Assembly (NCBI GenBank): GCA_902778935.1
Contig: CACYZT010000006.1
Location: 82,784 to 146,783, forward strand
Direction: 5' to 3'
Length of the DNA stretch: 64,000 nucleotides
From: an uncultured Bacteroidales bacterium
GTDB taxonomy: Bacteria; Bacteroidota; Bacteroidia; Bacteroidales; Paludibacteraceae
In this document: piece by piece, positions 1 to 64,000 of the stretch
Layout of the letters: each line of letters begins with the position of its first letter
Position numbering within the stretch: position 1 is the first letter of the stretch
Translations under genes and position numbers: made by a program
The notes under the pieces: generated by a model
Told to the model about the DNA's origin: nothing
The model's database searches: none
The model's input: the letters and a program-made list of their open reading frames with translations, nothing else

Positions 1-10
1 ATTATTGATT

Positions 11-160
11 ATGACAGTCATTATGACGAGTATGGTGATGGCCAGTTGCAATGTGACGCGAACCATCACAACGCAAAGCCAGTATTACCAACGAGGCGAC
101 ACGACATGCACCATCGTTACCAAAACCATTGAGACGTACGACGCGAAGAAAAACCTGTAA
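11..160 (+). CDS. Small putative lipoprotein (49 residues), possibly open at the window edge
   Basis: A short reading frame that starts at ATG 11 and stops at TAA 158-160. Its N-terminus is hydrophobic and ends in MVMASC, which fits a lipobox with Cys14 as the lipidated residue. The rest is rich in Thr, with a lysine-rich end. The frame stays open upstream to the window edge, so the true start may lie outside. It sits 12 bases ahead of the next small gene, which suggests one transcript. Small exported peptides beside short cytoplasmic genes occur in Bacteroidales, but no function can be assigned. Confidence 0.45.
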   Translation: MTVIMTSMVMASCNVTRTITTQSQYYQRGDTTCTIVTKTIETYDAKKNL

Positions 161-172
161 GAGTTTAAGACA

Positions 173-436
173 ATGGCAAAAGTAGAGTTTGACTCGGGGA
201 TAGAGTCGGTGCGCGGGATACTGATGGGAACAGACCCTTTCTATATCCGCCGTTACCCAAGTAAAGACGGCGTGATGCATATCGTTCAAGCCCGTCCCGA
301 CCGCTCGGGTCACACTCCCTCCGCCGCCGAAAGCACCGCCCGCATCGTCTTCGCAGAGAAATACGGGCACCAGAAACATCTCGCGTTCCTCGAACGCACG
401 ATGAAAAATCAATTAACAATTAACTTTAACGATTAA
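173..436 (+). CDS. Small protein of unknown function, MAKVE family copy 1 (87 residues)
   Basis: This short soluble protein starts with MAKVEFDSGIESVRG, which matches the start of the gene at 872 (MAKVEWSAGIDHVSG). The two look like diverged paralogs in their first 15 residues and differ afterwards. No signal peptide, membrane segment or catalytic motif is visible. The middle holds many Arg and His residues. It lies 5 bases ahead of the next small gene, so the genes are probably co-transcribed. I recognise the general look of such short proteins from Bacteroidales genomes but know of no function. Confidence 0.6.
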   Translation: MAKVEFDSGIESVRGILMGTDPFYIRRYPSKDGVMHIVQARPDRSGHTPSAAESTARIVFAEKYGHQKHLAFLERTMKNQLTINFND

Positions 437-441
437 CAAGT

Positions 442-762
442 ATGGCAAAAATCACATTACATGGCATGTTTGCCCGGGTGAAGGGCAAGTTCAACAAGTC
501 GGAAACACTGTATTTCAAGGGTTGCCCGTGCGGCAAAGAGCAGTTAGGCGTCGATTTGCTGAACCCGTCCAAGGCAAAGCATGCGAAGAACATCCTCGCG
601 CAAGAAGCGCTCAAGACGGCAGCTCTGGCTGCACAGACTGCTCTCGCTGACCCGACTGAACGAGCCACCCTCGAAGCCGGTTTCAAGGCACAATCGAAGT
701 ACACCTCGCTCTTCGGCTACGCCGTGGCGCAGAAGTACGTGAAACCGAATTTCGGCGAGTAA
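442..762 (+). CDS. Small protein of unknown function (106 residues)
   Basis: The protein is basic at its N-terminus (MAKITLHGMFARVKGK), has a GCPCGKEQ motif near residue 38, then an alanine-rich helical stretch. It ends with FKAQSKYTSLFGYAVAQKY. The last part recalls the end of the gene at 872 in layout (a FxAQ motif, then a Tyr/Trp-rich segment), so all three neighbours may share one fold. No export signal is seen. The 109 bases that follow contain short GACAGAC-like and CGGCCTG-like repeats and no gene. Confidence 0.6.
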   Translation: MAKITLHGMFARVKGKFNKSETLYFKGCPCGKEQLGVDLLNPSKAKHAKNILAQEALKTAALAAQTALADPTERATLEAGFKAQSKYTSLFGYAVAQKYVKPNFGE

Positions 763-871
763 CTCGCCAGACCGGCCTGTCGGCCTGACAGAGTACAGAC
801 CGCCCTACGGGCTGACAGACCGTTACACTGACAGACAACAACTATTATTAACAAACATAAACTTAACTATT

Positions 872-1252
872 ATGGCAAAAGTAGAATGGAGTGCGGGAAT
901 CGACCATGTGTCGGGCGCACTGAGTAAACCCGGAAAGAATGGACAGCACAGTTGTGCAAAGATGCTGCTTGGCACGCACCGTACGGCAGCGACACAGAGC
1001 AGTGATTGCAACCGATTGTACCTGCGAAAGAAAGTGAAGCGTACCACACCGCTCAAACCGAAAGAGGTGGCAATTCGTCAGCGCTTCCAGGCCGTGCGTG
1101 CGATGGTCGCTGCGCGTAAGGAAGACCTGAGCAAGGTCACCCAGGACCAGATTGACTTCCTCGCCCAGAAGGACCTCGCCAACGGCAAAAAGACCATGAA
1201 CGCCTACCTCTGGCTCGTCTGCGGCAGAGAGTACGACGAGAGCCAAGACTAA
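872..1252 (+). CDS. Small protein of unknown function, MAKVE family copy 2 (126 residues)
   Basis: It starts with MAKVEWSAGIDHVSGALSKP and shares its first residues with the gene at 173. A basic middle part (LRKKVKRTTPLKPKE) is followed by a predicted helical region. The C-terminus is rich in aromatic residues and Cys (AYLWLVCGREYDE). It is soluble, with no signal peptide. The gene is the last of the small cluster and is followed by short repeats and a strong terminator. Function is unknown; two divergent copies side by side suggest a family under selection for variety. Confidence 0.65.
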   Translation: MAKVEWSAGIDHVSGALSKPGKNGQHSCAKMLLGTHRTAATQSSDCNRLYLRKKVKRTTPLKPKEVAIRQRFQAVRAMVAARKEDLSKVTQDQIDFLAQKDLANGKKTMNAYLWLVCGREYDESQD

Positions 1253-1300
1253 GTACCAAGTACCAAGTACGATGTACGATTTATGTACCAAGGACCAAGG
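1251..1300 (+). repeat. Short tandem repeat with a 7-bp unit at a gene end
   Basis: AAGTACC occurs twice in tandem and is followed by AAGTACG, ATGTACG and later AAGGACC. The array starts inside the stop codon region of the preceding gene and ends before the terminator. It is one of several unrelated short repeats at gene boundaries in this window. Confidence 0.7.
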
Positions 1301-1310
1301 CTAAAGCCGG

Positions 1311-1338
1311 AAAAATCGCTCATTCGGGCGATTTTTTT
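1311..1338 (+). terminator. Rho-independent terminator of the small-gene cluster
   Basis: A stem of AATCGC and GCGATT with an 8-base loop is followed by a run of seven T. It ends the small plus-strand cluster just ahead of the ftsK promoter. Confidence 0.75.
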
Positions 1339-1348
1339 GTCTAATTGC

Positions 1349-1380
1349 TTGCATATGTCAAACTTTTGTTGTATCTTTGC
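1349..1380 (+). promoter_or_regulatory. Bacteroidota-type promoter for ftsK
   Basis: TTG at 1349-1351 is separated by exactly 20 bases from TATCTTTGC at 1372-1380. This places the transcript start at about 1387 and supports the ftsK start at 1399 rather than any upstream ATG. Confidence 0.8.
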
Positions 1381-1398
1381 ACGCTAATTTGCTTTTTT

Positions 1399-4005
1399 AT
1401 GCCTCGTACAACGTCAAAATCGAGAAATATAGGCTTGGAACCAACCGCTGAGAGAGCCATCAAAGTGGAGAAGGGTAGTTCGTGGGAGTCGTTCAAACGA
1501 TTCATCACTGCCCGTGAGACACGTATGGTCATCGGTATTCTGATGCTCACTTTTGCCGTTGTAGCCCTGCTGGCGTATGTCAGTTTCCTCTTTACCGGTT
1601 CGTACGACCAGGACCTGCTGTCCATGAGTCACGCTGACCGCATCGCTAACCGCGAGTTGATACGCAACTTGCTCGGCTTGCCCGGTGCTGCGCTGGCGCA
1701 GTTTATGATTGACGACAGTTTCGGCTTCGTGTCCATCCTGTTCGTGTTCATGCTTACCATCTATGCGTTGCGTCTGATGCACGTGTTCCGTGATATCCAT
1801 GCTATCAAGCTGTTCTGCGGTGGTACGTTTTGGGTTCTATGGGGTTCGACAGTGCTCGGTTTTGCGCAGCAGATGACCCACATGGGTCAGTTCCATTGGG
1901 GCGGTGCTTTCGGCGCATGGGCGGCTAAATGGCTGACCAGTTATGTGGCTATCACCGGTACCGTGCTGATTCTTACGGCGTTACTGGTTATCTTCCTTAT
2001 CGTGACCGACCCGCGCTTCATCGACCATTGCAAGGCTTTCGGCGAATGGTGCAAAAATCTCTTCGCGCGCAAACCTAAAGATAATAATGAGTTAACGGAC
2101 GAAGGGACGAACGGACAAACGGGCGAAAGTGGCGATGACGAGATTGTGCTTGACCTGCCGATTGTTCCGGAGAATAACGATAACGATAACGACGACGAAG
2201 TGCCTTTCACTATCGAACCGACCATAGAGGAAGAGGGACAAGAAGTTCCAGAGGTTCCGGAAGTTCAAGGGGTTCAAGGTGTTCTAGAGGTTACAGAGAC
2301 TACGGATGAGAACGGAGAACCCTTGGGCGATGCTCCGCTGCCTGCTGAGGAACCCGAGGAGAACGCTAACGCTGATGCAGAGTTGACCATCAACGATACA
2401 CCGGAAGAGGAGTTGTATGCCAAGGACCCGGACAAACTGCTTGAGAAACTCGGTCCGTACGACCCGCGCAAGGATTTGGAGTTCTATAAGTTCCCTTCGC
2501 TCAACCTGCTCAAAGTGTATGACAATGAGGCAGCTCCGGTGATTGACGAAGAGGAACAGCGCGCCAACGGAGCACGTATCGTGACCACGCTTCGCAACTA
2601 TGGCATAGAAATTGATAGGATACAAGCAACGGTCGGTCCGACCGTAACGCTCTATGAAATAGTGCCGAAAGCCGGTGTGCGTGTGGCGAAGATACAAGCG
2701 CTGGAGAACGATATCATGATGTCCCTCTCCGCGACAGGTATCCGTATCATCGCTCCGATGCCGGGTAAAGGAACTATCGGTATCGAAGTGCCGAACGAGA
2801 AGCCGCAGACCGTATCCATGCACTCCGTGCTGGCGTCCAAGCGATTCCAGGACGAGCAGAAAATGCGTCTGCCGATAGCCTACGGACGAACCATCACCAA
2901 CGAGGTATTCATGTTCGACCTCGCCAAGACGCCGCACTTGCTTGTGGCGGGTGCTACCGGAACCGGTAAGTCCGTTGCCATCAACGCTATCATCACTTCG
3001 CTCCTGTACAAGAAACATCCGGCGGAGCTCAAGTTAGTGATGGTGGACCCGAAGATGGTGGAGTTTGCGCCTTACAAACCGCTGCTCAAGCATTATTTGG
3101 CAGCCATGCCGGATACCGACCCTGAGCAGATCGTCATCACCGAGTGCGACCGCGTCATTAACACGCTCAACTCGCTTGTCATTGAGATGGAGAACCGCTA
3201 CAAGTTGCTCATGGATGCCGGTGTGCGTAACCTGGAGGACTACAACGACAAGTTCGTCAAACGTCGTCTGAACCCGAATAAACTGGTAGGCGACAGCTTG
3301 CATCACCAGTACCTGCCTTATATTGTCATCATCATCGATGAGTACGGCGATTTCATCATGCAGGCGGGCAAACAGGTGGAGACGCCGATAGCGCGTATCA
3401 CGCAGAAAGCGCGTGCCGTGGGTATGCACATGATTCTCGCTACCCAGCGTCCGTCCGTGAACATCGTCACGGGTGTTATCAAGGCGAATATCCCGACGCG
3501 TATAGCGCTGCGCACGCAGTCCGTCATCGACTCGCGTACCGTGCTGGATGCCAAGGGTGCGGAGCAGCTCATCGGACGAGGTGACAGCCTCTATGCCGGC
3601 AACGCCAGCATCACTCGTGTGCAGTGTGCGTTCGTTGATACACCCGAAGTGGATGCTATCGTAGGACATATAGCCAAACAGCAGCGCTATACCGAGCCGT
3701 ATCAGTTGCCGGAATACGTAGGCGAAGGCGGCGAAGGCGAGGCACTCGCACCGGGCAGCGTGGATATGAAACGTCTCGACCCGATGTTCGCTGACGTAGC
3801 GCGTTACGTAGTCACGAAGCAGGAAGGTTCGACCAGTCGTCTGCAGCGTGCTTTCGAGATAGGATACAACCGCGCCGGCAAACTGTCCGACCAACTCGAA
3901 GCGGCAGGCATCGTAGGACCGAACAAAGGACCTAAAGGCCGCGACGTGCTGATACAAGACTTGGACCAACTGGATAAACTGTTAGAAGAGCTGGGAGTGA
4001 GATAA
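1399..4005 (+). CDS. ftsK: DNA translocase FtsK/SpoIIIE family
   Basis: FtsK is a septal, membrane-anchored DNA pump that clears chromosome ends during division. The 868-residue protein has about four membrane segments in its first 200 residues, then an acidic, Glu/Pro-rich linker (roughly 230-330), then the motor. The Walker A motif GATGTGKS lies near residue 518 and the Walker B stretch IVIIIDEYGD near 642. A winged-helix gamma domain (TSRLQRAFEIGYNRAG) begins near 812. The start at 1399 was chosen because the promoter ends at 1380, so an upstream in-frame ATG at 1345 would lie inside it. It is followed by lolA-like and trxB genes on the same strand. Confidence 0.95.
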   Translation: MPRTTSKSRNIGLEPTAERAIKVEKGSSWESFKRFITARETRMVIGILMLTFAVVALLAYVSFLFTGSYDQDLLSMSHADRIANRELIRNLLGLPGAALAQFMIDDSFGFVSILFVFMLTIYALRLMHVFRDIHAIKLFCGGTFWVLWGSTVLGFAQQMTHMGQFHWGGAFGAWAAKWLTSYVAITGTVLILTALLVIFLIVTDPRFIDHCKAFGEWCKNLFARKPKDNNELTDEGTNGQTGESGDDEIVLDLPIVPENNDNDNDDEVPFTIEPTIEEEGQEVPEVPEVQGVQGVLEVTETTDENGEPLGDAPLPAEEPEENANADAELTINDTPEEELYAKDPDKLLEKLGPYDPRKDLEFYKFPSLNLLKVYDNEAAPVIDEEEQRANGARIVTTLRNYGIEIDRIQATVGPTVTLYEIVPKAGVRVAKIQALENDIMMSLSATGIRIIAPMPGKGTIGIEVPNEKPQTVSMHSVLASKRFQDEQKMRLPIAYGRTITNEVFMFDLAKTPHLLVAGATGTGKSVAINAIITSLLYKKHPAELKLVMVDPKMVEFAPYKPLLKHYLAAMPDTDPEQIVITECDRVINTLNSLVIEMENRYKLLMDAGVRNLEDYNDKFVKRRLNPNKLVGDSLHHQYLPYIVIIIDEYGDFIMQAGKQVETPIARITQKARAVGMHMILATQRPSVNIVTGVIKANIPTRIALRTQSVIDSRTVLDAKGAEQLIGRGDSLYAGNASITRVQCAFVDTPEVDAIVGHIAKQQRYTEPYQLPEYVGEGGEGEALAPGSVDMKRLDPMFADVARYVVTKQEGSTSRLQRAFEIGYNRAGKLSDQLEAAGIVGPNKGPKGRDVLIQDLDQLDKLLEELGVR

Positions 4006-4018
4006 TGTCGAATTATCA

Positions 4019-4043
4019 AGATATCGAAATATCGAAATGACGA
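4019..4043 (+). repeat. Short 8-bp tandem repeat between ftsK and the LolA-like gene
   Basis: Three near-identical units of 8 bases (ATATCGAA, ATATCGAA, ATGACGAA) fill the short gap and run into the start of the next gene. The sequence is unlike the repeats at other boundaries. Confidence 0.6.
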
Positions 4044-4600
4044 AATTACTAATTATATTAACCGTATTGAGTTCGTTCCTGACGAATCTCGAGCAGAAGA
4101 CCTTGAAGTCGGATTTTTCCATCACGGTAACCGAAGAGGTCAATGCGCCGATGAATTTCCCCGGTTGGATTCTCATGCAAGGCGATAAGTTCCGGTTGGA
4201 GATGATGGATATAGAAGCGGCTTATGACGGCAAGACGATGTATATGTATTCGAGCAACACGGATGAGCTGACGCTCTCCAACCCGACCGAACAGGAGTTG
4301 CTCGAAGCCAATCCGTTCCTCTACGCCAAGGCGCTGGTTGATGTATGCAATATCGTGGAGAAAGCCAGCGGCGAGAACACGCTTATCACGCTCACGCCCA
4401 AAGACCAATCCATCGGCATCAACCGCTTTGTGCTTAAAGTGCGCAACGCAGACCTTATGCCGCTATCCGTCGAACTCAAAGAGGGCAAGAAAAATACGAC
4501 ACTCAAATTCAAAGAGCCGAAGTTTGTGCCAACAAACCCCGACTACATATTTGTACTTAAACCCAGTAAGAATACATACGTCATAGATATGCGATTATGA
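4037..4600 (+). CDS. LolA-like outer-membrane lipoprotein carrier
   Basis: This 187-residue protein has a short hydrophobic export signal (TKLLIILTVLSSFLTNLE). It then shows the LolA-type pattern of beta strands: a segment describing the processed substrate (FPGWILMQGDKFRLEM), then AYDGKTMYMYSSNTDELTL, and a hydrophobic C-terminal strand. LolA proteins carry lipoproteins through the periplasm to the outer membrane. The gene lies between ftsK and trxB, an order common in Bacteroidales, and its end overlaps the trxB start by 4 bases (ATGA), which indicates translational coupling. Confidence 0.8.
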   Translation: MTKLLIILTVLSSFLTNLEQKTLKSDFSITVTEEVNAPMNFPGWILMQGDKFRLEMMDIEAAYDGKTMYMYSSNTDELTLSNPTEQELLEANPFLYAKALVDVCNIVEKASGENTLITLTPKDQSIGINRFVLKVRNADLMPLSVELKEGKKNTTLKFKEPKFVPTNPDYIFVLKPSKNTYVIDMRL

Positions 4601-5529
4601 ACAGAGTAAAATGTATTATCATAGGCAGCGGACCTGCGGGTTATACTGCCGCTATATATGCTTCTCGCGCCAACTTACAGCCGGTGCTGATTGAGGGACC
4701 GCAACTCGGAGGACAGTTGACCACCACCACCGAGGTGGAGAATTTCCCCGGTTATCCCGATGGCGTGGAGCCCTTCACGATGATGGAGGATATGCGTCGT
4801 CAAGCGGAGCGCTTCGGTACACAGTTTGTTTCGGGTATCGTGACGAAGGTGGATTTCTCCGTTAGTCCGAAGAAAGTGATTGTGGAGGACACCGAGGAGT
4901 ACGAATCCGATGCTGTGATTGTAGCTACCGGCGCAAGTGCCAAATATCTCGGATTGGAGTCCGAGCGCACCTATCGCGGTCGTGGCGTGAGTGCCTGTGC
5001 TACCTGCGACGGATTCTTCTATCGCAAGAAAACTGTAGCCGTTGTAGGCGGTGGAGATACGGCTTGCGAAGAGGCAAGTTACCTCGCCGGACTTTGCGAG
5101 AAAGTGTATCTGATTGTGCGCAAACCTTACCTCCGTGCATCGGAGATCATGCAGCAACGTGTGCTGAACAATCCGAAAATAGAAGTGCTCTTTGAGCATA
5201 ACACCCTTCAGTTGACGGGTGAAGGAAAAGTGCAAGGAGCCGACCTCATCTATCGCAAAGGTGAACCTGACGAAGAGATGCGCCATATCGCTATCGACGG
5301 ATTCTTCCTGGCGATAGGGCATCATCCCAATACGGACCTGTTCAAGGATTATCTCAACCGCGATGCGGAGGGTTATATCCTCGTGGACGGAGACAGTCCC
5401 CGCACCAACGTACCGGGAGTGTTCGCAGCCGGCGATTGTGCCGACCCGCATTACCGTCAGGCGATTGTGGCAGCTGGTTCCGGTGCAAAAGCCGCTATCG
5501 AGGCTGACAAATATATCAAATCGCTCTAA
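4597..5529 (+). CDS. trxB: Thioredoxin-disulfide reductase
   Basis: The enzyme passes electrons from NADPH through FAD to thioredoxin in the cytoplasm. The 310-residue length is normal. The FAD-binding motif GSGPAGYTAA is at residues 9-18, the redox-active CATC is at 134-137, and the NADPH-binding VVGGGDTACEEA motif follows near 149. The C-terminal GVFAAGDCAD is the second FAD contact. All key residues are present. The start overlaps the lolA-like gene by 4 bases. Confidence 0.97.
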   Translation: MNRVKCIIIGSGPAGYTAAIYASRANLQPVLIEGPQLGGQLTTTTEVENFPGYPDGVEPFTMMEDMRRQAERFGTQFVSGIVTKVDFSVSPKKVIVEDTEEYESDAVIVATGASAKYLGLESERTYRGRGVSACATCDGFFYRKKTVAVVGGGDTACEEASYLAGLCEKVYLIVRKPYLRASEIMQQRVLNNPKIEVLFEHNTLQLTGEGKVQGADLIYRKGEPDEEMRHIAIDGFFLAIGHHPNTDLFKDYLNRDAEGYILVDGDSPRTNVPGVFAAGDCADPHYRQAIVAAGSGAKAAIEADKYIKSL

Positions 5530-5540
5530 ACACAACGCTT

Positions 5541-6671
5541 ATGGCAGTAGAGATTCGACCGATACAAACCAAATGTGAGTTGCGTAAGTTCATACAGTTT
5601 GCCAATGACCTGTATGCTGATTGCCCGTATTACTGTCCGCCTTTACTGTTCGATGAGATGAACTGCTTCGACCGCGAGAGCAACCCTGCGCTCGAGGTGT
5701 GCGAGTACCAGCTTTGGATGGCGTACCGTGATAACAAACCCGTAGGGCGTATCGCAGGAATCATCAATCATAAGGCGAACGAGAAATGGAATTACAAGCA
5801 TGTCCGTTTCGGCTGGTTTGATTTCATCGATGACTTCGAGGTGAGCAAGGCACTGCTGGACACGGTAGCTGCATGGGGCGTAGCGCATGGCATGGACGCG
5901 CTCAACGGACCTGTCGGCTTCACGGATTTTGACCATGAGGGTCTCCTGCTCGAGGGATATGAGTATCCGGCGGTGATGGCGTCGCTGTATAACTATCCGT
6001 ATTATGTGAAGCATATCGATCAATACGGTCTGACCAAAGAGGCGGACTGGATTGAGATGCAGGTCTATCCTCCGCAGGGCTGTCCGGAGCGACTCGTGCG
6101 TATCGCAGAGATCGTCAAGCAGCGCTCCCATGTGCGTATCGACAAAGTGAAGAACTCACGCGAGCTCGTGCGCAAATACGGCATTCAGTATATGGACGTG
6201 ATAGACGAAGCATACCAGAAACTCTATAACTTCCAGCCGATGACCGTCAAGCAGAAGAACTACTACAAGAATATGTATTTCCCGCTGCTGAACTTCGATT
6301 TTGTGACGCTCGTGGTCAATGAGAAAGACGAGATAGTGGGTGTAGGTCTCGGCATGCCGGATATATCGGACGCTTTGCGTAAGTGCGGCGGTAAACTGTT
6401 CCCCTTCGGATGGTATTATCTGCTCAAAGCACTCAAAGCAAAGAAGATGGAAGCCTTCAGTTTTCTGCTCATCGCCATCCGACCCGACTACCAGGACAAG
6501 GGTATCAACGCGCTCTTCTTTGAGGACCAGATACCCTATATCAACCAATATGGTATCACTCGATTGGAGACAACCAATATACTGGAAGCGAACACGAAGA
6601 ATATAGCTAACTTTACGCAGTTTGACCATAAGATACACAAGCGTCATCGTGCGTATATATTGCAACTCTGA
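5541..6671 (+). CDS. GNAT-like N-acetyltransferase, large Bacteroidales type
   Basis: This 376-residue protein matches a family of GNAT-related proteins that is common in Bacteroidales. Its N-terminal half contains WMAYRDNKPVGRIAGIIN, a strand-turn-strand typical of acetyl-CoA-binding GNAT folds. The segment NGPVGFTDFDHEGLLLEGYE is characteristic of the family. The C-terminal half repeats a GNAT-like pattern (FVTLVVNEKDEIVGVGLG, then AIRPDYQDKGINALFF). The substrate is unknown. It lies 11 bases after trxB and its stop overlaps the next start by one base (TGATG), so the genes are likely one operon. Confidence 0.75.
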   Translation: MAVEIRPIQTKCELRKFIQFANDLYADCPYYCPPLLFDEMNCFDRESNPALEVCEYQLWMAYRDNKPVGRIAGIINHKANEKWNYKHVRFGWFDFIDDFEVSKALLDTVAAWGVAHGMDALNGPVGFTDFDHEGLLLEGYEYPAVMASLYNYPYYVKHIDQYGLTKEADWIEMQVYPPQGCPERLVRIAEIVKQRSHVRIDKVKNSRELVRKYGIQYMDVIDEAYQKLYNFQPMTVKQKNYYKNMYFPLLNFDFVTLVVNEKDEIVGVGLGMPDISDALRKCGGKLFPFGWYYLLKALKAKKMEAFSFLLIAIRPDYQDKGINALFFEDQIPYINQYGITRLETTNILEANTKNIANFTQFDHKIHKRHRAYILQL

Positions 6672-7141
6672 TGGCTGTTGGACAAAGGGCATATAAGATG
6701 GCTCAGGAGAAACTGGATGCCTATATCCACGAGAATGGAAAGAGGTTTTCTCCGGTTCGCAATATGATATTGGAGCAGGTATGCGCTTTGCCGCAACCGT
6801 TTACGGCGGAGCAGTTACAAGAAGCCTGTGCAGGCGAACGGATATCGCAAGCATCCATATACAATGCGCTGCAGTTGTTCCTGAAATTGCACATCATCAG
6901 TGCTACTAAGCGCCAGCAAGGACAATCCGTTACGGAGTACGAACTGACGACCGTCAATACGATACGGATGCAGCAGTTATGCTGCCGGTGCGGACGAGTG
7001 ACGGAGATACACGACCAGGCTATCACTCGATTGTTGCGCGAAAGAGCCTATCAGAATTTTAAAATGCAGCGCTTCACGCTCTTAGTATATGGCGAATGTA
7101 GGAAGTGCCGCAAATCGGAAACAGACAAAAAGAAGAAATAA
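6671..7141 (+). CDS. Fur family transcriptional regulator
   Basis: The 156-residue protein has the Fur layout: an N-terminal winged helix (residues 25-90, with the recognition stretch ISQASIYNALQLF) and a C-terminal dimerisation part. Two CxxC pairs, C104/C107 and C143/C146, form a structural zinc site. Compared with typical Fur the metal-sensing histidine cluster is thin, so the signal it senses (iron, zinc, manganese or peroxide) cannot be read from sequence. The start overlaps the previous stop, which suggests coupled translation. Confidence 0.85.
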   Translation: MAVGQRAYKMAQEKLDAYIHENGKRFSPVRNMILEQVCALPQPFTAEQLQEACAGERISQASIYNALQLFLKLHIISATKRQQGQSVTEYELTTVNTIRMQQLCCRCGRVTEIHDQAITRLLRERAYQNFKMQRFTLLVYGECRKCRKSETDKKKK

Positions 7142-7143
7142 GT

Positions 7144-7830
7144 ATGACATCGTTATATTGGATATTATTTATCGGCATCGTTCTCGCGAGTTGGTTAGTG
7201 TCGATGTCCGTTGAAGCGAAATACAAGAAATATTCGCAAAACCGTCTGCCGCTTACCGGAAAAGAGGTAGCGCAGAAAATGCTGAATGACAACGGTATTT
7301 ATGACGTTCGTATTACCTGCGTCAAAGGTCAGTTGACCGACCATTATAACCCGGCAACCAAGACAGTAAACCTGTCGGAAGGTGTGTATAACGGAGCCAA
7401 TGTGGCTGCTGCTGCGGTGGCAGCACATGAGTGCGGTCATGCTTTGCAGCATGCACAGGCGTACGGCCCGCTCAAACTGCGTTCAGCGCTGGTACCCGTC
7501 GTCTCGTTCAGCAGTAACTGGGTGACATGGATTATCTTGGGCGGCCTGCTGCTCCTGGGTACGAGAGCAGGGCATGTGATGCTCCTGGTCGGTATAGGCC
7601 TCTATGCTATCCTGACGCTGTTCTCGTTCATCACTCTGCCGGTGGAAGTGAACGCCAGCCAACGAGCAGTCAACTGGTTGGAAGAGTCCGGTATCACCGA
7701 CCGCGAGACCACGCAAATGGCCAGTGACGCACTCCATAGTGCCGCTTATACCTATGTGGTTGCAGCCCTCAGTTCGCTTGCCACGCTGATGTACTATATC
7801 ATGCTCGCCTTAGGCAGCAGAAGAAATTAA
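7144..7830 (+). CDS. Membrane zinc metallopeptidase (YugP / Zn_peptidase_2 family)
   Basis: The 228-residue membrane protein carries HECGH at residues 95-99, the HExxH zinc site, after a small-residue helix (AAAAVAAHECGHALQ). It has one N-terminal membrane segment and two more around residues 120-165, plus a C-terminal one (YYIMLALG). Such proteins are predicted membrane proteases; substrates are unknown. The start at 7144 was chosen because it follows the fur stop directly and gives a clean N-terminal membrane helix; an upstream ATG at 7105 would overlap fur. tRNA-Arg follows 20 bases later with no visible promoter of its own. Confidence 0.85.
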   Translation: MTSLYWILFIGIVLASWLVSMSVEAKYKKYSQNRLPLTGKEVAQKMLNDNGIYDVRITCVKGQLTDHYNPATKTVNLSEGVYNGANVAAAAVAAHECGHALQHAQAYGPLKLRSALVPVVSFSSNWVTWIILGGLLLLGTRAGHVMLLVGIGLYAILTLFSFITLPVEVNASQRAVNWLEESGITDRETTQMASDALHSAAYTYVVAALSSLATLMYYIMLALGSRRN

Positions 7831-7850
7831 CATACGCGTCTCTGACGCAC

Positions 7851-7924
7851 GGCCCCGTAGCTCAATTGAATAGAGTGTCAGATTCCGGTTCTGAAGGTTC
7901 TGGGTTTGAGCCCCAGCGGGGTCA
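7851..7924 (+). tRNA. tRNA-Arg (anticodon CCG)
   Basis: All arms fold: acceptor GGCCCCG with CGGGGTC, D stem GCTC/GAGT, anticodon stem TCAGA/TCTGA with loop TTCCGGT (anticodon CCG, reading CGG), and T stem CTGGG/CCCAG. CCA is not encoded. No promoter is visible in the 20 bases upstream, so it is probably transcribed with the preceding protease gene. Confidence 0.92.
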
Positions 7925-8035
7925 CAGAGCAGAAGCTCGCACCGCAGGTGCAAATTAGTAAATTTGCCCAGCGGGGTCACAGAGCAGAAGCTCGCACCGC
8001 AGGTGCAAATTAGTCAATTTGCCCAGCGGGGTCAC
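7912..8035 (+). repeat. 55-bp tandem repeat carrying the tRNA-Arg 3' end
   Basis: The T-arm and acceptor end CCCAGCGGGGTCAC of tRNA-Arg recurs at exact 55-base spacing (the GCGGGGTCAC motif starts at 7916, 7971 and 8026). Between copies lies an almost identical spacer with a small GCACC-GCA-GGTGC hairpin and an AAATT/AATTT pairing. The two full units differ at one base (TAGTAAATT against TAGTCAATT). A terminator follows the third partial copy. Confidence 0.9.
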
Positions 8036-8036
8036 G

Positions 8037-8069
8037 AAAACGCCACAACTCGATGTTGCGGCGTTTTTT
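8037..8069 (+). terminator. Rho-independent terminator after tRNA-Arg
   Basis: The stem CGCCACAAC/GTTGCGGCG (one mismatch) has a 5-base loop and is followed by six or more T. It ends the plus-strand run that began at ftsK. Confidence 0.8.
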
Positions 8070-8111
8070 ATTGACGATTAGACGATTGACGATTTATCAA
8101 GTACTATTTAG
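8070..8111 (+). repeat. Short repeats GACGATT and ACTATTTAGTCATTT at a gene end
   Basis: GACGATT occurs three times within 25 bases, and a 14-base motif TTTACTATTTAG-like occurs twice next to it. They fill the gap to the end of the minus-strand gene at 8112. Confidence 0.55.
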
Positions 8112-9395
8112 TCATTTACTATTTAGCAATTTGACATCTACGATTATGGGGTCGTGGTCAGCGTAGCGGTGCATCGATTTGTCCTTCATCTTGTATGCCC
8201 CGTGCGAGTAGTACCAGTCGGCGTTGATATGCCACGGCCGCACGCGCACAATCTGCACAGCCATGCTCGGACTGGCAAAGCAGCGGTCGAGATAACCCGC
8301 TTCGCCTTTGAAACTGTACGAGTAGTCGTTCGCTTGTCCCAGCGGTAACATCTCTGCATAACCGGCACGGACGATAGCTTGGATAGGCCCTTCCTGGGTA
8401 TAGCAGTTGTAGTCGCCAAGTAGCAGGATGTCTGTATCGCCGAAGTGCTCTACGGCTTGAGGCAGCATAACTAACAGCGAATCGGTATTCTGCATTCGCT
8501 TGAGATGGGTGTCGTAGTTACCACGGCCTGCGCGTTTGGATTTGAGATGGTTGAGGCTGATGATAAACCGTTCGCCGGTGGTTGTCTCTTCAAAAGGCAT
8601 GGCGAACATCCGCGCGTAGTAATGATTAGCCGTGTCGCGATAGGCAGAGAGCGGTTCGGCGCATGTGCGCACGCGTTTCGTATTATAGATAAAGCACCCG
8701 CCTATGCGGTCATTGTCCGCCAAAGGCATTGTGGCGTACGCATAGTGCTGACAGCCTTTGTTCAGCGCTTCGAGGAGCATCCGAGGTGCTTTGTCGCCTA
8801 CCTGCATCTCGCAGCACGCGATGATATCGGCATGCATGGCTCGTAACGCTTTGACTACCTTCCGCGTCTTCATCGCTTGCTGGGCAGGCGTGGTGCGCTT
8901 GTGTGCATAGCCGCCTAGGTCGGCGAAGTAATTCTCTATATTCGCACCTACTATACGCAATTCCTTTTTGCGCGGTTTGGGCAAGCGGTCCTTCGGCTGA
9001 TGACGCGTCATGACAGACTTGCCGGTCAGTAGTTGTCGCGGACCTGTCACGCGCGCCTGCAGACCCCGTATCACATCGCCCGTGCGCACATCGTAATACG
9101 CGTTGCGACAATGCAGACACACGCTGGAGGCATGATTGTGCGCTTGAATCGCATAGTACATCGTGCTGTCTCCGTCCGCCAGACCAAGGGCGCGTTCGTC
9201 CGGACAGAACAGACGCTCCGGAGCCAGTAACAGCGAGTCGAAGAAACTGCCGCACACCACGAGTGGGGTAGTGATGAGTACGGTCTGATTGGTGTAATGA
9301 GACCAATCGGCTTGCAATTGCTCTAATGAAACACGCTCCACCGCGTGAACGGAGAGCGTGCTGATGATGAATAGAAAAAGAATGTGTTTTCTCAT
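8112..9395 (-). CDS. Exported endonuclease/exonuclease/phosphatase-fold protein
   Basis: The 427-residue protein begins with a signal peptide (MRKHILFLFIISTLSVHA). An N-terminal beta-rich part of about 130 residues is followed by an endonuclease/exonuclease/phosphatase domain with RIVGANIENYF, a Glu in DIIACCEMQVG, SLNHLKSKR, LLGDYNCYTQEG and the closing DHDPIIVDV. These are the metal and catalytic positions of the DNase I-like superfamily. The substrate could be nucleic acid or a phosphoester. The start at 9395 is set by the signal peptide; it lies only three bases after the 3' end of tRNA-fMet on the same strand, leaving no room for a ribosome-binding site outside the tRNA. Confidence 0.85.
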   Translation of the reverse strand: MRKHILFLFIISTLSVHAVERVSLEQLQADWSHYTNQTVLITTPLVVCGSFFDSLLLAPERLFCPDERALGLADGDSTMYYAIQAHNHASSVCLHCRNAYYDVRTGDVIRGLQARVTGPRQLLTGKSVMTRHQPKDRLPKPRKKELRIVGANIENYFADLGGYAHKRTTPAQQAMKTRKVVKALRAMHADIIACCEMQVGDKAPRMLLEALNKGCQHYAYATMPLADNDRIGGCFIYNTKRVRTCAEPLSAYRDTANHYYARMFAMPFEETTTGERFIISLNHLKSKRAGRGNYDTHLKRMQNTDSLLVMLPQAVEHFGDTDILLLGDYNCYTQEGPIQAIVRAGYAEMLPLGQANDYSYSFKGEAGYLDRCFASPSMAVQIVRVRPWHINADWYYSHGAYKMKDKSMHRYADHDPIIVDVKLLNSK

Positions 9396-9398
9396 AAG

Positions 9399-9470
<72 letters not shown>

Positions 9471-9517
9471 ATACATCTTCCGAGGACAGCCAAAAGGACT
9501 ATTTCTCAAAAGCGGGT

Positions 9518-9549
9518 GCAAAGGTACTGCTTTTTTTTGACATAACCAA
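9518..9549 (-). promoter_or_regulatory. Bacteroidota-type promoter for tRNA-fMet and the downstream exported protein
   Basis: On the minus strand TTG (9549-9547) is followed after 20 bases by TACCTTTGC (9526-9518). The tRNA begins 48 bases downstream, and no second promoter is visible before the protein gene. Confidence 0.8.
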
Positions 9550-9639
9550 AAAAAACGAGCATTTTTTTGCAAAAATGTGCAATTTCTGCGTTTTTGCGTG
9601 CAAAATTTGAAGTTCTTTCTCCTTTTTTGACATCTATTC

Positions 9640-9671
9640 TTGCATATTTGCATTTTTTGTTGTACCTTTGC
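9640..9671 (+). promoter_or_regulatory. Bacteroidota-type promoter for the SGNH esterase
   Basis: TTG at 9640-9642, 20 bases, then TACCTTTGC at 9663-9671. The gene starts 19 bases later at 9690. With the tRNA promoter it forms a divergent pair about 90 bases apart. Confidence 0.8.
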
Positions 9672-9689
9672 AACCTAATTTTATTTAGC

Positions 9690-11009
9690 ATGCGAAAAGT
9701 CTTAATCCTTATTTTATGTTCCGTCTTTCTTGTTCCCGTATGGGGTGCGAAACGGAAAGTGCACACTATCGGTGATAGCACGATGTCGGAATACAAGCCT
9801 TCGGCGACACCCAAACGCGGATGGGGTATGTATCTTCAGGCTTTCTTCAAGACCGATTCGGTAAAAGTGAATAACCGCGGTAAATCAGGTGCTTCTACCC
9901 GTACCTTCTACGAGACTGAGGCTTTGTGGCCGAGCGTGAAGAGTCAAATGGAAGCCGGTGATTATCTTATTATCCAGTTCGCCCACAACGACGAGAAATG
10001 CAAAGGCGAAGATGTCTATGTCAAGAATGCCGACCTTCGTGCTTTAGGCATGGATACACTGACCGATATGCGTGGTACCGAACCGAATACGACCTACAAG
10101 GAGTATTTGGGCAAATTCATTCATGAGGCGCGTGAATTGGGTGTGACGCCCATTCTGATGGCGCCTATCTGCCGTGCTTACTTCCTGCCGGATGGCACTA
10201 TCAATGATGAGGGAAGGCATAAACTTGGTCCCAACAAAGACTATGTGCGCTGTATGCGCGAGGTGGCTGAAGAGATGGATGTTCCTTTCCTCGATATGAC
10301 GGAGCGCAGTCGTGCCTTATACGAAAAAAACGGGCAGAACTACTGCATGCGTATGTTCTTCAACTGCGGCGACAAGACGCACACCGGTGCTGCCGGAGGA
10401 ATGGCAATAGCTCAATTGGCGAATGATCTGATTACGGAGTGCGACCGCTTGGCGGAGATGCGACCATGGATGAATCCGCTGTCTATGCAGCGCTACGAAG
10501 CCTATGCGCAAGCGATAGAGGAGAAAGGCAAGATGGCGGCATTCAAGGCACAAGGTATATCGTTCAAGCAGACACTCAAGCCGGCAGGGACAAAGAACCT
10601 GAAACTCGTTCACCATGAGTATATGCCGACGAGCGAACTATGGCCTGCGGGTGAGATAGACGAAGTAGCCAACCGCTATGTCGAGTTCCTCATCGCGGCG
10701 GAGAAGAAAAGAGCGCTGGTGATAGACCGTATTGTTGTGCCCGTATGTGCTCGAGGCGGTAACGGTATGAATATCCATATCAACTACGGTTTCGGCAACC
10801 AGTTCAGAGACGTGACGACCGCTTATGAGAATACGGCACTGAAGAAGGGGCAACCTATCCTGGTGACGCTTGACCAACCGATATTAGTGCCGGCAGGCGA
10901 GATACTCCATATCCGCGTATTACCGTGGTATGACTCCGATGGCAAGCCGCAGAAAGGCAAAGGTCTTGAATTGGGCGATGTTCAGGTATCGGGAAAGAAA
11001 CTGAACTAA
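9690..11009 (+). CDS. Exported SGNH/GDSL esterase, rhamnogalacturonan acetylesterase-like
   Basis: The 439-residue protein has a signal peptide (MRKVLILILCSVFLVPVWG). The catalytic blocks of the SGNH fold are all visible: IGDST (Ser) near residue 30, a Gly in NNRGKSGAST, HND in IIQFAHNDEK, and D-x-x-H in DKTHTGAAGG. This order and spacing match rhamnogalacturonan acetylesterases (CE12-like), which remove acetyl groups from pectin. About 170 further residues form a beta-rich C-terminal part of unknown role. The start at 9690 is fixed by the promoter at 9640-9671. No other pectin genes are in the window, so the substrate is inferred. Confidence 0.85.
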   Translation: MRKVLILILCSVFLVPVWGAKRKVHTIGDSTMSEYKPSATPKRGWGMYLQAFFKTDSVKVNNRGKSGASTRTFYETEALWPSVKSQMEAGDYLIIQFAHNDEKCKGEDVYVKNADLRALGMDTLTDMRGTEPNTTYKEYLGKFIHEARELGVTPILMAPICRAYFLPDGTINDEGRHKLGPNKDYVRCMREVAEEMDVPFLDMTERSRALYEKNGQNYCMRMFFNCGDKTHTGAAGGMAIAQLANDLITECDRLAEMRPWMNPLSMQRYEAYAQAIEEKGKMAAFKAQGISFKQTLKPAGTKNLKLVHHEYMPTSELWPAGEIDEVANRYVEFLIAAEKKRALVIDRIVVPVCARGGNGMNIHINYGFGNQFRDVTTAYENTALKKGQPILVTLDQPILVPAGEILHIRVLPWYDSDGKPQKGKGLELGDVQVSGKKLN

Positions 11010-11033
11010 CAGTCGGTTCAATATGCTACGAAA

Positions 11034-11057
11034 AGAGCCACCTTGACGGGTGGCTCT
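11034..11057. terminator. Bidirectional terminator between convergent genes
   Basis: A perfect 9-bp stem AGAGCCACC/GGTGGCTCT with a 6-base loop lies between the esterase and the ExbD operon. The minus-strand side is followed by TTTTCG, so it acts best for the ExbD operon. Confidence 0.75.
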
Positions 11058-11095
11058 ATCGTTTGCTCAGCTATCAGAACAGCTTTGTTTTCTGC

Positions 11096-11566
11096 TTAAT
11101 AGCTGGTACGTTGCGTAGCAGCGTAGCTGATCTTCAGTGCGTATGCGCGACGCAGTTCCTGCTTGATGTCAGCGATGACACCCATGCGTGTCTCCTTGTC
11201 GGCCTTAATCGAAACGGTCATCAAACCCTGCTCGCTCTCTTTCATAGACGAACGCTCATTAACGATATATTCGCCAATCTCCTTCGTCTCTGCGAAAGCA
11301 TCATCGAGTTGGATACGCGTCTCAGCACCATACTGCTTGCGGAACTCTGCGGTCGGCGTACCGACGTAGATATAGCGCACGAGTGATTTCTTCTCCAGCT
11401 TGGTGAGTTCGGTAGCCTGCGGTGTCTTGAATTGCACCTTGTAGGTCACCTCCTTCATCGAAGTAACGGACATGAAGAAGAACAGCAGCATGAAGATAAT
11501 ATCAGGGAGCGACGACGTATTCAACGCCGGCATCTCACGTTTCTCATTTCTACGTATCTTTGCCAT
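11096..11566 (-). CDS. ExbD/TolR family protein, second copy
   Basis: The 156-residue protein is a biopolymer transport subunit. It has a short cytoplasmic N-terminus (MAKIRRNEKREMPALNTSSLPD), one membrane helix (IIFMLLFFFMSV) with the conserved Asp just before it, and a periplasmic domain ending in LRRAYALKISYA. ExbD works with ExbB to turn the proton gradient into motion of TonB. The start at 11566 is preceded by GGAGG. It begins one base after the upstream exbD stops, so the two are translationally linked. Confidence 0.9.
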   Translation of the reverse strand: MAKIRRNEKREMPALNTSSLPDIIFMLLFFFMSVTSMKEVTYKVQFKTPQATELTKLEKKSLVRYIYVGTPTAEFRKQYGAETRIQLDDAFAETKEIGEYIVNERSSMKESEQGLMTVSIKADKETRMGVIADIKQELRRAYALKISYAATQRTSY

Positions 11567-11567
11567 A

Positions 11568-12149
11568 TCAGTTTCCTCCGTAGTTTTTAGGCTCAGCCTC
11601 CGAAATCTTCTGAGGATAGATCTTTTGAATCTGCTTTTGCTGATCCTCATCGAGTTCGTTGTAGCCTTTGTGGAAATACTTCTGCGCGCATTCTTCACGC
11701 AATTCATTATACGCCGCTACGAGTTCGTTCTGAACATCCAGGTACGCCTGATATTGGGTATCGACGTCATTCTGGACAGAGATAACGTGGTCCTTGGTGT
11801 ATTTGATAACACCGAACGGAGCACCGAAATCCTCTTCGAACAATTTCGGATAGTAATCCGCATTGCTCTCGTTCTTAATAAACTCTTTAGCTCTCTCGCG
11901 AAGCTGCTTCACATCCATCAACTGGCCTTGTACCATCAGTTGGTTAGCAGAGTTAATCTTCACTACCAACAGGTTGCGCTTGTTAATATCCTTATCCTCG
12001 ATTTTCTGGTCGGGAGGAATAGGGGCAGGCAGACGGCGAGCCAGTCCTTGGTTCACATCCATAGAGGTGGTTACCAAGAAGAAAATCAGCAACAGGAACG
12101 AGATGTCGGCCATAGAGCTGGCGTTAATCTGTGGGATTTTCTTTGCCAT
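11568..12149 (-). CDS. ExbD/TolR family protein, first copy
   Basis: The 193-residue protein begins MAKKIPQINASSMADISFLL, with the conserved membrane Asp in MADISFLLLIFFLV, then a longer periplasmic domain than its neighbour. Two ExbD paralogs behind ExbB are usual in Bacteroidales and may form mixed complexes. It lies 12 bases after the membrane protein gene and shares its transcript. Confidence 0.9.
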   Translation of the reverse strand: MAKKIPQINASSMADISFLLLIFFLVTTSMDVNQGLARRLPAPIPPDQKIEDKDINKRNLLVVKINSANQLMVQGQLMDVKQLRERAKEFIKNESNADYYPKLFEEDFGAPFGVIKYTKDHVISVQNDVDTQYQAYLDVQNELVAAYNELREECAQKYFHKGYNELDEDQQKQIQKIYPQKISEAEPKNYGGN

Positions 12150-12161
12150 GATAAATGTGAT

Positions 12162-12638
12162 TTACTTCAGTTTTCTTGTGTGGATATATCCCCAAATCAT
12201 TGTACAGAGGGTAGCAGCGATCAGGAAGTAGCATGCATAGATGACTGCGTCAGCCAGCTGTGCCCATGCGCCTTGGTTATCTGTACCTTCGTAACCGATG
12301 ATATTGATTTTCTCCGGGCTGCCGAGGAACCAGCAAACGAGCGCCAAGCAAACAAAGCCGGCTACAACGCCAAGCGTCATGTATGCTTTACGGCGGTTGG
12401 TCTTCCAGTTATTAACAAATTCAACGACTACCACTGCAAGGGTAATGAGAACTACAAGTCCGAACAGGATGTAGTTCCAAACGAGGAAGGCATCGGTGAA
12501 ACGAGGAATATCCAGAAAATCACCAGCCACCTCAAGACTACCATTAGAGCCACCGAGGAAGAACATCAGAATGAACACGATGCCCAGACCCAGCAATGCC
12601 CATAAGGCAATCTTTGGTATCATTTTATAGTTTTTCAT
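12162..12638 (-). CDS. Four-helix membrane protein of the ExbB/ExbD operon
   Basis: The 158-residue protein has four hydrophobic stretches: IALWALLGLGIVFILMFFLG, then one near residue 55-75, one near 90-110, and a last one (AVIYACYFLIAATLCTMIWG). It has no enzyme motif. A protein of this size sits between exbB and exbD in many Bacteroidales genomes, so a structural or regulatory role in that complex is likely but unproven. Confidence 0.75.
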   Translation of the reverse strand: MKNYKMIPKIALWALLGLGIVFILMFFLGGSNGSLEVAGDFLDIPRFTDAFLVWNYILFGLVVLITLAVVVVEFVNNWKTNRRKAYMTLGVVAGFVCLALVCWFLGSPEKINIIGYEGTDNQGAWAQLADAVIYACYFLIAATLCTMIWGYIHTRKLK

Positions 12639-12714
12639 AAAGTAATTTACAATTTAATGATTTAACAATTTACAATTAACATTGCTCAAGCAATCCGTAA
12701 AATGCCATTATAAA

Positions 12715-13536
12715 TTACTTCTTCTGAGCTTTGTCGTACTCTACTACGATATCGAGCAGGCTAATCGAGCTGTCCTCCATCTCGTTTACCAGACCCTCGA
12801 TGAGGCTGAGGATGTAGTTATAGAACAACTGCAGAACAATAGCAATAATCAAACCGAGCAAGGTGGTCAAAAGAGCGACCTTGATACCACCGGCAACAAC
12901 GGTAGCCGAGATATCACCCACCTGTTGAATCTTATCGAAGGCAGCGATCATACCGATGATGGTACCCAAGAATCCGAGAGACGGAGCGATAGAGATGAAG
13001 AGCGAAATCCAAGAGAGGTTCTTCTCCAGCAAACCGAGCTGAACACCACCGTAGGAAGCAACAGTCTTCTCCACTACGTCGATACCCTCGTCATAGCGGC
13101 TGAGACCTTGATAGAAGATAGAAGCCACAGGGCCACGAGTGTTACGGCAAACGTCAAGAGCTTTCTCAATGCCACCCTCTTTGAGCGCAGCCTCGATATT
13201 AGCGAGCAACTCTTTGGTGTTCGTTTTGCTCAAAGACAGATAGATAATACGCTCGATACACAGCGCAAGACCGAAAACGAGAGTAACGAGAGTAAGCGCC
13301 ATAAAGCCGGCACCACCTTCGATAAATTTCGTCTTCAGCGTTTTGTGAAGAGCTACTAAACCGCCAGCCTCCTCAGCGGGAGCCTCAACTGCTTCTTCTA
13401 CTGCTGCAGGAGCAGCTTCGTCTACGTTCTCTACAGCTGCCTCCTCTGCAGGAGCGGCTGCATCTTGTGCCATTACAACTGCGCTGCCGAATGTCAGCAT
13501 AGCCAGTACCGTAAGGGTTGCAAATACTTTTTTCAT
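12715..13536 (-). CDS. MotA/TolQ/ExbB proton-channel family protein
   Basis: The 273-residue protein has an N-terminal signal-like helix (KKVFATLTVLAMLTFGSAVVMAQ) and then an Ala/Glu/Pro-rich linker of about 35 residues. The ExbB core follows with three membrane helices, including SLGFLGTIIGMIAAF and the TVVAGGIKVALLTTLLGL helix that lines the proton path. It powers TonB-dependent outer-membrane import. The gene lies 64 bases after tRNA-Ser(GGA) on the same strand and no promoter of the local type is visible between them, so it probably uses the tRNA promoter. Confidence 0.92.
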   Translation of the reverse strand: MKKVFATLTVLAMLTFGSAVVMAQDAAAPAEEAAVENVDEAAPAAVEEAVEAPAEEAGGLVALHKTLKTKFIEGGAGFMALTLVTLVFGLALCIERIIYLSLSKTNTKELLANIEAALKEGGIEKALDVCRNTRGPVASIFYQGLSRYDEGIDVVEKTVASYGGVQLGLLEKNLSWISLFISIAPSLGFLGTIIGMIAAFDKIQQVGDISATVVAGGIKVALLTTLLGLIIAIVLQLFYNYILSLIEGLVNEMEDSSISLLDIVVEYDKAQKK

Positions 13537-13600
13537 GAGATAATAAAATTAAATTTTGTTATTTGATTTGTGTTTTTTGTTAGTTGGCATTCCATTTTTG

Positions 13601-13688
13601 CGGAGAGACGGGGATTCGAACCCCGGAAACCCTTTTGGAGTTTACACGCTTTCCAGGCGTGCCTCTTCAACCACTCGAGCATCTCTCC
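13601..13688 (-). tRNA. tRNA-Ser (anticodon GGA)
   Basis: The acceptor stem GGAGAGA/TCTCTCC, anticodon stem CACGC/GCGTG with loop CTGGAAA (anticodon GGA), a long variable arm typical of Ser tRNAs, and T stem CGGGG/CCCCG are all present. The discriminator base is G. Confidence 0.93.
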
Positions 13689-13703
13689 TTCCAATATTCG
13701 GCT

Positions 13704-13735
13704 ACAAAGGTACTGCTTTTTTTGCAAATACGCAA
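13704..13735 (-). promoter_or_regulatory. Bacteroidota-type promoter for tRNA-Ser(GGA) and the ExbB operon
   Basis: On the minus strand TTG is followed after 20 bases by TACCTTTGT (13712-13704). The tRNA starts 16 bases downstream. Confidence 0.8.
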
Positions 13736-13764
13736 GTATTTGTGCTTTTTTTTACATTTTTTCG

Positions 13765-14553
13765 TTATTTTATGCCAAAAAGAAGCTTTGCATTGGCCGT
13801 TGTGACCTCATTTATGTGTTCAATCGGGCAATTATACACCTGCGTTAACCGTTCAACCACGAACGTCATCAGACGACTTTCATTGCGTTCTCCGCGATGG
13901 GGTGTCGGAGCCAAATAGGGTGCATCGGTCTCCAATACTATCCGATCCAACGGCACCGAGTCGAGTGTCTCGGACAATTTGCAGTTTTTGAACGTCAGCA
14001 CTCCTCCGATACCCAAGTAGAACCCCATCTGCAGAATTTGCTGCACCGTCTCTTTGCTGCCATTGAAACAATGTATGACACCCCGCAAAGTATTTGGGGC
14101 TTGCTCTTGGTTCTGTTGAGCCTCCTTGAGGATACGCAGGGTATCTTCTGTCGCTTCGCGGTTATGAATCATTACCGGTATGTTCAACTCCATGGCTAAA
14201 GCCAGTTGCAGACGGAAAACCTCTTGTTGCTCCGCTTTGAAGGTAGTGTCCCAATAATAATCAAGACCAATCTCTCCGATAGCCACCAGTTCATGCCGGT
14301 ACGTACAGATAGCTTTCTCGATGATTGCCCATTGCTCTTTCCAGTCGGCTTTCACATCCTGCGGATGGAATCCCAAGCCTGCATAGCAGTAGTTGGGATG
14401 ACGACGGCATATATCCAGCACGGCGTCTATGGACGATGCGTTGACTCCCGGGATAATCATTGCCTCCACGCCGTACTCACGCTGACGCGCAATGACTTCT
14501 TCCCGGTCAGCCGCGTACGCCTCTTCATCCAAATGTATATGGGTATCAATCAT
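13765..14553 (-). CDS. tatD: TatD family metal-dependent hydrolase
   Basis: The 262-residue protein starts with MIDTHIHLDEEAY, where the HxH pair and later H residues in MIHNREA and IHCFNGS bind two metals. The GEIGLDYYWD and ETDAPYLAP motifs are classic for the family. TatD proteins are 3'-5' DNA exonucleases linked to repair. Length and motifs are normal. It is the last gene of the long minus-strand block and lies 21 bases behind queA; the gap holds short TTTACGATT repeats. Confidence 0.93.
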   Translation of the reverse strand: MIDTHIHLDEEAYAADREEVIARQREYGVEAMIIPGVNASSIDAVLDICRRHPNYCYAGLGFHPQDVKADWKEQWAIIEKAICTYRHELVAIGEIGLDYYWDTTFKAEQQEVFRLQLALAMELNIPVMIHNREATEDTLRILKEAQQNQEQAPNTLRGVIHCFNGSKETVQQILQMGFYLGIGGVLTFKNCKLSETLDSVPLDRIVLETDAPYLAPTPHRGERNESRLMTFVVERLTQVYNCPIEHINEVTTANAKLLFGIK

Positions 14554-14574
14554 TTTAATTTACGATTTGACGAT

Positions 14575-15807
14575 TTACGATTGGCGTGTGAGGATGGAAC
14601 TGTCTCCATAGGAGAGAAAACGGAAATCATGGCTCAGGGCGTAGTCGTATATCTTTTTCCAGTCGCCATTTACAAATGCGCTGACCAATAGTAAGAGAGT
14701 GGACTGCGGTTGATGGAAATTGGTAATCAACTGGTCCACTATCCGGAACTGATATCCGGGTTTAATCATGATTTGCGTCTCAGCGTGGAGTGTCTCTTGT
14801 CCTGTTGAGTCAAGATAATCCACTATAGCCTGCAGAGCATCCTTGGCTTCAAGCGACTGACTGCCGGCGATTGGTTCATAGGGCTCGAACTGGTCAATAT
14901 GCAGGTTGTCTATGGTCCATTGTCCGTTTTGTTTTTGGGCAAGGGCAAGCCGTCTGCCGATGAAATAAAGACTCTCCAGCGTTCTCATGCTGGTAGTCCC
15001 GACAGCCACAATCTTGCCAAGTTTCCGAATAATATGCTCTATGGCGCTTTTCGGAACAGCGATGATCTCGGTGTGCATGGTGTGCTCGTTGGCATCGGCT
15101 GTCTTGACGGGAAGGAATGTACCTGCACCTACATGAAGCGTTACCTCATCGGTTTCGATTCCTCTTGACCGAAGTCCGTCAAGTACCGTATCCGTAAAAT
15201 GCAGCCCTGCCGTCGGTGCAGCTACCGAACCTTTGATACGCGAATAGACCGTTTGGTAGGTTGTCTTATCGCTCTCTTCGGTCTTACGATTCAAGTAAGG
15301 CGGTATAGGCAGTTCGCCTGCCGCATCCAATATCTCTGCGAAAGAGATATTCTCTCCGTCCCAATCGAAGCGCACGGCAAAGGTATTGCCTATCACTTGC
15401 TCTTTATGGGCGCGGAGTGTGAATTGTCCGGCTTGGAGTTCCACTGCCTCATCGTGCCATTTCTTGGCATTTCCCACCATGCATTTCCATGTACAGCTGG
15501 TGGTGGAACCAAGCGAAAGTTGGTAATCGTGTGGCATGAGCGGTTCGAGGCAGAAAACCTCAATGCGTGCGCCCGTCGGTTTGTGAAACTCCAGACGCGC
15601 CTGAATCACGCGCGTATTATTATATATGAGGAGTGAGGAGGGAACGATGTAATCGCCGACGTTGTAAAATCGGTCTTCACTCACTTGCCCGTTGCGATAG
15701 ATCAGCAGTTTGCTATGGTCGCGTTCAGCCAATGGATACTTGGCTATCCGCTCGTCCGGTAATGGGTAATTGTAATCAGCTATGTAAATGGGTTGCACGT
15801 TTTCCAT
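14575..15807 (-). CDS. queA: S-adenosylmethionine:tRNA ribosyltransferase-isomerase
   Basis: QueA adds an epoxycyclopentanediol ring from SAM during queuosine synthesis in tRNA. The 410-residue protein has the family start IADYNYPLPDERIAKYPL, the core GSVAAPTAGLHFT motif, VTLHVGAGTFLPV and the C-terminal YQFRIVDQLITNFHQPQSTLLLLVSAF. All core regions are intact, though the family is often nearer 350 residues. Its first 32 bases overlap the end of the RNA methyltransferase gene. The start is supported by the conserved residues that begin right after it. Confidence 0.95.
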   Translation of the reverse strand: MENVQPIYIADYNYPLPDERIAKYPLAERDHSKLLIYRNGQVSEDRFYNVGDYIVPSSLLIYNNTRVIQARLEFHKPTGARIEVFCLEPLMPHDYQLSLGSTTSCTWKCMVGNAKKWHDEAVELQAGQFTLRAHKEQVIGNTFAVRFDWDGENISFAEILDAAGELPIPPYLNRKTEESDKTTYQTVYSRIKGSVAAPTAGLHFTDTVLDGLRSRGIETDEVTLHVGAGTFLPVKTADANEHTMHTEIIAVPKSAIEHIIRKLGKIVAVGTTSMRTLESLYFIGRRLALAQKQNGQWTIDNLHIDQFEPYEPIAGSQSLEAKDALQAIVDYLDSTGQETLHAETQIMIKPGYQFRIVDQLITNFHQPQSTLLLLVSAFVNGDWKKIYDYALSHDFRFLSYGDSSILTRQS

Positions 15808-16942
15808 TGAAGAGTTCGTATTTGTTGAACTGACAATCCAGTTCGCCGTTCAGCAGTCTGAGTTTCGCGGTTGGTTTAAGACCAATACACTTCATTGCGG
15901 TTTCGTTGGAAGAGATAATCCACGCCGTGGCACCGGCAAACTGATGCTTGAGAGTTGTACCGATGGAACTATATAAATCCTCCATCTCTTTGTTGCTCTT
16001 CAGTCGCTCGCCATACGGCGGGTTTAGCATGACTAAAGCGTTGGTGTCGGCTATTGGCTTGAGTTCTTCTATTCGGATCTGCTTCAGTTCAATATCCTTC
16101 TGTACGCCGGCTGACTTGATATTCTTTGCCGCTTGCTGAATGGCATAGAATGAAGCATCCGAACCATAAATTGTATGTTCAAACTCGCGTTCTTGCGAAT
16201 CGTCATTGTAGATGTCGCTCCACAAATCTGAATCGAAGTCCGGCCATTGCTCAAATGCAAAGGACTGACGGAATACTCCGGGAGCAATGTTTCGCGCTAT
16301 GAGTGCGGCTTCTATCAGCAGCGTACCTGAACCGCACATAGGGTCGTAGAAATCACTCTGTCCTTTCCATCCTGCCAGCAGCAACATACCCGCAGCCAGG
16401 ACTTCGTTAATCGGTGCTTCCGTCGTAGCCACGCGGTAACCGCGTTTGTGCAAACTCTCGCCGGAGGAATCCAACGAAAGTGTTACCTGCTCCTTGGCAA
16501 TATGGATATTAAACAGCAAATCCGGTGTCTGGGTGCTCACGTTCGGTCGTTTGTGCGCGTTCTCGACCCAATAATCGGCAATCGCATCTTTAGCGCGATA
16601 GGTCACGAACCGGCTATTACGGAATGCATCGCTGTAAACGGTAGCATCAATAGCGAAGGTGCTATCCACCTTCATGTATTGCGACCAATCCAACCGGCGT
16701 AGCTGTTGATAGAGTTCGTCCGTATCTTTGGCTTTGAAACTCACAATCGGTACCAAGATACGAATGGCGGTTCTCAGGCAGAAGTTCGCGCGGTACAGAA
16801 GTGCCTTGTCGCCACGGAAGGACACAGCCCTTCTCTCGAGCTGCACATCGTTGGCTCCAAGTTCTATCAACTCTTGCGCTAAAACCTCTTCCAAGCCCTT
16901 AAACGTCTTCGCTAACATCAAAAAAGTGGCCGGTTGCTTCAT
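15776..16942 (-). CDS. THUMP-domain class I SAM-dependent 23S rRNA methyltransferase (RlmL-N-like)
   Basis: The 388-residue protein has an N-terminal THUMP part (about 1-160) and a Rossmann methyltransferase with DPMCGSGTLLIEAAL (SAM binding) and MLNPPYGERL, the NPPY motif of N-methyltransferases. It resembles the half of RlmL that makes m2G in 23S rRNA. Its ATG overlaps the TGA of the upstream frame, and its end overlaps queA by 32 bases. Confidence 0.9.
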   Translation of the reverse strand: MKQPATFLMLAKTFKGLEEVLAQELIELGANDVQLERRAVSFRGDKALLYRANFCLRTAIRILVPIVSFKAKDTDELYQQLRRLDWSQYMKVDSTFAIDATVYSDAFRNSRFVTYRAKDAIADYWVENAHKRPNVSTQTPDLLFNIHIAKEQVTLSLDSSGESLHKRGYRVATTEAPINEVLAAGMLLLAGWKGQSDFYDPMCGSGTLLIEAALIARNIAPGVFRQSFAFEQWPDFDSDLWSDIYNDDSQEREFEHTIYGSDASFYAIQQAAKNIKSAGVQKDIELKQIRIEELKPIADTNALVMLNPPYGERLKSNKEMEDLYSSIGTTLKHQFAGATAWIISSNETAMKCIGLKPTAKLRLLNGELDCQFNKYELFNGKRATHLHS

Positions 16943-17967
16943 TTTTTTATCTTTTTATTTGTGTATGTCAATTTTTTGTAGTACCTTTGCACCCGCTTTT
17001 GAGGAAAGATGGCAGAGTGGTCTATTGCGTCGGTCTTGAAAACCGAAGTACTGAAAGGTACCGGGGGTTCGAATCCCTCTCTTTGGAACGGGAATGAGCC
17101 GATGAGGTTGCCGTCGCAGAAAAAGTCGATGGTATAGAACCCTTTCTGGACTGTTTGTCCTTCGTCCAGCGGGCAGTAACATACGCCTTCGAACGCCTCG
17201 CCGCTGTACTCAATCTCTTGCATCATCGAGTAGGGAATTTCTCCGCTCTCGAAGGCGAACAGTTTGCTCTCGCTCTCACCCATGATGTTTCCTTCCGGTG
17301 TGATTACGCGCGCATAGAGGTTTTTCAATCCCGGTGTGCAAGTGATGTTTTTCGCAATCACATAGTTGAATTGAAGTTTCCGAATACTGCTTGCCATCTT
17401 CGTTTTGCGGTCGTTTTTATTGAGCGTGGTAAGCGTACATGCACTAACCTCAAGCATGGAAGCACGCGTTACGGTCTCTGTTAACTGAGCGTTGGCTGTG
17501 GACAATTGTGTATTCTGCTCTTTGAATTGTTTGTTCTGAGCGCGATATTGCTGGTTCTCTTCGGTCAGTCGGGCATTGGTTGCGTTGAGGCTGTCTATTT
17601 GACGCACATAGTCTTTCATGACGGCACGAACGGTAGCCAACTCTTTTTTCAGTTCCGCTATACGGCGGGCATTGGAGGCTTTGGTCTGGCGCAATTCCTC
17701 TAACAAGTCCTGCACGCGTTGTTGCTCACGGCTCAACAGGTCCTGCAGACTGTCATTGCGAATATCCATCTGCTGGTAACCATCGAACTGAATAGCCAGG
17801 TCTTCGTACTCTTCCTGCAGTTCTTCTTTCTCAATGGTCATCTGTTCTACCAGTTCATTCAACTCCTGACGCTGGCTAAGATTCCACCATACGAGTCCGC
17901 CGATAATCACCATCATTAAAGCGATGACCAGCCAAATCCAAGTATTATTTTTCTTTTGCTCTTCCAT
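16939..17967 (-). CDS. Membrane-anchored coiled-coil protein; 3' end runs through an antisense tRNA
   Basis: The N-terminus has one membrane helix (TWIWLVIALMMVIIGGLVWW) and then a long coiled coil (about residues 30-170, rich in Glu, Gln and Leu). A C-terminal beta-rich domain ends near DGNLIGSFPFQ. The last roughly 45 codons are the reverse complement of a plus-strand tRNA-Ser gene and its promoter, so the natural end of the protein is probably near base 17085 and the original stop seems lost. Function is unknown. It starts one base into the murF stop (TAATG) and belongs to that operon. Confidence 0.7.
   Translation of the reverse strand: MEEQKKNNTWIWLVIALMMVIIGGLVWWNLSQRQELNELVEQMTIEKEELQEEYEDLAIQFDGYQQMDIRNDSLQDLLSREQQRVQDLLEELRQTKASNARRIAELKKELATVRAVMKDYVRQIDSLNATNARLTEENQQYRAQNKQFKEQNTQLSTANAQLTETVTRASMLEVSACTLTTLNKNDRKTKMASSIRKLQFNYVIAKNITCTPGLKNLYARVITPEGNIMGESESKLFAFESGEIPYSMMQEIEYSGEAFEGVCYCPLDEGQTVQKGFYTIDFFCDGNLIGSFPFQREGFEPPVPFSTSVFKTDAIDHSAIFPQKRVQRYYKKLTYTNKKIKK
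16959..16990 (+). promoter_or_regulatory. Bacteroidota-type promoter for tRNA-Ser(TGA)
   Basis: TTG at 16959-16961, 20 bases, then TACCTTTGC at 16982-16990. The tRNA starts 13 bases later. The promoter is intact even though the tRNA end is not. Confidence 0.8.
17003..17087 (+). tRNA. tRNA-Ser (anticodon TGA) with a damaged acceptor stem
   Basis: The D arm, anticodon stem TCGGT/ACCGA with loop CTTGAAA (anticodon TGA), long variable arm and T arm are all normal. The acceptor 5' side is GGAAAGA, but the 3' side reads TCTTTGG instead of TCTTTCC, so pairs 1-72 and 2-71 are G-G mismatches. The tRNA 3' end merges with the coding end of the convergent coiled-coil gene. It may be non-functional, or this may be a recent or assembly junction. 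Confidence 0.7.
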
Positions 17968-19142
17968 TACAATAAGGGTATTACTTTTTCCAATTGATTA
18001 CTTCTGCTGCCTTTGAGTAGAATGGAATAACCGCTTAACGGCTCTTTCTGCAAGTAGGCACACAATGCCTCTACGTTCTCAAAAACAGGATATGGAGCAG
18101 TTGTTTGTTTATATTCCTCTCCGACCAGCAGCACTTTGTCCGCCTTGCGCTCCAAGAGCATATTAACGATATTCTGATGCTCCAGTCGGCTGTATTCACC
18201 TAACTCACGCATAGCACCGAGGATGTAGCATTGGCCGTTAGCCGTTGGCCGTTGGCTATTAGCAAAGGCATTGATGGCTGCAGTCATAGATGTCGGGTTG
18301 GCATTGTAAGCATCGACGATGACGGTATTACGCTCGGTCTGCATGAGCTGCGAGCGGTTGTTGGTAGGAACATAAGCACGAATGGCTTCCAATGCCTGCT
18401 CGCGAGAGATACCAAAATAGGCACCTACACAAATAGCCGCGGACACATTCTCTGCGTTGTAACCGCCTACCAGATGCGTACCTTCCGGCAGCGTGCCTGT
18501 CGTATATTCCACGGTCTTCAGATCGGCTGCCATTTTCGTCAAGTACGGGTTGTCTATATTGCGAAAACAGAACCCTCCGTGCGCACGGAGAAAATCATAC
18601 AATTCCGCTTTGGTCTTTTGTACACCATCAAAGGAGCCGAAACCCTCCAAGTGCGCTTTGCCCACATTGGTAATAAGTCCGCATGTCGGTTCGGCTATCT
18701 CCACCAGCTCTTTGATGTCACCCGGATGGCTTGCTCCCATCTCAATGATGGCTACTTCGTGCGCGCGCGTGATAGATAATAAGGTGAGGGGTACGCCGAG
18801 TTGGTTATTCAGATTACCCTGGGTATAGCAAACGTTAAATCGCTTGCTGAGCACCGCTGCCGTCAGTTCCTTGGTGGTGGTTTTTCCGTTCGTACCCGTA
18901 ATGGCTATAACGGGAATATCGAGTTGTCTGCGCCAAGCGCGCGCCAAATCCTGCAGTTCTTGTAAAGCATTCTCGCCTTTGATGATATAGGCAGCCCCGT
19001 CACGCTCCGCTTGTTCCACGAAGTCGTTTCCGTCAAAATGCTCTCCCTTCAACGCCACAAATATACAGCCGGGAGTTACCTTCCGGCTGTCTGTGGTGAC
19101 ATGTAAGGATTCTTTATTTTTTATTAGGAAGCTCCAGTCCAT
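17967..19142 (-). CDS. murF: UDP-N-acetylmuramoyl-tripeptide--D-alanyl-D-alanine ligase
   Basis: MurF adds D-Ala-D-Ala to the cell-wall precursor in the cytoplasm. The ATP site ITGTNGKTTTKE lies near residue 80, IIEMGASHPGDI and GLITNVGKAHLEGFG follow, then VDAYNANPTSM and the C-terminal YILGAMRELGEYS. The protein has 391 residues, shorter than the roughly 430 usual for Bacteroidales. The loss appears to be in the central domain, where TTGTLPEGTH leads directly to LVGGYNAENVSAA. A short tandem repeat at 18233-18262 encodes the SQRPTANGQ insert before YILGAMRE. It overlaps the permease gene by 29 bases. Confidence 0.93.
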   Translation of the reverse strand: MDWSFLIKNKESLHVTTDSRKVTPGCIFVALKGEHFDGNDFVEQAERDGAAYIIKGENALQELQDLARAWRRQLDIPVIAITGTNGKTTTKELTAAVLSKRFNVCYTQGNLNNQLGVPLTLLSITRAHEVAIIEMGASHPGDIKELVEIAEPTCGLITNVGKAHLEGFGSFDGVQKTKAELYDFLRAHGGFCFRNIDNPYLTKMAADLKTVEYTTGTLPEGTHLVGGYNAENVSAAICVGAYFGISREQALEAIRAYVPTNNRSQLMQTERNTVIVDAYNANPTSMTAAINAFANSQRPTANGQCYILGAMRELGEYSRLEHQNIVNMLLERKADKVLLVGEEYKQTTAPYPVFENVEALCAYLQKEPLSGYSILLKGSRSNQLEKVIPLL

Positions 19143-20484
19143 ATCCTTTACGTTTATCTTCTACTTTAAGTGCCAAACTCAGCAAGAATGCCAATACTCC
19201 GAAGGAAGCAAAGACAATCATGGGGACGAGGTATCCATTGGTGGCTACACGCAGTTTTCCGATTAACAGCGGTACGAGGCACAGACCTACATTCTGAACC
19301 CAGAAAATAAGGCAGTAGGCAGAACCTAATACTTTCTCATCAATAATCTTCGGTACAGACGGCCACATCGACGCCGGAACAAGCGAGAAGCTGACGCCGA
19401 GAATCAGAATGGTGACGAGTGCAAGTGTCTTGCTCGGATACGCAGGCAGCACAAACGCGAAGACGAGATGACAAGCGGTCATGATAATTGCACCCAGAAG
19501 CATCATTGACGCTCCTTTTCCCTTATAGTCGATGAAGGCACCGAGGAAAGGAGTCAAGACCATTGCCAAAATAGGGAACCATTTGAACAGACCTGCTGCT
19601 TCTGCATTGGATATTTGCAGCGTCTCTTCGAGGAAGTTCGTTGCAAAACGCTGGAAGGGGAAGATAGCCGAATAATAGAGCACGCAGAGAAGTGCTATAA
19701 TCCAGAACATCTTCGAGCGGAAAATCTGTCCGAGGTCGGATACATGGAACTCATCCTCAGGGTCTTTCTCTGTCGTCAGTTCGCCTACAGCAATCAGCTG
19801 TTTGTCGAATCGGCTGTCCATGAAGGTGAACACCAGGAAATTGAGCAGACCGATGACGAGGAGCGCTGAAGCGAAGAGCAGCGGAGCAATCACGGAGTTC
19901 GTGCCAGCCGTTGCGTATTGCTCGCTGAGCATCGGTGAGAGCCACATAGCTGCGAACACGCCAAGACGGGCAATCGCCATCTCCAGACCCATGGCCAGCG
20001 CCATCTCTTTGCCCTTGAACCATTTAGCCAGGATTTTGCTGACCGTAGTACCTGCCATCTCACATCCGCAGCCGAAGATCATAAATCCGAACATCGCCAG
20101 TTTGGCGCTACCGGGCATAGAAGGCCACCAAGCGTTAAGCCACTCGACTGTGTTCGCTTCCGGCCACCAAATACCGAAGAACTTGATTGCCGCGCCGATG
20201 ACCATGAGTCCGGCACTCAGCGTACCTGTGAACCGAACGCCCATCTTATCGAGGATGATACCTGCGATGATGAGGAATCCGAACACGTTAAGCAGATACT
20301 CGCCTGCGGCGTAGGTACCAAATACACCCTGGTCCCATCCAAGGCTCTCGTTGAGCAGGGAAGCCAGCGGAGAGAGAATATCCACGAACATATACGCGAA
20401 GAACATCATCGATGCCACAAGGATGAGCACGGTCCAGCGCGCAATAGGTTTATCACGAAGCGTCTGTTGAAGTTTATCTACCAT
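19114..20484 (-). CDS. Major facilitator superfamily transporter
   Basis: The 456-residue protein has about twelve membrane helices in two halves, with a soluble loop near residues 230-250 (LIAVGELTTEKDPEDEFHV). The first loop has the MFS-like IILDKMGVRFTG pattern (Asp-Lys-x-Gly-x-Arg). The substrate cannot be read from sequence. It lies inside the murF operon and overlaps murF by 29 bases, which may indicate linked expression rather than linked function. Confidence 0.85.
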   Translation of the reverse strand: MVDKLQQTLRDKPIARWTVLILVASMMFFAYMFVDILSPLASLLNESLGWDQGVFGTYAAGEYLLNVFGFLIIAGIILDKMGVRFTGTLSAGLMVIGAAIKFFGIWWPEANTVEWLNAWWPSMPGSAKLAMFGFMIFGCGCEMAGTTVSKILAKWFKGKEMALAMGLEMAIARLGVFAAMWLSPMLSEQYATAGTNSVIAPLLFASALLVIGLLNFLVFTFMDSRFDKQLIAVGELTTEKDPEDEFHVSDLGQIFRSKMFWIIALLCVLYYSAIFPFQRFATNFLEETLQISNAEAAGLFKWFPILAMVLTPFLGAFIDYKGKGASMMLLGAIIMTACHLVFAFVLPAYPSKTLALVTILILGVSFSLVPASMWPSVPKIIDEKVLGSAYCLIFWVQNVGLCLVPLLIGKLRVATNGYLVPMIVFASFGVLAFLLSLALKVEDKRKGYGLELPNKK

Positions 20485-20506
20485 AAACCGGAATTATTAA
20501 TTAAAA

Positions 20507-20617
20507 TTATGAATTATCAGTCGGTTTCTTATACGACCACTTGCTTTTCTTTTTGAGCCATTCAGCCTTTTTCTTCTCGTATTCGGCGTAGTGGCTCTCT
20601 AAATAACCGTCTGCCAT
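20507..20617 (-). CDS. Conserved-type basic microprotein (36 residues)
   Basis: The frame runs from ATG 20617 to TAA 20507 and encodes MADGYLESHYAEYEKKKAEW followed by KKKSKWSYKKP-like residues. It is highly basic and probably one helix. Short proteins with the same MADxYLE start and lysine-rich body occur in Bacteroidota, which supports it being real. It sits between the second OmpH-like gene and the permease, on the same strand. Function is unknown. Confidence 0.6.
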   Translation of the reverse strand: MADGYLESHYAEYEKKKAEWLKKKSKWSYKKPTDNS

Positions 20618-20649
20618 ATTGACGATTTGACGATTGACGATTGAACGAA
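20618..20649 (-). repeat. Short repeat GACGATT in the gap ahead of the microprotein gene
   Basis: GACGATT recurs three to four times in about 30 bases. The same word appears near 8075 and 14565 at other gene ends. Confidence 0.55.
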
Positions 20650-21141
20650 TTACTTGATGCCAAGTTCTTTCTTGACAGCGGGTGTAGCATCGACCGCATC
20701 TGCGCCGATATGAACCATAGCAGCAGAGTCGAAGATATAGGTGTAGTTCTCGCGCTCACCCACAGCCTTGATAGCTTTGGTCATCTTCTCGTGAACGGGT
20801 GCAAGGAGCTCCTGTTGTTTTTTCTGGATGTCCTGTTCAGCCGTTTGGTAGAACAACTGGATACGCTGCTGCATCTCCTGCAACTCCTGCTGGCGAATCT
20901 GCTTGATAGCATCTGCCATGGTTGCTTCTTGCGACTGATAGTCCTGCACTTTCTTCTGGAACTCCTCGTTCATCGAAGCGAGTTGGTTCTCATACTGCGA
21001 CTGAACGGTGTCCATTTTCAGTTTTACTTGATTCACTTCCGGCATCTGCGAGAACAGTTCCTGAGTGTTGATGTGTCCGAATTTCTGTGCACTTGCCAGC
21101 ATAGGGATAGCCAGCATGATTGTAATAATAATTTTTTTCAT
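20650..21141 (-). CDS. OmpH/Skp-like periplasmic chaperone, second copy
   Basis: The 163-residue protein has a signal peptide (MKKIIITIMLAIPMLASA), then KFGHINTQELFSQMPE, and a long helical arm rich in Gln and Glu. Skp-type chaperones hold unfolded outer-membrane proteins for BamA. Two copies directly downstream of bamA are typical of Bacteroidales. The C-terminus (TPAVKKELGIK) is also typical. Confidence 0.9.
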   Translation of the reverse strand: MKKIIITIMLAIPMLASAQKFGHINTQELFSQMPEVNQVKLKMDTVQSQYENQLASMNEEFQKKVQDYQSQEATMADAIKQIRQQELQEMQQRIQLFYQTAEQDIQKKQQELLAPVHEKMTKAIKAVGERENYTYIFDSAAMVHIGADAVDATPAVKKELGIK

Positions 21142-21295
21142 TGCTTAATTTTGTATTTAATTAGTATATTTTCTGCTTTTAGTCGGCTTTTCCTCTTTGT
21201 CAAAGTATAGGATTGTGCCGCTTATCTATCGTGTATCTATCGTGTATCTATCGTATATCTATCGTGTTTGTGTCGGGATTGGAGTACGATTGGAC
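21142..21295 (-). other. Gap between the two OmpH genes, with 11-bp tandem repeats
   Basis: No gene is present. The upstream half contains four tandem copies of an 11-base unit (listed separately). No promoter of the local type is visible, so the two OmpH genes probably share one transcript that includes the repeats. Confidence 0.5.
21223..21266. repeat. 11-bp tandem repeat, four copies
   Basis: The unit TATCTATCGTG is repeated four times with one change (third copy ends GTA). It lies between the two OmpH genes. Confidence 0.9.
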
Positions 21296-21826
21296 TTATT
21301 TTGCTCCGAGTTTGCGCAGGACTTGGTCGGAGACGTCCAGTTTGGAGGACATGTAGATGAGCGAAGGGTCGGCAGAGCGGTCCTTGACCACGTCAATACG
21401 TTTCTCGTTCGCCAGGTCCTGTATGGCGTTGTATATGTCGTCTTGGATGGGTTTGATAAGCGCTTCGCGCTTTTTGTACAATTCTCCGTCCTGTCCGAAA
21501 TACTTTCGTTTGAGTTCCAACACTTCCTGTTCCTTTTTTACGATTTCCTGTTCGCGCTCGGCGCGCATGGTTTCGGAGAGGAATATTTGCTCGGTTTGGT
21601 AGTTAGTCGCCATGACTCGTGCTTCCTGCTGCGCGGCGTCAATCTCTTTCTGCCAGCGTTTGGAGAGCATGGTCAACTGTTCGTTAGCCTGCTCATACTG
21701 CGGCAGATTTTTGAGGATATAACTCATGTCGATATAGACTACCGCCATATCTTTAGCAAATACTGTGCCAAAACTAAGGACTAAGACACTCAGTACGATG
21801 TACAATTTTATTTTCATAACATTCAT
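21296..21826 (-). CDS. OmpH/Skp-like periplasmic chaperone, first copy
   Basis: The 176-residue protein has a signal peptide (KIKLYIVLSVLVLSFGTVFA), then VVYIDMSYILKNLPQYEQA, which is the family start, and a long helical body. It ends in SDQVLRKLGAK. It lies 42 bases after bamA in the same direction and probably works with it. Confidence 0.9.
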   Translation of the reverse strand: MNVMKIKLYIVLSVLVLSFGTVFAKDMAVVYIDMSYILKNLPQYEQANEQLTMLSKRWQKEIDAAQQEARVMATNYQTEQIFLSETMRAEREQEIVKKEQEVLELKRKYFGQDGELYKKREALIKPIQDDIYNAIQDLANEKRIDVVKDRSADPSLIYMSSKLDVSDQVLRKLGAK

Positions 21827-21868
21827 TTTTCGATATATCGATATTTCGGTATTACGAGATATCGAGGT

Positions 21869-24433
21869 TTATAACTCTTGTCCGAGGACGAAGTGGAACT
21901 GGCTTCCGCCATATTGCTTGGAACCGTTGATTTCGTCGAATCCCCATCCCCAGTCGATACCTAACAGACCGAACATCGGCAGGAAGATGCGGACACCAAG
22001 ACCTGCTGAACGCTTGAGGTTGAATGGATTATACTCTCTGATATCCGAGAAGCAGTTACCGGCTTCGAGGAAGACATGCGCCCAGATGGTAGCATTCTGC
22101 TCGAGGGAAATCGGGTAACGAAGCTCCATGGTGAATTTATTATAGAGGTAACCCATGTTACGTCCGGTAGCGACGTCGTACGGCGTAAGCGAACCGGAGG
22201 AGTAACCACGCATGGAGACGTATTCAGTAGAGTAACTCGTATAAGCGGACATACCGTCACCACCCATATAGAACGACTCGAACGGCGACTTGAGGTTCTG
22301 GTTATAGTGACCGAGGTAACCGAATTCCGCACGCGTCATGAGTACCAGTTTGCTATCGCGCGAGAGCGGCGTAAACACCTTACCTGTGAATTTCCACTTG
22401 TGGTACTCGATGAGGTGGTATTTCTCGTTGTTGGTCATGTGCGCGTAGTCCTTCGGGAAGAAGAGCGACCAAGGCGGAGTTATCTTCAGTCCGATGGTGA
22501 ACTGGCTGCCGCGGCGTGTGTAAATCGGGTTGTCGATAGACGAACGCGATATCTGGAGGTTGAGCGCCAGGTTATGGCTCATACCATCGGATATAAGCAA
22601 GTACGGCCAGTCTTTCATCATATAGAGCTGGTAACTGAGTTCGCCGTAGAAGGTGAAATAGTCATCGGGCCAGCGAAGACGCTTACCGTAACCGACCGAC
22701 ACACCGAAGGTGCGCAAGTATTTGTCTTTATCCGCTTCGGACTCCGCCAGCTGCTGGTAGTAATTGCTGTTGCCGGAGTAGTAATAGTAGTTCGAATAGG
22801 TGTTGTACAAGTTCTGGTACGCCTTTTGGTAACGGCTTGAATAACCGGTCTGGTTGGCGAAATAGATACTTGCACTCAGGCTGTTAGGTCGCTTACCACC
22901 GAGCCAAGGCTCAAGGAAGGAGAGCGATGCGGATGTATAATAAATACCGTTCGTGCGCGCGTTAATAGAGAAGGTCTGTCCTTCGCCTTGCGGCACGATG
23001 CGATACGCTTTCTTGTTAAACAGGTTCTGGATAGCGAAGTTAGTGAACTTCAAACCCAGCGAACCGACGAGACCCGTAGCGCCCCATCCGAGTGAGAACT
23101 CAATCTGGTCCGACGATTTGGTTTCCAGTTGATAGGTGATGTCCACCGTACCTTCCTCGGGGTTCGGCTGAATGTCAGGCACGAGTCGCTCTTGGTCGAA
23201 ATGGCCCATCTGCGCCAACTCACGGAGCGAACGCATGATATCCGACTGGGAGTATAGTTGTCCGGGTTTGGTATATAACTCACGGCGGACGACATGTTCA
23301 TAGACGCGTGTGTTTCCGACGATATTTACCTCATTGATGGTTGCGGGTTTGCCTTCGTACATACGCATTTCAAAGTCGATGGAGTCATTCTCTACATTCA
23401 CTTCGACCGGCTCGACATTGAAGAACAGGTAACCGCGGTCGGTATAGAGTTTGCTGACCGCGTCATCATCGTTGGTCAGACGGTCATTGAGGGTCTTGAG
23501 GTTATATACATCACCGGGTTTGATGCCCAAAGTAGCATCCAACAGTTCGTACGGATAGACGGTATTTCCCACCCATTTGACCGAACGGACATAGTATTGG
23601 TCTCCTTCGCTGATCGTCATATAGACATCGACGCGCGTCGGGTCTTCGGGGTTCGGCACCACGCTGTCCGCCACGATATATGCGTCGCGATAACCATATT
23701 CGTTGTATTTCTCAATAACCGCCAGTTTGTCTTTTTCGTACTCTTCGGTTACGAATTTCTTGGTACGGAAGAGGTTGACGATATCGTTATCGTTGGTCTT
23801 TTTCATCGCCTTGTTAATCTGGCGGTGCGTCAGCGCCTTATTACCCGTGATATAAATCTTTCCGACTTTGGTCTTGGCCTTCTTGTCGATAGCAATGAGC
23901 ACGCGCACGTAACCCGGATGGTCGGGGTCGTTGCGCTGCAGAACTTTGATATCGGCGTTATGGTAACCTTTCTCGGCGAGGTATTTCTTGATAACCGTCT
24001 TGGCGTGGTCTTCGAGGTTAGGCGTCATCTGCGAACCTTGCCGGATGCCAGCCTTCACTTCTATATCCTCTTTCTCGCTTTTCTTGAGTCCTTCGTAGCG
24101 TACTTCGCTGATACGCGGCCGTTGCTCGAGGGCGATGACGAGCCAAATCTTGTTGCCTTCGATTTTCTTGGCTTTAATCTTGACGCTGGAGAACAAGCCC
24201 TGTTTCCAGAACCGTTTGATGGCTTTGGTTATCTGGTCGCCCGGCACTTCAATCTTATCTCCCACAGCGAGTCCGGAGAAGCCGATGAGCACGAAGTCCT
24301 CGTAGCTGTCCGCTCCTTCCACTGAAATATCGGCAATCTCGTAGGTTTTTCGAGTCATGCCGTATTCGATGTCCTGCGCGAACAAGCCCAGACTGAATAC
24401 CAAGAAAAGCAGTATGTTAATGTATCTGTTCAC
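21869..24433 (-). CDS. bamA: Outer-membrane protein assembly factor BamA
   Basis: BamA inserts beta-barrel proteins into the outer membrane. After a signal peptide, five POTRA-type repeats cover about residues 25-430 and a 16-strand barrel follows. It contains the VRGY-like motif ([14 protein letters not shown]) of the barrel lid loop, and it ends in a barrel strand ([12 protein letters not shown]). The GTG at 24433 was chosen because it gives a normal signal peptide ([18 protein letters not shown]); an ATG at 24475 would add 14 charged residues inside the conserved end of uppS. The gene overlaps uppS by 17 bases. Confidence 0.93.
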
Positions 24434-25154
24434 TCGTTTTTCCAAATCTTCTTTCTCTTTTTTGATAATCCACAATGGCTTTGTAGAACTCTTCTTGAGT
24501 GAACTCCGGCCAGAGACAGTCGGTAAAATATAACTCGCTGTACGCCAGTTGCCATAGTAGGAAATTGCTAATGCGGTATTCTCCGCTGGTACGGATGAGC
24601 AAGTCGGGGTCGGGCATCGCTGCTGTTGTCATGAGCGAAGAGACGAACTGCTCGTTCACATCCTCCGGACGGAGTCCGTTGTGCGCTTGGCACACGGCCT
24701 TTCGCACGGCTTCGGTTATCTCCCATCGCGCCGAATAGCTGAGGGCAATGACCATCGTCAGTCCCGTGTTACGGCTTGTCTGCTCGATGCAGCCGAGGAA
24801 TTTCTGCTTCGTGCCTTCGGGCAGACGCTCGATGTCGCCGATGGTCTGCAGCCGCACATTGTTATTCATCAGCGTCGGTGTCTCTTTGGCAATCGTATCG
24901 ACGAGCAAGGTCATGAGCGCATCGACCTCCTCTTTGGGTCTATTCCAGTTCTCGGTGGAGAAGGTATAAAGCGTCAGATACTCAATGCCCAATTCGGTAG
25001 CGGCTACGGTGATGTTATGCACCGTCTCTACGCCTTGCTTATGTCCGAACATACGCGCCAAGCCTTGTTTCTTAGCCCAACGGCCGTTGCCATCCATGAT
25101 AATAGCTATATGCCGCGGAAGGCGCGCTTTGTCTATTTGTTGTTTATAATCCAT
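24417..25154 (-). CDS. uppS: Undecaprenyl diphosphate synthase (isoprenyl transferase)
   Basis: UppS makes the C55 lipid carrier for wall synthesis. The 245-residue protein has the catalytic Asp in [14 protein letters not shown], then [22 protein letters not shown], the [20 protein letters not shown] motif and the usual end [17 protein letters not shown]. All motifs are intact. Confidence 0.96.
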
Positions 25155-25158
25155 TTTC

Positions 25159-25827
25159 TTACCAGTTACATATTCTACAAGGTTTAGGCGCTCTGGCGAA
25201 CTCTACGACCAGCGCTACGGTGAACATACCCGTCAGGTCGCAGTTCATCCAGTTCCAACCGTTGAGTTGGTAGGTGTTATCCAGTTCTTTGCGTTGCTCC
25301 AGGTTATCCGCCATGTAGATGTTATGCTGCCATGCCACATTCAGTCCGCAGCGGTCGGAGAACTTCCACTTGAAGCCGATACCCAGCGGTACGTAGGGAG
25401 CCACCGAACCGTAGTAACTCACGCCCAAACCGAGGAAGATATACGGCGTATAGGGTTTGATACGCTTGTCGTACTCATTCGATGAGCTGAACCGGAAGAA
25501 GTTAAACTCCGCCATCACATCGGCGCTATACAAGCGGTTTTCCCATTTCGTAGTCTGCCTGACGCCATCCATCGAGTAGTCGTAACCCGTAATCCGCTGG
25601 CCGGACACTTTTGCCTGAATAGCCCACCGCTTGGTGAACTTATAGCGGAAATGGATGCCGTACGCTTCGCGCGGATTCATGAAGATATGCGGTGCTGCAT
25701 CGCCGACATAGTATCCGGCGCCAGCCTGCAGACCTATCTCGCATAAATACGGCAGCTCTTGTGCGCGAGCCTGTAGTCCGCACCACAAAAACAATGCCAT
25801 CAGTCCTATTTGTATGCTTTTTTGCAT
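25159..25827 (-). CDS. DUF6089 family outer-membrane-type protein
   Basis: The 222-residue protein has a signal peptide ending in QARAQ, then [23 protein letters not shown], a pattern of the DUF6089 family, and alternating beta strands of a small barrel. In Bacteroidales it is found directly beside uppS and bamA, as here. Its role is unknown; the context suggests outer-membrane assembly or maintenance. Confidence 0.82.
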
Positions 25828-25829
25828 GC

Positions 25830-27197
25830 TTAGTCTTTCTTTATCAATAATCTAAACGCGTCCGTCACTTTTTTTACCGGCACCACTTCGATGCCTGGTT
25901 TGTGTGAGCGATTGAGTCGCTCGACCTGTTCCGCGGGTATCAGGATGCGACGGAAACCGAGTTTCTGCGCCTCCTGGATACGTTGCTCGATGCGGTTGAC
26001 GGGCCTGATTTCGCCTGCCAGGCCCACTTCGCCGCACAGACATGTGCCTGCATCCAGAGCGATGTCCATGTTACTGCTCAGCACGGCAGCCAGTACCGCC
26101 AGGTCAATCGCGGGGTCTTGAACTCGCAAGCCGCCTGCGATATTGAGAAACACATCTTTCTGCAGCAACTTAAAGCCCACCCGTTTCTCCAGCACCGCCA
26201 ACAGCATGTTGAGTCGTCTGCCATCAAAGCCGGTTGATGAGCGCTGCGGCGTACCGTAAGCGGCAGAGGAGACGAGTGCCTGCACTTCAATCAGAAACGG
26301 ACGCGCTCCTTCTACAGCCGCTGCGATAGCGATGCCCGAGAGTCCTTCGCGTGCCGTTGAGAGCAGGAGTTCCGACGGGTTGGACACCTCTCTCAGACCG
26401 TTCTGCTGCATCTCGTAGATACCCAGTTCGGAGGTTGAGCCGAAGCGGTTCTTCTGCGCACGCAGGATTCTGTACATATACTGCTGGTCGCCCTCGAACT
26501 GGAGGACGGTATCCACGATATGCTCCAGCACTTTCGGTCCGGCGAGCGAACCCTCTTTGTTGATATGCCCGATGATGAAGAACGGTATATTCCGTGTCTT
26601 GGCGAACTCGAGGATACGTGCCGCACACTCGCGCACTTGGCTCAACGAACCGATAGAGGCTTCGATAGCTTCGGTACCGATGGTCTGGATGGAGTCAATC
26701 ACTACTATCTCGGGTTCTATCTCTTTGACTTGCTCCAGGATACGCTCGAGCGAAGTCTCGGAAGAGATATATAGGTTCTCCGCGTCTCCAGCGAGCCGTT
26801 CGGCACGCAGTTTGAGTTGGCGTACAGACTCCTCGCCCGAAGCGTAGAACGTCTTTCTTTCTCCTTGCTGCATCAGCACCTGTAGCGCCAGTGTCGATTT
26901 GCCGATACCCGGTTCACCGCCCAGCAACACCAGACTGCCCGGTACTAATCCGCCTCCTAACACACGGTTCAGTTCGCCGTTGTGCATATCCAGCCGCATC
27001 TCCTCTGTAGCCTCTACGTCTTGCAGACGTTTCGGCTGACCGCTTGCGCTGAAGGACCGCTTCGCTGTAGGGCCGCTGCGCTGTATGATTTCCTCTTCGT
27101 ACGTACCCCATTCGCCGCAGACCGGGCAACGGCCTAACATCTGCGGAGCTTTTGCGCCGCAAGAAGAACAGACATATTGTACGGTTGCTTTTGCCAT
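25830..27197 (-). CDS. radA: DNA repair protein RadA
   Basis: RadA promotes branch migration during recombination. The 455-residue protein has an N-terminal zinc finger (C10, C13, C24, C27), a RecA-like ATPase with Walker A GGEPGIGKST, the KNRFGST motif characteristic of RadA, and a Lon-protease-like C-terminal domain. It starts one base into the rnz stop region. Confidence 0.96.
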   Translation of the reverse strand: MAKATVQYVCSSCGAKAPQMLGRCPVCGEWGTYEEEIIQRSGPTAKRSFSASGQPKRLQDVEATEEMRLDMHNGELNRVLGGGLVPGSLVLLGGEPGIGKSTLALQVLMQQGERKTFYASGEESVRQLKLRAERLAGDAENLYISSETSLERILEQVKEIEPEIVVIDSIQTIGTEAIEASIGSLSQVRECAARILEFAKTRNIPFFIIGHINKEGSLAGPKVLEHIVDTVLQFEGDQQYMYRILRAQKNRFGSTSELGIYEMQQNGLREVSNPSELLLSTAREGLSGIAIAAAVEGARPFLIEVQALVSSAAYGTPQRSSTGFDGRRLNMLLAVLEKRVGFKLLQKDVFLNIAGGLRVQDPAIDLAVLAAVLSSNMDIALDAGTCLCGEVGLAGEIRPVNRIEQRIQEAQKLGFRRILIPAEQVERLNRSHKPGIEVVPVKKVTDAFRLLIKKD

Positions 27198-28006
27198 TAG
27201 AGTTCTATCACGTCGTTTTCCTCAGCGAGGATGGTGTTCTCAAAAATCGGTTTTGCTTCGTCAAGGAAGAGCGAATGGTCTTCCACACGGGCGCTGTAAT
27301 GTCCCAAAATCAGTTTGCCGGCATGAGCCAGAGCAGCAATTTTTGCTGCATCAGCAGCCGTGGAGTGCTTCACCTCTTTGCTACGCTCTTCCATCGACTG
27401 AAGGAAGGTGGACTCGTGGTACAGCGTCTCGACGCCGTCGATGACAGGAACTATCTTCTCGCTGTACTGTGTGTCCGAACAATAGGCGTATTTCTTACGC
27501 GTCACATGGTCGAACGAACCGTCCTCTTTCTTCACGCGCCGCGTCTCGCAGAACAGGAATCCGCATGTGGGCACGCCGTGCTTGAGCGGAATAGTCTCTA
27601 CGCTGACCGTGCGGTCCCGGTAGATCACTTCGTGCTTGCGCGGGTTGATAGGGTGGAACACGATGTCGTACTGCCTGTCCGCACAATGGTAGTCCAGCAG
27701 CGGTTGCAGCAGTTTCTGCAAGTCCGGCTGGGCGTATATATGCATCGGTTGCGTACGTTTGAGCATCGAGAGGGTAGTCAGCAGACCGATGAGTCCGAAG
27801 CAATGGTCACCATGGAGATGGGAGATGAAGATGGAGTACAAGCGTCCGGTACGGATACCGAGGCGCTGCATCGTCAGCAGCACGCCTTCGCCGCAATCGA
27901 CGAGAAAACGCTTGTCGTGCAAGTCCACCAACTGTCCTGACGGAGAAGTGGTCTTCGTCGGCTTGGCGCTTCCGCATCCTAATATGGTTAACCGGCTATC
28001 GGCCAT
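27197..28006 (-). CDS. rnz: Ribonuclease Z
   Basis: RNase Z trims the 3' end of tRNA precursors, which matters here because none of the tRNAs in the window encode CCA. The 269-residue protein has the zinc motif SHLHGDH, then further metal residues in CSDTQYS, LYHEST and GHYSAR. It is about 35 residues shorter than most Bacteroidales homologs; the loss lies in the arm region after GVPTCGFLFCETRR. The catalytic core is complete. Its stop overlaps radA by one base. Confidence 0.92.
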   Translation of the reverse strand: MADSRLTILGCGSAKPTKTTSPSGQLVDLHDKRFLVDCGEGVLLTMQRLGIRTGRLYSIFISHLHGDHCFGLIGLLTTLSMLKRTQPMHIYAQPDLQKLLQPLLDYHCADRQYDIVFHPINPRKHEVIYRDRTVSVETIPLKHGVPTCGFLFCETRRVKKEDGSFDHVTRKKYAYCSDTQYSEKIVPVIDGVETLYHESTFLQSMEERSKEVKHSTAADAAKIAALAHAGKLILGHYSARVEDHSLFLDEAKPIFENTILAEENDVIEL

Positions 28007-28019
28007 TGGTTTTTGGTTG

Positions 28020-30005
28020 TTAGCTTTTTATTGCGTTTAATTTTTTCAACACTTGCTCGCCCAAAGCGGTCTTGGTCTCGATATGCTCGAGAACGGCTTT
28101 GACGAAGGAGTTGGACTCGAACGAACCGCGTACTTCCTCGAAGTCGGCTTTTGCCTGCTGGCGGTCGCCGTCCACACCGAAACCGGTCTGGCTATTGAGG
28201 TCGAACTCCTTGCGCGCATCGTCATAGACCATGCGGTCCAGATTGACCACGGCGTCACGCCATTCCTCTACGGTTCTGCGTATCTTATCGAGCGTCACGT
28301 GCTCAACGTCGCAGCCCCATACCTGCTGCAGTTTGTCCAGCGCCCATGTCCACTCGTACGAGTAGTAGTTAGCGTGGATGTGCTCCAGTTCTTTCTGAAT
28401 GTCCGCGAGGCTGACGGTGCCTTGCTCTATCTTGTCCAGCAGTTTGCTCACTTCTCCGCGAGGTGCTATCAGACCAGCCAAGTCCACCCAGTCTCCGAGT
28501 CCAGCCTGGCTGTCCGGACGCAAGGTTGCGCGTAACTCATCCATCGTGTGCCATTCTTTCTTCTCCAAACGGCTGATAAGACTGTTTCCGAGGAATTTCT
28601 GAATACCGATAGTATATAACTCGCGTCCGTGGCGGAGCGAGGAGTTGCGTATCTTGCAGTTCTTGTATCCGTACACCTCCGTGTTCTCTCCGCTCAGTGC
28701 CTGCAGTTCGTTGAGCACTTCGCGTCCGCGCCACATCTTCTGCACGGTATAGGGACTGAGGAGGTTGAAGTTAATCTGGTCAAGCTTATGCGGGTCCTTG
28801 CGGTTATCGCGTTTCGGCCATTTCTGTGCGTCACGGATGGTACCTACGGTACGCAGGTTGGCTCCGGGCACGAGGTAACTCTCAGAGTTATTCTCTATCA
28901 GATAGGAGAACGGCAGTTCCGAAGTGTCGGCATGGTGGGTATGCCGTCCCATGACGAGCGAGAACGCACCTATCTTGGATGGCCACAGCAGATAACTGTC
29001 GCTGGTGGTCTTCGCACCGCGCTCGGCGATACCCTGGTGGATAGGACCGAGTTTGTACATGTGGTTCGACTGGTTGCTGCCCGAACCGGCATTCAGGAAA
29101 GAGAACATACCGGCTATCAGGAGCGTGGACTTATGGTGCGTCACGGTATATGGTCCGGCGAAGATAGCACATGCCTCGCCGTGCATGCCCTGGCAGTTAC
29201 TGAAGAACAGGCTCTCACCGGCAGAGTAGTGCTTATCGAAGATACAACCCTGACCGACAAAGCACTTGTCCACCAGCGTTGAGTCACCGATATAGACACC
29301 CGATGAGATGATGAAGTCCGCGCATTTCACACCGCTGCCCAGACGAACCGGAGCAGCCTCGTTCGAGTTGATAGAACCGTTCTTGAGACGGCTCACGCCG
29401 CTCAGCTCTGCGTAGTCACCGATATAGACATTCTTAATCGAACCGCAGTTGAGGATACGCACGTAGTCGCCTATGTATCCGTGTTCAGAGGCGTGTTCCT
29501 CGGCGTACGCATCGATGGCTTTCTCCAGCGCATGAATCATCGCCGGACGGTGACGATAGAGCGTCAGTATATACGCGAGGCTTGCGCTCAGCTCATTGAA
29601 GATAGGAATCTCACGACCGCCGCCTTCGTTCATCACCGGCACGCGCACACCGTTACCAAACGTCGTCTTCCTGTCCACCAAGATTGAGTTGACATTCTCG
29701 ATACACGTGTTGTCGCCGATGTGGTAGTTGGCGATATAATTGTGGATATTATACAGGTGACACTCGTTGCCTACTTCGCAGTTGTGCAACATGGCGTTAT
29801 AGATACCCGTATGTACTTTGAGGCCGCCAGGCAAGGGAATCTCCTTGCCGTAAACGCCTAATTGGATGTGCCCCGAGAAATTCGTACGGCGCACAAAACG
29901 GGCGTCAAAAGCTTCAGCCACCTCTATCTCATTCCAGTCAGTAGCTTTGCACCCTTGCTCTTGTAGTTGCGCTATCTCTGCGCTTGTTAGTTTACGAAAA
30001 GCCAT
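28020..30005 (-). CDS. DUF4954 family protein with left-handed beta-helix repeats
   Basis: The 661-residue protein opens with FRKLTSAEIAQLQEQGCKATDW, a family start, and carries many hexapeptide-type repeats (for example IGDNTCIENVNSIL, VYIGDYAELSGVSRL and VYIGDSTLVDKCFVGQGC). These form a left-handed beta helix as in sugar-nucleotide acyl or nucleotidyl transferases. The second half is mostly helical. No catalytic residues can be named. It lies 31 bases after dnaN. Confidence 0.87.
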   Translation of the reverse strand: MAFRKLTSAEIAQLQEQGCKATDWNEIEVAEAFDARFVRRTNFSGHIQLGVYGKEIPLPGGLKVHTGIYNAMLHNCEVGNECHLYNIHNYIANYHIGDNTCIENVNSILVDRKTTFGNGVRVPVMNEGGGREIPIFNELSASLAYILTLYRHRPAMIHALEKAIDAYAEEHASEHGYIGDYVRILNCGSIKNVYIGDYAELSGVSRLKNGSINSNEAAPVRLGSGVKCADFIISSGVYIGDSTLVDKCFVGQGCIFDKHYSAGESLFFSNCQGMHGEACAIFAGPYTVTHHKSTLLIAGMFSFLNAGSGSNQSNHMYKLGPIHQGIAERGAKTTSDSYLLWPSKIGAFSLVMGRHTHHADTSELPFSYLIENNSESYLVPGANLRTVGTIRDAQKWPKRDNRKDPHKLDQINFNLLSPYTVQKMWRGREVLNELQALSGENTEVYGYKNCKIRNSSLRHGRELYTIGIQKFLGNSLISRLEKKEWHTMDELRATLRPDSQAGLGDWVDLAGLIAPRGEVSKLLDKIEQGTVSLADIQKELEHIHANYYSYEWTWALDKLQQVWGCDVEHVTLDKIRRTVEEWRDAVVNLDRMVYDDARKEFDLNSQTGFGVDGDRQQAKADFEEVRGSFESNSFVKAVLEHIETKTALGEQVLKKLNAIKS

Positions 30006-30036
30006 AAACGGTTCAGTTCAAGACAATTGTCAATCG

Positions 30037-31161
30037 TTAGTCATTGAGGAGCATCGGCATGAGCAGCATCAGCACGTCTTCGTTCTCTGCGTTCTCAGCC
30101 GGCAGGATAAGACCTGCACGTGCGGGGTCTGCCAACTTCAGCTGTACGTCCGCCGACTCAATCGAGTTCAGCAGGTCAATGAGGAACGGCGCCTTGAAGC
30201 CGATAGCCATCGGTGTACCTGCGTACTCGCAGCTGATGATCTCTTCCGCGCTTGTGGAGAAATCGATGTCCTGCGCCGAGATTTTTATCTGGTTCTCGCT
30301 CAGCGCCAGACGCAACTGCGCCGTACCGTTGTTAGCGAACACAGCCACGCGCTTGCAAGCGTTGATGAGCGTCTGACGGTCCACGGTAACAACATTCTGG
30401 TTGCTCTGCGGAATAACCGCATTGTAGTTCGGGAAACGTCCCTCAATCTGACGGCATACAACCAGTGTACTGCCGAACTCGAAACGGGCGTTCTTGGCGC
30501 CGAAGAGCACCTTCACGTCTCCTTCCTCTTTCGCCAACACGTTCTTCAGCAGACCTGCCGGTTTTTTCGGAAGGATGAAACTGGATGCTTCGCCGGACTG
30601 AACCGCTGTGTTCGAATAGCGAACAAGACGGTGAGCGTCCGTAGCAACCATCGTCACTTTGTCCGCGGCGATGTCGAAGAAGATACCATTCATCACCGGA
30701 CGGAGGTCGTCATCAGCCGTGCAGAAGATCGTCTTCTCAATCGCGCTCTGGAGCACGCCCGCAGGAATCGTCAGCGTTTTGGCATCAGCCTCCGCAGCCG
30801 GCAGTTCGGGATACTCGTTGCCGTTCACACCGACGAACGAATAGGTACCGTTCTGACTAATCATGCTGACTGCGAAATTGTTCTCGTCAATATGAAAAGC
30901 CAGGGGCTGCTCGCTGAACTCACGCAGCGTCTCCAGCAGCAACTTGGCAGCCGAAGCCACTTTGCCGCTACCTTCTGCGCCCTCTACCTCTATGGCGGTA
31001 CGGATGGTCGTCTCGCCATCGGAAGCGGTCAGCGTAAGCTCGTTTCCTACTAAATCAAACAGCACATCGTCCAATATGGGCAGCGAATTTTTGCTGTTCA
31101 GCACACGGCACACTGCCTGTAATTGGGAAAAGAGTTTTGTACTCGATACATTGAATTTCAT
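30037..31161 (-). CDS. dnaN: DNA polymerase III subunit beta (sliding clamp)
   Basis: DnaN is the ring-shaped clamp that tethers polymerases to DNA. The 374-residue length is standard. The start MKFNVSSTKLFSQLQAVCRV, the SENQIKISAQDID-like segment and the C-terminal end DVLMLLMPMLLND (the usual MPM(R/L)L position) match the family. It leads the long minus-strand block from its own promoter. Confidence 0.96.
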   Translation of the reverse strand: MKFNVSSTKLFSQLQAVCRVLNSKNSLPILDDVLFDLVGNELTLTASDGETTIRTAIEVEGAEGSGKVASAAKLLLETLREFSEQPLAFHIDENNFAVSMISQNGTYSFVGVNGNEYPELPAAEADAKTLTIPAGVLQSAIEKTIFCTADDDLRPVMNGIFFDIAADKVTMVATDAHRLVRYSNTAVQSGEASSFILPKKPAGLLKNVLAKEEGDVKVLFGAKNARFEFGSTLVVCRQIEGRFPNYNAVIPQSNQNVVTVDRQTLINACKRVAVFANNGTAQLRLALSENQIKISAQDIDFSTSAEEIISCEYAGTPMAIGFKAPFLIDLLNSIESADVQLKLADPARAGLILPAENAENEDVLMLLMPMLLND

Positions 31162-31196
31162 ACGCGTATATTTTTTAGTTATTTTAGCCTTTTTTA

Positions 31197-31214
31197 TTAA
31201 ATGTTTACATTTAA
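31197..31214. promoter_or_regulatory. Palindrome at the predicted dnaN transcript start
   Basis: The arms TTAAATGT and ACATTTAA are separated by 2 bases. The palindrome starts 5 bases after the -7 element and so covers the predicted transcript start. It could be an operator. Confidence 0.4.
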
Positions 31215-31218
31215 GCGT

Positions 31219-31250
31219 GCAAAGTTACAACATTTTTTTCAAATATACAA
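31219..31250 (-). promoter_or_regulatory. Bacteroidota-type promoter for dnaN
   Basis: On the minus strand TTG (31250-31248) is followed after 20 bases by TAACTTTGC (31227-31219). The leader is about 50 bases. Confidence 0.8.
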
Positions 31251-31404
31251 GTTTTTAGCGCAAAATCTGCAAATTATTTCTATTATTTTGTCATTTTACA
31301 AGAAAAACGCGACGGGTTGCCTTCGGGTTGACTCCGAGATTAGTCCTCGATTAAGCCGGTGGAGAAATAGAACATTGAAGAAAAAACAGTAGTGCGCAAA
31401 TGAG

Positions 31405-31423
31405 TTTGGCACGGAATTTGTAT
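31405..31423 (+). promoter_or_regulatory. Sigma-54-like promoter
   Basis: TTGGCACG at 31406-31413, four bases, then TTGTA at 31418-31422 fits the -24/-12 pattern TGGCACG-N4-TTGC(A/T) with one change. No other promoter in the window has this form. It points into a 60-base stretch ending in a terminator and not into a gene. Confidence 0.4.
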
Positions 31424-31431
31424 ATTGAAGG

Positions 31432-31520
31432 TATCACACTATTTTTTTCATAGTGATTGATAGAGATTGTTTGTTATATCGTTAAAAAAAAGGCTGTCGG
31501 GAGACAGTCTTTTCTTTTGG
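31432..31520 (+). ncRNA. Candidate small RNA behind the sigma-54-like promoter
   Basis: From the predicted start at about 31432 the transcript would hold a hairpin (CACTAT/ATAGTG with loop TTTTTTC), an unpaired A/T-rich stretch, and then a terminator hairpin with a U-rich tail. No reading frame of useful length is present. The layout (promoter, one hairpin, single-stranded seed, terminator) is that of many regulatory small RNAs. Confidence 0.35.
31483..31520. terminator. Bidirectional rho-independent terminator
   Basis: The stem GGCTGTC/GACAGTC has a 4-base loop GGGA. It has eight T on the minus-strand side and TTTTCTTTT on the plus side. It ends the minus-strand operon that finishes at 31562 and any plus-strand RNA from 31432. 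Confidence 0.8.
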
Positions 31521-31561
31521 CTTTTGGCCGTTGGATTTTAGTTTTTAGCTTTTGGCTTTTG

Positions 31562-32881
31562 CTATTCCTCTACCTTGCGGTATTTGCCTTCGATAAGAAG
31601 CATACCGGGCAGGATTTCTCCTCCGGAGGTCTTGACGAACGTGGTGTAGGGTAGTGTGGAACCATCTGCCTGCTCGAGCACGGCGTTATAGCGATTGTCC
31701 CAGATAGCGCCTTTCTTGGGCTTGACCGTTGCGACATACTTGTATGTCGTCTTGCCTGTTTCGGGGTTCTGGATACACTGTACCACTTGGAACTTGGAAC
31801 TCTCGCTGATGCCCTCTTTCATGCCGATTTTGGCTGCATAGCCTTCTATCTTGCCCCGTCCGTTGTCAAGCACGTCATAGACAGGTGTCTTAACCTTGAA
31901 ATCTTCATACTGCTTACCGAGCGAGACGATGTTCTTATCCATCGAACGGGCGCATATCGTGCGGACCAACTCGGTTCGGCTGTACTGACCTTTGAGCACG
32001 GATTTCTTGTCAAACTCATACTCATGGGCGACATACTTAACGCGGAAGGTGGTCTTGTCGTCGAGGAAAGCTTGCACCTTCGCTGAGTCGGGTTTATCCG
32101 TATAGTAGAACTGATAGAAGATAGCGGCGATGGAGTCATTCCATTCGAGCCGGTAGAGATAGGAATGGGTTTTGACCTTGAATCCCGTGAAACTGTCAGC
32201 TATTTTCCCTGCCGTTTGAGCGAGGTCGCGTCCCGCACTTCCGCCTGTCAGTCCGTCCAGGATACCTCCGAGCACGCCCATCGCTATCTTAGCGGCAGCT
32301 GCTTCCTGCTCGGCGGTGATATAAGTGATGTCGTTGACGAGGACGTAGGTGTTACCGAGCAGTTCCTCTCCGGCATCGGAGAGCGTGTACAAGCCTCGCG
32401 TGGTCTGCAACGCCAGTTCGACATCGATATCGTTAGCGTTATACTGTCCGCGCTCCTGTACCAGACGGGTGTTGAATGTGGCGTCCGAGACGGTGTTGCC
32501 TTCGAACCCGAACCACTTGGCTATCATCTTCTTGCCTATCTGCGCCTCATTGAGCAGTCGCTCGGTATGACGGGCGTTCGCCTGCAACTCGGCTGCGGTC
32601 AGCTGGTGGCCGTAGGTGGCTTTGAAATAGCCGGAGTCGCGACGTTGCACACCGCCTATCTTCGCATTGTTGATGATGCGTGAGCCGATGATGGTGTGGT
32701 CATCATACTTATCGGGCACAGGGAGTGAGTCGAAAGCCTTGTATATCTCGTTGCCGAACTCATCCTCCGGGTGATAGACGAGCACCGTAGCAAGCGAGTT
32801 GCGGCGGTAGTCCATATTACTCTGTGCCTGTGCGGAAAAAATCGCACAAGCACAGAACAATGTCAGAAGGGTTTGTTTCAC
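31562..32881 (-). CDS. Exported protein of unknown function (439 residues)
   Basis: A signal peptide (MKQTLLTLFCACAIFSAQAQ) is followed by a soluble protein with no catalytic motif. Segments such as GLYTLSDAGEELLGNTYVLV, a glycine-rich stretch (GVLGGILDGLTGGSAG) and THSYLYRLEWNDSIAAIFYQ recall a recurring Bacteroidales family without a name. It is the last gene of a cluster of exported proteins that also holds a DUF6175 protein and two related lipoproteins, and ends at a terminator. Confidence 0.7.
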   Translation of the reverse strand: MKQTLLTLFCACAIFSAQAQSNMDYRRNSLATVLVYHPEDEFGNEIYKAFDSLPVPDKYDDHTIIGSRIINNAKIGGVQRRDSGYFKATYGHQLTAAELQANARHTERLLNEAQIGKKMIAKWFGFEGNTVSDATFNTRLVQERGQYNANDIDVELALQTTRGLYTLSDAGEELLGNTYVLVNDITYITAEQEAAAAKIAMGVLGGILDGLTGGSAGRDLAQTAGKIADSFTGFKVKTHSYLYRLEWNDSIAAIFYQFYYTDKPDSAKVQAFLDDKTTFRVKYVAHEYEFDKKSVLKGQYSRTELVRTICARSMDKNIVSLGKQYEDFKVKTPVYDVLDNGRGKIEGYAAKIGMKEGISESSKFQVVQCIQNPETGKTTYKYVATVKPKKGAIWDNRYNAVLEQADGSTLPYTTFVKTSGGEILPGMLLIEGKYRKVEE

Positions 32882-32885
32882 AAAC

Positions 32886-32924
32886 GTTAAATGGTTAAAT
32901 CGTTAAACCGTTAAAGCGTTAACG
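32886..32924. repeat. 8-bp tandem repeat GTTAAANN, five copies
   Basis: GTTAAATG, GTTAAATC, GTTAAACC, GTTAAAGC and GTTAACG follow each other and fill the gap between two exported-protein genes, running into the end of the upstream coding region. Confidence 0.8.
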
Positions 32925-33860
32925 AAGCGTGTTGAGGAACTCGATTGTGGTCTTCTGCTGGGGTTGGTGTTGACCGAAGGCTACGCCGATCTGACGCTGC
33001 GCCTCGATACGCTGACCTTCCAGTTTGACAGAGTCCTGATGTTTCTGCATCTGTTGGAATTTCCAGTCATCCAACACTTTGTTTCTAATCTCGTTGTACA
33101 GCTTCTGTGCCTCCTCATAGCACCCTGCGTCGGGCATGATGAGCGCAAGGAACTCTCCGGCTTTTTCTGCAGCTTCCTTGTTCTGTCCGGCAGCCCATGC
33201 AGTACGAGCGGCAGCCAGATTAGCGTTGCACTCGTAGTTGAGGTACTGTTGATAGATATCCTGACTTGCCTCCAGTGCGGCATCGAAATGGTCGCATTGC
33301 TGAGGAATGAGTGCCACGAGATTAAGTGCCTCCTCATAGTTACGCTGCTTAGCCAGATGGTTCGCACGCTTGATGAGCGCCGGAGCCTCGTGGTTGTAGT
33401 AATCGAGGATTTTCTGCTTGCCTTCCTGCACGAATTTCGCTACCTGCTCGCTCTGGAGCGGCATACGGCTGATGGCATTGAGATAGCATTTGTTTTCCGT
33501 CTCGCCCAGACCGCGAACGGTCAGACTGGTGGCAGAGAAGATAGTGCGGGCATACGCATCGACGATGTAGAGATTGAGGTCCATCTTCTCCGCTATCTTA
33601 GCCGGAGGACCGGGGATGATATCCTTGTCAAGCGGCGTGGCCGTTACGGTCAGCACGAACTGGCCGAGGTAGTCCATCCCGGCGATGCCGTTACGAGTGA
33701 GGAGTTGGGTGAGTTTGTTCTCCACCATGTCTTTCGCACCGAAGGGGAAGGTCTCGGTGTTATCGGCTGCATAGACCGAGATAGGAAGGAACTCGGTTTC
33801 TGCGGCGAGCATCGTAGCACTCATGAGTGCCGCGAGGCATATACTAAATAGTTTTCTCAT
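32919..33860 (-). CDS. Exported protein of unknown function with a helical repeat region (313 residues)
   Basis: The signal peptide (MRKLFSICLAALMSATMLAA) is followed by an N-terminal domain (ISVYAADNTETFPFGAKDMVENKLTQLL) that recalls a CsgG-like or LPP20-like start. The second half is a series of helices with a TPR-like spacing (ANHLAKQRNYEEALNLVALI, then AAGQNKEAAEKAGEFLAL). The C-terminus is Gln-rich. It lies between the DUF6175 gene and the 439-residue gene. Confidence 0.7.
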   Translation of the reverse strand: MRKLFSICLAALMSATMLAAETEFLPISVYAADNTETFPFGAKDMVENKLTQLLTRNGIAGMDYLGQFVLTVTATPLDKDIIPGPPAKIAEKMDLNLYIVDAYARTIFSATSLTVRGLGETENKCYLNAISRMPLQSEQVAKFVQEGKQKILDYYNHEAPALIKRANHLAKQRNYEEALNLVALIPQQCDHFDAALEASQDIYQQYLNYECNANLAAARTAWAAGQNKEAAEKAGEFLALIMPDAGCYEEAQKLYNEIRNKVLDDWKFQQMQKHQDSVKLEGQRIEAQRQIGVAFGQHQPQQKTTIEFLNTLR

Positions 33861-33861
33861 A

Positions 33862-34812
33862 TTATTTTTCTCCTAAGATGATGACTGCTCTTCCCAGGCC
33901 TTTGACGAGCACCTTGTTCGGGATGTTATACGGTGCCTGCTTGAGCATTTTGGACAGTTGTTTGGCGAAGCCGTTAGCGTCTATGGCTCGTCCGCGCTCA
34001 TCGTAGGTGGGGATACGAACCTGGGTGAAGTTAGCTACGTTCTCGCTAGAGTACTGACGTGAGAAACGACCTTGCACGGTATTCACTTGCAGCCAGTTCT
34101 CGATAATATCAACGAGTTCTTCGCCGTCAAACTCGCTCTCGAGGTCAATCCCGCGCTCGTTGTTAGCAAACACTTTGATGTCCAGAATGATTTCACGACC
34201 GATGTCCTGCATCTCTTGGAAATGGTCCATGAGGCGGTTGTTGAAATTGTCCATATTCGCCACGATAGCCTCTTCGAGCAGCACATCTACGTCAGCGGAG
34301 ATGGACGGGGCACCGGTACCTGATGCTGCACCGATGGACTTGCCGGTATAGGCATCGCGTCCCTCGAGGATATACGCCAGCGAGTGCTTCGGACCGAAGT
34401 CCTTCATCTCCCAGCTGAGCTCGAGGATGATATCGCATTTCGCCATACGTGCTACTTCGTCCAGCGGCGACTCGGCTAACTCGTTACCCGCCTTGCTGAC
34501 GGTCATGTTATCCTCCATACGGCGTTGCTCGAGGTTCTTAATCGTCTGCTCGAGGCTGATGAGCGGGAACTGACGTTCCGCCATAAGGTCGTTGAGTTTG
34601 GCTATCGCCAGCTTGAGGCCCATATTCTCCTGCAGCGCCTGTTTGTAATTCGGCACTTTGGTGGTCATTCCCATGTTCTCCACCTCGGTGTAATAGCCGT
34701 TGGTGATACACCATACGTCCGACGGAACAACCATCAGTTCGGGTTTCTTAATCTGTGCGCTCGCTATCAGCGCTACGCACGCAAGAACTATTGTAAAAAT
34801 TGACTTTTTCAT
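33862..34812 (-). CDS. DUF6175 family exported protein
   Basis: The 316-residue protein starts with MKKSIFTIVLACVALIASA, then IKKPELMVVPSDVWCITNGY, which is the characteristic start of the DUF6175 family. Later family segments are AKCDIILELSWEMK, EGRDAYTGKSIGAASGTG and VLVKGLGRAVIILGEK. Function is unknown. The start at 34812 was chosen because the in-frame sequence upstream is just the translation of a tandem repeat. It probably acts with its exported neighbours. Confidence 0.85.
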   Translation of the reverse strand: MKKSIFTIVLACVALIASAQIKKPELMVVPSDVWCITNGYYTEVENMGMTTKVPNYKQALQENMGLKLAIAKLNDLMAERQFPLISLEQTIKNLEQRRMEDNMTVSKAGNELAESPLDEVARMAKCDIILELSWEMKDFGPKHSLAYILEGRDAYTGKSIGAASGTGAPSISADVDVLLEEAIVANMDNFNNRLMDHFQEMQDIGREIILDIKVFANNERGIDLESEFDGEELVDIIENWLQVNTVQGRFSRQYSSENVANFTQVRIPTYDERGRAIDANGFAKQLSKMLKQAPYNIPNKVLVKGLGRAVIILGEK

Positions 34813-34840
34813 AAATGACTGATTCTCTAAATGATTACAT

Positions 34841-34892
34841 AAATGTCCAAATGGTAAATGTCCAAATGGTAAATGCTCAAATGGCAAATGGT
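34841..34892. repeat. 15-bp tandem repeat, about 3.4 copies
   Basis: The unit AAATGTCCAAATGGT occurs twice exactly, then AAATGCTCAAATGGC, then a partial copy. It fills the gap ahead of the DUF6175 gene. Confidence 0.85.
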
Positions 34893-35387
34893 TTAGTATC
34901 TGCCTTCCATCGGGATAATTCCGTCTGCTTGCAGTTTCTTCTTGAGTGCAGCACGGTCCACGCTAACGGTCACATTTTCAATCATCTGCCGTCCATCGCG
35001 CTCGTAGGTGGTGGTAGCCGTACGCTTGTCGTGCAGACTGGCGTATTTGGTCCATTCGCCACCATCGCGGAAGAAAGCATTGAAATAGTCCTCATGTTTC
35101 TCCCGTGCATTGCGGTCGAAGCACAGCGGTTTGAGGTCGGCTATACCGTTGCTGCCGGCACTCACACCGTCAAAAATCACTTCCTGCACAGCCTTGCGTT
35201 GGCCATCGGTGAATGCGATGGCTGCGTTGCGGGCACGAACCTGCACACGGATGACATACGAGCCGTCATAATTGGCGCTGAGCACCTTACTCGGAGCGGC
35301 GTAATACGCCTGCGAACGGCGCGCTCCGCATCCGGCTAAAAGAAGTACGATGGTACCAAGTACGAAGTACAAAACTGTTTTTTTCAT
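34893..35387 (-). CDS. Lipoprotein of unknown function, paralog of the next gene (164 residues)
   Basis: The signal ends in the lipobox LLLAGC with Cys20. The body has RNAAIAFTDGQRKAVQEVIFDG, then YFNAFFRDGGEWTKYASL, then VSVDRAALKKKLQADGII. Each of these has a counterpart in the gene at 35414, so the two are paralogs. Such a domain resembles the LPP20/FlgT-N type, found in surface proteins. It lies 80 bases ahead of the DUF6175 gene in the direction of transcription. Confidence 0.72.
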   Translation of the reverse strand: MKKTVLYFVLGTIVLLLAGCGARRSQAYYAAPSKVLSANYDGSYVIRVQVRARNAAIAFTDGQRKAVQEVIFDGVSAGSNGIADLKPLCFDRNAREKHEDYFNAFFRDGGEWTKYASLHDKRTATTTYERDGRQMIENVTVSVDRAALKKKLQADGIIPMEGRY

Positions 35388-35413
35388 AACTCTACCAATT
35401 AAAGTTCTTGTTG

Positions 35414-35911
35414 TTAGAATCCGCTATTCAGTTTGCGGATGACACCTGCTGCTTCCAGGGCTTTGCGCAAGTCATCCTTGCGAACGCTGACTACTACGCC
35501 GACCTTGTATTCCTTGCCTACCTTGACCGTTTCGGTTGTTCCGCTCATGATAGAAGCATATTTCTGAAACTCACCGCCTGGCGCAAAGAAATTGTCGAAA
35601 TAGGTTTTGTATTGGTCCTCGATGCCCGGTGTGTTAGCCAGTGGGCGCTGGGAAACGCATCCCTGACCACCTCCGTAACCCTTGAAGATGACGCCGTGAA
35701 CGGCATTCTTGCGGCATTGGTTCTCTGCCACGGATGCATTGCGGCTGTACGTCCATACCTTGACCAGATAGGTGCCTTGGATGGCATTGCCGGCACACTC
35801 GATTTCATAGCGGTACTGATTCGTGTCCGTGTTCGCCTGTTTCTGGCGAAGACTCTTACAAGAGGGCAGACAAAGGATTGCTACAAGTAGCGGTAAAAGA
35901 AATTTTTTCAT
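35414..35911 (-). CDS. Lipoprotein of unknown function, paralog of the previous gene (165 residues)
   Basis: The lipobox is CLPSC with Cys18. The protein shows RNASVAENQCRKNAVHGVIFKG, YFDNFFAPGGEFQKYASI and VSVRKDDLRKALEAAGVI, matching the order of blocks in its neighbour. It is the first gene of the DUF6175 cluster as transcribed. The 49 bases upstream show no promoter of the local type. Confidence 0.72.
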   Translation of the reverse strand: MKKFLLPLLVAILCLPSCKSLRQKQANTDTNQYRYEIECAGNAIQGTYLVKVWTYSRNASVAENQCRKNAVHGVIFKGYGGGQGCVSQRPLANTPGIEDQYKTYFDNFFAPGGEFQKYASIMSGTTETVKVGKEYKVGVVVSVRKDDLRKALEAAGVIRKLNSGF

Positions 35912-35960
35912 TGTTGTGTATTGTTTTGGTTAATAATATGCTTGTTTGCAGGGGTGCGGC

Positions 35961-37022
35961 TTACTCAAACATGAGGCATATACCGGCTTGGCTATAGTTG
36001 GCTATCGAGCGGAACTGACCGTACGGACAGTTACCGTGATAGACGCGCAAGCCCAGTGCTATTCGCGAGAAATAACCGTCGTAGTTAGGCGTGTTATACC
36101 GCGCACCCATGAAAATATTATAGGTAAAGACACGCTTGTCTTTTTGCAGTCGTTTCGGGTCATCGGTAGCGAGTACGCTCAGGTCATAGCCGTAGCACTC
36201 GCGGTTGCGTACCTCAATAGATGCCACTCCCTGGAAGCCATGTTTGCTCGTGGGCGACTGGTATTGGTACTGCAGGTACAGTTCCCATGGGTTTCGTTTG
36301 ACATACGGAACAAATTCCGTACCATTCTTATCCACGATAGAAGCATCGCCGGCATCGGGGTCCATATTGAACCATCCTCCGTGCCAGAGAAGCATCAGTC
36401 CGAGCCGCAGGCAGTGGTTCTCCGCATAGCGGTCTTCGGCTTCATTCACAGTGAAAACAAATTCGGTATAGTTATAGGATACATTGACTCGTCGGATAGC
36501 GTATCCGCGGTCCATATAGCGTATCTGCGTCTCATCGCCGATATGCGTGCTTTCGTGCTTGAACGGACTCCACTGAACGGAATAATTGTGCAGAAACCCC
36601 ACACTGACGCGGTGCAGAAAAGTAATAGTGGGCAGACCTATTCGATAATCTGTGTCCACGATGGGCGAGGTGCTGAAATCAAACAGGTCCATCCATAGGT
36701 TCGCACTCAGGTGCATGTTCACCGACAGCGCGTAGGTCGAATCGACGATGTTCCCCGTCCATAGAGGCAGGTTAAGCCCGAACACTCCCATCGTCTGCCA
36801 GCGGTAACGCTTATCGCTATGGTTGCCGTAGTCATAGACGGGGTTGTTCTTGCAGTAAGGTATGTCCAGCCGCACAAAGTTCGGATGCATGTCTGCATAG
36901 AGGCTATGCCCGAACTGCGCGTAACGGAAGAGCCCACGCCCAAACGGAGTGGACGCGGACTCAATCGCACACAGCGTTATCGCTATGGTCATCAAAATCC
37001 CTATTAGCGATACGCGTTTCAT
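35961..37022 (-). CDS. Outer-membrane protein, possibly DUF1207-like (353 residues)
   Basis: The signal peptide (MKRVSLIGILMTIAITLCAI) is followed by many alternating strands. The stretch WSPFKHESTHIGDE resembles the HxSxHxGDE motif of DUF1207 outer-membrane proteins. The C-terminus ends in a hydrophobic strand (AGICLMFE). Function is unknown. It lies between the lipoprotein cluster and the barrel gene at 37062. Confidence 0.55.
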   Translation of the reverse strand: MKRVSLIGILMTIAITLCAIESASTPFGRGLFRYAQFGHSLYADMHPNFVRLDIPYCKNNPVYDYGNHSDKRYRWQTMGVFGLNLPLWTGNIVDSTYALSVNMHLSANLWMDLFDFSTSPIVDTDYRIGLPTITFLHRVSVGFLHNYSVQWSPFKHESTHIGDETQIRYMDRGYAIRRVNVSYNYTEFVFTVNEAEDRYAENHCLRLGLMLLWHGGWFNMDPDAGDASIVDKNGTEFVPYVKRNPWELYLQYQYQSPTSKHGFQGVASIEVRNRECYGYDLSVLATDDPKRLQKDKRVFTYNIFMGARYNTPNYDGYFSRIALGLRVYHGNCPYGQFRSIANYSQAGICLMFE

Positions 37023-37061
37023 TGGTTAAAATTTCTTAGCCACAAGGGCACGATTTTTTAA

Positions 37062-37643
37062 TTAAAACTTGTAGCGAACGCCCAGCGAAAGGCCGAAGAT
37101 ATCATAGTAGAAACCGGCTTGTGTACCCAAGTTGCCTGCATCTACCAGACCTGCACCTAACGTAGGACGATAGTCGATTGACAACTGCAGCGGGAACCAG
37201 AAGTCGTATTCTACACCTACGCGGCCTACACCGGCTGCGAAGCCCCAGTTACCGTCAGCTCCAGCAGTAACTCCGCCGGCAACGGTATAACCGTACCAGC
37301 CAAAACCTCCGGCTGCGCCGACACCCATGTACCAGTGCCATTCGCCTTTCTCAATCGTCGGGAACTTAGCGTTGAACGGATCAATCCAGTCATACGTGAC
37401 AGCTACCTGTACATTATGACCGTGCATGTTCCATTTCTGACCATTCTCCCAACCAACCATGCGGTTGCCCCACGGGTTACCAAAGTTAAAACCGGCTTCG
37501 ATTTCCAGCATGTTGCTGTCGCCGAATCCGTGCTCATAGCTAAAACCGCAAAATTCACCAAGACGGCCACCAATTGCGCGCGGTTGCGCATAAGCCATTA
37601 CACTCGCAAAAGCGAGAACTGCTACAAAAAGAATCTTTTTCAT
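37062..37643 (-). CDS. Small outer-membrane beta-barrel protein (193 residues)
   Basis: It has a signal peptide (MKKILFVAVLAFASVMAYA), glycine- and aromatic-rich strands (GVGAAGGFGWYGYTVAGG) and a barrel C-terminus ending LSLGVRYKF, with the terminal Phe needed for BamA recognition. The start at 37643 gives a clean signal peptide. Function is not evident. Confidence 0.78.
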   Translation of the reverse strand: MKKILFVAVLAFASVMAYAQPRAIGGRLGEFCGFSYEHGFGDSNMLEIEAGFNFGNPWGNRMVGWENGQKWNMHGHNVQVAVTYDWIDPFNAKFPTIEKGEWHWYMGVGAAGGFGWYGYTVAGGVTAGADGNWGFAAGVGRVGVEYDFWFPLQLSIDYRPTLGAGLVDAGNLGTQAGFYYDIFGLSLGVRYKF

Positions 37644-37669
37644 CAATTTTCCTCCCAAAAATATACATC

Positions 37670-37701
37670 GGGATACCGATATGCTGAAATACCGGTATCC
37701 C
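37670..37701. promoter_or_regulatory. Hairpin between the GGGtGRT gene and the barrel gene
   Basis: The arms GGGATACCG and CGGTATCCC are 9 bp with a loop of about 14 bases. On the minus strand it lies 8 bases after the GGGtGRT stop and before TATATTTTTGGGAGG, so it could end or protect the upstream message. Confidence 0.55.
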
Positions 37702-37708
37702 TAAACAA

Positions 37709-38719
37709 TTACTTGTTCAATGCCAATGCTACGTTTACAGCACAAGCAACGGTGCAGCCTACCATCGGGTTGTTACCAATGCCGAGGAAGCCCATCATCT
37801 CAACGTGTGCGGGCACGGAGCTCGAACCTGCGAACTGAGCGTCACTGTGCATACGTCCGAGGGTATCGGTCATACCGTAGGATGCAGGACCTGCAGCCAT
37901 GTTATCCGGGTGCAAGGTACGGCCTGTACCACCACCGGAAGCCACACTAAAGTACGGTTTGCCGGCGAGGATACGCTCTTTCTTGTACGTACCTGCTACC
38001 GGGTGCTGGAAGCGCGTCGGGTTGGTGGAGTTACCGGTAATCGAAACATCCACGTTCTCATGCCAGAGGATAGCTACACCCTCACGAACATCGTCTGCAC
38101 CATAGCAGTTCACTTTCGCACGCGGACCGTCGCTGTATGCTTTCTTGCGAACGATTTTCAGTTCGCCGGTAAAGTAATCGAACTCGGTCTGCACGTAGGT
38201 GAAACCGTTGATACGGCTGATAATCATAGCAGCGTCTTTGCCCAGACCGTTGAGGATGCAGCGGAGCGGGTTCTTACGAACCTTGTTCGCCATCTCGGCA
38301 ATCTTGATAGCGCCTTCAGCGGCAGCGAAAGACTCGTGGCCTGCCAGGAAAGCAAAGCACTGGGTCTCCTCGCGCAGCAGACGGGCTGCCAGGTTACCGT
38401 GACCCAGACCTACCTTACGGTCGTCAGCTACAGAACCCGGGATACAAAATGACTGCAGACCGATACCGATAGCTTCGGCAGCGTCAGCGGCGTTCTTGCA
38501 GCTTTTCTTCAGCGCGATAGCGGTACCTACTACGTAAGCCCATTTCGCGTTCTCAAAACAAATACGCTGGGTCTCCTCGCATGTCATGTAAGGATCGAGG
38601 CCATATTGCTCGCAAATCCGGTTAGCCTCCTCGATGGAAGCGATGCCATTAGCGTTCAGAGCGGCGAGAATCTGTTTCTCGCGGCGGTCTTGCGACTCAA
38701 ATTTTACTTCACGAATCAT
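37709..38719 (-). CDS. GGGtGRT protein
   Basis: The 336-residue protein carries the name-giving motif in SVASGGGTGRTLHPDN. Other family segments are NANGIASIEEANRICEQYG, HGNLAARLLREETQCFAFLAGHESFAAAEGA and NNPMVGCTVACAVNVALAL. The family is uncharacterised but nearly always sits beside a NifU-like Fe-S scaffold, as it does here, 12 bases downstream. This points to a role linked to metal-cluster assembly or repair. Confidence 0.88.
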   Translation of the reverse strand: MIREVKFESQDRREKQILAALNANGIASIEEANRICEQYGLDPYMTCEETQRICFENAKWAYVVGTAIALKKSCKNAADAAEAIGIGLQSFCIPGSVADDRKVGLGHGNLAARLLREETQCFAFLAGHESFAAAEGAIKIAEMANKVRKNPLRCILNGLGKDAAMIISRINGFTYVQTEFDYFTGELKIVRKKAYSDGPRAKVNCYGADDVREGVAILWHENVDVSITGNSTNPTRFQHPVAGTYKKERILAGKPYFSVASGGGTGRTLHPDNMAAGPASYGMTDTLGRMHSDAQFAGSSSVPAHVEMMGFLGIGNNPMVGCTVACAVNVALALNK

Positions 38720-38731
38720 AGTGGTCCCTCC

Positions 38732-39433
38732 TTAGTTTTTACGTGGATCAATCGATTTAACTGCACCTTGCTCTTTGGTCGTGCGGCCATAGGTACCTGT
38801 AACGCTCTTGAGTGCTTCGTCTGCCGGAACACCTTTCTTGACAGCGTCCATGAATTTACCCATGTGAACGTATTCGTAACCGCAAACCTCGTTGTCCTCA
38901 TCGAGGAACTCCTTGGTGATGTAACCTTCGGTTAACTGCAGGTAACGAACGCCTTTAGCCTTGGTCGAGTAGAGCGTACCGCACTGGCTGACGAGTCCCT
39001 TACCGAGGTCCTCAAGACCTGCGCCGATGGTCAGACCGCCCTCACTGAACGCACTCTGCGTACGTCCGTAAACAATCTGCAGGAACAGCTCGCGCATAGC
39101 GGTGTTGATAGCGTCACAAACAAGGTCGGTGTTCAGTGCCTCGAGAATCGTCTTACCCGGCAGAATCTCAGCCGCCATAGCAGCCGAGTGGGTCATACCC
39201 GAGCAACCGATGGTCTCTACGAGAGCCTCCTCGATAATACCGTCTTTTACATTCAGACTCAGTTTGCATGTTCCCTGCTGGGGAGCACACCAACCGATAC
39301 CGTGCGTCATACCGGAGATATCCTTGATCTCCGTAGCCTTCACCCATTTGCCCTCCTCGGGAATAGGTGCCGGTCCGTGCTTCGGACCCTTCGCTACAAC
39401 GCACATTTCTTGTACTTCTTTCGAATAAATCAT
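38732..39433 (-). CDS. NifU-like iron-sulfur cluster scaffold protein
   Basis: The 233-residue protein resembles the scaffold domain of NifU/IscU. Conserved cysteines stand in GWCAPQQGTCKL, ETIGCSGMTHSAA and GLVSQCGTLYS, where scaffold Cys ligands are expected. It is longer than IscU and has no partner cysteine desulfurase in the window. With the GGGtGRT gene it forms a two-gene operon from the promoter at 39592-39623. Confidence 0.85.
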   Translation of the reverse strand: MIYSKEVQEMCVVAKGPKHGPAPIPEEGKWVKATEIKDISGMTHGIGWCAPQQGTCKLSLNVKDGIIEEALVETIGCSGMTHSAAMAAEILPGKTILEALNTDLVCDAINTAMRELFLQIVYGRTQSAFSEGGLTIGAGLEDLGKGLVSQCGTLYSTKAKGVRYLQLTEGYITKEFLDEDNEVCGYEYVHMGKFMDAVKKGVPADEALKSVTGTYGRTTKEQGAVKSIDPRKN

Positions 39434-39591
39434 AAAGAGATTTACAATTTTAAAATTTACAATTAAGTTATTTATTTGGTTATTTTATGGATAATCGTCA
39501 CTTGTTTTTATTCGTCAATCAATCGTTCTTCGTACATCATCCTTCGTACTCCGTACATCGTCCTTTACTTTGATTGCACACATTTTGCGCT

Positions 39592-39623
39592 GCAAAATTA
39601 CTGCTTTTTTTTGACATATGCAA
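39592..39623 (-). promoter_or_regulatory. Bacteroidota-type promoter for the scaffold-GGGtGRT operon
   Basis: On the minus strand TTG (39623-39621) is followed after 20 bases by TAATTTTGC (39600-39592). The leader is about 150 bases. Confidence 0.75.
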
Positions 39624-40048
39624 GAAAAAGCGCATTTTCGTGCGTTTTTTCCAGTTTTGGTGTAGGTATTGGTTTTGGCTATTTGAGTAGGTGTTGCCTC
39701 TTACTTGCCCCTTACTTGCTATCGAGATGAGCCTTATTTGGTAACAGGAATGGCAAACGGATGACTAATGAATAACCAAGAAATAACTAACGCTCGCGTC
39801 AGCGTGGTCAAATAATATTTGACCCAATGAACGAAACTTTCATTAAAAAAATCGCATGACCAAATTGACTAAATTGACTAAATCGGGTGTGAAATGGTCA
39901 AAATTGTCAAAATGGTCATGCAAATATTTTGCTCAGTACCACAGCATATTTAATCGAACCATGTGTTAATCACAAGCTGAACATTGCGTAAGCATGTACC
40001 AAAAATGCAGGAATTTTAGGTAAAATTAGTACATGGTATAACAGAAAA
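39624..40048. other. Gene-free stretch with repeats and inverted repeats
   Basis: No convincing gene is present in about 425 bases. It contains two direct copies of CTTACTTGC with an 11-base period (39700-39721), the GGTCA-rich inverted repeats described separately, and a CATGTAC/GTACATG pairing near 39990-40040. Confidence 0.6.
39806..39921. repeat. Cluster of GGTCA/TGACC inverted repeats
   Basis: A perfect palindrome GGTCAAAT-AAT-ATTTGACC occupies 39806-39824. A second pair of arms (39854-39869 and 39906-39921, 14 of 16 bases matching) again begins and ends with GCATGACC/GGTCATGC. Between them are two ATTGACTAA copies. Several GGTCA half-sites in one place look like protein-binding sites. 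Confidence 0.6.
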
Positions 40049-40084
40049 GTAAAGAAAAACACCACGCTTTTGCGGGCGTGGTGT
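40049..40084 (-). terminator. Rho-independent terminator, minus strand
   Basis: The stem ACACCACGC/GCGTGGTGT (9 bp) is followed on the minus strand by TTTTCTTT. It lies 30 bases after the T9SS-like relic described below and ends the minus-strand run from 49197. Confidence 0.8.
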
Positions 40085-40112
40085 TCGGTGATTTTGGTAA
40101 TATCAGGAAGGA

Positions 40113-40186
40113 TTATTTTACTAATTGTCCGTCTATGGTGTAGTTCTTCTCCCCGCGGAGGATGAAGATTTGGATTATTACGGATG
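40113..40186 (-). pseudogene. Relic of a T9SS sorting tail
   Basis: In a frame different from the upstream gene the minus strand reads IFILRGEKNYTIDGQLVK and then a stop. This closely matches the end of type IX secretion sorting domains, such as GGKLFIRRDGHLYDARGQRVK in the gene at 59380 of this window (first and last parts). No body of a secreted protein is attached. It is probably the leftover end of a deleted or frameshifted gene. Confidence 0.5.
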
Positions 40187-40672
40187 GGCGAAACGGAAGA
40201 AATTTTGCTTATATGCTTTTTCATAATACACCAATGAATCGGAAGAAGAGAGGCGTATCGTATATTCCTTATGGATAGGCACATCACGCACATCCATAGT
40301 GGCGTACTCATGCAGAGCTTTGCCTTTCTTCTCCCATCGGAACCAACCGTTGCCGTGGTATTTCAAATCGTCCTCATACACATCCTCGGCTTCGTTCCAT
40401 TCTTTTCCCCAGAACATCTGAGTATCCTCGTCCAAGTCATCGTAATAAACTTTGTACCATCCGCAATTGTGAGTGTTTTGCCATTTACCGACTATCAAAG
40501 GGTCTGCGTGCAGAATTTCTTCCTCATAATACCCGCCGCGGTCGGTAGGATGCATATAGAGTATCTCGCCCTCTTGCGTTTTTGTACTTCGCCTGTATAT
40601 TCCGTACCCCACAGCAACTGCTATAATGGCGAGAGACAAACCAATAAGTATAAACAGATGTTTTCGTTTCAT
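40178..40672 (-). CDS. Membrane-anchored or exported protein of unknown function (164 residues)
   Basis: An N-terminal membrane helix (KHLFILIGLSLAIIAVAVGYGIY) is followed by a soluble domain rich in Tyr, Trp and acidic residues (IVGKWQNTHNCGWYKVYYDD), which recalls small lipocalin-like folds. The C-terminus ends as FFRFAHP and overlaps the T9SS relic, so the gene end may have been rearranged. It lies 3 bases after the transglutaminase-like gene. Confidence 0.6.
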   Translation of the reverse strand: MKRKHLFILIGLSLAIIAVAVGYGIYRRSTKTQEGEILYMHPTDRGGYYEEEILHADPLIVGKWQNTHNCGWYKVYYDDLDEDTQMFWGKEWNEAEDVYEDDLKYHGNGWFRWEKKGKALHEYATMDVRDVPIHKEYTIRLSSSDSLVYYEKAYKQNFFRFAHP

Positions 40673-40675
40673 TGA

Positions 40676-42229
40676 TTATTTGAGCGCAATGATTTGTGCC
40701 TCCTTATTGTTCATATTCGGCATGGTTCGTCCCACGCCGGCATTGATAAAGGTTGGGTCACATACGACGTACTTGCGGTTCTTGTAGGTCAGGTAATCGC
40801 CCTTGACATCCTCGTTGAATGCTACGGCAGCAGCTAAGTGTCCGGGATAATAAAGGAGTACAACATCCAAACCCACCAAATCGCGTATGAGCCGCGAGAA
40901 AAGGATGGCGCGGTCTTCGCAATCGCTGTACGGATAATAGAGTGTCTCTTGCGCAAAGAACGCACGGTCTGCGCCCCAAATCTTGTCATCATAACCATAT
41001 TCAAATGCCGTTTGTACCCAGTTGAGCAGAATGCCCACCGCATCACGTTCGTTCATTCCGCTGATGGTCTTTTTGAGCGACGGATAGAGCATGTCCTTGA
41101 CAGATTTCTCAATAGGAGTGTTTGCATAAGCCGCCCATCGGGTTGTCTGATTGCCATTGAAGCACGCCTGGGGATAGGTATTGAAGAAATCAATCATATT
41201 CTTGTTTACGCTGGCATAAGTAGTAACTCCTTTCTTGGATGTCAGCGTGCGTTTGGGAGTCGGGTCGCTGCCAAAGGTCGGTAGCGATGTCATCTGCATA
41301 GAAAGCGATTTCTCTTTACCGTATTGTGCTTTGGTAATCTGCATCTGCGTGCTGGCATTCCCGCTTACATTATAGTATTTGACACCATCCAAGACATAAT
41401 AGCGCATACCAAACAGGTCATATAACGTAGCAACAAGCATGTACAACTTCGCTCCGCTCATACCGAGACGGATGCGATAGCCGGATTGCGTCATCAGAAA
41501 TGCTTGCGTGAGTATCGCCTCGTTGGTTTTGCCGTACTGTTTCTCGGTAACCGCCTGAAGCAATTTCATATATGCCCAGTCACAGAGGTTGTTCGCTTTG
41601 CGGGCATTGAGCGCCGTACTGATGGTAATATCATATCGACTATCCGATAGTTGCTCCCAAGCATCAGCGATGGCATTCTCCTCCAATGCTCGCAGTTTGA
41701 GATTGTCGTTAGTCGGGAAGCCGACGGTCACAATATTTCCGAAGAAAGCGATAGACACTTTCTTGTATGGTTCTTCCTTCGGCTTGACAGGCGCAATAGG
41801 TTCCGGTGCGGGTTGTGGCTTGGGAACAACCACTACTTTCGGTTTAACGGGAATTTGCACGGGTTTGGTGTCAATGGTCGGTTTAGGTGTCGTAATGGGT
41901 TTGATGTCCTCCTTGGGAATAGGTTTCTCTTCCTCTTGAGGTTTGGGCGCAGGAGTCGGGGCAGGTTCGTCATAGACAACAGGAGGAGCAGTTTTCTCCT
42001 CAATGGGTTTCTCCGCCTCATGCACAGGGAACGACTCCCATGCTTGTCGCATGAAGTCGGCATACTCCTCATTGACGCGTTTGCGGAAAGCATCAAACTC
42101 CGCCTGTTTGTTGGCAGCAAATTGGTCAAACTGGGCGTTCATCCGCCGTTTGTAGTCATCGAAATTGCTTTGCTGCGCCACAATCGGCAATGTCATAGCG
42201 GAAAGCAAAATAACCAATAATTTTCTCAT
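40676..42229 (-). CDS. Exported protein with a C-terminal transglutaminase-like domain
   Basis: The 517-residue protein has a signal peptide (MRKLLVILLSAMTLPIVAQ), a helical N-terminal part, and a proline-, lysine- and glutamate-rich linker (about residues 70-160). The C-terminal papain-like fold has a Cys in YSDCEDRA (C437), His in GHLAA (H464) and Asp in VVCDPTF (D491), a full catalytic triad. It may act as a peptidase or crosslinking enzyme on the surface. The linker suggests it reaches through the wall. Confidence 0.78.
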   Translation of the reverse strand: MRKLLVILLSAMTLPIVAQQSNFDDYKRRMNAQFDQFAANKQAEFDAFRKRVNEEYADFMRQAWESFPVHEAEKPIEEKTAPPVVYDEPAPTPAPKPQEEEKPIPKEDIKPITTPKPTIDTKPVQIPVKPKVVVVPKPQPAPEPIAPVKPKEEPYKKVSIAFFGNIVTVGFPTNDNLKLRALEENAIADAWEQLSDSRYDITISTALNARKANNLCDWAYMKLLQAVTEKQYGKTNEAILTQAFLMTQSGYRIRLGMSGAKLYMLVATLYDLFGMRYYVLDGVKYYNVSGNASTQMQITKAQYGKEKSLSMQMTSLPTFGSDPTPKRTLTSKKGVTTYASVNKNMIDFFNTYPQACFNGNQTTRWAAYANTPIEKSVKDMLYPSLKKTISGMNERDAVGILLNWVQTAFEYGYDDKIWGADRAFFAQETLYYPYSDCEDRAILFSRLIRDLVGLDVVLLYYPGHLAAAVAFNEDVKGDYLTYKNRKYVVCDPTFINAGVGRTMPNMNNKEAQIIALK

Positions 42230-42350
42230 ATAGTGCCTTTTGTACTTCTATCGCGTCCCTTTCGACTTCGGTTCGATTGTTGACCGATTGTTATGCATAT
42301 CATTCGCATTACGGACATCATAAATGGGTGCTGGGTAGGCTGCTTATAAG

Positions 42351-43010
42351 TCAAGTTTCAGAACTCACACGGTGGATGGTTCTTCTATTTTTTTCGTCCA
42401 TCATTTCTTCAAGTCGTTTAGAAGCTCTGTTAATGGCTCTTAATATGACCATGATAAAGAAATTTCCTAATACTATTGTGGCCAACATTCCGACACCATG
42501 ATACTTGTTGTCCAATATGGTTGCTGTTAGCATTACAATAAATAATAGGATAAGGCGGAGTATCGCGGCCGCTTTCTTTTCCTTAACGAAAATATACCAG
42601 CACACCTGATTAAAGGATAATATTATGAAAGGTATGGAAATGTGCCAATAGGTATCTAAATCATCAAAAACCTTCGTTGTGCTATCATACGTACTTCCGA
42701 TTGCGGCACATACGTAAATAAAGATACAAATGTCTACGCAGTCTGAAAGGAATGCTGATAATTCATAATTCTCAGAAACTTCTCTAATGTGCCAATATGC
42801 AAAGGTTGTTTGTATTACCATGGATAGCCATAAAAGCAAATACAAGAACAACTCCACACTAAATACTCTAATTAATCCTTTTACCAAATCATTGGCTGCA
42901 GTAAACACTAAAAATATCAATAGTGCTGTATAGAATACATTAATTAGTTCCGGGTATCCAATCTTTTTCCCAAGCAGACATTGAATCGGTTCTGTTTTAT
43001 TGTTCTCCAT
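42351..43010 (-). CDS. Six-helix membrane protein of unknown function
   Basis: The 219-residue protein has about six hydrophobic segments, with no enzyme motif. A conserved-looking C-terminal cytoplasmic part is basic (NRASKRLEEMMDEKNRRTIHRV). The start at 43010 is preceded by AGG and begins MENNKTEPIQ; an ATG at 43037 is also possible. Codon use and A/T content look different from the conserved genes nearby, and it may be acquired. Confidence 0.55.
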   Translation of the reverse strand: MENNKTEPIQCLLGKKIGYPELINVFYTALLIFLVFTAANDLVKGLIRVFSVELFLYLLLWLSMVIQTTFAYWHIREVSENYELSAFLSDCVDICIFIYVCAAIGSTYDSTTKVFDDLDTYWHISIPFIILSFNQVCWYIFVKEKKAAAILRLILLFIVMLTATILDNKYHGVGMLATIVLGNFFIMVILRAINRASKRLEEMMDEKNRRTIHRVSSET

Positions 43011-43064
43011 AATAATAGGAACGATTAACCTATACATCGTGAGATGTTGAAATACTTATCCTAA

Positions 43065-46000
43065 CTATTTTTCTTCTCGTATTGGGCGAACATTAAAATA
43101 AATGCCATCACTGCCGCTACTAGTGTTTTGTACCCCATCATTAAAATTAACCGTATAGCAAATGCGATAAGACCCATTAAAATAATAAGAGGAAGACCAA
43201 TATATGCATGGGGCAGAAGAACTAGTAGTACTTGATGTAACTGTAACAAATCCTCCTATAGATGCTCTGAGTGCATACATTTGGTACAGTTCTTCCTTTG
43301 TCGGTAATCTCCAATCTGAATAGCCATATAGATACAAGCCCTCACAATACGTATCGGCTTGACTCCAAGTCATCAAATTCGGTGCATTAGGGGCTACTCT
43401 ATATGTTTTCTCGTTGAAAATAAAGGTGGGTAGAGAAAGATAATCCAAATCAACAGATACTTCATTCCCATAGGTTGTACCATTAGCATTAGTCGCATAG
43501 GCTCTTACATAAATGGTACCACTTATGGAAGAACTTATAGTTGAAGTATAATAACCTTTTCCCGTTCCATCAGAAGTATGTGTATATGTGGCAGATAAAT
43601 CAGGGTTAGGGAATGTTCCGTAACAAATTCCTCTTGCTAAAATAGCAGAGCCTCCGTCGTCTGTTACATTACCTCCGGATAAGAATGTTTGACCATTCTT
43701 GGTTATAGCCGTAGTAGTCACTGTTGGCAAACCATTCCCTGTAGTTAATGAGACTACTTTTCCATAGCCTGTTCCGATGCTATTTGTTGCATATGCCCGT
43801 ACATAGTAGGTAGTACTGACATCAACGTTGGTAATTACGGAAGAGAAGGTTCCTGTTCCGATACCAGCAGTTGTATAACTATCTTCAATAGTCGGAGTTG
43901 AGTTGGCCGTACTATAGCATATACCACGAGTTGTTATTGAGTAACCGCCATCATTTGTAATGGATCCTCCGGAAGAAATCTGTGTAGAGGTAGCTGTTGT
44001 TTGGGAAGTCGTTACAACAGGAAGACCATCATTCGTAGTAAAACTCTTTTGCTCACTATATGCTGTAGCAACATCTGTTGTTGCATAACCACGGACATAA
44101 TAAGTTGTATTAGGTGCGAGTCCCGTCATATTGCACAGATATGCAGTATTCATTTGTTTTCCCCCGGCAACAGTCTTGTTATCCGTAGTTGTTGGGTTCG
44201 GATTGCTACTCCAACATATACCGCAACTTTGCAAGGTAGCACTGCCAGCATCTGTAACTGTTACAGAGGTAGAAGCTGTCAGTGCAGTAATATTAGAGAC
44301 TGCATCTATAGAAACACTCGCGTTACCATCTTTAGTTTGAATCGACACAACATTTCCATATGCAGTTCCATTTTCGTTAGTAGCGTAAGCGCGAATATGA
44401 TAAGTAGTTGCCGCCGTCAATCCGGTAATGGATACATTAAAGGCACCATTTCCTTTTCCTCCCATCACTTTTTCGTCAGTAATAGTAGGTGCGGAGTTTG
44501 TGCTACTATAGCATACTCCTCGTTCCGTAACAGCATATCCACCATTATTTGTGACACTACCTCCTACTGCTATTGATGTAGCTGTAGATGTGGGAGATGT
44601 TGTGGAAACTGTTGCTAAACCATCTTTGGTCGTAAATGTTTTTTGCTCGCTATATCCTACTCCAAGGGAATTGACAGCGTACGCACGGATATAGTACTTG
44701 GTATTTAGAGCTAAACTCGTCAAACTACCTGTAAATGCACCAACACCTGTTCCAATGGCTACATGTTCAGATGTATTGGTCGGATATTGTGATGTACTAT
44801 AGCAGAAGCCTCGTTCGGTAATAGTAACGCCCCCATCGCCAGTTACATTTCCAAAACATGTCACGCTACTAGCAGTAGGTTCTCCTATAGAATCCAAAAT
44901 CACAACAGGTATGCCATTTTCTGTTTTGAAAGTACGTTCTTCTCCATAACTTGTACCTGCAGCGGTAGTTGCATATGCTCGTACGTGGTATGTGGTTTTG
45001 TCCTTTAAGTTTGTTAGATTACTTACAAATGTTCCCATACCGGTACCATTAGTTGTATGTGCTCCTTCAATAGTTGGCTGTGATTCTGTACCATAGCATA
45101 CGCCACGAGCAGTTACAGAAAGTGTTCCATTGTCCGTCACATTTCCTCCACATGTGGCCTTGACAGAACCAATGTTAGTAACAGCATCTGTGGTTACCGT
45201 TGGGAGGCCAGAAAGAGTCTTTATCTCAAACTGTTCGCCATATGTCGTTTCTGTTGCATTGGTTGCGTATGCACGGACATAATATGTAGTTCCATACACT
45301 AGTTTAGTAATATTACTCTTATAATCGCCTAATCCTTTACCGGCAGTAGAATGGTCATCTTCAATAGTCGGGTATTGTGTTGTTGCATAGCAGAAACCAC
45401 GCGCAGTAACAGGGATATCACAATCCGACACTACTGTTCCATACGCGGTGAAGCCAGTCGCGGTAATATTGTTGATAGAATCAGTTGTCACTACTGCCAG
45501 ACCATCCAACGTGGTAATAATAATCTGCTCACCATAAACAGTAGCCGTACTATTGGTTGCATAGGTACGCACATAGTAAGTTGTATTCTCGATAAGATTA
45601 TTAAGAGAACTTGTAAACTCTCCAATTCCCGAACCATCGTTGGTGCAATCATCATCGATTGTAGGGTCCGGTTGGCGACTCCAGCAAGTTCCTTTTTTAA
45701 TCACAGGATAACCACCATCACTCTCAACGCGACCTTTGCATTTTGCCGAGTGTGCCGTGATACGAATGATGGTATCCGTTGTTACGATGGGCACTCCTAA
45801 TTCTGTTGTGAACTTAACTTGTTTGCCATAAGCCGTACCTAAGCGGTTAGTGGCATATGCACGCGCATAATATATTGTGTTATGCTCTAAATCTTTCAAG
45901 TTGCTCGTGAATGCCCCCAAACCGGAACCATCCGTTGTATGCCGACTATTTATCGTAGGTTGTTGTTCCGTGCCATAACATACACCTCGTGCCGTAACTG

Positions 46001-46451
46001 TCAAACGCCCATCAGTTTTAACTTCTCCGCCTAATATAGCGCCATCGGCAGTTATATCCGAAACATTATTAGTTTCCACGGTCGGTAAAGCAGGACCCTC
46101 CACTTCAATTACGCCTAAATCTACTTCGGCTTGGCCATAACCTCCTAGTGCTACCTTTTTGGGAACACATGTTGAGTCCCCTGCCAAGAGGTAATAATTA
46201 CCATCAATCTCACTAACACGTACCTTAAGTGAGAATAGACCGCCAGCATCTGTTTGCGTCTGACAATGAGTATTATAACCATCCGTTACCTTAACTGTCA
46301 AATCGGCAAACGGATTGGTCGTGTTGATATACACAACTTGTCCACGATATGTGACAATATCGTTCATATCACTTCCGCACCCGATAAAGAAGGTACTGAT
46401 GCTAACAATAATTATGGCAATAATGCCAAACCAAGTGAATCTAGTTTTCAT
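43065..46451 (-). CDS. Lipoprotein with nine FN3-like repeats and a C-terminal DUF1566/FISUMP-type domain
   Basis: The 1128-residue protein has a signal ending in the lipobox FFIGC with Cys25. After an N-terminal carboxypeptidase-regulatory-like part (TYRGQVVYINTTNPFADLTV), nine repeats of about 97 residues follow. Each has the pattern RGxCY, then TTYYVRAYATN, then G-x-x-YG. The C-terminal domain holds YSDWRLPTKEELYQMY and CIYWSSSYY, motifs of DUF1566/FISUMP domains. Such proteins are usually surface adhesins. Repeats 1-9 differ enough that recent expansion is unlikely. Confidence 0.85.
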   Translation of the reverse strand: MKTRFTWFGIIAIIIVSISTFFIGCGSDMNDIVTYRGQVVYINTTNPFADLTVKVTDGYNTHCQTQTDAGGLFSLKVRVSEIDGNYYLLAGDSTCVPKKVALGGYGQAEVDLGVIEVEGPALPTVETNNVSDITADGAILGGEVKTDGRLTVTARGVCYGTEQQPTINSRHTTDGSGLGAFTSNLKDLEHNTIYYARAYATNRLGTAYGKQVKFTTELGVPIVTTDTIIRITAHSAKCKGRVESDGGYPVIKKGTCWSRQPDPTIDDDCTNDGSGIGEFTSSLNNLIENTTYYVRTYATNSTATVYGEQIIITTLDGLAVVTTDSINNITATGFTAYGTVVSDCDIPVTARGFCYATTQYPTIEDDHSTAGKGLGDYKSNITKLVYGTTYYVRAYATNATETTYGEQFEIKTLSGLPTVTTDAVTNIGSVKATCGGNVTDNGTLSVTARGVCYGTESQPTIEGAHTTNGTGMGTFVSNLTNLKDKTTYHVRAYATTAAGTSYGEERTFKTENGIPVVILDSIGEPTASSVTCFGNVTGDGGVTITERGFCYSTSQYPTNTSEHVAIGTGVGAFTGSLTSLALNTKYYIRAYAVNSLGVGYSEQKTFTTKDGLATVSTTSPTSTATSIAVGGSVTNNGGYAVTERGVCYSSTNSAPTITDEKVMGGKGNGAFNVSITGLTAATTYHIRAYATNENGTAYGNVVSIQTKDGNASVSIDAVSNITALTASTSVTVTDAGSATLQSCGICWSSNPNPTTTDNKTVAGGKQMNTAYLCNMTGLAPNTTYYVRGYATTDVATAYSEQKSFTTNDGLPVVTTSQTTATSTQISSGGSITNDGGYSITTRGICYSTANSTPTIEDSYTTAGIGTGTFSSVITNVDVSTTYYVRAYATNSIGTGYGKVVSLTTGNGLPTVTTTAITKNGQTFLSGGNVTDDGGSAILARGICYGTFPNPDLSATYTHTSDGTGKGYYTSTISSSISGTIYVRAYATNANGTTYGNEVSVDLDYLSLPTFIFNEKTYRVAPNAPNLMTWSQADTYCEGLYLYGYSDWRLPTKEELYQMYALRASIGGFVTVTSSTTSSSAPCIYWSSSYYFNGSYRICYTVNFNDGVQNTSSGSDGIYFNVRPIREEK

Positions 46452-46457
46452 TTTTTG

Positions 46458-47396
46458 TTAGAATTTAATTTGCAATCCTGCACCCATAGCATAGGATGGG
46501 GTAGAAAATTCGTTAGTGGGAATAATAGCCGGGGCAAAAGCCATATTAACAGCTGCTTTCTTGTCTTTTACATACCATGCATGTACCATATTGCTTATAT
46601 GTACTACTGCACCGACGCCAAAGCAGGTCCACATGGCAATATCCAATGTATTTTTCATCTTTTTTGCATTCTGGTAGTCAGTATACGAGGTGCCGGAGGC
46701 TTTCATGATTTTGAGCTGTTCTTGCCCTAAGAAATAGCAAGCAGTGCCACCGCCGAAGATAGCTAACTCGCTCACCAAGAAAGCAGCTCCGGAACCATAT
46801 TGCCCTTTCAGCATTTGACCCATACCAGGAATAAATGCAGAAGCAACAATAGCTGTTACGTTTCGATCTTTAACAATCTGCAAAGAATCTTGTTTACGCT
46901 TCTCAGCAGCTTCAGCTTTCTCTTGTTGACGTTTGTCATATCGCTCATGTTTGAAGCATTCGTTAAAATCATCAAAGCGAGCTCGGTCGGCATAACCCAT
47001 TTCTGGGATTTGACATAACAACCAATAGTTCCAACCGCCAGTATCTTCATCACGGCGTGACGTATAGCAAGCTACATTCATAGGGATAGTAAAACGTTGA
47101 GAAAGCAACTTGACGTTCGTTCCGCTGGCTACGGCTTCACTAATATCTTCGGTATTCAACGGAATACCTAATTTCAATGCTACTTGCATAAATGCCTGCG
47201 TATAAGCAGCATTACGAGCTTCTGTCTCGGTTTCTCCCCAACCTCTCTCTACATGATAGTAAAAGGTTATATTGCTCCGTTCCGGTTTTTCGAAAACCCA
47301 GTCGGGCAATGGACGGCGCTTTGCCTGTGCATATATGTCATTGCTACCAGCAATTATAGCCAGCAATAACAACATAAAAGGAATAAATCTACGCAT
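46458..47396 (-). CDS. Exported protein with an LPP20-like N-terminus and a membrane C-terminus (312 residues)
   Basis: After a signal peptide (LLLLAIIAGSNDIYAQA), the N-terminal domain (LPDWVFEKPERSNITFYYHVERGWGETETEARNAAYTQA) matches the gene at 47402 in its motifs: PxWV, FYYxV and a run of Ala with Tyr/Asn. The C-terminal half has a Lys/Glu-rich helix, then SAFIPGMGQMLKGQYGSGAAF, a DUF5683-like pattern of membrane segments. Function is unknown. Confidence 0.68.
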   Translation of the reverse strand: MRRFIPFMLLLLAIIAGSNDIYAQAKRRPLPDWVFEKPERSNITFYYHVERGWGETETEARNAAYTQAFMQVALKLGIPLNTEDISEAVASGTNVKLLSQRFTIPMNVACYTSRRDEDTGGWNYWLLCQIPEMGYADRARFDDFNECFKHERYDKRQQEKAEAAEKRKQDSLQIVKDRNVTAIVASAFIPGMGQMLKGQYGSGAAFLVSELAIFGGGTACYFLGQEQLKIMKASGTSYTDYQNAKKMKNTLDIAMWTCFGVGAVVHISNMVHAWYVKDKKAAVNMAFAPAIIPTNEFSTPSYAMGAGLQIKF

Positions 47397-47401
47397 AATA
47401 T

Positions 47402-47839
47402 TTAATTACAATTGGTAAAATCTTCAAATCTTGGCTCATAACGTCCGTCGTCGGCAATTTGCCAAAGTACGTAAAGACGATAGAGCCCTCTTGTTGTTAC
47501 TTCCCACCAGTCGCAAACTTTATTAATGGGAATAGTCATATTCTGGTCTTGTACGTCAATAGCAGAACTAACTTGCCCCTCTAGTGCCGCTATATCATCG
47601 GACATATTTACGCGAACTCCTAATTTCCATTTGGCTTCCATGATAGCTTTGGCAAAAGCATTCGCATAGGCTTTGTCATAGGACAAGCCTTCACCCATGG
47701 TGACACGGTAATAGAAGTGTTTTTGCGGGTTCGCGCTTGGTAAATGGGTCACCCACTGCGGCATATCGCGATCAATTTGCGCGAATGCCACAATGGATAC
47801 ACCTATAAGAACCAACAAAAATAATGTCAGTCGCTTCAT
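47402..47839 (-). CDS. Exported protein, paralog of the N-terminal domain of its neighbour (145 residues)
   Basis: The signal peptide MKRLTLFLLVLIGVSIVAFA is followed by MPQWVTHLPS, FYYRVTMGEGLSYDKAYANA and TIPINKVCDWWE, which parallel the N-terminal domain of the protein at 46458. It looks like a stand-alone copy of that domain. The start at 47839 gives the signal peptide directly. It lies 5 bases upstream of that gene. Confidence 0.68.
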   Translation of the reverse strand: MKRLTLFLLVLIGVSIVAFAQIDRDMPQWVTHLPSANPQKHFYYRVTMGEGLSYDKAYANAFAKAIMEAKWKLGVRVNMSDDIAALEGQVSSAIDVQDQNMTIPINKVCDWWEVTTRGLYRLYVLWQIADDGRYEPRFEDFTNCN

Positions 47840-47840
47840 G

Positions 47841-48662
47841 TTATTCCTCAATTTCTTTGCGTTGTTTTTCTAATGCTGCATTCTCTTTTGCTGCATTAGC
47901 ATCCAATTCAGCCTGCATACGTTTGCGGAATAAAGCTTTGTCAATATCCATTTTCTTGACTGCTTCTTCTGCGATAGCATCTATTACTTGTTGTGCAGGG
48001 ACATACAAAGCCTCATAACAAACATATTGCTGATATCTATCTTTTCCGAATTGGCGACAATCTACAACGAATAGTTCATTGATGGCCTTCTCACCAACAG
48101 CAACTGCAAGGCCTTCTAACTGAGCTCCTATTATACGTTGTTTTTCCGGTGTACTTGTGTCTTTAGAATATTGCTCTACACCATTCTTGATAACACCTAA
48201 AAAACGAGTGGTAAGATCTGATAACCCTACACGGTTAGCATTTAATTCAGCTGCTTCTTGTGTATCTTGACCAGTGGAAATTCCTTGTGCCGCCATTTGT
48301 CCACGCACTTTATTTAACGCTATGAATTCATCCATACAAGGTGTGTAAATCAATTGAACGCCGCCTTCCATCACTTGCGTCATTTGATTTTTTGATTGCA
48401 TTTGAGCTCTTTGACCTTCACGCTTTAAATCTTTCTTTTCTTTTTCCCAAGCTTCCTCTTCTGCTTGCTGCTGTTGAACTCTTTTAATACTATCCATCTT
48501 CATCTTGTGAAGCAGTTCTGCCTCTTCAGCTTTTTGCTTTTGCTCTAATTCCCATTGTGCTTTTGCAGCAGCTTTTTTCTCTTTGCGGGTTTGAGCCTGT
48601 GCCGGCATAACCATTACCATTGACATTGCTACGATTGTAGCGAAGAACATAAACTTTTTCAT
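47841..48662 (-). CDS. Exported coiled-coil-rich protein of unknown function (273 residues)
   Basis: The signal peptide (KKFMFFATIVAMSMVMVMPAQA) is followed by about 80 residues of charged helix rich in Lys, Glu and Gln. A central part follows (GGVQLIYTPCMDEFIALNKVRGQMAAQG), and it ends in another Glu/Lys helix. It is the first of three linked genes (48662 to 46458), which seem to form one export-related operon. Its stop overlaps the next ATG region by a few bases. No named family is recognised. Confidence 0.65.
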   Translation of the reverse strand: MKKFMFFATIVAMSMVMVMPAQAQTRKEKKAAAKAQWELEQKQKAEEAELLHKMKMDSIKRVQQQQAEEEAWEKEKKDLKREGQRAQMQSKNQMTQVMEGGVQLIYTPCMDEFIALNKVRGQMAAQGISTGQDTQEAAELNANRVGLSDLTTRFLGVIKNGVEQYSKDTSTPEKQRIIGAQLEGLAVAVGEKAINELFVVDCRQFGKDRYQQYVCYEALYVPAQQVIDAIAEEAVKKMDIDKALFRKRMQAELDANAAKENAALEKQRKEIEE

Positions 48663-48732
48663 TGTTTAATAGATTTTAGTTTTGTGCCTACTCACTTGTG
48701 GCATTTCGGCATACTCCGTTTATTATGTTTGG

Positions 48733-49197
48733 TTATTCACTTATTACAAGACGGACAGAGCAACCCCAGCAATTGGATTCTTCAAGGATCTGTCTTTGGT
48801 TGTCGGACAATACATAGACATACGCGTAGTTGCTTCCGGCATTGTCCAATGTCCATAGTACTGCGGCAGAGCCTTCTTTATGCAAATCTTCGTCGCAGTC
48901 CTTATACCCCTCAAACCGAAAATATATTGAATTTTGATTTGGTCCGGTTACGCGATAACCTTTTCCTGTCCATTTCCAGGTACAATTATACAGAAGCTCT
49001 TTTACTTGCGCTCTGTTGGGCAAGGCCTCGCCATAATAGTATCGAGCTGAAGGATAAGTGTAATACCCTGGCTCATCAACAGCTTTCCAGTAGGTTCCGC
49101 TTGGTAACCCTAAATCGACATAACCAACCGGGATGTCCTTTGCAGACATCGAGATGGATACGATTATCATCGCAATGATCGATATAATCTTTTTCAT
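48733..49197 (-). CDS. Exported FISUMP-like domain protein (154 residues)
   Basis: A signal peptide (MKKIISIIAMIIVSISMSA) precedes YVDLGLPSGTYWKAVDEPGYY, a hallmark of Bacteroidales FISUMP/DUF1566-like domains. Then come RAQVKELLYNCTWKWTGKGYRV and a Cys-rich end (ESNCWGCSVRLVISE). It is a single domain of the kind that caps the large lipoprotein at 43065. It lies downstream of the rod-shaped RNA structure. Confidence 0.75.
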   Translation of the reverse strand: MKKIISIIAMIIVSISMSAKDIPVGYVDLGLPSGTYWKAVDEPGYYTYPSARYYYGEALPNRAQVKELLYNCTWKWTGKGYRVTGPNQNSIYFRFEGYKDCDEDLHKEGSAAVLWTLDNAGSNYAYVYVLSDNQRQILEESNCWGCSVRLVISE

Positions 49198-49264
49198 GGT
49201 CGCTATATATTTTATGTTCGTGCGCGCACATATAGAAAAGCGCAGACTTCGCTATTGCTCATCT
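49198..49264 (-). promoter_or_regulatory. Leader with a GTGCGCGCAC palindrome ahead of the FISUMP-like gene
   Basis: In the last 60 bases before the start codon the perfect palindrome GTGCGCGCAC (49220-49229) is flanked by CTATAT and ATATAG, which can pair. This would fold a hairpin directly ahead of the ATG. Confidence 0.4.
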
Positions 49265-49446
49265 ACGCACAAGGACCTTAGCACTTGTCCCTCCAGTCAA
49301 ATAAACAACAATGAAACCTACGCCGATATGACAAACCGCCTGCGAAGAAACAGCAGAGTCGGTACAAAAGTCATACCCGTAGGCATCTATTGTTACTTTG
49401 CTTTTGACTGGAAATAAACTAAAAGTGTGCTAAGCTTTTTGTGCGT
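49265..49446 (-). ncRNA. 182-nt rod-shaped structured RNA candidate
   Basis: Paired arms follow each other inward: ACGCACAA with TTGTGCGT (49265-49272/49439-49446), CTTAGCAC with GTGCTAAG, TCCAGTCAAA with TTTGACTGGA (49292-49301/49403-49412), AACAAT with ATTGTT, CCTACG with CGTAGG, TATGAC with GTCATA, ACCG with CGGT. Together they give a long rod with internal loops, like 6S-type RNAs. A promoter 90 bases upstream on the minus strand makes that the likely strand. No tmRNA or RNase P consensus is present. Either a separate RNA or a 5' leader is possible. Confidence 0.45.
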
Positions 49447-49534
49447 CAAATACAAAGCGTCAATAAACGCCATTCAATATGTAAAGAACCCACCACCATC
49501 CACCGCTTAACACGGCTTCGGCGTAAATTCGGCG

Positions 49535-49566
49535 ACAAAGGTACAACAAATTTTTGATATATGCAA
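49535..49566 (-). promoter_or_regulatory. Bacteroidota-type promoter ahead of the rod-shaped RNA
   Basis: On the minus strand TTG (49566-49564) is followed after 20 bases by TACCTTTGT (49543-49535). Confidence 0.78.
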
Positions 49567-49820
49567 ATTTGTAAAGCTGTTTTTGCAATTTTTAAGCGAA
49601 ATGTAACAAAAAAGCAACCTTATGGCTGCTTAAGAGTTGTCCCATTTTACTCGACTTTGGCTTTCTCCAATATATGAGTTCATTTGCTACTTGTTTTCGC
49701 TACTTCACCGAGTCATTCTCGAATCATTCTCGAATCAATCTCGGTCCATTCTCGAGTCATTCTCGAGAGATAACATAGAAAAAGTGCTCAGTTTTACGTC
49801 TCGGGCTGGGGACGATATTA
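49567..49820. other. Gene-free stretch with an 11-bp repeat array
   Basis: No gene is seen. It holds the five-copy 11-base array at 49710-49764 between the DUF3990 module and the upstream promoter. Confidence 0.5.
49710..49764. repeat. 11-bp tandem repeat, five copies
   Basis: The units GAGTCATTCTC, GAATCATTCTC, GAATCAATCTC, GGTCCATTCTC and GAGTCATTCTC follow at exact 11-base spacing. Confidence 0.9.
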
Positions 49821-50006
49821 TTAAATCGCTTGAGCGAGATATTCATCGCCCATTAGGTACAACCCCGTTGCAGGATCGTGAAGGTCCTTGCTTAATGGAG
49901 ATGTATAGAACAATTCAAAAGCGCGAGAGGCGCTAACGCCTTTGCGTTCGCTAATGCGTGTTACAACACGACCTATCTTATTCCACATCAATACATCGCT
50001 TAGCAT
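49821..50006 (-). CDS. DUF3791-like small protein (61 residues)
   Basis: This third gene of the module begins MLSDVLMWNKIGRVVTRISE; an alternative ATG at 49988 starts with MWNKIG. It ends in HDPATGLYLMGDEYLAQAI. The RAFELFYTSPLSKDLHDPATGLY part matches DUF3791-type proteins. Its start overlaps the DUF3990 stop by 7 bases. A small partner gene after the ADP-ribosyltransferase-like gene is a common feature of such loci. Confidence 0.65.
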   Translation of the reverse strand: MLSDVLMWNKIGRVVTRISERKGVSASRAFELFYTSPLSKDLHDPATGLYLMGDEYLAQAI

Positions 50007-50485
50007 TTGATTGCCTCCTTAAAATTCAAGTATTTATCTATCGCTTCCTGGTTCAAAATGCAAATCTGATGATTTGGTTGGTGCTTGCTCAACTCTTGCA
50101 GGGCGTAGTCAGCACTTACTGTTCCTGCAATATAACCCTCCACCATATCAATCACACGGTCATTGGCAATGCCGCCTTCAATACAATCATATTCTATCCA
50201 AGGCTTTTTGCCTGTTCGACTATTAGCAATGAAATTGAGCCAATCGGCATCGTAATGCGGGAAAAACAAATATCGATAGTTGGCGCGGATAGCATCTATA
50301 TCTAAGTCATATACAGACAAAATCTTATCACCCTTGCGCTGACGAGCCATTCTATCAGCCCAAAGCTCTGCTTGACTTCGCAAAAGAGTCACATAAAATC
50401 CTTTCCCAAAGTCTAAACCTTCGCGACCGGCACTAACCAGCGGATTAGTAATCGGCTCTGTTCCTCCATGATATACTTCAATCAT
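50000..50485 (-). CDS. DUF3990 family protein, ADP-ribosyltransferase-like
   Basis: The 161-residue protein begins MIEVYHGGTEPI and has GLDFGKGFYVTLLRSQAELWADRMA, the core of DUF3990. The family shares features with ADP-ribosyltransferase folds (an N-terminal H or Y in YHGG, then F-x-K-G-F-Y-x-T and a later acidic residue). It may be the toxic part of a toxin-antitoxin module. The start at 50485 overlaps the upstream DUF3791 stop by 4 bases (ATGA), indicating coupled translation. Confidence 0.78.
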   Translation of the reverse strand: MIEVYHGGTEPITNPLVSAGREGLDFGKGFYVTLLRSQAELWADRMARQRKGDKILSVYDLDIDAIRANYRYLFFPHYDADWLNFIANSRTGKKPWIEYDCIEGGIANDRVIDMVEGYIAGTVSADYALQELSKHQPNHQICILNQEAIDKYLNFKEAIKC

Positions 50486-50733
50486 ACGCCTTGTTTTTGT
50501 TCCCACAATTCGAGGGTGTAGATAATATCTTTTGTAACATTCTCGCGGCTCTCACTATGTAGCACTTCATAGCAGGGGATAATGTATTCATCTATTAGAT
50601 TTACGCGCGCCATGCGACGATAAATTTCGTCTGCCGGCTGTTGCAAAGCAGAAGCTACCGACTCCACACAAGAGGCCGTGAAGATATTCCGACTTTCCGC
50701 AGATGAGGGATTGTATTTATAAGGCTCACTCAT
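50482..50733 (-). CDS. DUF3791 family protein (83 residues)
   Basis: The protein contains RNIFTASCVESVASALQQPADEIYRRM and ends with YTLELWEQKQG, typical of DUF3791. It precedes DUF3990 with a 4-base overlap. The start codon at 50731-50733 is preceded directly by 16 A residues on the coding strand, so the 17-base A run including the ATG sits at the start site. This could allow slippage or set translation strength. Confidence 0.75.
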   Translation of the reverse strand: MSEPYKYNPSSAESRNIFTASCVESVASALQQPADEIYRRMARVNLIDEYIIPCYEVLHSESRENVTKDIIYTLELWEQKQGV

Positions 50734-50749
50734 TTTTTTTTTTTTTTTT
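50734..50749 (-). repeat. Homopolymer A tract at a start codon
   Basis: Sixteen A residues on the minus strand run straight into the ATG of the DUF3791 gene. It is the longest homopolymer in the window. Confidence 0.9.
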
Positions 50750-50770
50750 CTATCTTTGCAACTTTCGGCT

Positions 50771-50802
50771 GCAAAGTTATAGTTTTTTTATGACATATGC
50801 AA
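50771..50802 (-). promoter_or_regulatory. Bacteroidota-type promoter of the DUF3791-DUF3990 module
   Basis: On the minus strand TTG (50802-50800) is followed after 20 bases by TAACTTTGC (50779-50771). The leader is about 30 bases and consists largely of the A tract. Confidence 0.8.
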
Positions 50803-50894
50803 GTTTTACGGCAAAAATCTACAATTTTTATGCGAAATGTAACAAAAAAGCAACCTCATGGTTGCTAATGTTACTCTCTCTTGGGATTAGAGGG

Positions 50895-52703
50895 TTAGGG
50901 GTTGAGGGGAGTGAGGGGATAGACGACATTGACAATGAAGATATTGGCAATGAGGATGATGATATTCATCAGCAGACCTATCTTCAGGAAGTCGCTAAAC
51001 CGATATCCGCCGGGACCATAGACCAGCATGTGTGTGGGAGAGCCGATAGGCGTAGCAAAACTGCTACTAACGGCAATCATGAGTGCAATCAGAAATGGGT
51101 AGGGCTCGTAGCCTAATTTCTCCGCTGCTTCGTACATGATAGGGAAGAACATCGCGCCAGCCGCCGTATTGGATATAAACTCGGTGATGAACGTGCCGGC
51201 AAAGCAGACAGCCGTCATGACGACTATCGGGTTGGTGCCGCAGACATCCAAGATACCCGTTGCCAGCCGCTCAGCGATACCTGTTTTCTGGATTGCCATC
51301 CCAAGAACGGCGCTACAAGCGAACACCATGAGGATATCCCAATTGATAGAACGCATCGCCTGTTCGGGGCTGCAACAACGGAAGAGCAGCATAGCAAAGA
51401 CGGCGAGAATGGCACTCTGGAGCAAAGGAAGAATGCCCAGTGCCGAGAGTGCTACCATAGCAATCATAACCAAACAAGAGATATACGTACCTGCACCGAA
51501 ATTCGGAATATCTTCGGACTCGAAGAAATGGAGGTCTCGTCTCATGGCACCGGTGTCGGTGTGCAATTCGCGAACGCTATCCAAGAGGAGTGTGTCACCG
51601 GCCTGAAGAACGACTTCGCGTGGCGATTGTTCGATACGACTACCTCGTCGGCTGACCGCCACCAGCGATAAATGGTTCCCTTTCTCAAAGCCATTCGTAC
51701 CCATCGTGGTTCCGATGAGCGAACTGCCGAAGGTGACAAACGCGGTACGGAGATGATGCTTGCTTTGCTGGACTTCATCATAATGGAAGACCGGATGGTC
51801 AGCGCTTACCAGACCATGCTTGTATGCGATTTCGACCAAGTCCACAAACTGTCCGGCATAGATAAGCCGGTCTCCGCCCATCAGCGGTTCATCGTCCGGC
51901 ACAGGAGAGACGATGTTCTCATCATCGAAACGGCGTAACTCCACCAGACTACAGCCGGGAATATTATTGAGTCCTATTTCGCCGATCTCTTTGCCTATAT
52001 TCGGATTATCAGCAGGAACGAGCAGTTCGGCTGTGTAGTCTCCGGTCGATTCGAAGGCCTCTTCCGGCGACTTCCTGTTCGGCAGCAACCGTCGCAAGGC
52101 TATGATAGACAATATACCGACTGCGAGACAGAACAATCCGGGAATAGTGGTGGCGAGGATATTCATTGCCTCGCCTGTTTTTTGCTCATACAGTCCGCTG
52201 ATAATCAGGTTAGGCGGTGTACCGATAAGCGTACACACGCCGCCCATGCCGGACGCGTAACTGAGCGGAATAAGGAGTTTGGAGGGCGATATACCGAGCT
52301 TTTTCGACCACAGCTTGACGATATTCACAAAAAGCGCCACGACGGTGGTGTTGCTCAAGAATGAGCTGAGAGCCGCGACGGGTATCATCAGTCGTGTGAC
52401 CGCCCGGGTGTAGGTCTTCGGCATACCAAGAAGAGCCTTGACAATCCACTGCAGCACGCCGGTATAGGTTAGTCCGGCGATGACCACGAACAGCACTCCT
52501 ACCACGACGACCGAGGTCTGACTTATGCCGGACAGAGCTTCCTCAGTGCTCAGCACACCGGTGACATACAGGATACCTACAGCAGACAGGAACACGATGT
52601 CCGAGCGCAGCCGAGTAAACAGCAGTACGCTGAACATCGCGAAAATAGTGATTATCGTAATCCACGCGTGCAGATTGAAGCCTAAGAATTCGAAGGTCTC
52701 CAT
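50895..52703 (-). CDS. SLC13 family permease with two TrkA-C domains
   Basis: The 602-residue protein has about eleven membrane segments, split by two soluble TrkA-C domains (around residues 220-400, with PGCSLVELRRF and GNHLSLVAVSRRG). It shows the DASS/SLC13 pattern SNTTVVALFVNIV in the first half and SNTAAGAMFFPIM in the second. These are sodium-coupled carriers of dicarboxylates, sulfate or similar anions. It is the last gene of the efflux operon, one base after the PII-like gene. Confidence 0.88.
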   Translation of the reverse strand: METFEFLGFNLHAWITIITIFAMFSVLLFTRLRSDIVFLSAVGILYVTGVLSTEEALSGISQTSVVVVGVLFVVIAGLTYTGVLQWIVKALLGMPKTYTRAVTRLMIPVAALSSFLSNTTVVALFVNIVKLWSKKLGISPSKLLIPLSYASGMGGVCTLIGTPPNLIISGLYEQKTGEAMNILATTIPGLFCLAVGILSIIALRRLLPNRKSPEEAFESTGDYTAELLVPADNPNIGKEIGEIGLNNIPGCSLVELRRFDDENIVSPVPDDEPLMGGDRLIYAGQFVDLVEIAYKHGLVSADHPVFHYDEVQQSKHHLRTAFVTFGSSLIGTTMGTNGFEKGNHLSLVAVSRRGSRIEQSPREVVLQAGDTLLLDSVRELHTDTGAMRRDLHFFESEDIPNFGAGTYISCLVMIAMVALSALGILPLLQSAILAVFAMLLFRCCSPEQAMRSINWDILMVFACSAVLGMAIQKTGIAERLATGILDVCGTNPIVVMTAVCFAGTFITEFISNTAAGAMFFPIMYEAAEKLGYEPYPFLIALMIAVSSSFATPIGSPTHMLVYGPGGYRFSDFLKIGLLMNIIILIANIFIVNVVYPLTPLNP

Positions 52704-52704
52704 T

Positions 52705-52998
52705 TTATACGGTAGCTACAATATCCCAGACAAAGGCGCGAACACCGACTTCCTCGTTACGCAAATCCAGTTTCTTGACGGACTCGAGGAGCGCGGGCAC
52801 TTGGTCATCTTCCACAATGGTGATGACGCAGGAGTTCATCTCGGGCCAAGCGTGCGTACCACGACGGGGTTCACCGCCGTTGGTACCACGACCTTGTACC
52901 TGCTCAAAGAAAGTAAATCCTTTGATTCCCAAGACATCCAACATATATTCGACTCTACCTGTGTTCGCCTGGTTGAACACAATCATTACAGATTTCAT
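52705..52998 (-). CDS. PII-like small signalling protein (97 residues)
   Basis: The protein has a PII-like ferredoxin fold signature: VMIVFNQANTGRVEYMLDVLG at the start, then RGTHAWPEMNSCVITIVED. A glycine-rich T-loop-like segment (VQGRGTNGGEPRRG) lies in the middle. Such proteins near RND pumps are a recurring Bacteroidota feature. It may sense a metabolite or metal and control the pump or the carrier. The start at 52998 was chosen over an ATG at 53007. Confidence 0.72.
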   Translation of the reverse strand: MKSVMIVFNQANTGRVEYMLDVLGIKGFTFFEQVQGRGTNGGEPRRGTHAWPEMNSCVITIVEDDQVPALLESVKKLDLRNEEVGVRAFVWDIVATV

Positions 52999-53014
52999 GT
53001 TATTCAATGATTAA

Positions 53015-56000
53015 TTATTTCTTTACTTTAATATCCATGAAGATGAATTTCTTGCGGAGGGCTTCCTGTTTGTCGCGGTCGCCGTGCTTGGTCATCGAGC
53101 CATAGAGGACAGGCACGAGGAATAGCGTCAGGAAGGTGGAGACGGTCAGACCGCCTATGACGACGATACCTAACGGTTGCCACATTTCGGCTCCTTCACC
53201 CGAGCTGACAGCCATCGGCACCATACCTAAGATGGTAGTGAATGCAGTCATAAGGATAGGACGAATACGGCTACGACCGGACATGGCGATAGCCTTATTG
53301 AGTTCGTATCCCCGTTCGCGCATAAGATTGATATAATCGACGAGCACGATACCATTCTTCACTACAATACCGACAAGCAAGACGATACCCAAGGCTCCGA
53401 TCATATCCAGGCTTCGACCTGTGAGCCACAGCGCAAGGATAACACCCGTGAGGGCAGGGAAGATAGTCAGCATGATAATAAACGGCATGAGCAAGCTTTC
53501 AAACTGCGAAGCCATGGTGATATACACAAGCAGAATAATCAACATGCCCAATAGAAGCATATCGCTGAAGGTCTCTTGCTGGTCCTCGTAGTTACCCGCC
53601 AATTGGACCGAATAACCGACCGGCAGGTCGAGTTCCGGCACTACTTTCTCATTGATCTGGCTTGCCAACTCACCCAGTGAAGTCTTATACGGCGTTACCT
53701 TGACGGTAACGATACGCTGACGCGACTTACGCTCGATGGTAGGCGGAGCCCAATATTCGCCTATAGAGGCTACCTCCGACAGTTTGACTCTCGAACCCGT
53801 GGGTGTCGGAATGGTCAGGTCCATCACATCGGAGAGCGAGTTACGGTCTTCCTCACGGAGACGCACGACGATATCGTGCTCGGAACCGTCGTCTTTGAGA
53901 TAGCCGCAGTTCATACCCGCTACGCGGTTACGCAGATAGGTAGAGATAGTTGCGGAGCTGAGGCCCAGACGCGAGGCTTTCTCTTTGTCAATCGTGATTT
54001 TGATATCCGGACGGTCGTCCTCACGGCTGATATTGACGTCACGCGCACCCGGCAACTCCATACAGAGACGGCGTGTCTGGTCGGCAAGCTGACTCGTCTT
54101 ATCGAAGTCATAGCCGTAAATCTCGACATTAACGGTGTTACTACCTCCGCCGGGACCATTGGAAGCCACCTGACATTGGTATTCCACAATCTCCGGATAG
54201 CGCGCCATCTCTTGACGGAGGATTTCGGCAATCTCCCAGATGGTTTTATCGCGCTCCCATTTCTTATTGAGACGGACAGTCATGGATATCTTGTTGTTCA
54301 TCGTGCTGGAGAAGAGCGCTGCGATGGTAGCATCATCGTTCGAACCGGCAGAGGTGTTGATAAGCTCTATATCCGGCACAAGAACCATGAAGCGTGTCTC
54401 CAGTGCGCGGGCGGTCTTCAGCGTCTCTTCGATACGCGTACCGCGTTGCAGTTTAACCGTCACGGAGAGACGTCCGTTATCCTGCTCCTGCATGAAGTCG
54501 GTACCGATGTGACCGGTGAAGACAGGAATAAGGGACAGACCGAAGATGCCGAAGATAACCAGAATAGTGATGGCTTTATGACGCAGACACCATCCGAGCG
54601 ATTTCTCATACCAGGCGTCAATAACATCCAGCATGTGCACCACGGTGCGTTCGTACCAGCCTTTCTTGCCGGCTTCATCATCGATGAGGTTTCCGTTCTC
54701 GTCCACATGCACTTTCTTCGCTTTGAGCAGCTTGGAGCAGAGCATAGGAGTCAACGAGATAGCGACAAGCGTAGAGGTACAACAAACGACCGTCACAATC
54801 CATCCGAGTTCATGGAACATGATACCCGCCATACCATTGAGCATCGTCAGCGGTACGAACACAGCCACGAGCACGAGGGTGGTAGCGATGACAGATACCC
54901 ATACTTCGTTCGTCGCATAGATAGCCGCCTCATGCGGGTCTTCTCCACGCTCGACGTGGCGGGTGATATTCTCCAAGACCACAATCGCATCGTCCACGAC
55001 CATACCGATGGCGATGGTGAGCGAACAGAGGGAGATGATATTGAGCGATGAATCGGCCACACCCAGATAGATGAACGCCACGATGAGGGCGATAGGAATG
55101 GTGATACCGATGATGAGCGTCGCACGCCATTTACCGAGGAAGAAGAGCACGACGAGCACGACGAAGAGCAGGGCGTACATGACGGACTCTTCGAGCGAGT
55201 TGATGGAGTTCTGGATTGTATCCGAGAGGTCGTAAATCTTCTCTATCTTCACATCCGACGGCAGTTGTTTCTGTATCTCGTCCAGTTTCTTGCGAACCTG
55301 CTGACAAATCTTAACGGTGTTGGCACCTGTCTGCTTGGCAACAATCAAACGAACGGACTCACGGCCGTTGGTTTTCTCATCCAAAGTCAAGTCTTTGATG
55401 GTGTCCTTGACGGTAGCGATATCGCGGATGAAGACCTGTTGTCCTTTCGGCGTCATGGTGACCATAAGGTCCTCAATCTCGCTGGACTCGATATACTCGG
55501 AGCGCACCTGCATCTGGTATTGCTCTTGTGGCATTTTGATTGTACCGGAGGAGAGGTTGAGGTTGTTGGCTTGCACCACTTGTCCTACCTGCTCGATGGT
55601 CAGCCCGTACGCATCCAGTTTCTGCTGGTCGATATTGATATATATATAGCGGTCAGGTGCACCGGAAAGGGATATGTTACCAATTCCGTCCACTTGGTTA
55701 AGCTGCGGAATGACTTCGTCATTGAGGATCTTATCCAATCCCGCGTAGGTCTCGTCTGCCGTGATAGAATACTGGGCAACCGGCATAGCGGAAGTCGAGA
55801 GCTTGAAGATCATCGGCGTACCGCAGTTGTCCGGCAGGTTTGACTTGGTCATATCCACATACGAGCGGACATCGTTCACCGCCTCGTCCATGTTGGCACC
55901 CCATTCGAGTTCGAGCATGACCATAGACATATTATCCTTCGATTGCGAGGTGATATGCTTGAGGTGGTCCACCGAAGTAAGGGCGTTCTCCATGTACTTG

Positions 56001-56191
56001 GTCACGTTGGTCTCCATCTCGGACGCTGAGGCTCCGGGATAAGTGGTCATGACGGTGATGTACGGTGGATCCATCTGCGGGAACATATCCACCGGCAGTT
56101 TGAGAAAACTAAAGACACCGATGACGATGACAGCGATGAAAATCAACGCTGTGGTCACCGGTTTCTGTATTGCACTCTTATATATTGCCAT
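53015..56191 (-). CDS. Efflux RND transporter permease (HAE1/AcrB type)
   Basis: The 1058-residue protein is an inner-membrane pump of the hydrophobe/drug exporter type. It has the twelve-helix plan with two large periplasmic loops. The membrane Asp residues of the proton relay are seen in AIGMVVDDAIVVLENI near residue 400. It begins with FIAVIVIGVFSFLKLPVDMFPQMDPP. It works with the adaptor and TolC genes just upstream. Confidence 0.95.
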   Translation of the reverse strand: MAIYKSAIQKPVTTALIFIAVIVIGVFSFLKLPVDMFPQMDPPYITVMTTYPGASASEMETNVTKYMENALTSVDHLKHITSQSKDNMSMVMLELEWGANMDEAVNDVRSYVDMTKSNLPDNCGTPMIFKLSTSAMPVAQYSITADETYAGLDKILNDEVIPQLNQVDGIGNISLSGAPDRYIYINIDQQKLDAYGLTIEQVGQVVQANNLNLSSGTIKMPQEQYQMQVRSEYIESSEIEDLMVTMTPKGQQVFIRDIATVKDTIKDLTLDEKTNGRESVRLIVAKQTGANTVKICQQVRKKLDEIQKQLPSDVKIEKIYDLSDTIQNSINSLEESVMYALLFVVLVVLFFLGKWRATLIIGITIPIALIVAFIYLGVADSSLNIISLCSLTIAIGMVVDDAIVVLENITRHVERGEDPHEAAIYATNEVWVSVIATTLVLVAVFVPLTMLNGMAGIMFHELGWIVTVVCCTSTLVAISLTPMLCSKLLKAKKVHVDENGNLIDDEAGKKGWYERTVVHMLDVIDAWYEKSLGWCLRHKAITILVIFGIFGLSLIPVFTGHIGTDFMQEQDNGRLSVTVKLQRGTRIEETLKTARALETRFMVLVPDIELINTSAGSNDDATIAALFSSTMNNKISMTVRLNKKWERDKTIWEIAEILRQEMARYPEIVEYQCQVASNGPGGGSNTVNVEIYGYDFDKTSQLADQTRRLCMELPGARDVNISREDDRPDIKITIDKEKASRLGLSSATISTYLRNRVAGMNCGYLKDDGSEHDIVVRLREEDRNSLSDVMDLTIPTPTGSRVKLSEVASIGEYWAPPTIERKSRQRIVTVKVTPYKTSLGELASQINEKVVPELDLPVGYSVQLAGNYEDQQETFSDMLLLGMLIILLVYITMASQFESLLMPFIIMLTIFPALTGVILALWLTGRSLDMIGALGIVLLVGIVVKNGIVLVDYINLMRERGYELNKAIAMSGRSRIRPILMTAFTTILGMVPMAVSSGEGAEMWQPLGIVVIGGLTVSTFLTLFLVPVLYGSMTKHGDRDKQEALRKKFIFMDIKVKK

Positions 56192-56193
56192 AA

Positions 56194-57201
56194 TTATTCA
56201 ACTACATTGATTTTAACTCCGTCAACTAATTTGTGCTGGCCGGTGGTGACTAATTCTACACCCGGTACGATTTCCGGTGCGATGATTTCAATCTCTTGGT
56301 CGAAGCGTTGCCCCAGTTCGACAGCTACGCGTTTAGCGCGTCCGTTCTCATTGATGAACACATAACGGTCGTTTGCGCCGACGAGTTTCTCAACAGACTG
56401 ATAGGGAACTACAATCGTGTTTGCCTTGCCCAGACCGATAGTGGTGGTGACATACATACCCGGGCGCAGGAGATTCTTGCTATTCGGGATGACAATCTTA
56501 ATCTGGAAAGTGTGGCTTGCTGCATCGATGGTCGGATAAACGACTTCCACGGTAGCAGGGAACACTTTATCGGGGTAAATCTCCGATGTGAGCGTCAGTT
56601 TCATACCTGCTTTGAACTGCGGGAAGTAAGCTTCCGGTATAGCTACGAGTGCTTTGAGTTTGTCTATCTGCGTCAAAACCAATATCGGCTGACCGCTGTA
56701 GAGCTCGCCGTCCTCGTAGTTTTTAGCCGAAATGACGCCGCTGAACGGAGCTTTGACATACGTGTTGGTCTGAAGGAAGTCCAGTTGCTCCTTGGTGGAG
56801 TTGAACTGCGTCACAATCTGGTCGTATTGCTGCTGTGTAGCGGAACCGGTTTTGAGCAGTTGTTTGACACGATTTCGCTCAATCTCAAGGTTAGCCAATG
56901 AGATTTTCGTGGTCTTGTACTGTGTCTGGTCCATGCGGACGAGGTCTGCTCCTTTGGATACCCGGTCTCCTACTTCGCGGTAGATATGCTCAATCTTACC
57001 TGTGAGTGAAGGCGCTACATTTTGCGTAAGATAGCCTTGGAGGTTGGTAGAAACGGAAATCTCGCGCTCTATCTCACGCGGTTGGAGAACGGTAATGCGA
57101 ACCTGCTCCACGCGTTCTTCCTCCTGCGAAGCGGATGTGTCTTTGCCACCGCAGCCAACGAGTGTCAGGGCTGCGAGGATGTAAAGAATGTTCTTTCTCA
57201 T
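56194..57201 (-). CDS. Efflux RND periplasmic adaptor (lipoprotein)
   Basis: The 335-residue membrane fusion protein has a lipobox TLVGC with Cys17, a barrel-sandwich hybrid domain (GYLTQNVAPSLTGKIEHIYREVGDRVSKGADL), an alpha hairpin around residues 100-140 and a C-terminal beta barrel. It joins the inner pump to TolC. The start at 57201 gives the lipoprotein signal. It lies two bases ahead of the pump gene. Confidence 0.93.
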   Translation of the reverse strand: MRKNILYILAALTLVGCGGKDTSASQEEERVEQVRITVLQPREIEREISVSTNLQGYLTQNVAPSLTGKIEHIYREVGDRVSKGADLVRMDQTQYKTTKISLANLEIERNRVKQLLKTGSATQQQYDQIVTQFNSTKEQLDFLQTNTYVKAPFSGVISAKNYEDGELYSGQPILVLTQIDKLKALVAIPEAYFPQFKAGMKLTLTSEIYPDKVFPATVEVVYPTIDAASHTFQIKIVIPNSKNLLRPGMYVTTTIGLGKANTIVVPYQSVEKLVGANDRYVFINENGRAKRVAVELGQRFDQEIEIIAPEIVPGVELVTTGQHKLVDGVKINVVE

Positions 57202-57226
57202 ATTGATATTCATTATTATTATTTCT

Positions 57227-58573
57227 CTATTTATTCAGGAATTCTTCGAGACTCGATTGCGCATTGATGAGCGTCAACATGGCGTTGACGTAGGTCGATT
57301 GCGCATTAATGAGGTCGTTGGAAGCGTTGGTCAGTTCAATGTTTGACGCGGCGCCCCATTTATATTTCTCCGTGGCGGAGTTAAAGACACGTTTGGATAC
57401 CTCGATATTATCCTTCTCGTTCATGTAGGTCTCATAAGCGTTGGTGAGATCAAAACAAAGCTGGCGATATTGGATAGAGAGGTTGTCTGTCATCTCAGAG
57501 AGGGTGTTTTTAGCCCGCTCATAGGCAATCTTCTTCTCTACCACTCCCGCTGCGCGTTTGGCAGAGGACCAAAGCGGCATCTTGACGGTAACCTGTACCA
57601 CATTCGGCGGCGTCATACGCATACCGCCCTCGCCATAGTATTTCTGGTTCTGGTAGTTATACGCGAGCGCGATAGTCGGTCCATAAGCCCATCCCGCCAT
57701 GTGCACATTGCGTTTGGCAAGTTCGGCAGAGCGCTCTACGGTCTGATAATCAAGGTTATTACGGATATCGAACGGATCACTCAACAGAGTCAGTATTCTC
57801 TCGGGAGAGAGGATAGCGTCAATATTGTCGGTGAGCGTCAATTCGGTCTCTACGGGCACGTCCAGCAGCACTTTGAGGCTGTTGGTAGCAAGCTCGATAT
57901 TCCGTTTTTGGGAGTTAATCGAGTTCTTGAGGGTATTGACACGCACGCGGATCTGGTCGGCAGCTGTCTGCTCGGCGGCGCCGGCATTCACAGAATATTG
58001 GGTAATCTGCTCGAGGTTCTGTATGTTCGCCAGAGACGAGTCCAGAAGGTTGGTAATACTCTGAAGCGCGAGCACGGAGACATAGCTGCTCATTACGGAG
58101 CTACGGAGTTGGTTTTCCGACTCCTCAAGCGCAATCTTCTTCATTTGGATGGCAATATTGTTGAGAAGCACTCCTACAATCCCCTGTCCGTTAAGACCGA
58201 TAGTTGCCGTCACGCCGAGTGCGCCGACATTAGGCATGTTGATTTTGACATCCGTTCCCATCATCGACAGCGTAGCACTATATCCGCAGTAGTTCGAATA
58301 GGAATACGAACCATCCGCCTGTGGTAACAGAGAGGCGATAGTCTGCCAGCGTTTGGCATATTCTTCCTGTACCGAGAGGGAGGCGTTCTTAAGTGTTCGG
58401 TTTTGCTTTACTGCGTAATCTTGCGCCTCGCGGAGGCTCAGGCTGAGAGCAGCAGGATTCTCTTTGTGAAGAATATCACGCGAGCCATGTGTAGCCGCCA
58501 TGACATGGTCTTCTGCTTTCATTGTAGTGACACTCATCGCGAATGCCAACATCATAAATAATACTTTCTTCAT
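57227..58573 (-). CDS. TolC family outer-membrane efflux channel
   Basis: The 448-residue protein has a signal peptide (KKVLFMMLAFAMSVTTMKA) and the two-fold repeat of TolC: LSLREAQDYAVKQNRTLKNASLS in the first half, SAELAKRNVHMAGWAYGPTIAL in the second. Each has the long helices that form the periplasmic tunnel. It lies 13 bases after tetR. Confidence 0.93.
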   Translation of the reverse strand: MKKVLFMMLAFAMSVTTMKAEDHVMAATHGSRDILHKENPAALSLSLREAQDYAVKQNRTLKNASLSVQEEYAKRWQTIASLLPQADGSYSYSNYCGYSATLSMMGTDVKINMPNVGALGVTATIGLNGQGIVGVLLNNIAIQMKKIALEESENQLRSSVMSSYVSVLALQSITNLLDSSLANIQNLEQITQYSVNAGAAEQTAADQIRVRVNTLKNSINSQKRNIELATNSLKVLLDVPVETELTLTDNIDAILSPERILTLLSDPFDIRNNLDYQTVERSAELAKRNVHMAGWAYGPTIALAYNYQNQKYYGEGGMRMTPPNVVQVTVKMPLWSSAKRAAGVVEKKIAYERAKNTLSEMTDNLSIQYRQLCFDLTNAYETYMNEKDNIEVSKRVFNSATEKYKWGAASNIELTNASNDLINAQSTYVNAMLTLINAQSSLEEFLNK

Positions 58574-58586
58574 ATATTGTTTTTGT

Positions 58587-59183
58587 CTATTCATATAATT
58601 TTAGTCCTTCTTCACTCAGCACGCCGCGGACGAAGATATCCATGGCGGTGTGTGCGAGTTGGTGCATGTTATGGTTGTGCGCCTCAATGACCTCAAAGTC
58701 CCGAATGGCGTCGTTGTGGATTTTTGCAAAGAGCACAGCCGTTAGTTCTATATTAAGGTTCGCACGCACGAGTCCTTCCTGCACGCCCATTTCGAGATAG
58801 CGGATGATATACTCTTTCTGCGCTTCGAAACACCTGATTTGGAAGTCCGCGAATTGCCGCGGGTAGTATTTCTTGAGATCATAGACCAACTGAGGAACAC
58901 GGCGGACGTCATTTTTCTCCGCCTCCTGGTGTTTGACAAACGCCTTCACCAAGCGCCGGAAATCGTTCTGCGCCAACAACTCCTTCATCTTGCATTCCAT
59001 ATAGTCGATATTGGCCTGCAGCATCTGTTCGATGAGCTCGTCCTTGGACGCAAAATAGACATAGAATGTCTTTTTGGACATGCCGAGTTCATGGCAGATA
59101 TCGTCAATGGAGACACTACGAATACCGAGGCGAAAGAATAGTTCGCCTGCCGTCTTGATAATATGTCTTTTCTGGTCTTCCAT
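58587..59183 (-). CDS. TetR/AcrR family transcriptional regulator
   Basis: The 198-residue protein has an N-terminal helix-turn-helix (IIKTAGELFFRLGIRSVSIDDICHELGMSKKTFYVYFASKDEL) and a C-terminal ligand-binding part. It heads the efflux operon and very likely represses it. The start at 59183 was chosen because the promoter gives a transcript start near 59281 and this ATG starts the helix-turn-helix. Inverted repeats in its leader may be its own operators. Confidence 0.92.
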   Translation of the reverse strand: MEDQKRHIIKTAGELFFRLGIRSVSIDDICHELGMSKKTFYVYFASKDELIEQMLQANIDYMECKMKELLAQNDFRRLVKAFVKHQEAEKNDVRRVPQLVYDLKKYYPRQFADFQIRCFEAQKEYIIRYLEMGVQEGLVRANLNIELTAVLFAKIHNDAIRDFEVIEAHNHNMHQLAHTAMDIFVRGVLSEEGLKLYE

Positions 59184-59186
59184 TCT

Positions 59187-59215
59187 GGGGTCCCCGAGGA
59201 TTTTAATCCTTGGGG
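59187..59215. promoter_or_regulatory. Strong hairpin just ahead of the tetR start
   Basis: The arms CCCCGAGGATT and AATCCTTGGGG surround a TT loop. GGGGTCCCC (59187-59195) is a competing palindrome. On the minus strand it covers the bases just ahead of ATG 59183 and may hide the ribosome-binding site. Confidence 0.5.
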
Positions 59216-59228
59216 AGAGCGTAGCGCA

Positions 59229-59258
59229 TGACGTAGCGTCACTGAGCTGCAATGCAGC
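59229..59258. promoter_or_regulatory. Two adjacent 13-bp inverted repeats in the tetR leader
   Basis: TGACG-TAG-CGTCA (59229-59241) and GCTGC-AAT-GCAGC (59246-59258) have the same geometry: 5-base arms and a 3-base spacer. They lie between the promoter and tetR. TetR operators are often palindromes of this size. Confidence 0.45.
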
Positions 59259-59287
59259 GAATCACGCGAGTCATAGCGAAAGCGAGT

Positions 59288-59319
59288 GCAAAGGTACGCT
59301 TTTTTTATGAATTGTGCAA
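59288..59319 (-). promoter_or_regulatory. Bacteroidota-type promoter for the efflux operon
   Basis: On the minus strand TTG (59319-59317) is followed after 20 bases by TACCTTTGC (59296-59288). The leader to tetR is about 100 bases. Confidence 0.8.
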
Positions 59320-59379
59320 GAAAATAGGAAACTTTTTTCACTTTTATAGTTTCCTTGTAAACTACGGTTTGCAAAAGTG

Positions 59380-62300
59380 TTATTTCACTCGCTGTCCCCG
59401 TGCGTCATACAGATGTCCGTCTCTGCGGATGAACAACTTTCCTCCGATTAGTACTTTCTGCGCGGAAACCTTTACTTCCTTCTCCTCTATCCCTGTCGGC
59501 GTATTCGGACAATCAGGCGACGTGGTGTAATAGGTGGTAGTAGCGCCACTGATATTGGCTATAACACGCTTGTATAACTGAACAAGTTTCATTGTAGTCG
59601 AATTATAATAACGGAAGCGTGTTTGTTCGGAAGATGTATTATATTTTATAACGTAAGCGTTGCAAGTGTCTAAGAAGTTTCCATTCTCATTGATACTTAA
59701 CGTATTAACATAATCGTCTTTGGTACTTTTCTTTATAGTATTACTACTACCCGAATGCCCTATATAATAGTTCGAAGCTGATTTAATAGAATAACCTCCG
59801 GTTTTTGCAGCAATAGTAAAAGAAGCAGCATCTATGGTTGTGGTACTTACGATGGTATCTTTATTAATCGTTATCGCTATTGTATTACTTGGGACATCAA
59901 AATCAGTCAAACCACCGTCTAAAGCTACACTCCCGTTTTCATACACAATAAGATACTGTCCATTTTCAATGCCGGAAGTTGAAGTCACCTTCACATACAC
60001 CGGAGTGGGTGTCCCTGGCGTTGTCACATCATACGCATACACCGCATAATAGGTTGCATCAGAGGTGACGGAAGGAAGGTTGTTGGAAGCATAGAGATTA
60101 GGCTTCGTAGTTGTGGATGAAGCAATAGGCGCAGTACCCCAGCCAGCGAAAGCATAGGTATATCCTGTGCCTTCGCATGGAACCGGGTCTGTGACGCTGA
60201 GCGTTGCGCCCTCATCTTCTGTGACGGTATTCTCGACACCGTTGTCAATGAAAGTAATGTCATATTGCGGAACCTCAACACATCGGAGTCTATAGTTCGA
60301 ATATGTTGCCGGGGCACAATAAGAGATGGTAATGCTGTCGATATAGATGGAGTTGGTAGTACACTCAACACTAATAACCACTTCGCCGGACGGACGGATT
60401 GTGGCGAAATCAAACACGACCTCGCGTAGTGTCGCACCTCCGGTCTTATCTACGGATTTAGTGATGGCTTCTTCGCCCACATATATGGTTATTTTACCTG
60501 CACCGGAAGAAGCATTGGTACAATAGTTCACTTTAATGGTATCGACGTTGGTGTACGTATCGGGAGCGGTTGCATAGGCACCGCTGGTCGCGAGACTTAC
60601 CTGTATTCCTCTGCCGTTTGTATAGGCGGTTCCGTTTCGGCCGCTTACCCAGTTAGCGGGGCTGGCTGCCCATTTATTACTGCTGAACTTATAACCCTGG
60701 TGACCTTTTGTATCAAGGTGTTTGTCCTCGTCGGCAAAGACAGCGAAGAAGGTCTTGTCGGCCGTTAGTGCCGGCGCTGCGTCTTTAAAGAGGTCCGCAG
60801 GACGGTCTGTCACATTCGTCTGCGCCGTCCATCCGATGAATATACGTGTTGCGTCGCAGGCATCTGGTTGGTCTGGCATGGTCGGTATTTGTCCGGAGAA
60901 AGCCTTCGATTGAAGGACTTGAGCACCTTCCACTTTCCACGTAGCGGTATAAAGGTTTGAACAGGTTGCGGTCAGATTTATTGCATGAGATGTTACACCG
61001 CAACCACTGATAGTAAGTGTAGCGCTGTGTTCGCCATTAGCGGTTGGGGTATAGGTGATGGTTACAACTTGCCCCTTGGATGCGTCTGTACTACTGATTG
61101 AAGTTGCAGAGAGACTAAATAGTGAAGCGTTCGCACCGCTAAGGGTGAGCGTAAGATTTCCGGAAGGAAGGTTAATTCCCCTAACTTTTATCTGCTTGGT
61201 AATAGACGAATCCGCCTTTGTGATACCTATATGCTGCGTGCCGGTCGGGTCAATAATGGTCGGGGCTGTCGTAGCGGTGCAACCTTCATCTCCAAAGCCC
61301 GCGTCATACGCCGATGCCATACTAGACAAGTTTACTGTATAACCTTGTTTATCACCCCAGATATACTCCGCCAAACATGGGTAGTCGATGAACGGATTTC
61401 GGTTTCCTTGCAACTGATATACAATATTCATACGTATGCGCTCTTTATCCGAAACGGGGTCGTTGCGGTGCCATGACAACAACAAATCTCGCGTCTTGGG
61501 CAAGAATTCCTGCCAGTTATCGTTCGTCATATGATTTGGCACAGCTTCTTTAATCCATATAGCGGTATCTCCATACGTTGAAGCAATATAGAAGAACGCA
61601 CGTGCGAAATCACCTTTATACTCATCGGGTGGACAGAACACACCTACTTCATCAGCATCATCGCCATTAATCCAAACTCCATTATCGAAAGTGTATGGCG
61701 GTATCGGAATACCCGGACCTCGATTACTCTTACTGCGGTTAGCGGAATAGTCTGCGGGGACTAAATGGTGAAGATCACAATAAGCATGTTTATTTCCGGC
61801 TTCACCTCCGAACCATGAATTCGGGAACATGTGCTCGATATCGCAATTCTTAACGCTAGCTGTAGGTTGGTTTGGATTAAAGTAGCGCTCCACATTCGAA
61901 TACATATCAATAACCATGTTATTCGTCGTGTCACGGTCGGTGTACCAAAGCGCATCCCATGTATGATTTGAACCTGATCCAAAACTGTATCGTTTCGTAT
62001 AGTGCGCATATGTCAGTGCACCTAAAGTCGATTTGAGTACCGAATCCTGAAGACCGTCGATGGCGTCATAGTATCCTTCCGGCGCGGCACCCGGGAAACC
62101 TTCATCTCCCGAACCGGTAGAACTTTTACTGCCGTCGCTTACACCTACTATAAAACCATCCTCAAACGAACCTATTACATCGCTAATGCTGAAAGTTTGG
62201 TCTTTCTTGCTTCCCCAGAGGTATTCAGCCAAGTAAGGGTAGTCAATAAACGGATTTCGGTTGCCCTGAACGGACTGAACCGCATTGTTGCGATCGACCT

Positions 62301-63102
62301 CTTTGCGAGAAACGGGATCTTGGTGATGCCATTTCATCAAAAGCGCTACACCATACGCTGTCAAACCATAATTGCCATCGGAAGTAAAGGTGTTGTTGAA
62401 GGTTTTTTCGCCGTAATGTTGGCTGTCTTGCGTGAAACTATAGGTCGAGTTATTCAGCGCACACCACTTCATGAGCATGTACATGTACGTACGCGCGAAG
62501 TCTCCCTTGTATTGGTTGTCCGGCTCCCAAACTATGCCTACTGAGGGAAAACCGGTTAATGTTGAAGTACCGAGTTTGCCTGCTCCGCGGTTATCTCCAT
62601 CAACGAGGTACTCGCCGGCGGAACATTCACCAAACGGATAATTACTACGTTGATTGTTCACTTTGCCATCCGTCGGGTACATGTGATGCATGTCGGTCGC
62701 AGGACCTGCTGAGATATTATCACCACTCACACCAAACCAACTCTTCGGCATTGAGTGCTCACGATTATAGCAATCTCCTACGTTGGAAAAGCTACCACAT
62801 TTGTTAGTTCCTAAAGTCCAAACGACATTAGAATACATATCCCATAGTTGGCCGGCTTTGCCTGTTGAGTCAGACGGATAAACATCCGTTGTACCAAAAT
62901 TAGTCCAAACGGTAGCGTAACTATCGGCGTGGAAAGTGTTGACGTTGCATACATTCACCAGAGCCGACACCAACGATGCGCCACTGGTATTATTTAATCC
63001 GCTGTAAAAAGTCGGTAACTGCGCTTCGGATGTTACAGACTCGCCCCAACTCATCTGCGCTGAAAGAACGAGCGCGACTATCCACAGAAAAGTTCTCCTC
63101 AT
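59380..63102 (-). CDS. Large secreted protein with two endonuclease I domains and a T9SS sorting tail
   Basis: The 1240-residue protein has a signal peptide (MRRTFLWIVALVLSAQMSWG). Two endonuclease I domains follow. The first has NREHSMPKSWFG and DMHHMYPTDGKVNNQRSN; the second has DIEHMFPNSWFGG and DLHHLVPADYSANRSKSN, each with its catalytic His. Then come a beta-sandwich domain, an InlB-like repeat (FIGWTAQTN), further beta domains and a C-terminal T9SS sorting sequence (GKLFIRRDGHLYDARGQRVK). It is probably a surface or extracellular nuclease. The start at 63102 fits the promoter. Confidence 0.88.
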   Translation of the reverse strand: MRRTFLWIVALVLSAQMSWGESVTSEAQLPTFYSGLNNTSGASLVSALVNVCNVNTFHADSYATVWTNFGTTDVYPSDSTGKAGQLWDMYSNVVWTLGTNKCGSFSNVGDCYNREHSMPKSWFGVSGDNISAGPATDMHHMYPTDGKVNNQRSNYPFGECSAGEYLVDGDNRGAGKLGTSTLTGFPSVGIVWEPDNQYKGDFARTYMYMLMKWCALNNSTYSFTQDSQHYGEKTFNNTFTSDGNYGLTAYGVALLMKWHHQDPVSRKEVDRNNAVQSVQGNRNPFIDYPYLAEYLWGSKKDQTFSISDVIGSFEDGFIVGVSDGSKSSTGSGDEGFPGAAPEGYYDAIDGLQDSVLKSTLGALTYAHYTKRYSFGSGSNHTWDALWYTDRDTTNNMVIDMYSNVERYFNPNQPTASVKNCDIEHMFPNSWFGGEAGNKHAYCDLHHLVPADYSANRSKSNRGPGIPIPPYTFDNGVWINGDDADEVGVFCPPDEYKGDFARAFFYIASTYGDTAIWIKEAVPNHMTNDNWQEFLPKTRDLLLSWHRNDPVSDKERIRMNIVYQLQGNRNPFIDYPCLAEYIWGDKQGYTVNLSSMASAYDAGFGDEGCTATTAPTIIDPTGTQHIGITKADSSITKQIKVRGINLPSGNLTLTLSGANASLFSLSATSISSTDASKGQVVTITYTPTANGEHSATLTISGCGVTSHAINLTATCSNLYTATWKVEGAQVLQSKAFSGQIPTMPDQPDACDATRIFIGWTAQTNVTDRPADLFKDAAPALTADKTFFAVFADEDKHLDTKGHQGYKFSSNKWAASPANWVSGRNGTAYTNGRGIQVSLATSGAYATAPDTYTNVDTIKVNYCTNASSGAGKITIYVGEEAITKSVDKTGGATLREVVFDFATIRPSGEVVISVECTTNSIYIDSITISYCAPATYSNYRLRCVEVPQYDITFIDNGVENTVTEDEGATLSVTDPVPCEGTGYTYAFAGWGTAPIASSTTTKPNLYASNNLPSVTSDATYYAVYAYDVTTPGTPTPVYVKVTSTSGIENGQYLIVYENGSVALDGGLTDFDVPSNTIAITINKDTIVSTTTIDAASFTIAAKTGGYSIKSASNYYIGHSGSSNTIKKSTKDDYVNTLSINENGNFLDTCNAYVIKYNTSSEQTRFRYYNSTTMKLVQLYKRVIANISGATTTYYTTSPDCPNTPTGIEEKEVKVSAQKVLIGGKLFIRRDGHLYDARGQRVK

Positions 63103-63126
63103 GATATCGGTTGTTTCAAAAATCAT

Positions 63127-63158
63127 GCAAAATTACTACTTTTTTTTCAAATAACCAA
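63127..63158 (-). promoter_or_regulatory. Bacteroidota-type promoter for the secreted nuclease
   Basis: On the minus strand TTG (63158-63156) is followed after 20 bases by TAATTTTGC (63135-63127). Confidence 0.78.
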
Positions 63159-63271
63159 GATTTTGACCTAAAAAAAACAAATATGCTTGTATAATTTGAT
63201 ATTTTAAGTAAACGGATTTAATTTAAAATTTTTTTTATTTTTATTGCTTTGAGTGCTTTATACTCGTACGA

Positions 63272-63303
63272 GTGCGAATTGGTACTAAAAGCAGTACCTT
63301 TGC
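63272..63303 (+). promoter_or_regulatory. Weak Bacteroidota-type promoter candidate
   Basis: TACCTTTGC at 63295-63303 has GTG instead of TTG at the expected place. The downstream region has no gene before the insertion element. Confidence 0.35.
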
Positions 63304-63333
63304 AGCGATTTATAAGCATTAAGTATTGTATCT

Positions 63334-63377
63334 TTATTGGGATATTATTGGGTGGTTATTGGGTGATTATTGGGTTG
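63334..63377. repeat. 11-bp tandem repeat TTATTGGGNNN, four copies
   Basis: TTATTGGGATA, TTATTGGGTGG, TTATTGGGTGA and TTATTGGGTTG follow at exact spacing, then a decayed fifth copy. Confidence 0.9.
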
Positions 63378-63393
63378 TTAATCTGTTAGTCAG

Positions 63394-63426
63394 CGAACCA
63401 CAAGCGCACCACAAGCGCACCACAAT
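63394..63426. repeat. 11-bp tandem repeat CGCACCACAAG, three copies
   Basis: CGAACCACAAG, CGCACCACAAG and CGCACCACAAT follow at exact 11-base spacing, 16 bases after another 11-base array of unrelated sequence. Confidence 0.9.
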
Positions 63427-63495
63427 AGAATTCGGGGCTCTTTGTGCTGCGAGCTACTCCTGTCCACAACAAATAAAAGGGAGACCGATGTAATG

Positions 63496-63529
63496 AACCC
63501 CAAAAGTTGAACAAAAAACTTTTGGGGTT
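63496..63529 (+). promoter_or_regulatory. Perfect 13-bp hairpin at the IS left end
   Basis: The arms AACCCCAAAAGTT and AACTTTTGGGGTT surround an 8-base loop. It ends 6 bases ahead of the orfA ATG. A read-through transcript would fold here and could hide the start. Confidence 0.8.
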
Positions 63530-63535
63530 TGTTAT

Positions 63536-64000
63536 ATGTATAAAAAACATTCAATTGAAGAACGGCTACAAGCCGTACAAAAATGCTATTATGTATCAGA
63601 ATGGTTGCTCCGTTATGAGCAAGAGGGTATCGCCGGACTGCAAAAAAGACCTATGAAACGTGCCGATTTTGCAGAAAAATGCAAAATTGTTTGCGAGTTT
63701 GCAGAAAAAGGTGTACCTTTGCACCGAGTTTGCGCAAAGTATAATGTTTCTCAAACAGCAGTATTCCGTTGGACACAGATTTATAGACGATTCGGATACG
63801 AGGCTTTGCGCGACATTAAACCGCAAGGAAAAGGTCGTAAAGGTATGGGACGTCCAAAGAAACAAGAACCGCAGACAGAGTTAGAGCGTCTGCGCTACGA
63901 GAATGAGTATTTGCGTGCAGAGGTTGCATTGCTAAAAAAAGTGAGGGCTTTAGTGGAAGAAAGAGAGAAGCGTCTACACGAGATTGGGCGCAAGCCATCC
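63536..64000 (+). CDS. IS3-family transposase OrfA, 3' end outside the window
   Basis: From ATG 63536 the frame stays open for 155 codons to the window edge. It has an N-terminal helix-turn-helix (IEERLQAVQKCYYVSEWLLR, then VCAKYNVSQTAVFRWTQIYRRFG), a basic MGRPKK motif and a leucine-zipper-like tail (ELERLRYENEYLRAEVALLKK). This is OrfA of IS3-family elements. A slippery run AAAAAAAG at 63934-63941 could direct the programmed frameshift to OrfB. Transposase activity would need the part beyond the window. Confidence 0.85.
   Translation, partial: MYKKHSIEERLQAVQKCYYVSEWLLRYEQEGIAGLQKRPMKRADFAEKCKIVCEFAEKGVPLHRVCAKYNVSQTAVFRWTQIYRRFGYEALRDIKPQGKGRKGMGRPKKQEPQTELERLRYENEYLRAEVALLKKVRALVEEREKRLHEIGRKPS
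63691..63722 (+). promoter_or_regulatory. Exact promoter match inside the transposase gene
   Basis: TTG at 63691-63693, 20 bases, then TACCTTTGC at 63714-63722, the same spacing as the other promoters in the window. It lies inside orfA. Confidence 0.45.

Follow-up and report, generated by a model that had tools for sequence, protein, structure and literature searches.

The window, a 64,000-nt stretch of a contig from an uncultured bacterium of the Paludibacteraceae (Bacteroidales), carries on its minus strand a gene for a 154-aa protein with a signal-like N-terminus (48733-49197), behind which genes on the same strand continue down to 43065. Ahead of this gene an earlier note had described a rod of 182 nt, a promoter just upstream of it and a gene 70 bases downstream. 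We recover all of these: the rod measures 182 nt from base to base (49265-49446), the promoter has the Bacteroidetes form, for which the consensus is TTTG/TANNTTTG, and the rod base is followed after about 70 nt by the gene, whose start is at 49197. The FISUMP-like label that the note gave to the protein is not confirmed, as neither Pfam nor NCBIfam gives a match at E 0.001. That account leaves out three things: a segment at 49240-49263 that can pair with the 3′ arm of the rod and runs straight into a U-run (49236-49239), another at 49445-49471 that can pair in the same way with the 5′ arm, and the existence of further copies, which make the rod a multi-copy family. Judged from the promoter at 49536-49567 and the gene start at 49197 (minus strand), the RNA would begin near 49530 and the transcript would run into the gene. 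The features are:

49536-49567, minus strand: promoter of the Bacteroidetes form, with TTTG at 49564-49567, a 20-nt spacer and TACCTTTG at 49536-49543
49483-49530, minus strand: 5′ domain, comprising segment 0, a hairpin and a G-rich strand
49519-49530, minus strand: segment 0, GAATTTACGCCG, complementary to segment 3
49445-49471, minus strand: segment 1, which pairs with segment 2 (90.6% of cells paired; 87.2% order-wide)
49265-49446, minus strand: rod (z −6.19 for 49265-49528; covariation in the core and order-wide alignments)
49439-49446 with 49265-49272, minus strand: rod base helix
49427-49435 with 49276-49284, minus strand: second helix of the rod
49379-49408, minus strand: segment 2, partner of segment 1 or, as 5′ arm of the rod, of segment 3
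49379-49408 with 49295-49324, minus strand: rod helix 2:3, formed by segments 2 and 3
49370-49378 with 49325-49332, minus strand: hairpin at the rod tip
49295-49324, minus strand: segment 3, the hub strand, which is either the 3′ arm of the rod or the 5′ arm of the terminator
49240-49263, minus strand: segment 4, 3′ arm of terminator helix 3:4
49236-49239, minus strand: U-run behind the terminator helix (at least four T in 80 of 92 copies)
48733-49197, minus strand: first gene behind the leader, 154 aa, signal-like N-terminus

Around these features, a DUF805b-like hairpin lies between the first and second genes of the operon (48685-48719, minus strand; RF02914, 20.8 bits, E 0.00044, below the cut-off of 35.6 bits); DUF805b also occurs above the cut-off in locus L082 (39.3 bits) and near it in L002 (33.8 bits). 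The product of the last gene of the operon (43068-46451, minus strand) is 1128 aa long and shows matches of the Lcl_C and fn3-like kinds. Upstream of the leader, 50003-50733 (minus strand) holds DUF3990 and DUF3791 genes, which we take to be a toxin-antitoxin-like pair. Right behind the U-run, at 49220-49235 (minus strand) in the window and in other copies too, stands an alternating purine/pyrimidine tract, the median share of alternating steps being 0.74 in the 24 nt after the U-run versus 0.52 at random places.

Folded on the minus strand, 49265-49528 reaches −94.7 kcal/mol, where shuffled versions average −68.8 (z −6.19, none of 200 shuffles as good), and the rod proposed earlier is thus genuine and above chance. 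The plus strand likewise folds (z −5.61, 0 of 200 shuffles), because an inverted repeat folds on either strand.

In its own genome the rod has three matches, of which the second is about 80% identical and the third has diverged (locus L003). Matches occur in 105 of 178 genomes of the genus and in 135 of 358 genomes of the family, spread over 10 of its 33 genera, and complete relatives are present in other genera as well. Full searches of fifteen genomes of the genus gave between 0 and 8 matches per genome, counting separately some pieces that belong to a single element. When named genomes were scanned with a pattern that fixed 25 positions of the rod tip (GGGTATGAC and GTCATATCGGCGTAGG), 94 stretches were returned. 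Among the 80 of these that were listed, 78 belong to Bacteroidales/Paludibacteraceae, one to Bacteroidia and one to Holosporaceae; the last may be mis-binned. Our core set of 95 distinct copies comprises the window copy, six from the genome search and 88 from the pattern scan, so that constancy at the fixed tip sequences reflects how most core copies were selected. For order-wide relatives we used BLAST with a diverged member as query, which matched 17 of 393 genomes of the order, 13 of them outside the family and mostly over partial lengths; complete elements in loci L173, L174, L177 and L178 represent three other families of the order. A phylum-wide pattern search matched none of 395 genomes, which is weak evidence for absence because the same pattern misses the rod's own genome and finds just 56 of 182 known loci. 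Plasmid, phage and viral collections hold no match to the window form of the element. With a looser pattern, two viral contigs match (11651-11696 of L181; 1879-1924, minus strand, of L182), in both cases to the order-wide motif of segment 1 and the base helix. The rod at 1501-1765 (minus strand) of L018, and that of L109, carry a tip with a second copy of the arm GTCATATCGGCGTAGGT.

The copies keep their place between promoter and gene. Of the 95 core copies, 83 have their nearest downstream gene on the same strand and one has it on the opposite strand; for 11 none was found, and 10 of these have less than 600 nt of locus remaining. The median distance from U-run to gene start is 104 nt. The nearest upstream gene is on the same strand in 56 copies, on the opposite strand in 21 and not found in 18. 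A TTG...TANNTTTG promoter precedes 77 of the 92 copies with enough upstream sequence, versus 3.2% of mononucleotide-shuffled upstream regions, at distances to the rod that cluster at 51-58, 73-88 and 105-124 nt with three outliers, and a run of at least four T follows the element in 80 of 92 copies. Among order-level loci the motif could be placed in 24 of 29, and by reading a same-strand ORF lies behind it in all 24. No recognisable promoter was found for the remaining 15 of the 92 core copies. In a group of 15 elements from 14 loci, mostly promoterless, 10 sit at most 135 nt behind a same-strand ORF, including that of L003; a cassette array is one possible explanation of the promoterless copies. 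Several of these have, at the place of the 5′ domain, a repeated hairpin CGCTGG..GACAGCG followed by TAAAAAAGCGG (L130 2322-2350 and 4537-4565; also L073, L097, L114, L122 and L125). In L130 two rods (2350-2588 and 4565-4805) lie 2.2 kb apart, both behind small genes and with alike sequence after each.

The leader can pair in two states, one with helices 1:2 and 3:4 (the terminator) and one with helix 2:3 (the rod); as segments 2 and 3 are shared, helix 2:3 and its competitors 1:2 and 3:4 are mutually exclusive. When the helix regions were folded separately, each against 60 shuffles of itself, z fell below −2 in 72 (1:2), 76 (rod) and 74 (3:4) of 76 aligned copies, with medians of −3.77, −7.22 and −3.76, respectively. 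Compensatory change, which the earlier note had set as the test for the rod, is plentiful. In the core alignment 96.1% of rod cells are paired and changes on both sides of a pair occur in 336 cells versus 97.5 in shuffled alignments (0 of 500 shuffles), all eight pairs of the base helix being among those with such changes. The order-wide alignment (33 sequences, of which 25 are not in the core set) gives 223 such cells versus 116.4 (0 of 500).

The terminator helix 3:4 is paired in 99.5% of core cells versus 45-51% when slid, and helix 1:2 in 90.6% versus 28-48%, the structures in these comparisons being taken from the window copy and therefore biased in their own favour over the slid versions. 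Changes in the core terminator are nearly all one-sided, with four both-sided cells versus 0.8; order-wide there are 52 versus 13.6 (0 of 500 shuffles). About a third of terminator cells (535 of 1587) are G-U pairs, and these fix the strand, since the other strand would have A-C mismatches. Covariation in helix 1:2 is weak in the core set (12 cells versus 7.5, reached by 27 of 500 shuffles); order-wide, 28 both-sided cells versus 15.7 exceed all 500 shuffles, while 72 of the 500 shuffles have as many further pair types. A pairing of segments 1 and 4 was tried as well and set aside: 93.9% of core cells are paired, but order-wide its covariation is mostly no better than shuffles.

The 5′ domain (49483-49530) is a possible sensor. 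UACGCCG or a close form of it is found in 70 of 87 copies, flanked by a short closing helix, a hairpin whose sequence varies and a G-rich strand; the hairpin was found in 70 of 70 copies by a liberal search. The beginning of segment 3 contains the complement of UACGCCG. Among 25 relatives, 64% have a duplex of segments 0 and 3 with z < −2, and the median energy with a copy's own segment 3 is −22.2, just slightly better than the −20.35 with the segment 3 of other copies; among 86 core copies the share is 59% and the two medians are −21.7 and −20.9. In L133, L136 and L138, from two genera, CAGCG in segment 3 is matched by CGCUG in the 5′ domain. Such complementarity is suggestive of a fourth pairing, 0:3.

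An attenuator calls for a leader between promoter and gene on one strand, for an intrinsic terminator helix with a U-run in that leader and for a conserved helix that excludes the terminator. Here the leader has a promoter in 77 of 92 copies and a same-strand gene in 83, the terminator is 99.5% paired and followed by a T-run in 80 of 92, and rod helix 2:3, 96.1% paired, excludes it. We consider it likely, from comparative sequence evidence, that the element is a cis-acting transcription attenuator at the 5′ end of the mRNA, in which the rod prevents termination. The earlier note had offered two interpretations, a 6S RNA and a leader controlling the gene behind it. The leader is backed by the promoter, the strand, the U-run, the position of copies elsewhere and the three competing conserved helices, and the 6S RNA finds no such backing.

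A free-standing small RNA ending at the U-run, with the rod as its 6S-like or sponge-like product and the gene merely a neighbour, would account for the promoter of its own, the terminator-like end and the very stable rod. We regard it as improbable, given that, where a downstream gene lies in reach (84 copies), it shares the strand of the element in 83, versus 56 of 77 upstream, and that a plain small RNA does not need conserved alternative helices. Nor is there a 6S family match, either at the gathering score in the window or at E up to 5 in 49100-49650. A 6S RNA binds RNA polymerase, serves as a template for pRNA and is normally single-copy; the rod has its three matches in one genome and a same-strand gene behind 83 of 95 copies. 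The note had also suggested looking for a 6S RNA elsewhere in the genome. This gave a weak match to Bacteroidales-1, a suggested 6S RNA, away from the rod (G000:C13:16753-16952, locus L180; 39 bits against a cut-off of 60). In another genus, locus L154 has sub-threshold matches to Bacteroidales-1, 6S-Flavo and Acido-Lenti-1; those to Bacteroidales-1 and 6S-Flavo, at 779-942 (plus strand), precede a relative of the rod by about 0.6 kb and are possibly due to chance.

The order of the helices, 1:2, 2:3 and 3:4, is that of trp leaders, and the window copy has a 26-codon open frame from an ATG at the edge of segment 1, as would suit a ribosome-controlled attenuator in which a leader peptide translated over segment 1 frees segment 2. 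That ATG is present in just 12 of 76 aligned copies, and the lengths of the stretch differ by non-multiples of three, in all three frames, which makes this mode of control very improbable. We hold it equally far-fetched that the element is a mobile repeat, a MITE or attC-like hairpin whose fold matters as DNA and whose place in front of genes is incidental. Several dispersed copies per genome do stand beside unrelated genes, some of them behind toxin-antitoxin-like genes, and the two copies of L130 have alike sequence behind them; against this stand the strand bias (83 same versus 1 opposite downstream), the fixed promoter spacing, the wide covariation and the G-U pairs in 535 of 1587 terminator cells, which the other strand would turn into A-C mismatches.

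For the attenuator, sequence comparison shows the helices, the U-run and their positions, and the kinetics and the signal are our inference, as follows. Helix 1:2 would form first on the emerging RNA. Segment 3, as it emerges, would take segment 2 off segment 1 to build rod 2:3, which would withhold segment 3 from segment 4 and let RNA polymerase continue into the gene. If that exchange were delayed, or helix 1:2 held by a bound molecule, 3:4 would form before the U-run and transcription would stop; polymerase speed, a ligand or a protein could bring about the delay or the hold. The likeliest site of action for the signal would be the variable 5′ domain, whose UACGCCG could pair with segment 3. 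In predicted folds of growing transcripts from 67 copies, 1:2 appears in 65, followed by 2:3 in 63 once segment 3 is out, and complete transcripts are predicted to fold as the rod in all 67. Of the two states, the rod is predicted to be the more stable in all 70 copies compared, exceeding the terminator by a median of 7.9 kcal/mol. The terminator stem has a long loop. At equilibrium the RNA should therefore be in the rod state and transcription let through, so that termination would need a kinetic or bound-factor argument.

The genes behind the leaders are enriched in putatively exported products over those before them. By a simple signal-sequence test, which the window gene passes, signal-like N-termini are encoded by 41 of 68 genes behind rods versus 55 of 285 upstream genes (Fisher p 1.2e-10). 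No shared function of the controlled genes was found, the commonest Pfam family accounting for 5 of 72 downstream proteins. Upstream genes are mixed, and 51 of them include toxin-antitoxin-like ones (three ParE, two HEPN and one each of YafQ, HipA_C and AbiEii). We lean, by a narrow measure, towards an undescribed attenuator class of several Bacteroidales families that puts many unrelated, mostly exported proteins under one signal and is built on a hub strand with three partners: the RNA 5′ end, the rod arm and the terminator arm. If so, uncultured Bacteroidales of rumen and gut would set the expression of several exported proteins together through one RNA switch, and which signal stops or frees transcription here, and whether it does so through the 5′ domain, becomes a testable question. 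It would also be a clear case of one strand kept pairable with more than one partner, and because the hub strand must keep several partners, these would drift mainly via G-U pairs.

No Rfam family reaches threshold for the window copy, and permissive thresholds on 49100-49650 give nothing convincing. Nine further loci yielded three DUF805b matches, a separate element, and a sub-threshold GP20-b; in nineteen more loci, four matches concern tRNA or DUF805b and the rest are sub-threshold. The available parts of the open-access literature, including a review (PMC5418344), the unrelated PMC8151066, PMC8040213 and PMC2864571, contain no description of the leader family; the supplements of the last two may hold an overlapping unnamed candidate.

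Among known systems, 6S RNA and Bacteroidales-1 (RF01693) resemble the leader in size, rod shape and having a promoter of their own, whereas the leader matches neither their sequence nor their structure models, occurs in several copies and sits before genes. DUF805b RNA (RF02914) is likewise structured and occurs in leaders within this clade and these operons, but it is a 35-nt hairpin, separate from the rod and beside it in some loci. The leader would work like a riboswitch-type or trp-type attenuator, a likeness that does not show membership of either class. With riboswitches and protein-responsive leaders it shares the 5′ position, alternative helices, a terminator-like end and a gene directly downstream, and it differs from them in that one class stands before many unrelated genes per genome and has no Rfam match. 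With trp-type attenuators, including Bacteroid-trp (RF01692), it shares the segment order 1:2, 2:3, 3:4, but it does so without a conserved leader peptide or an Rfam match, and in front of unrelated genes.
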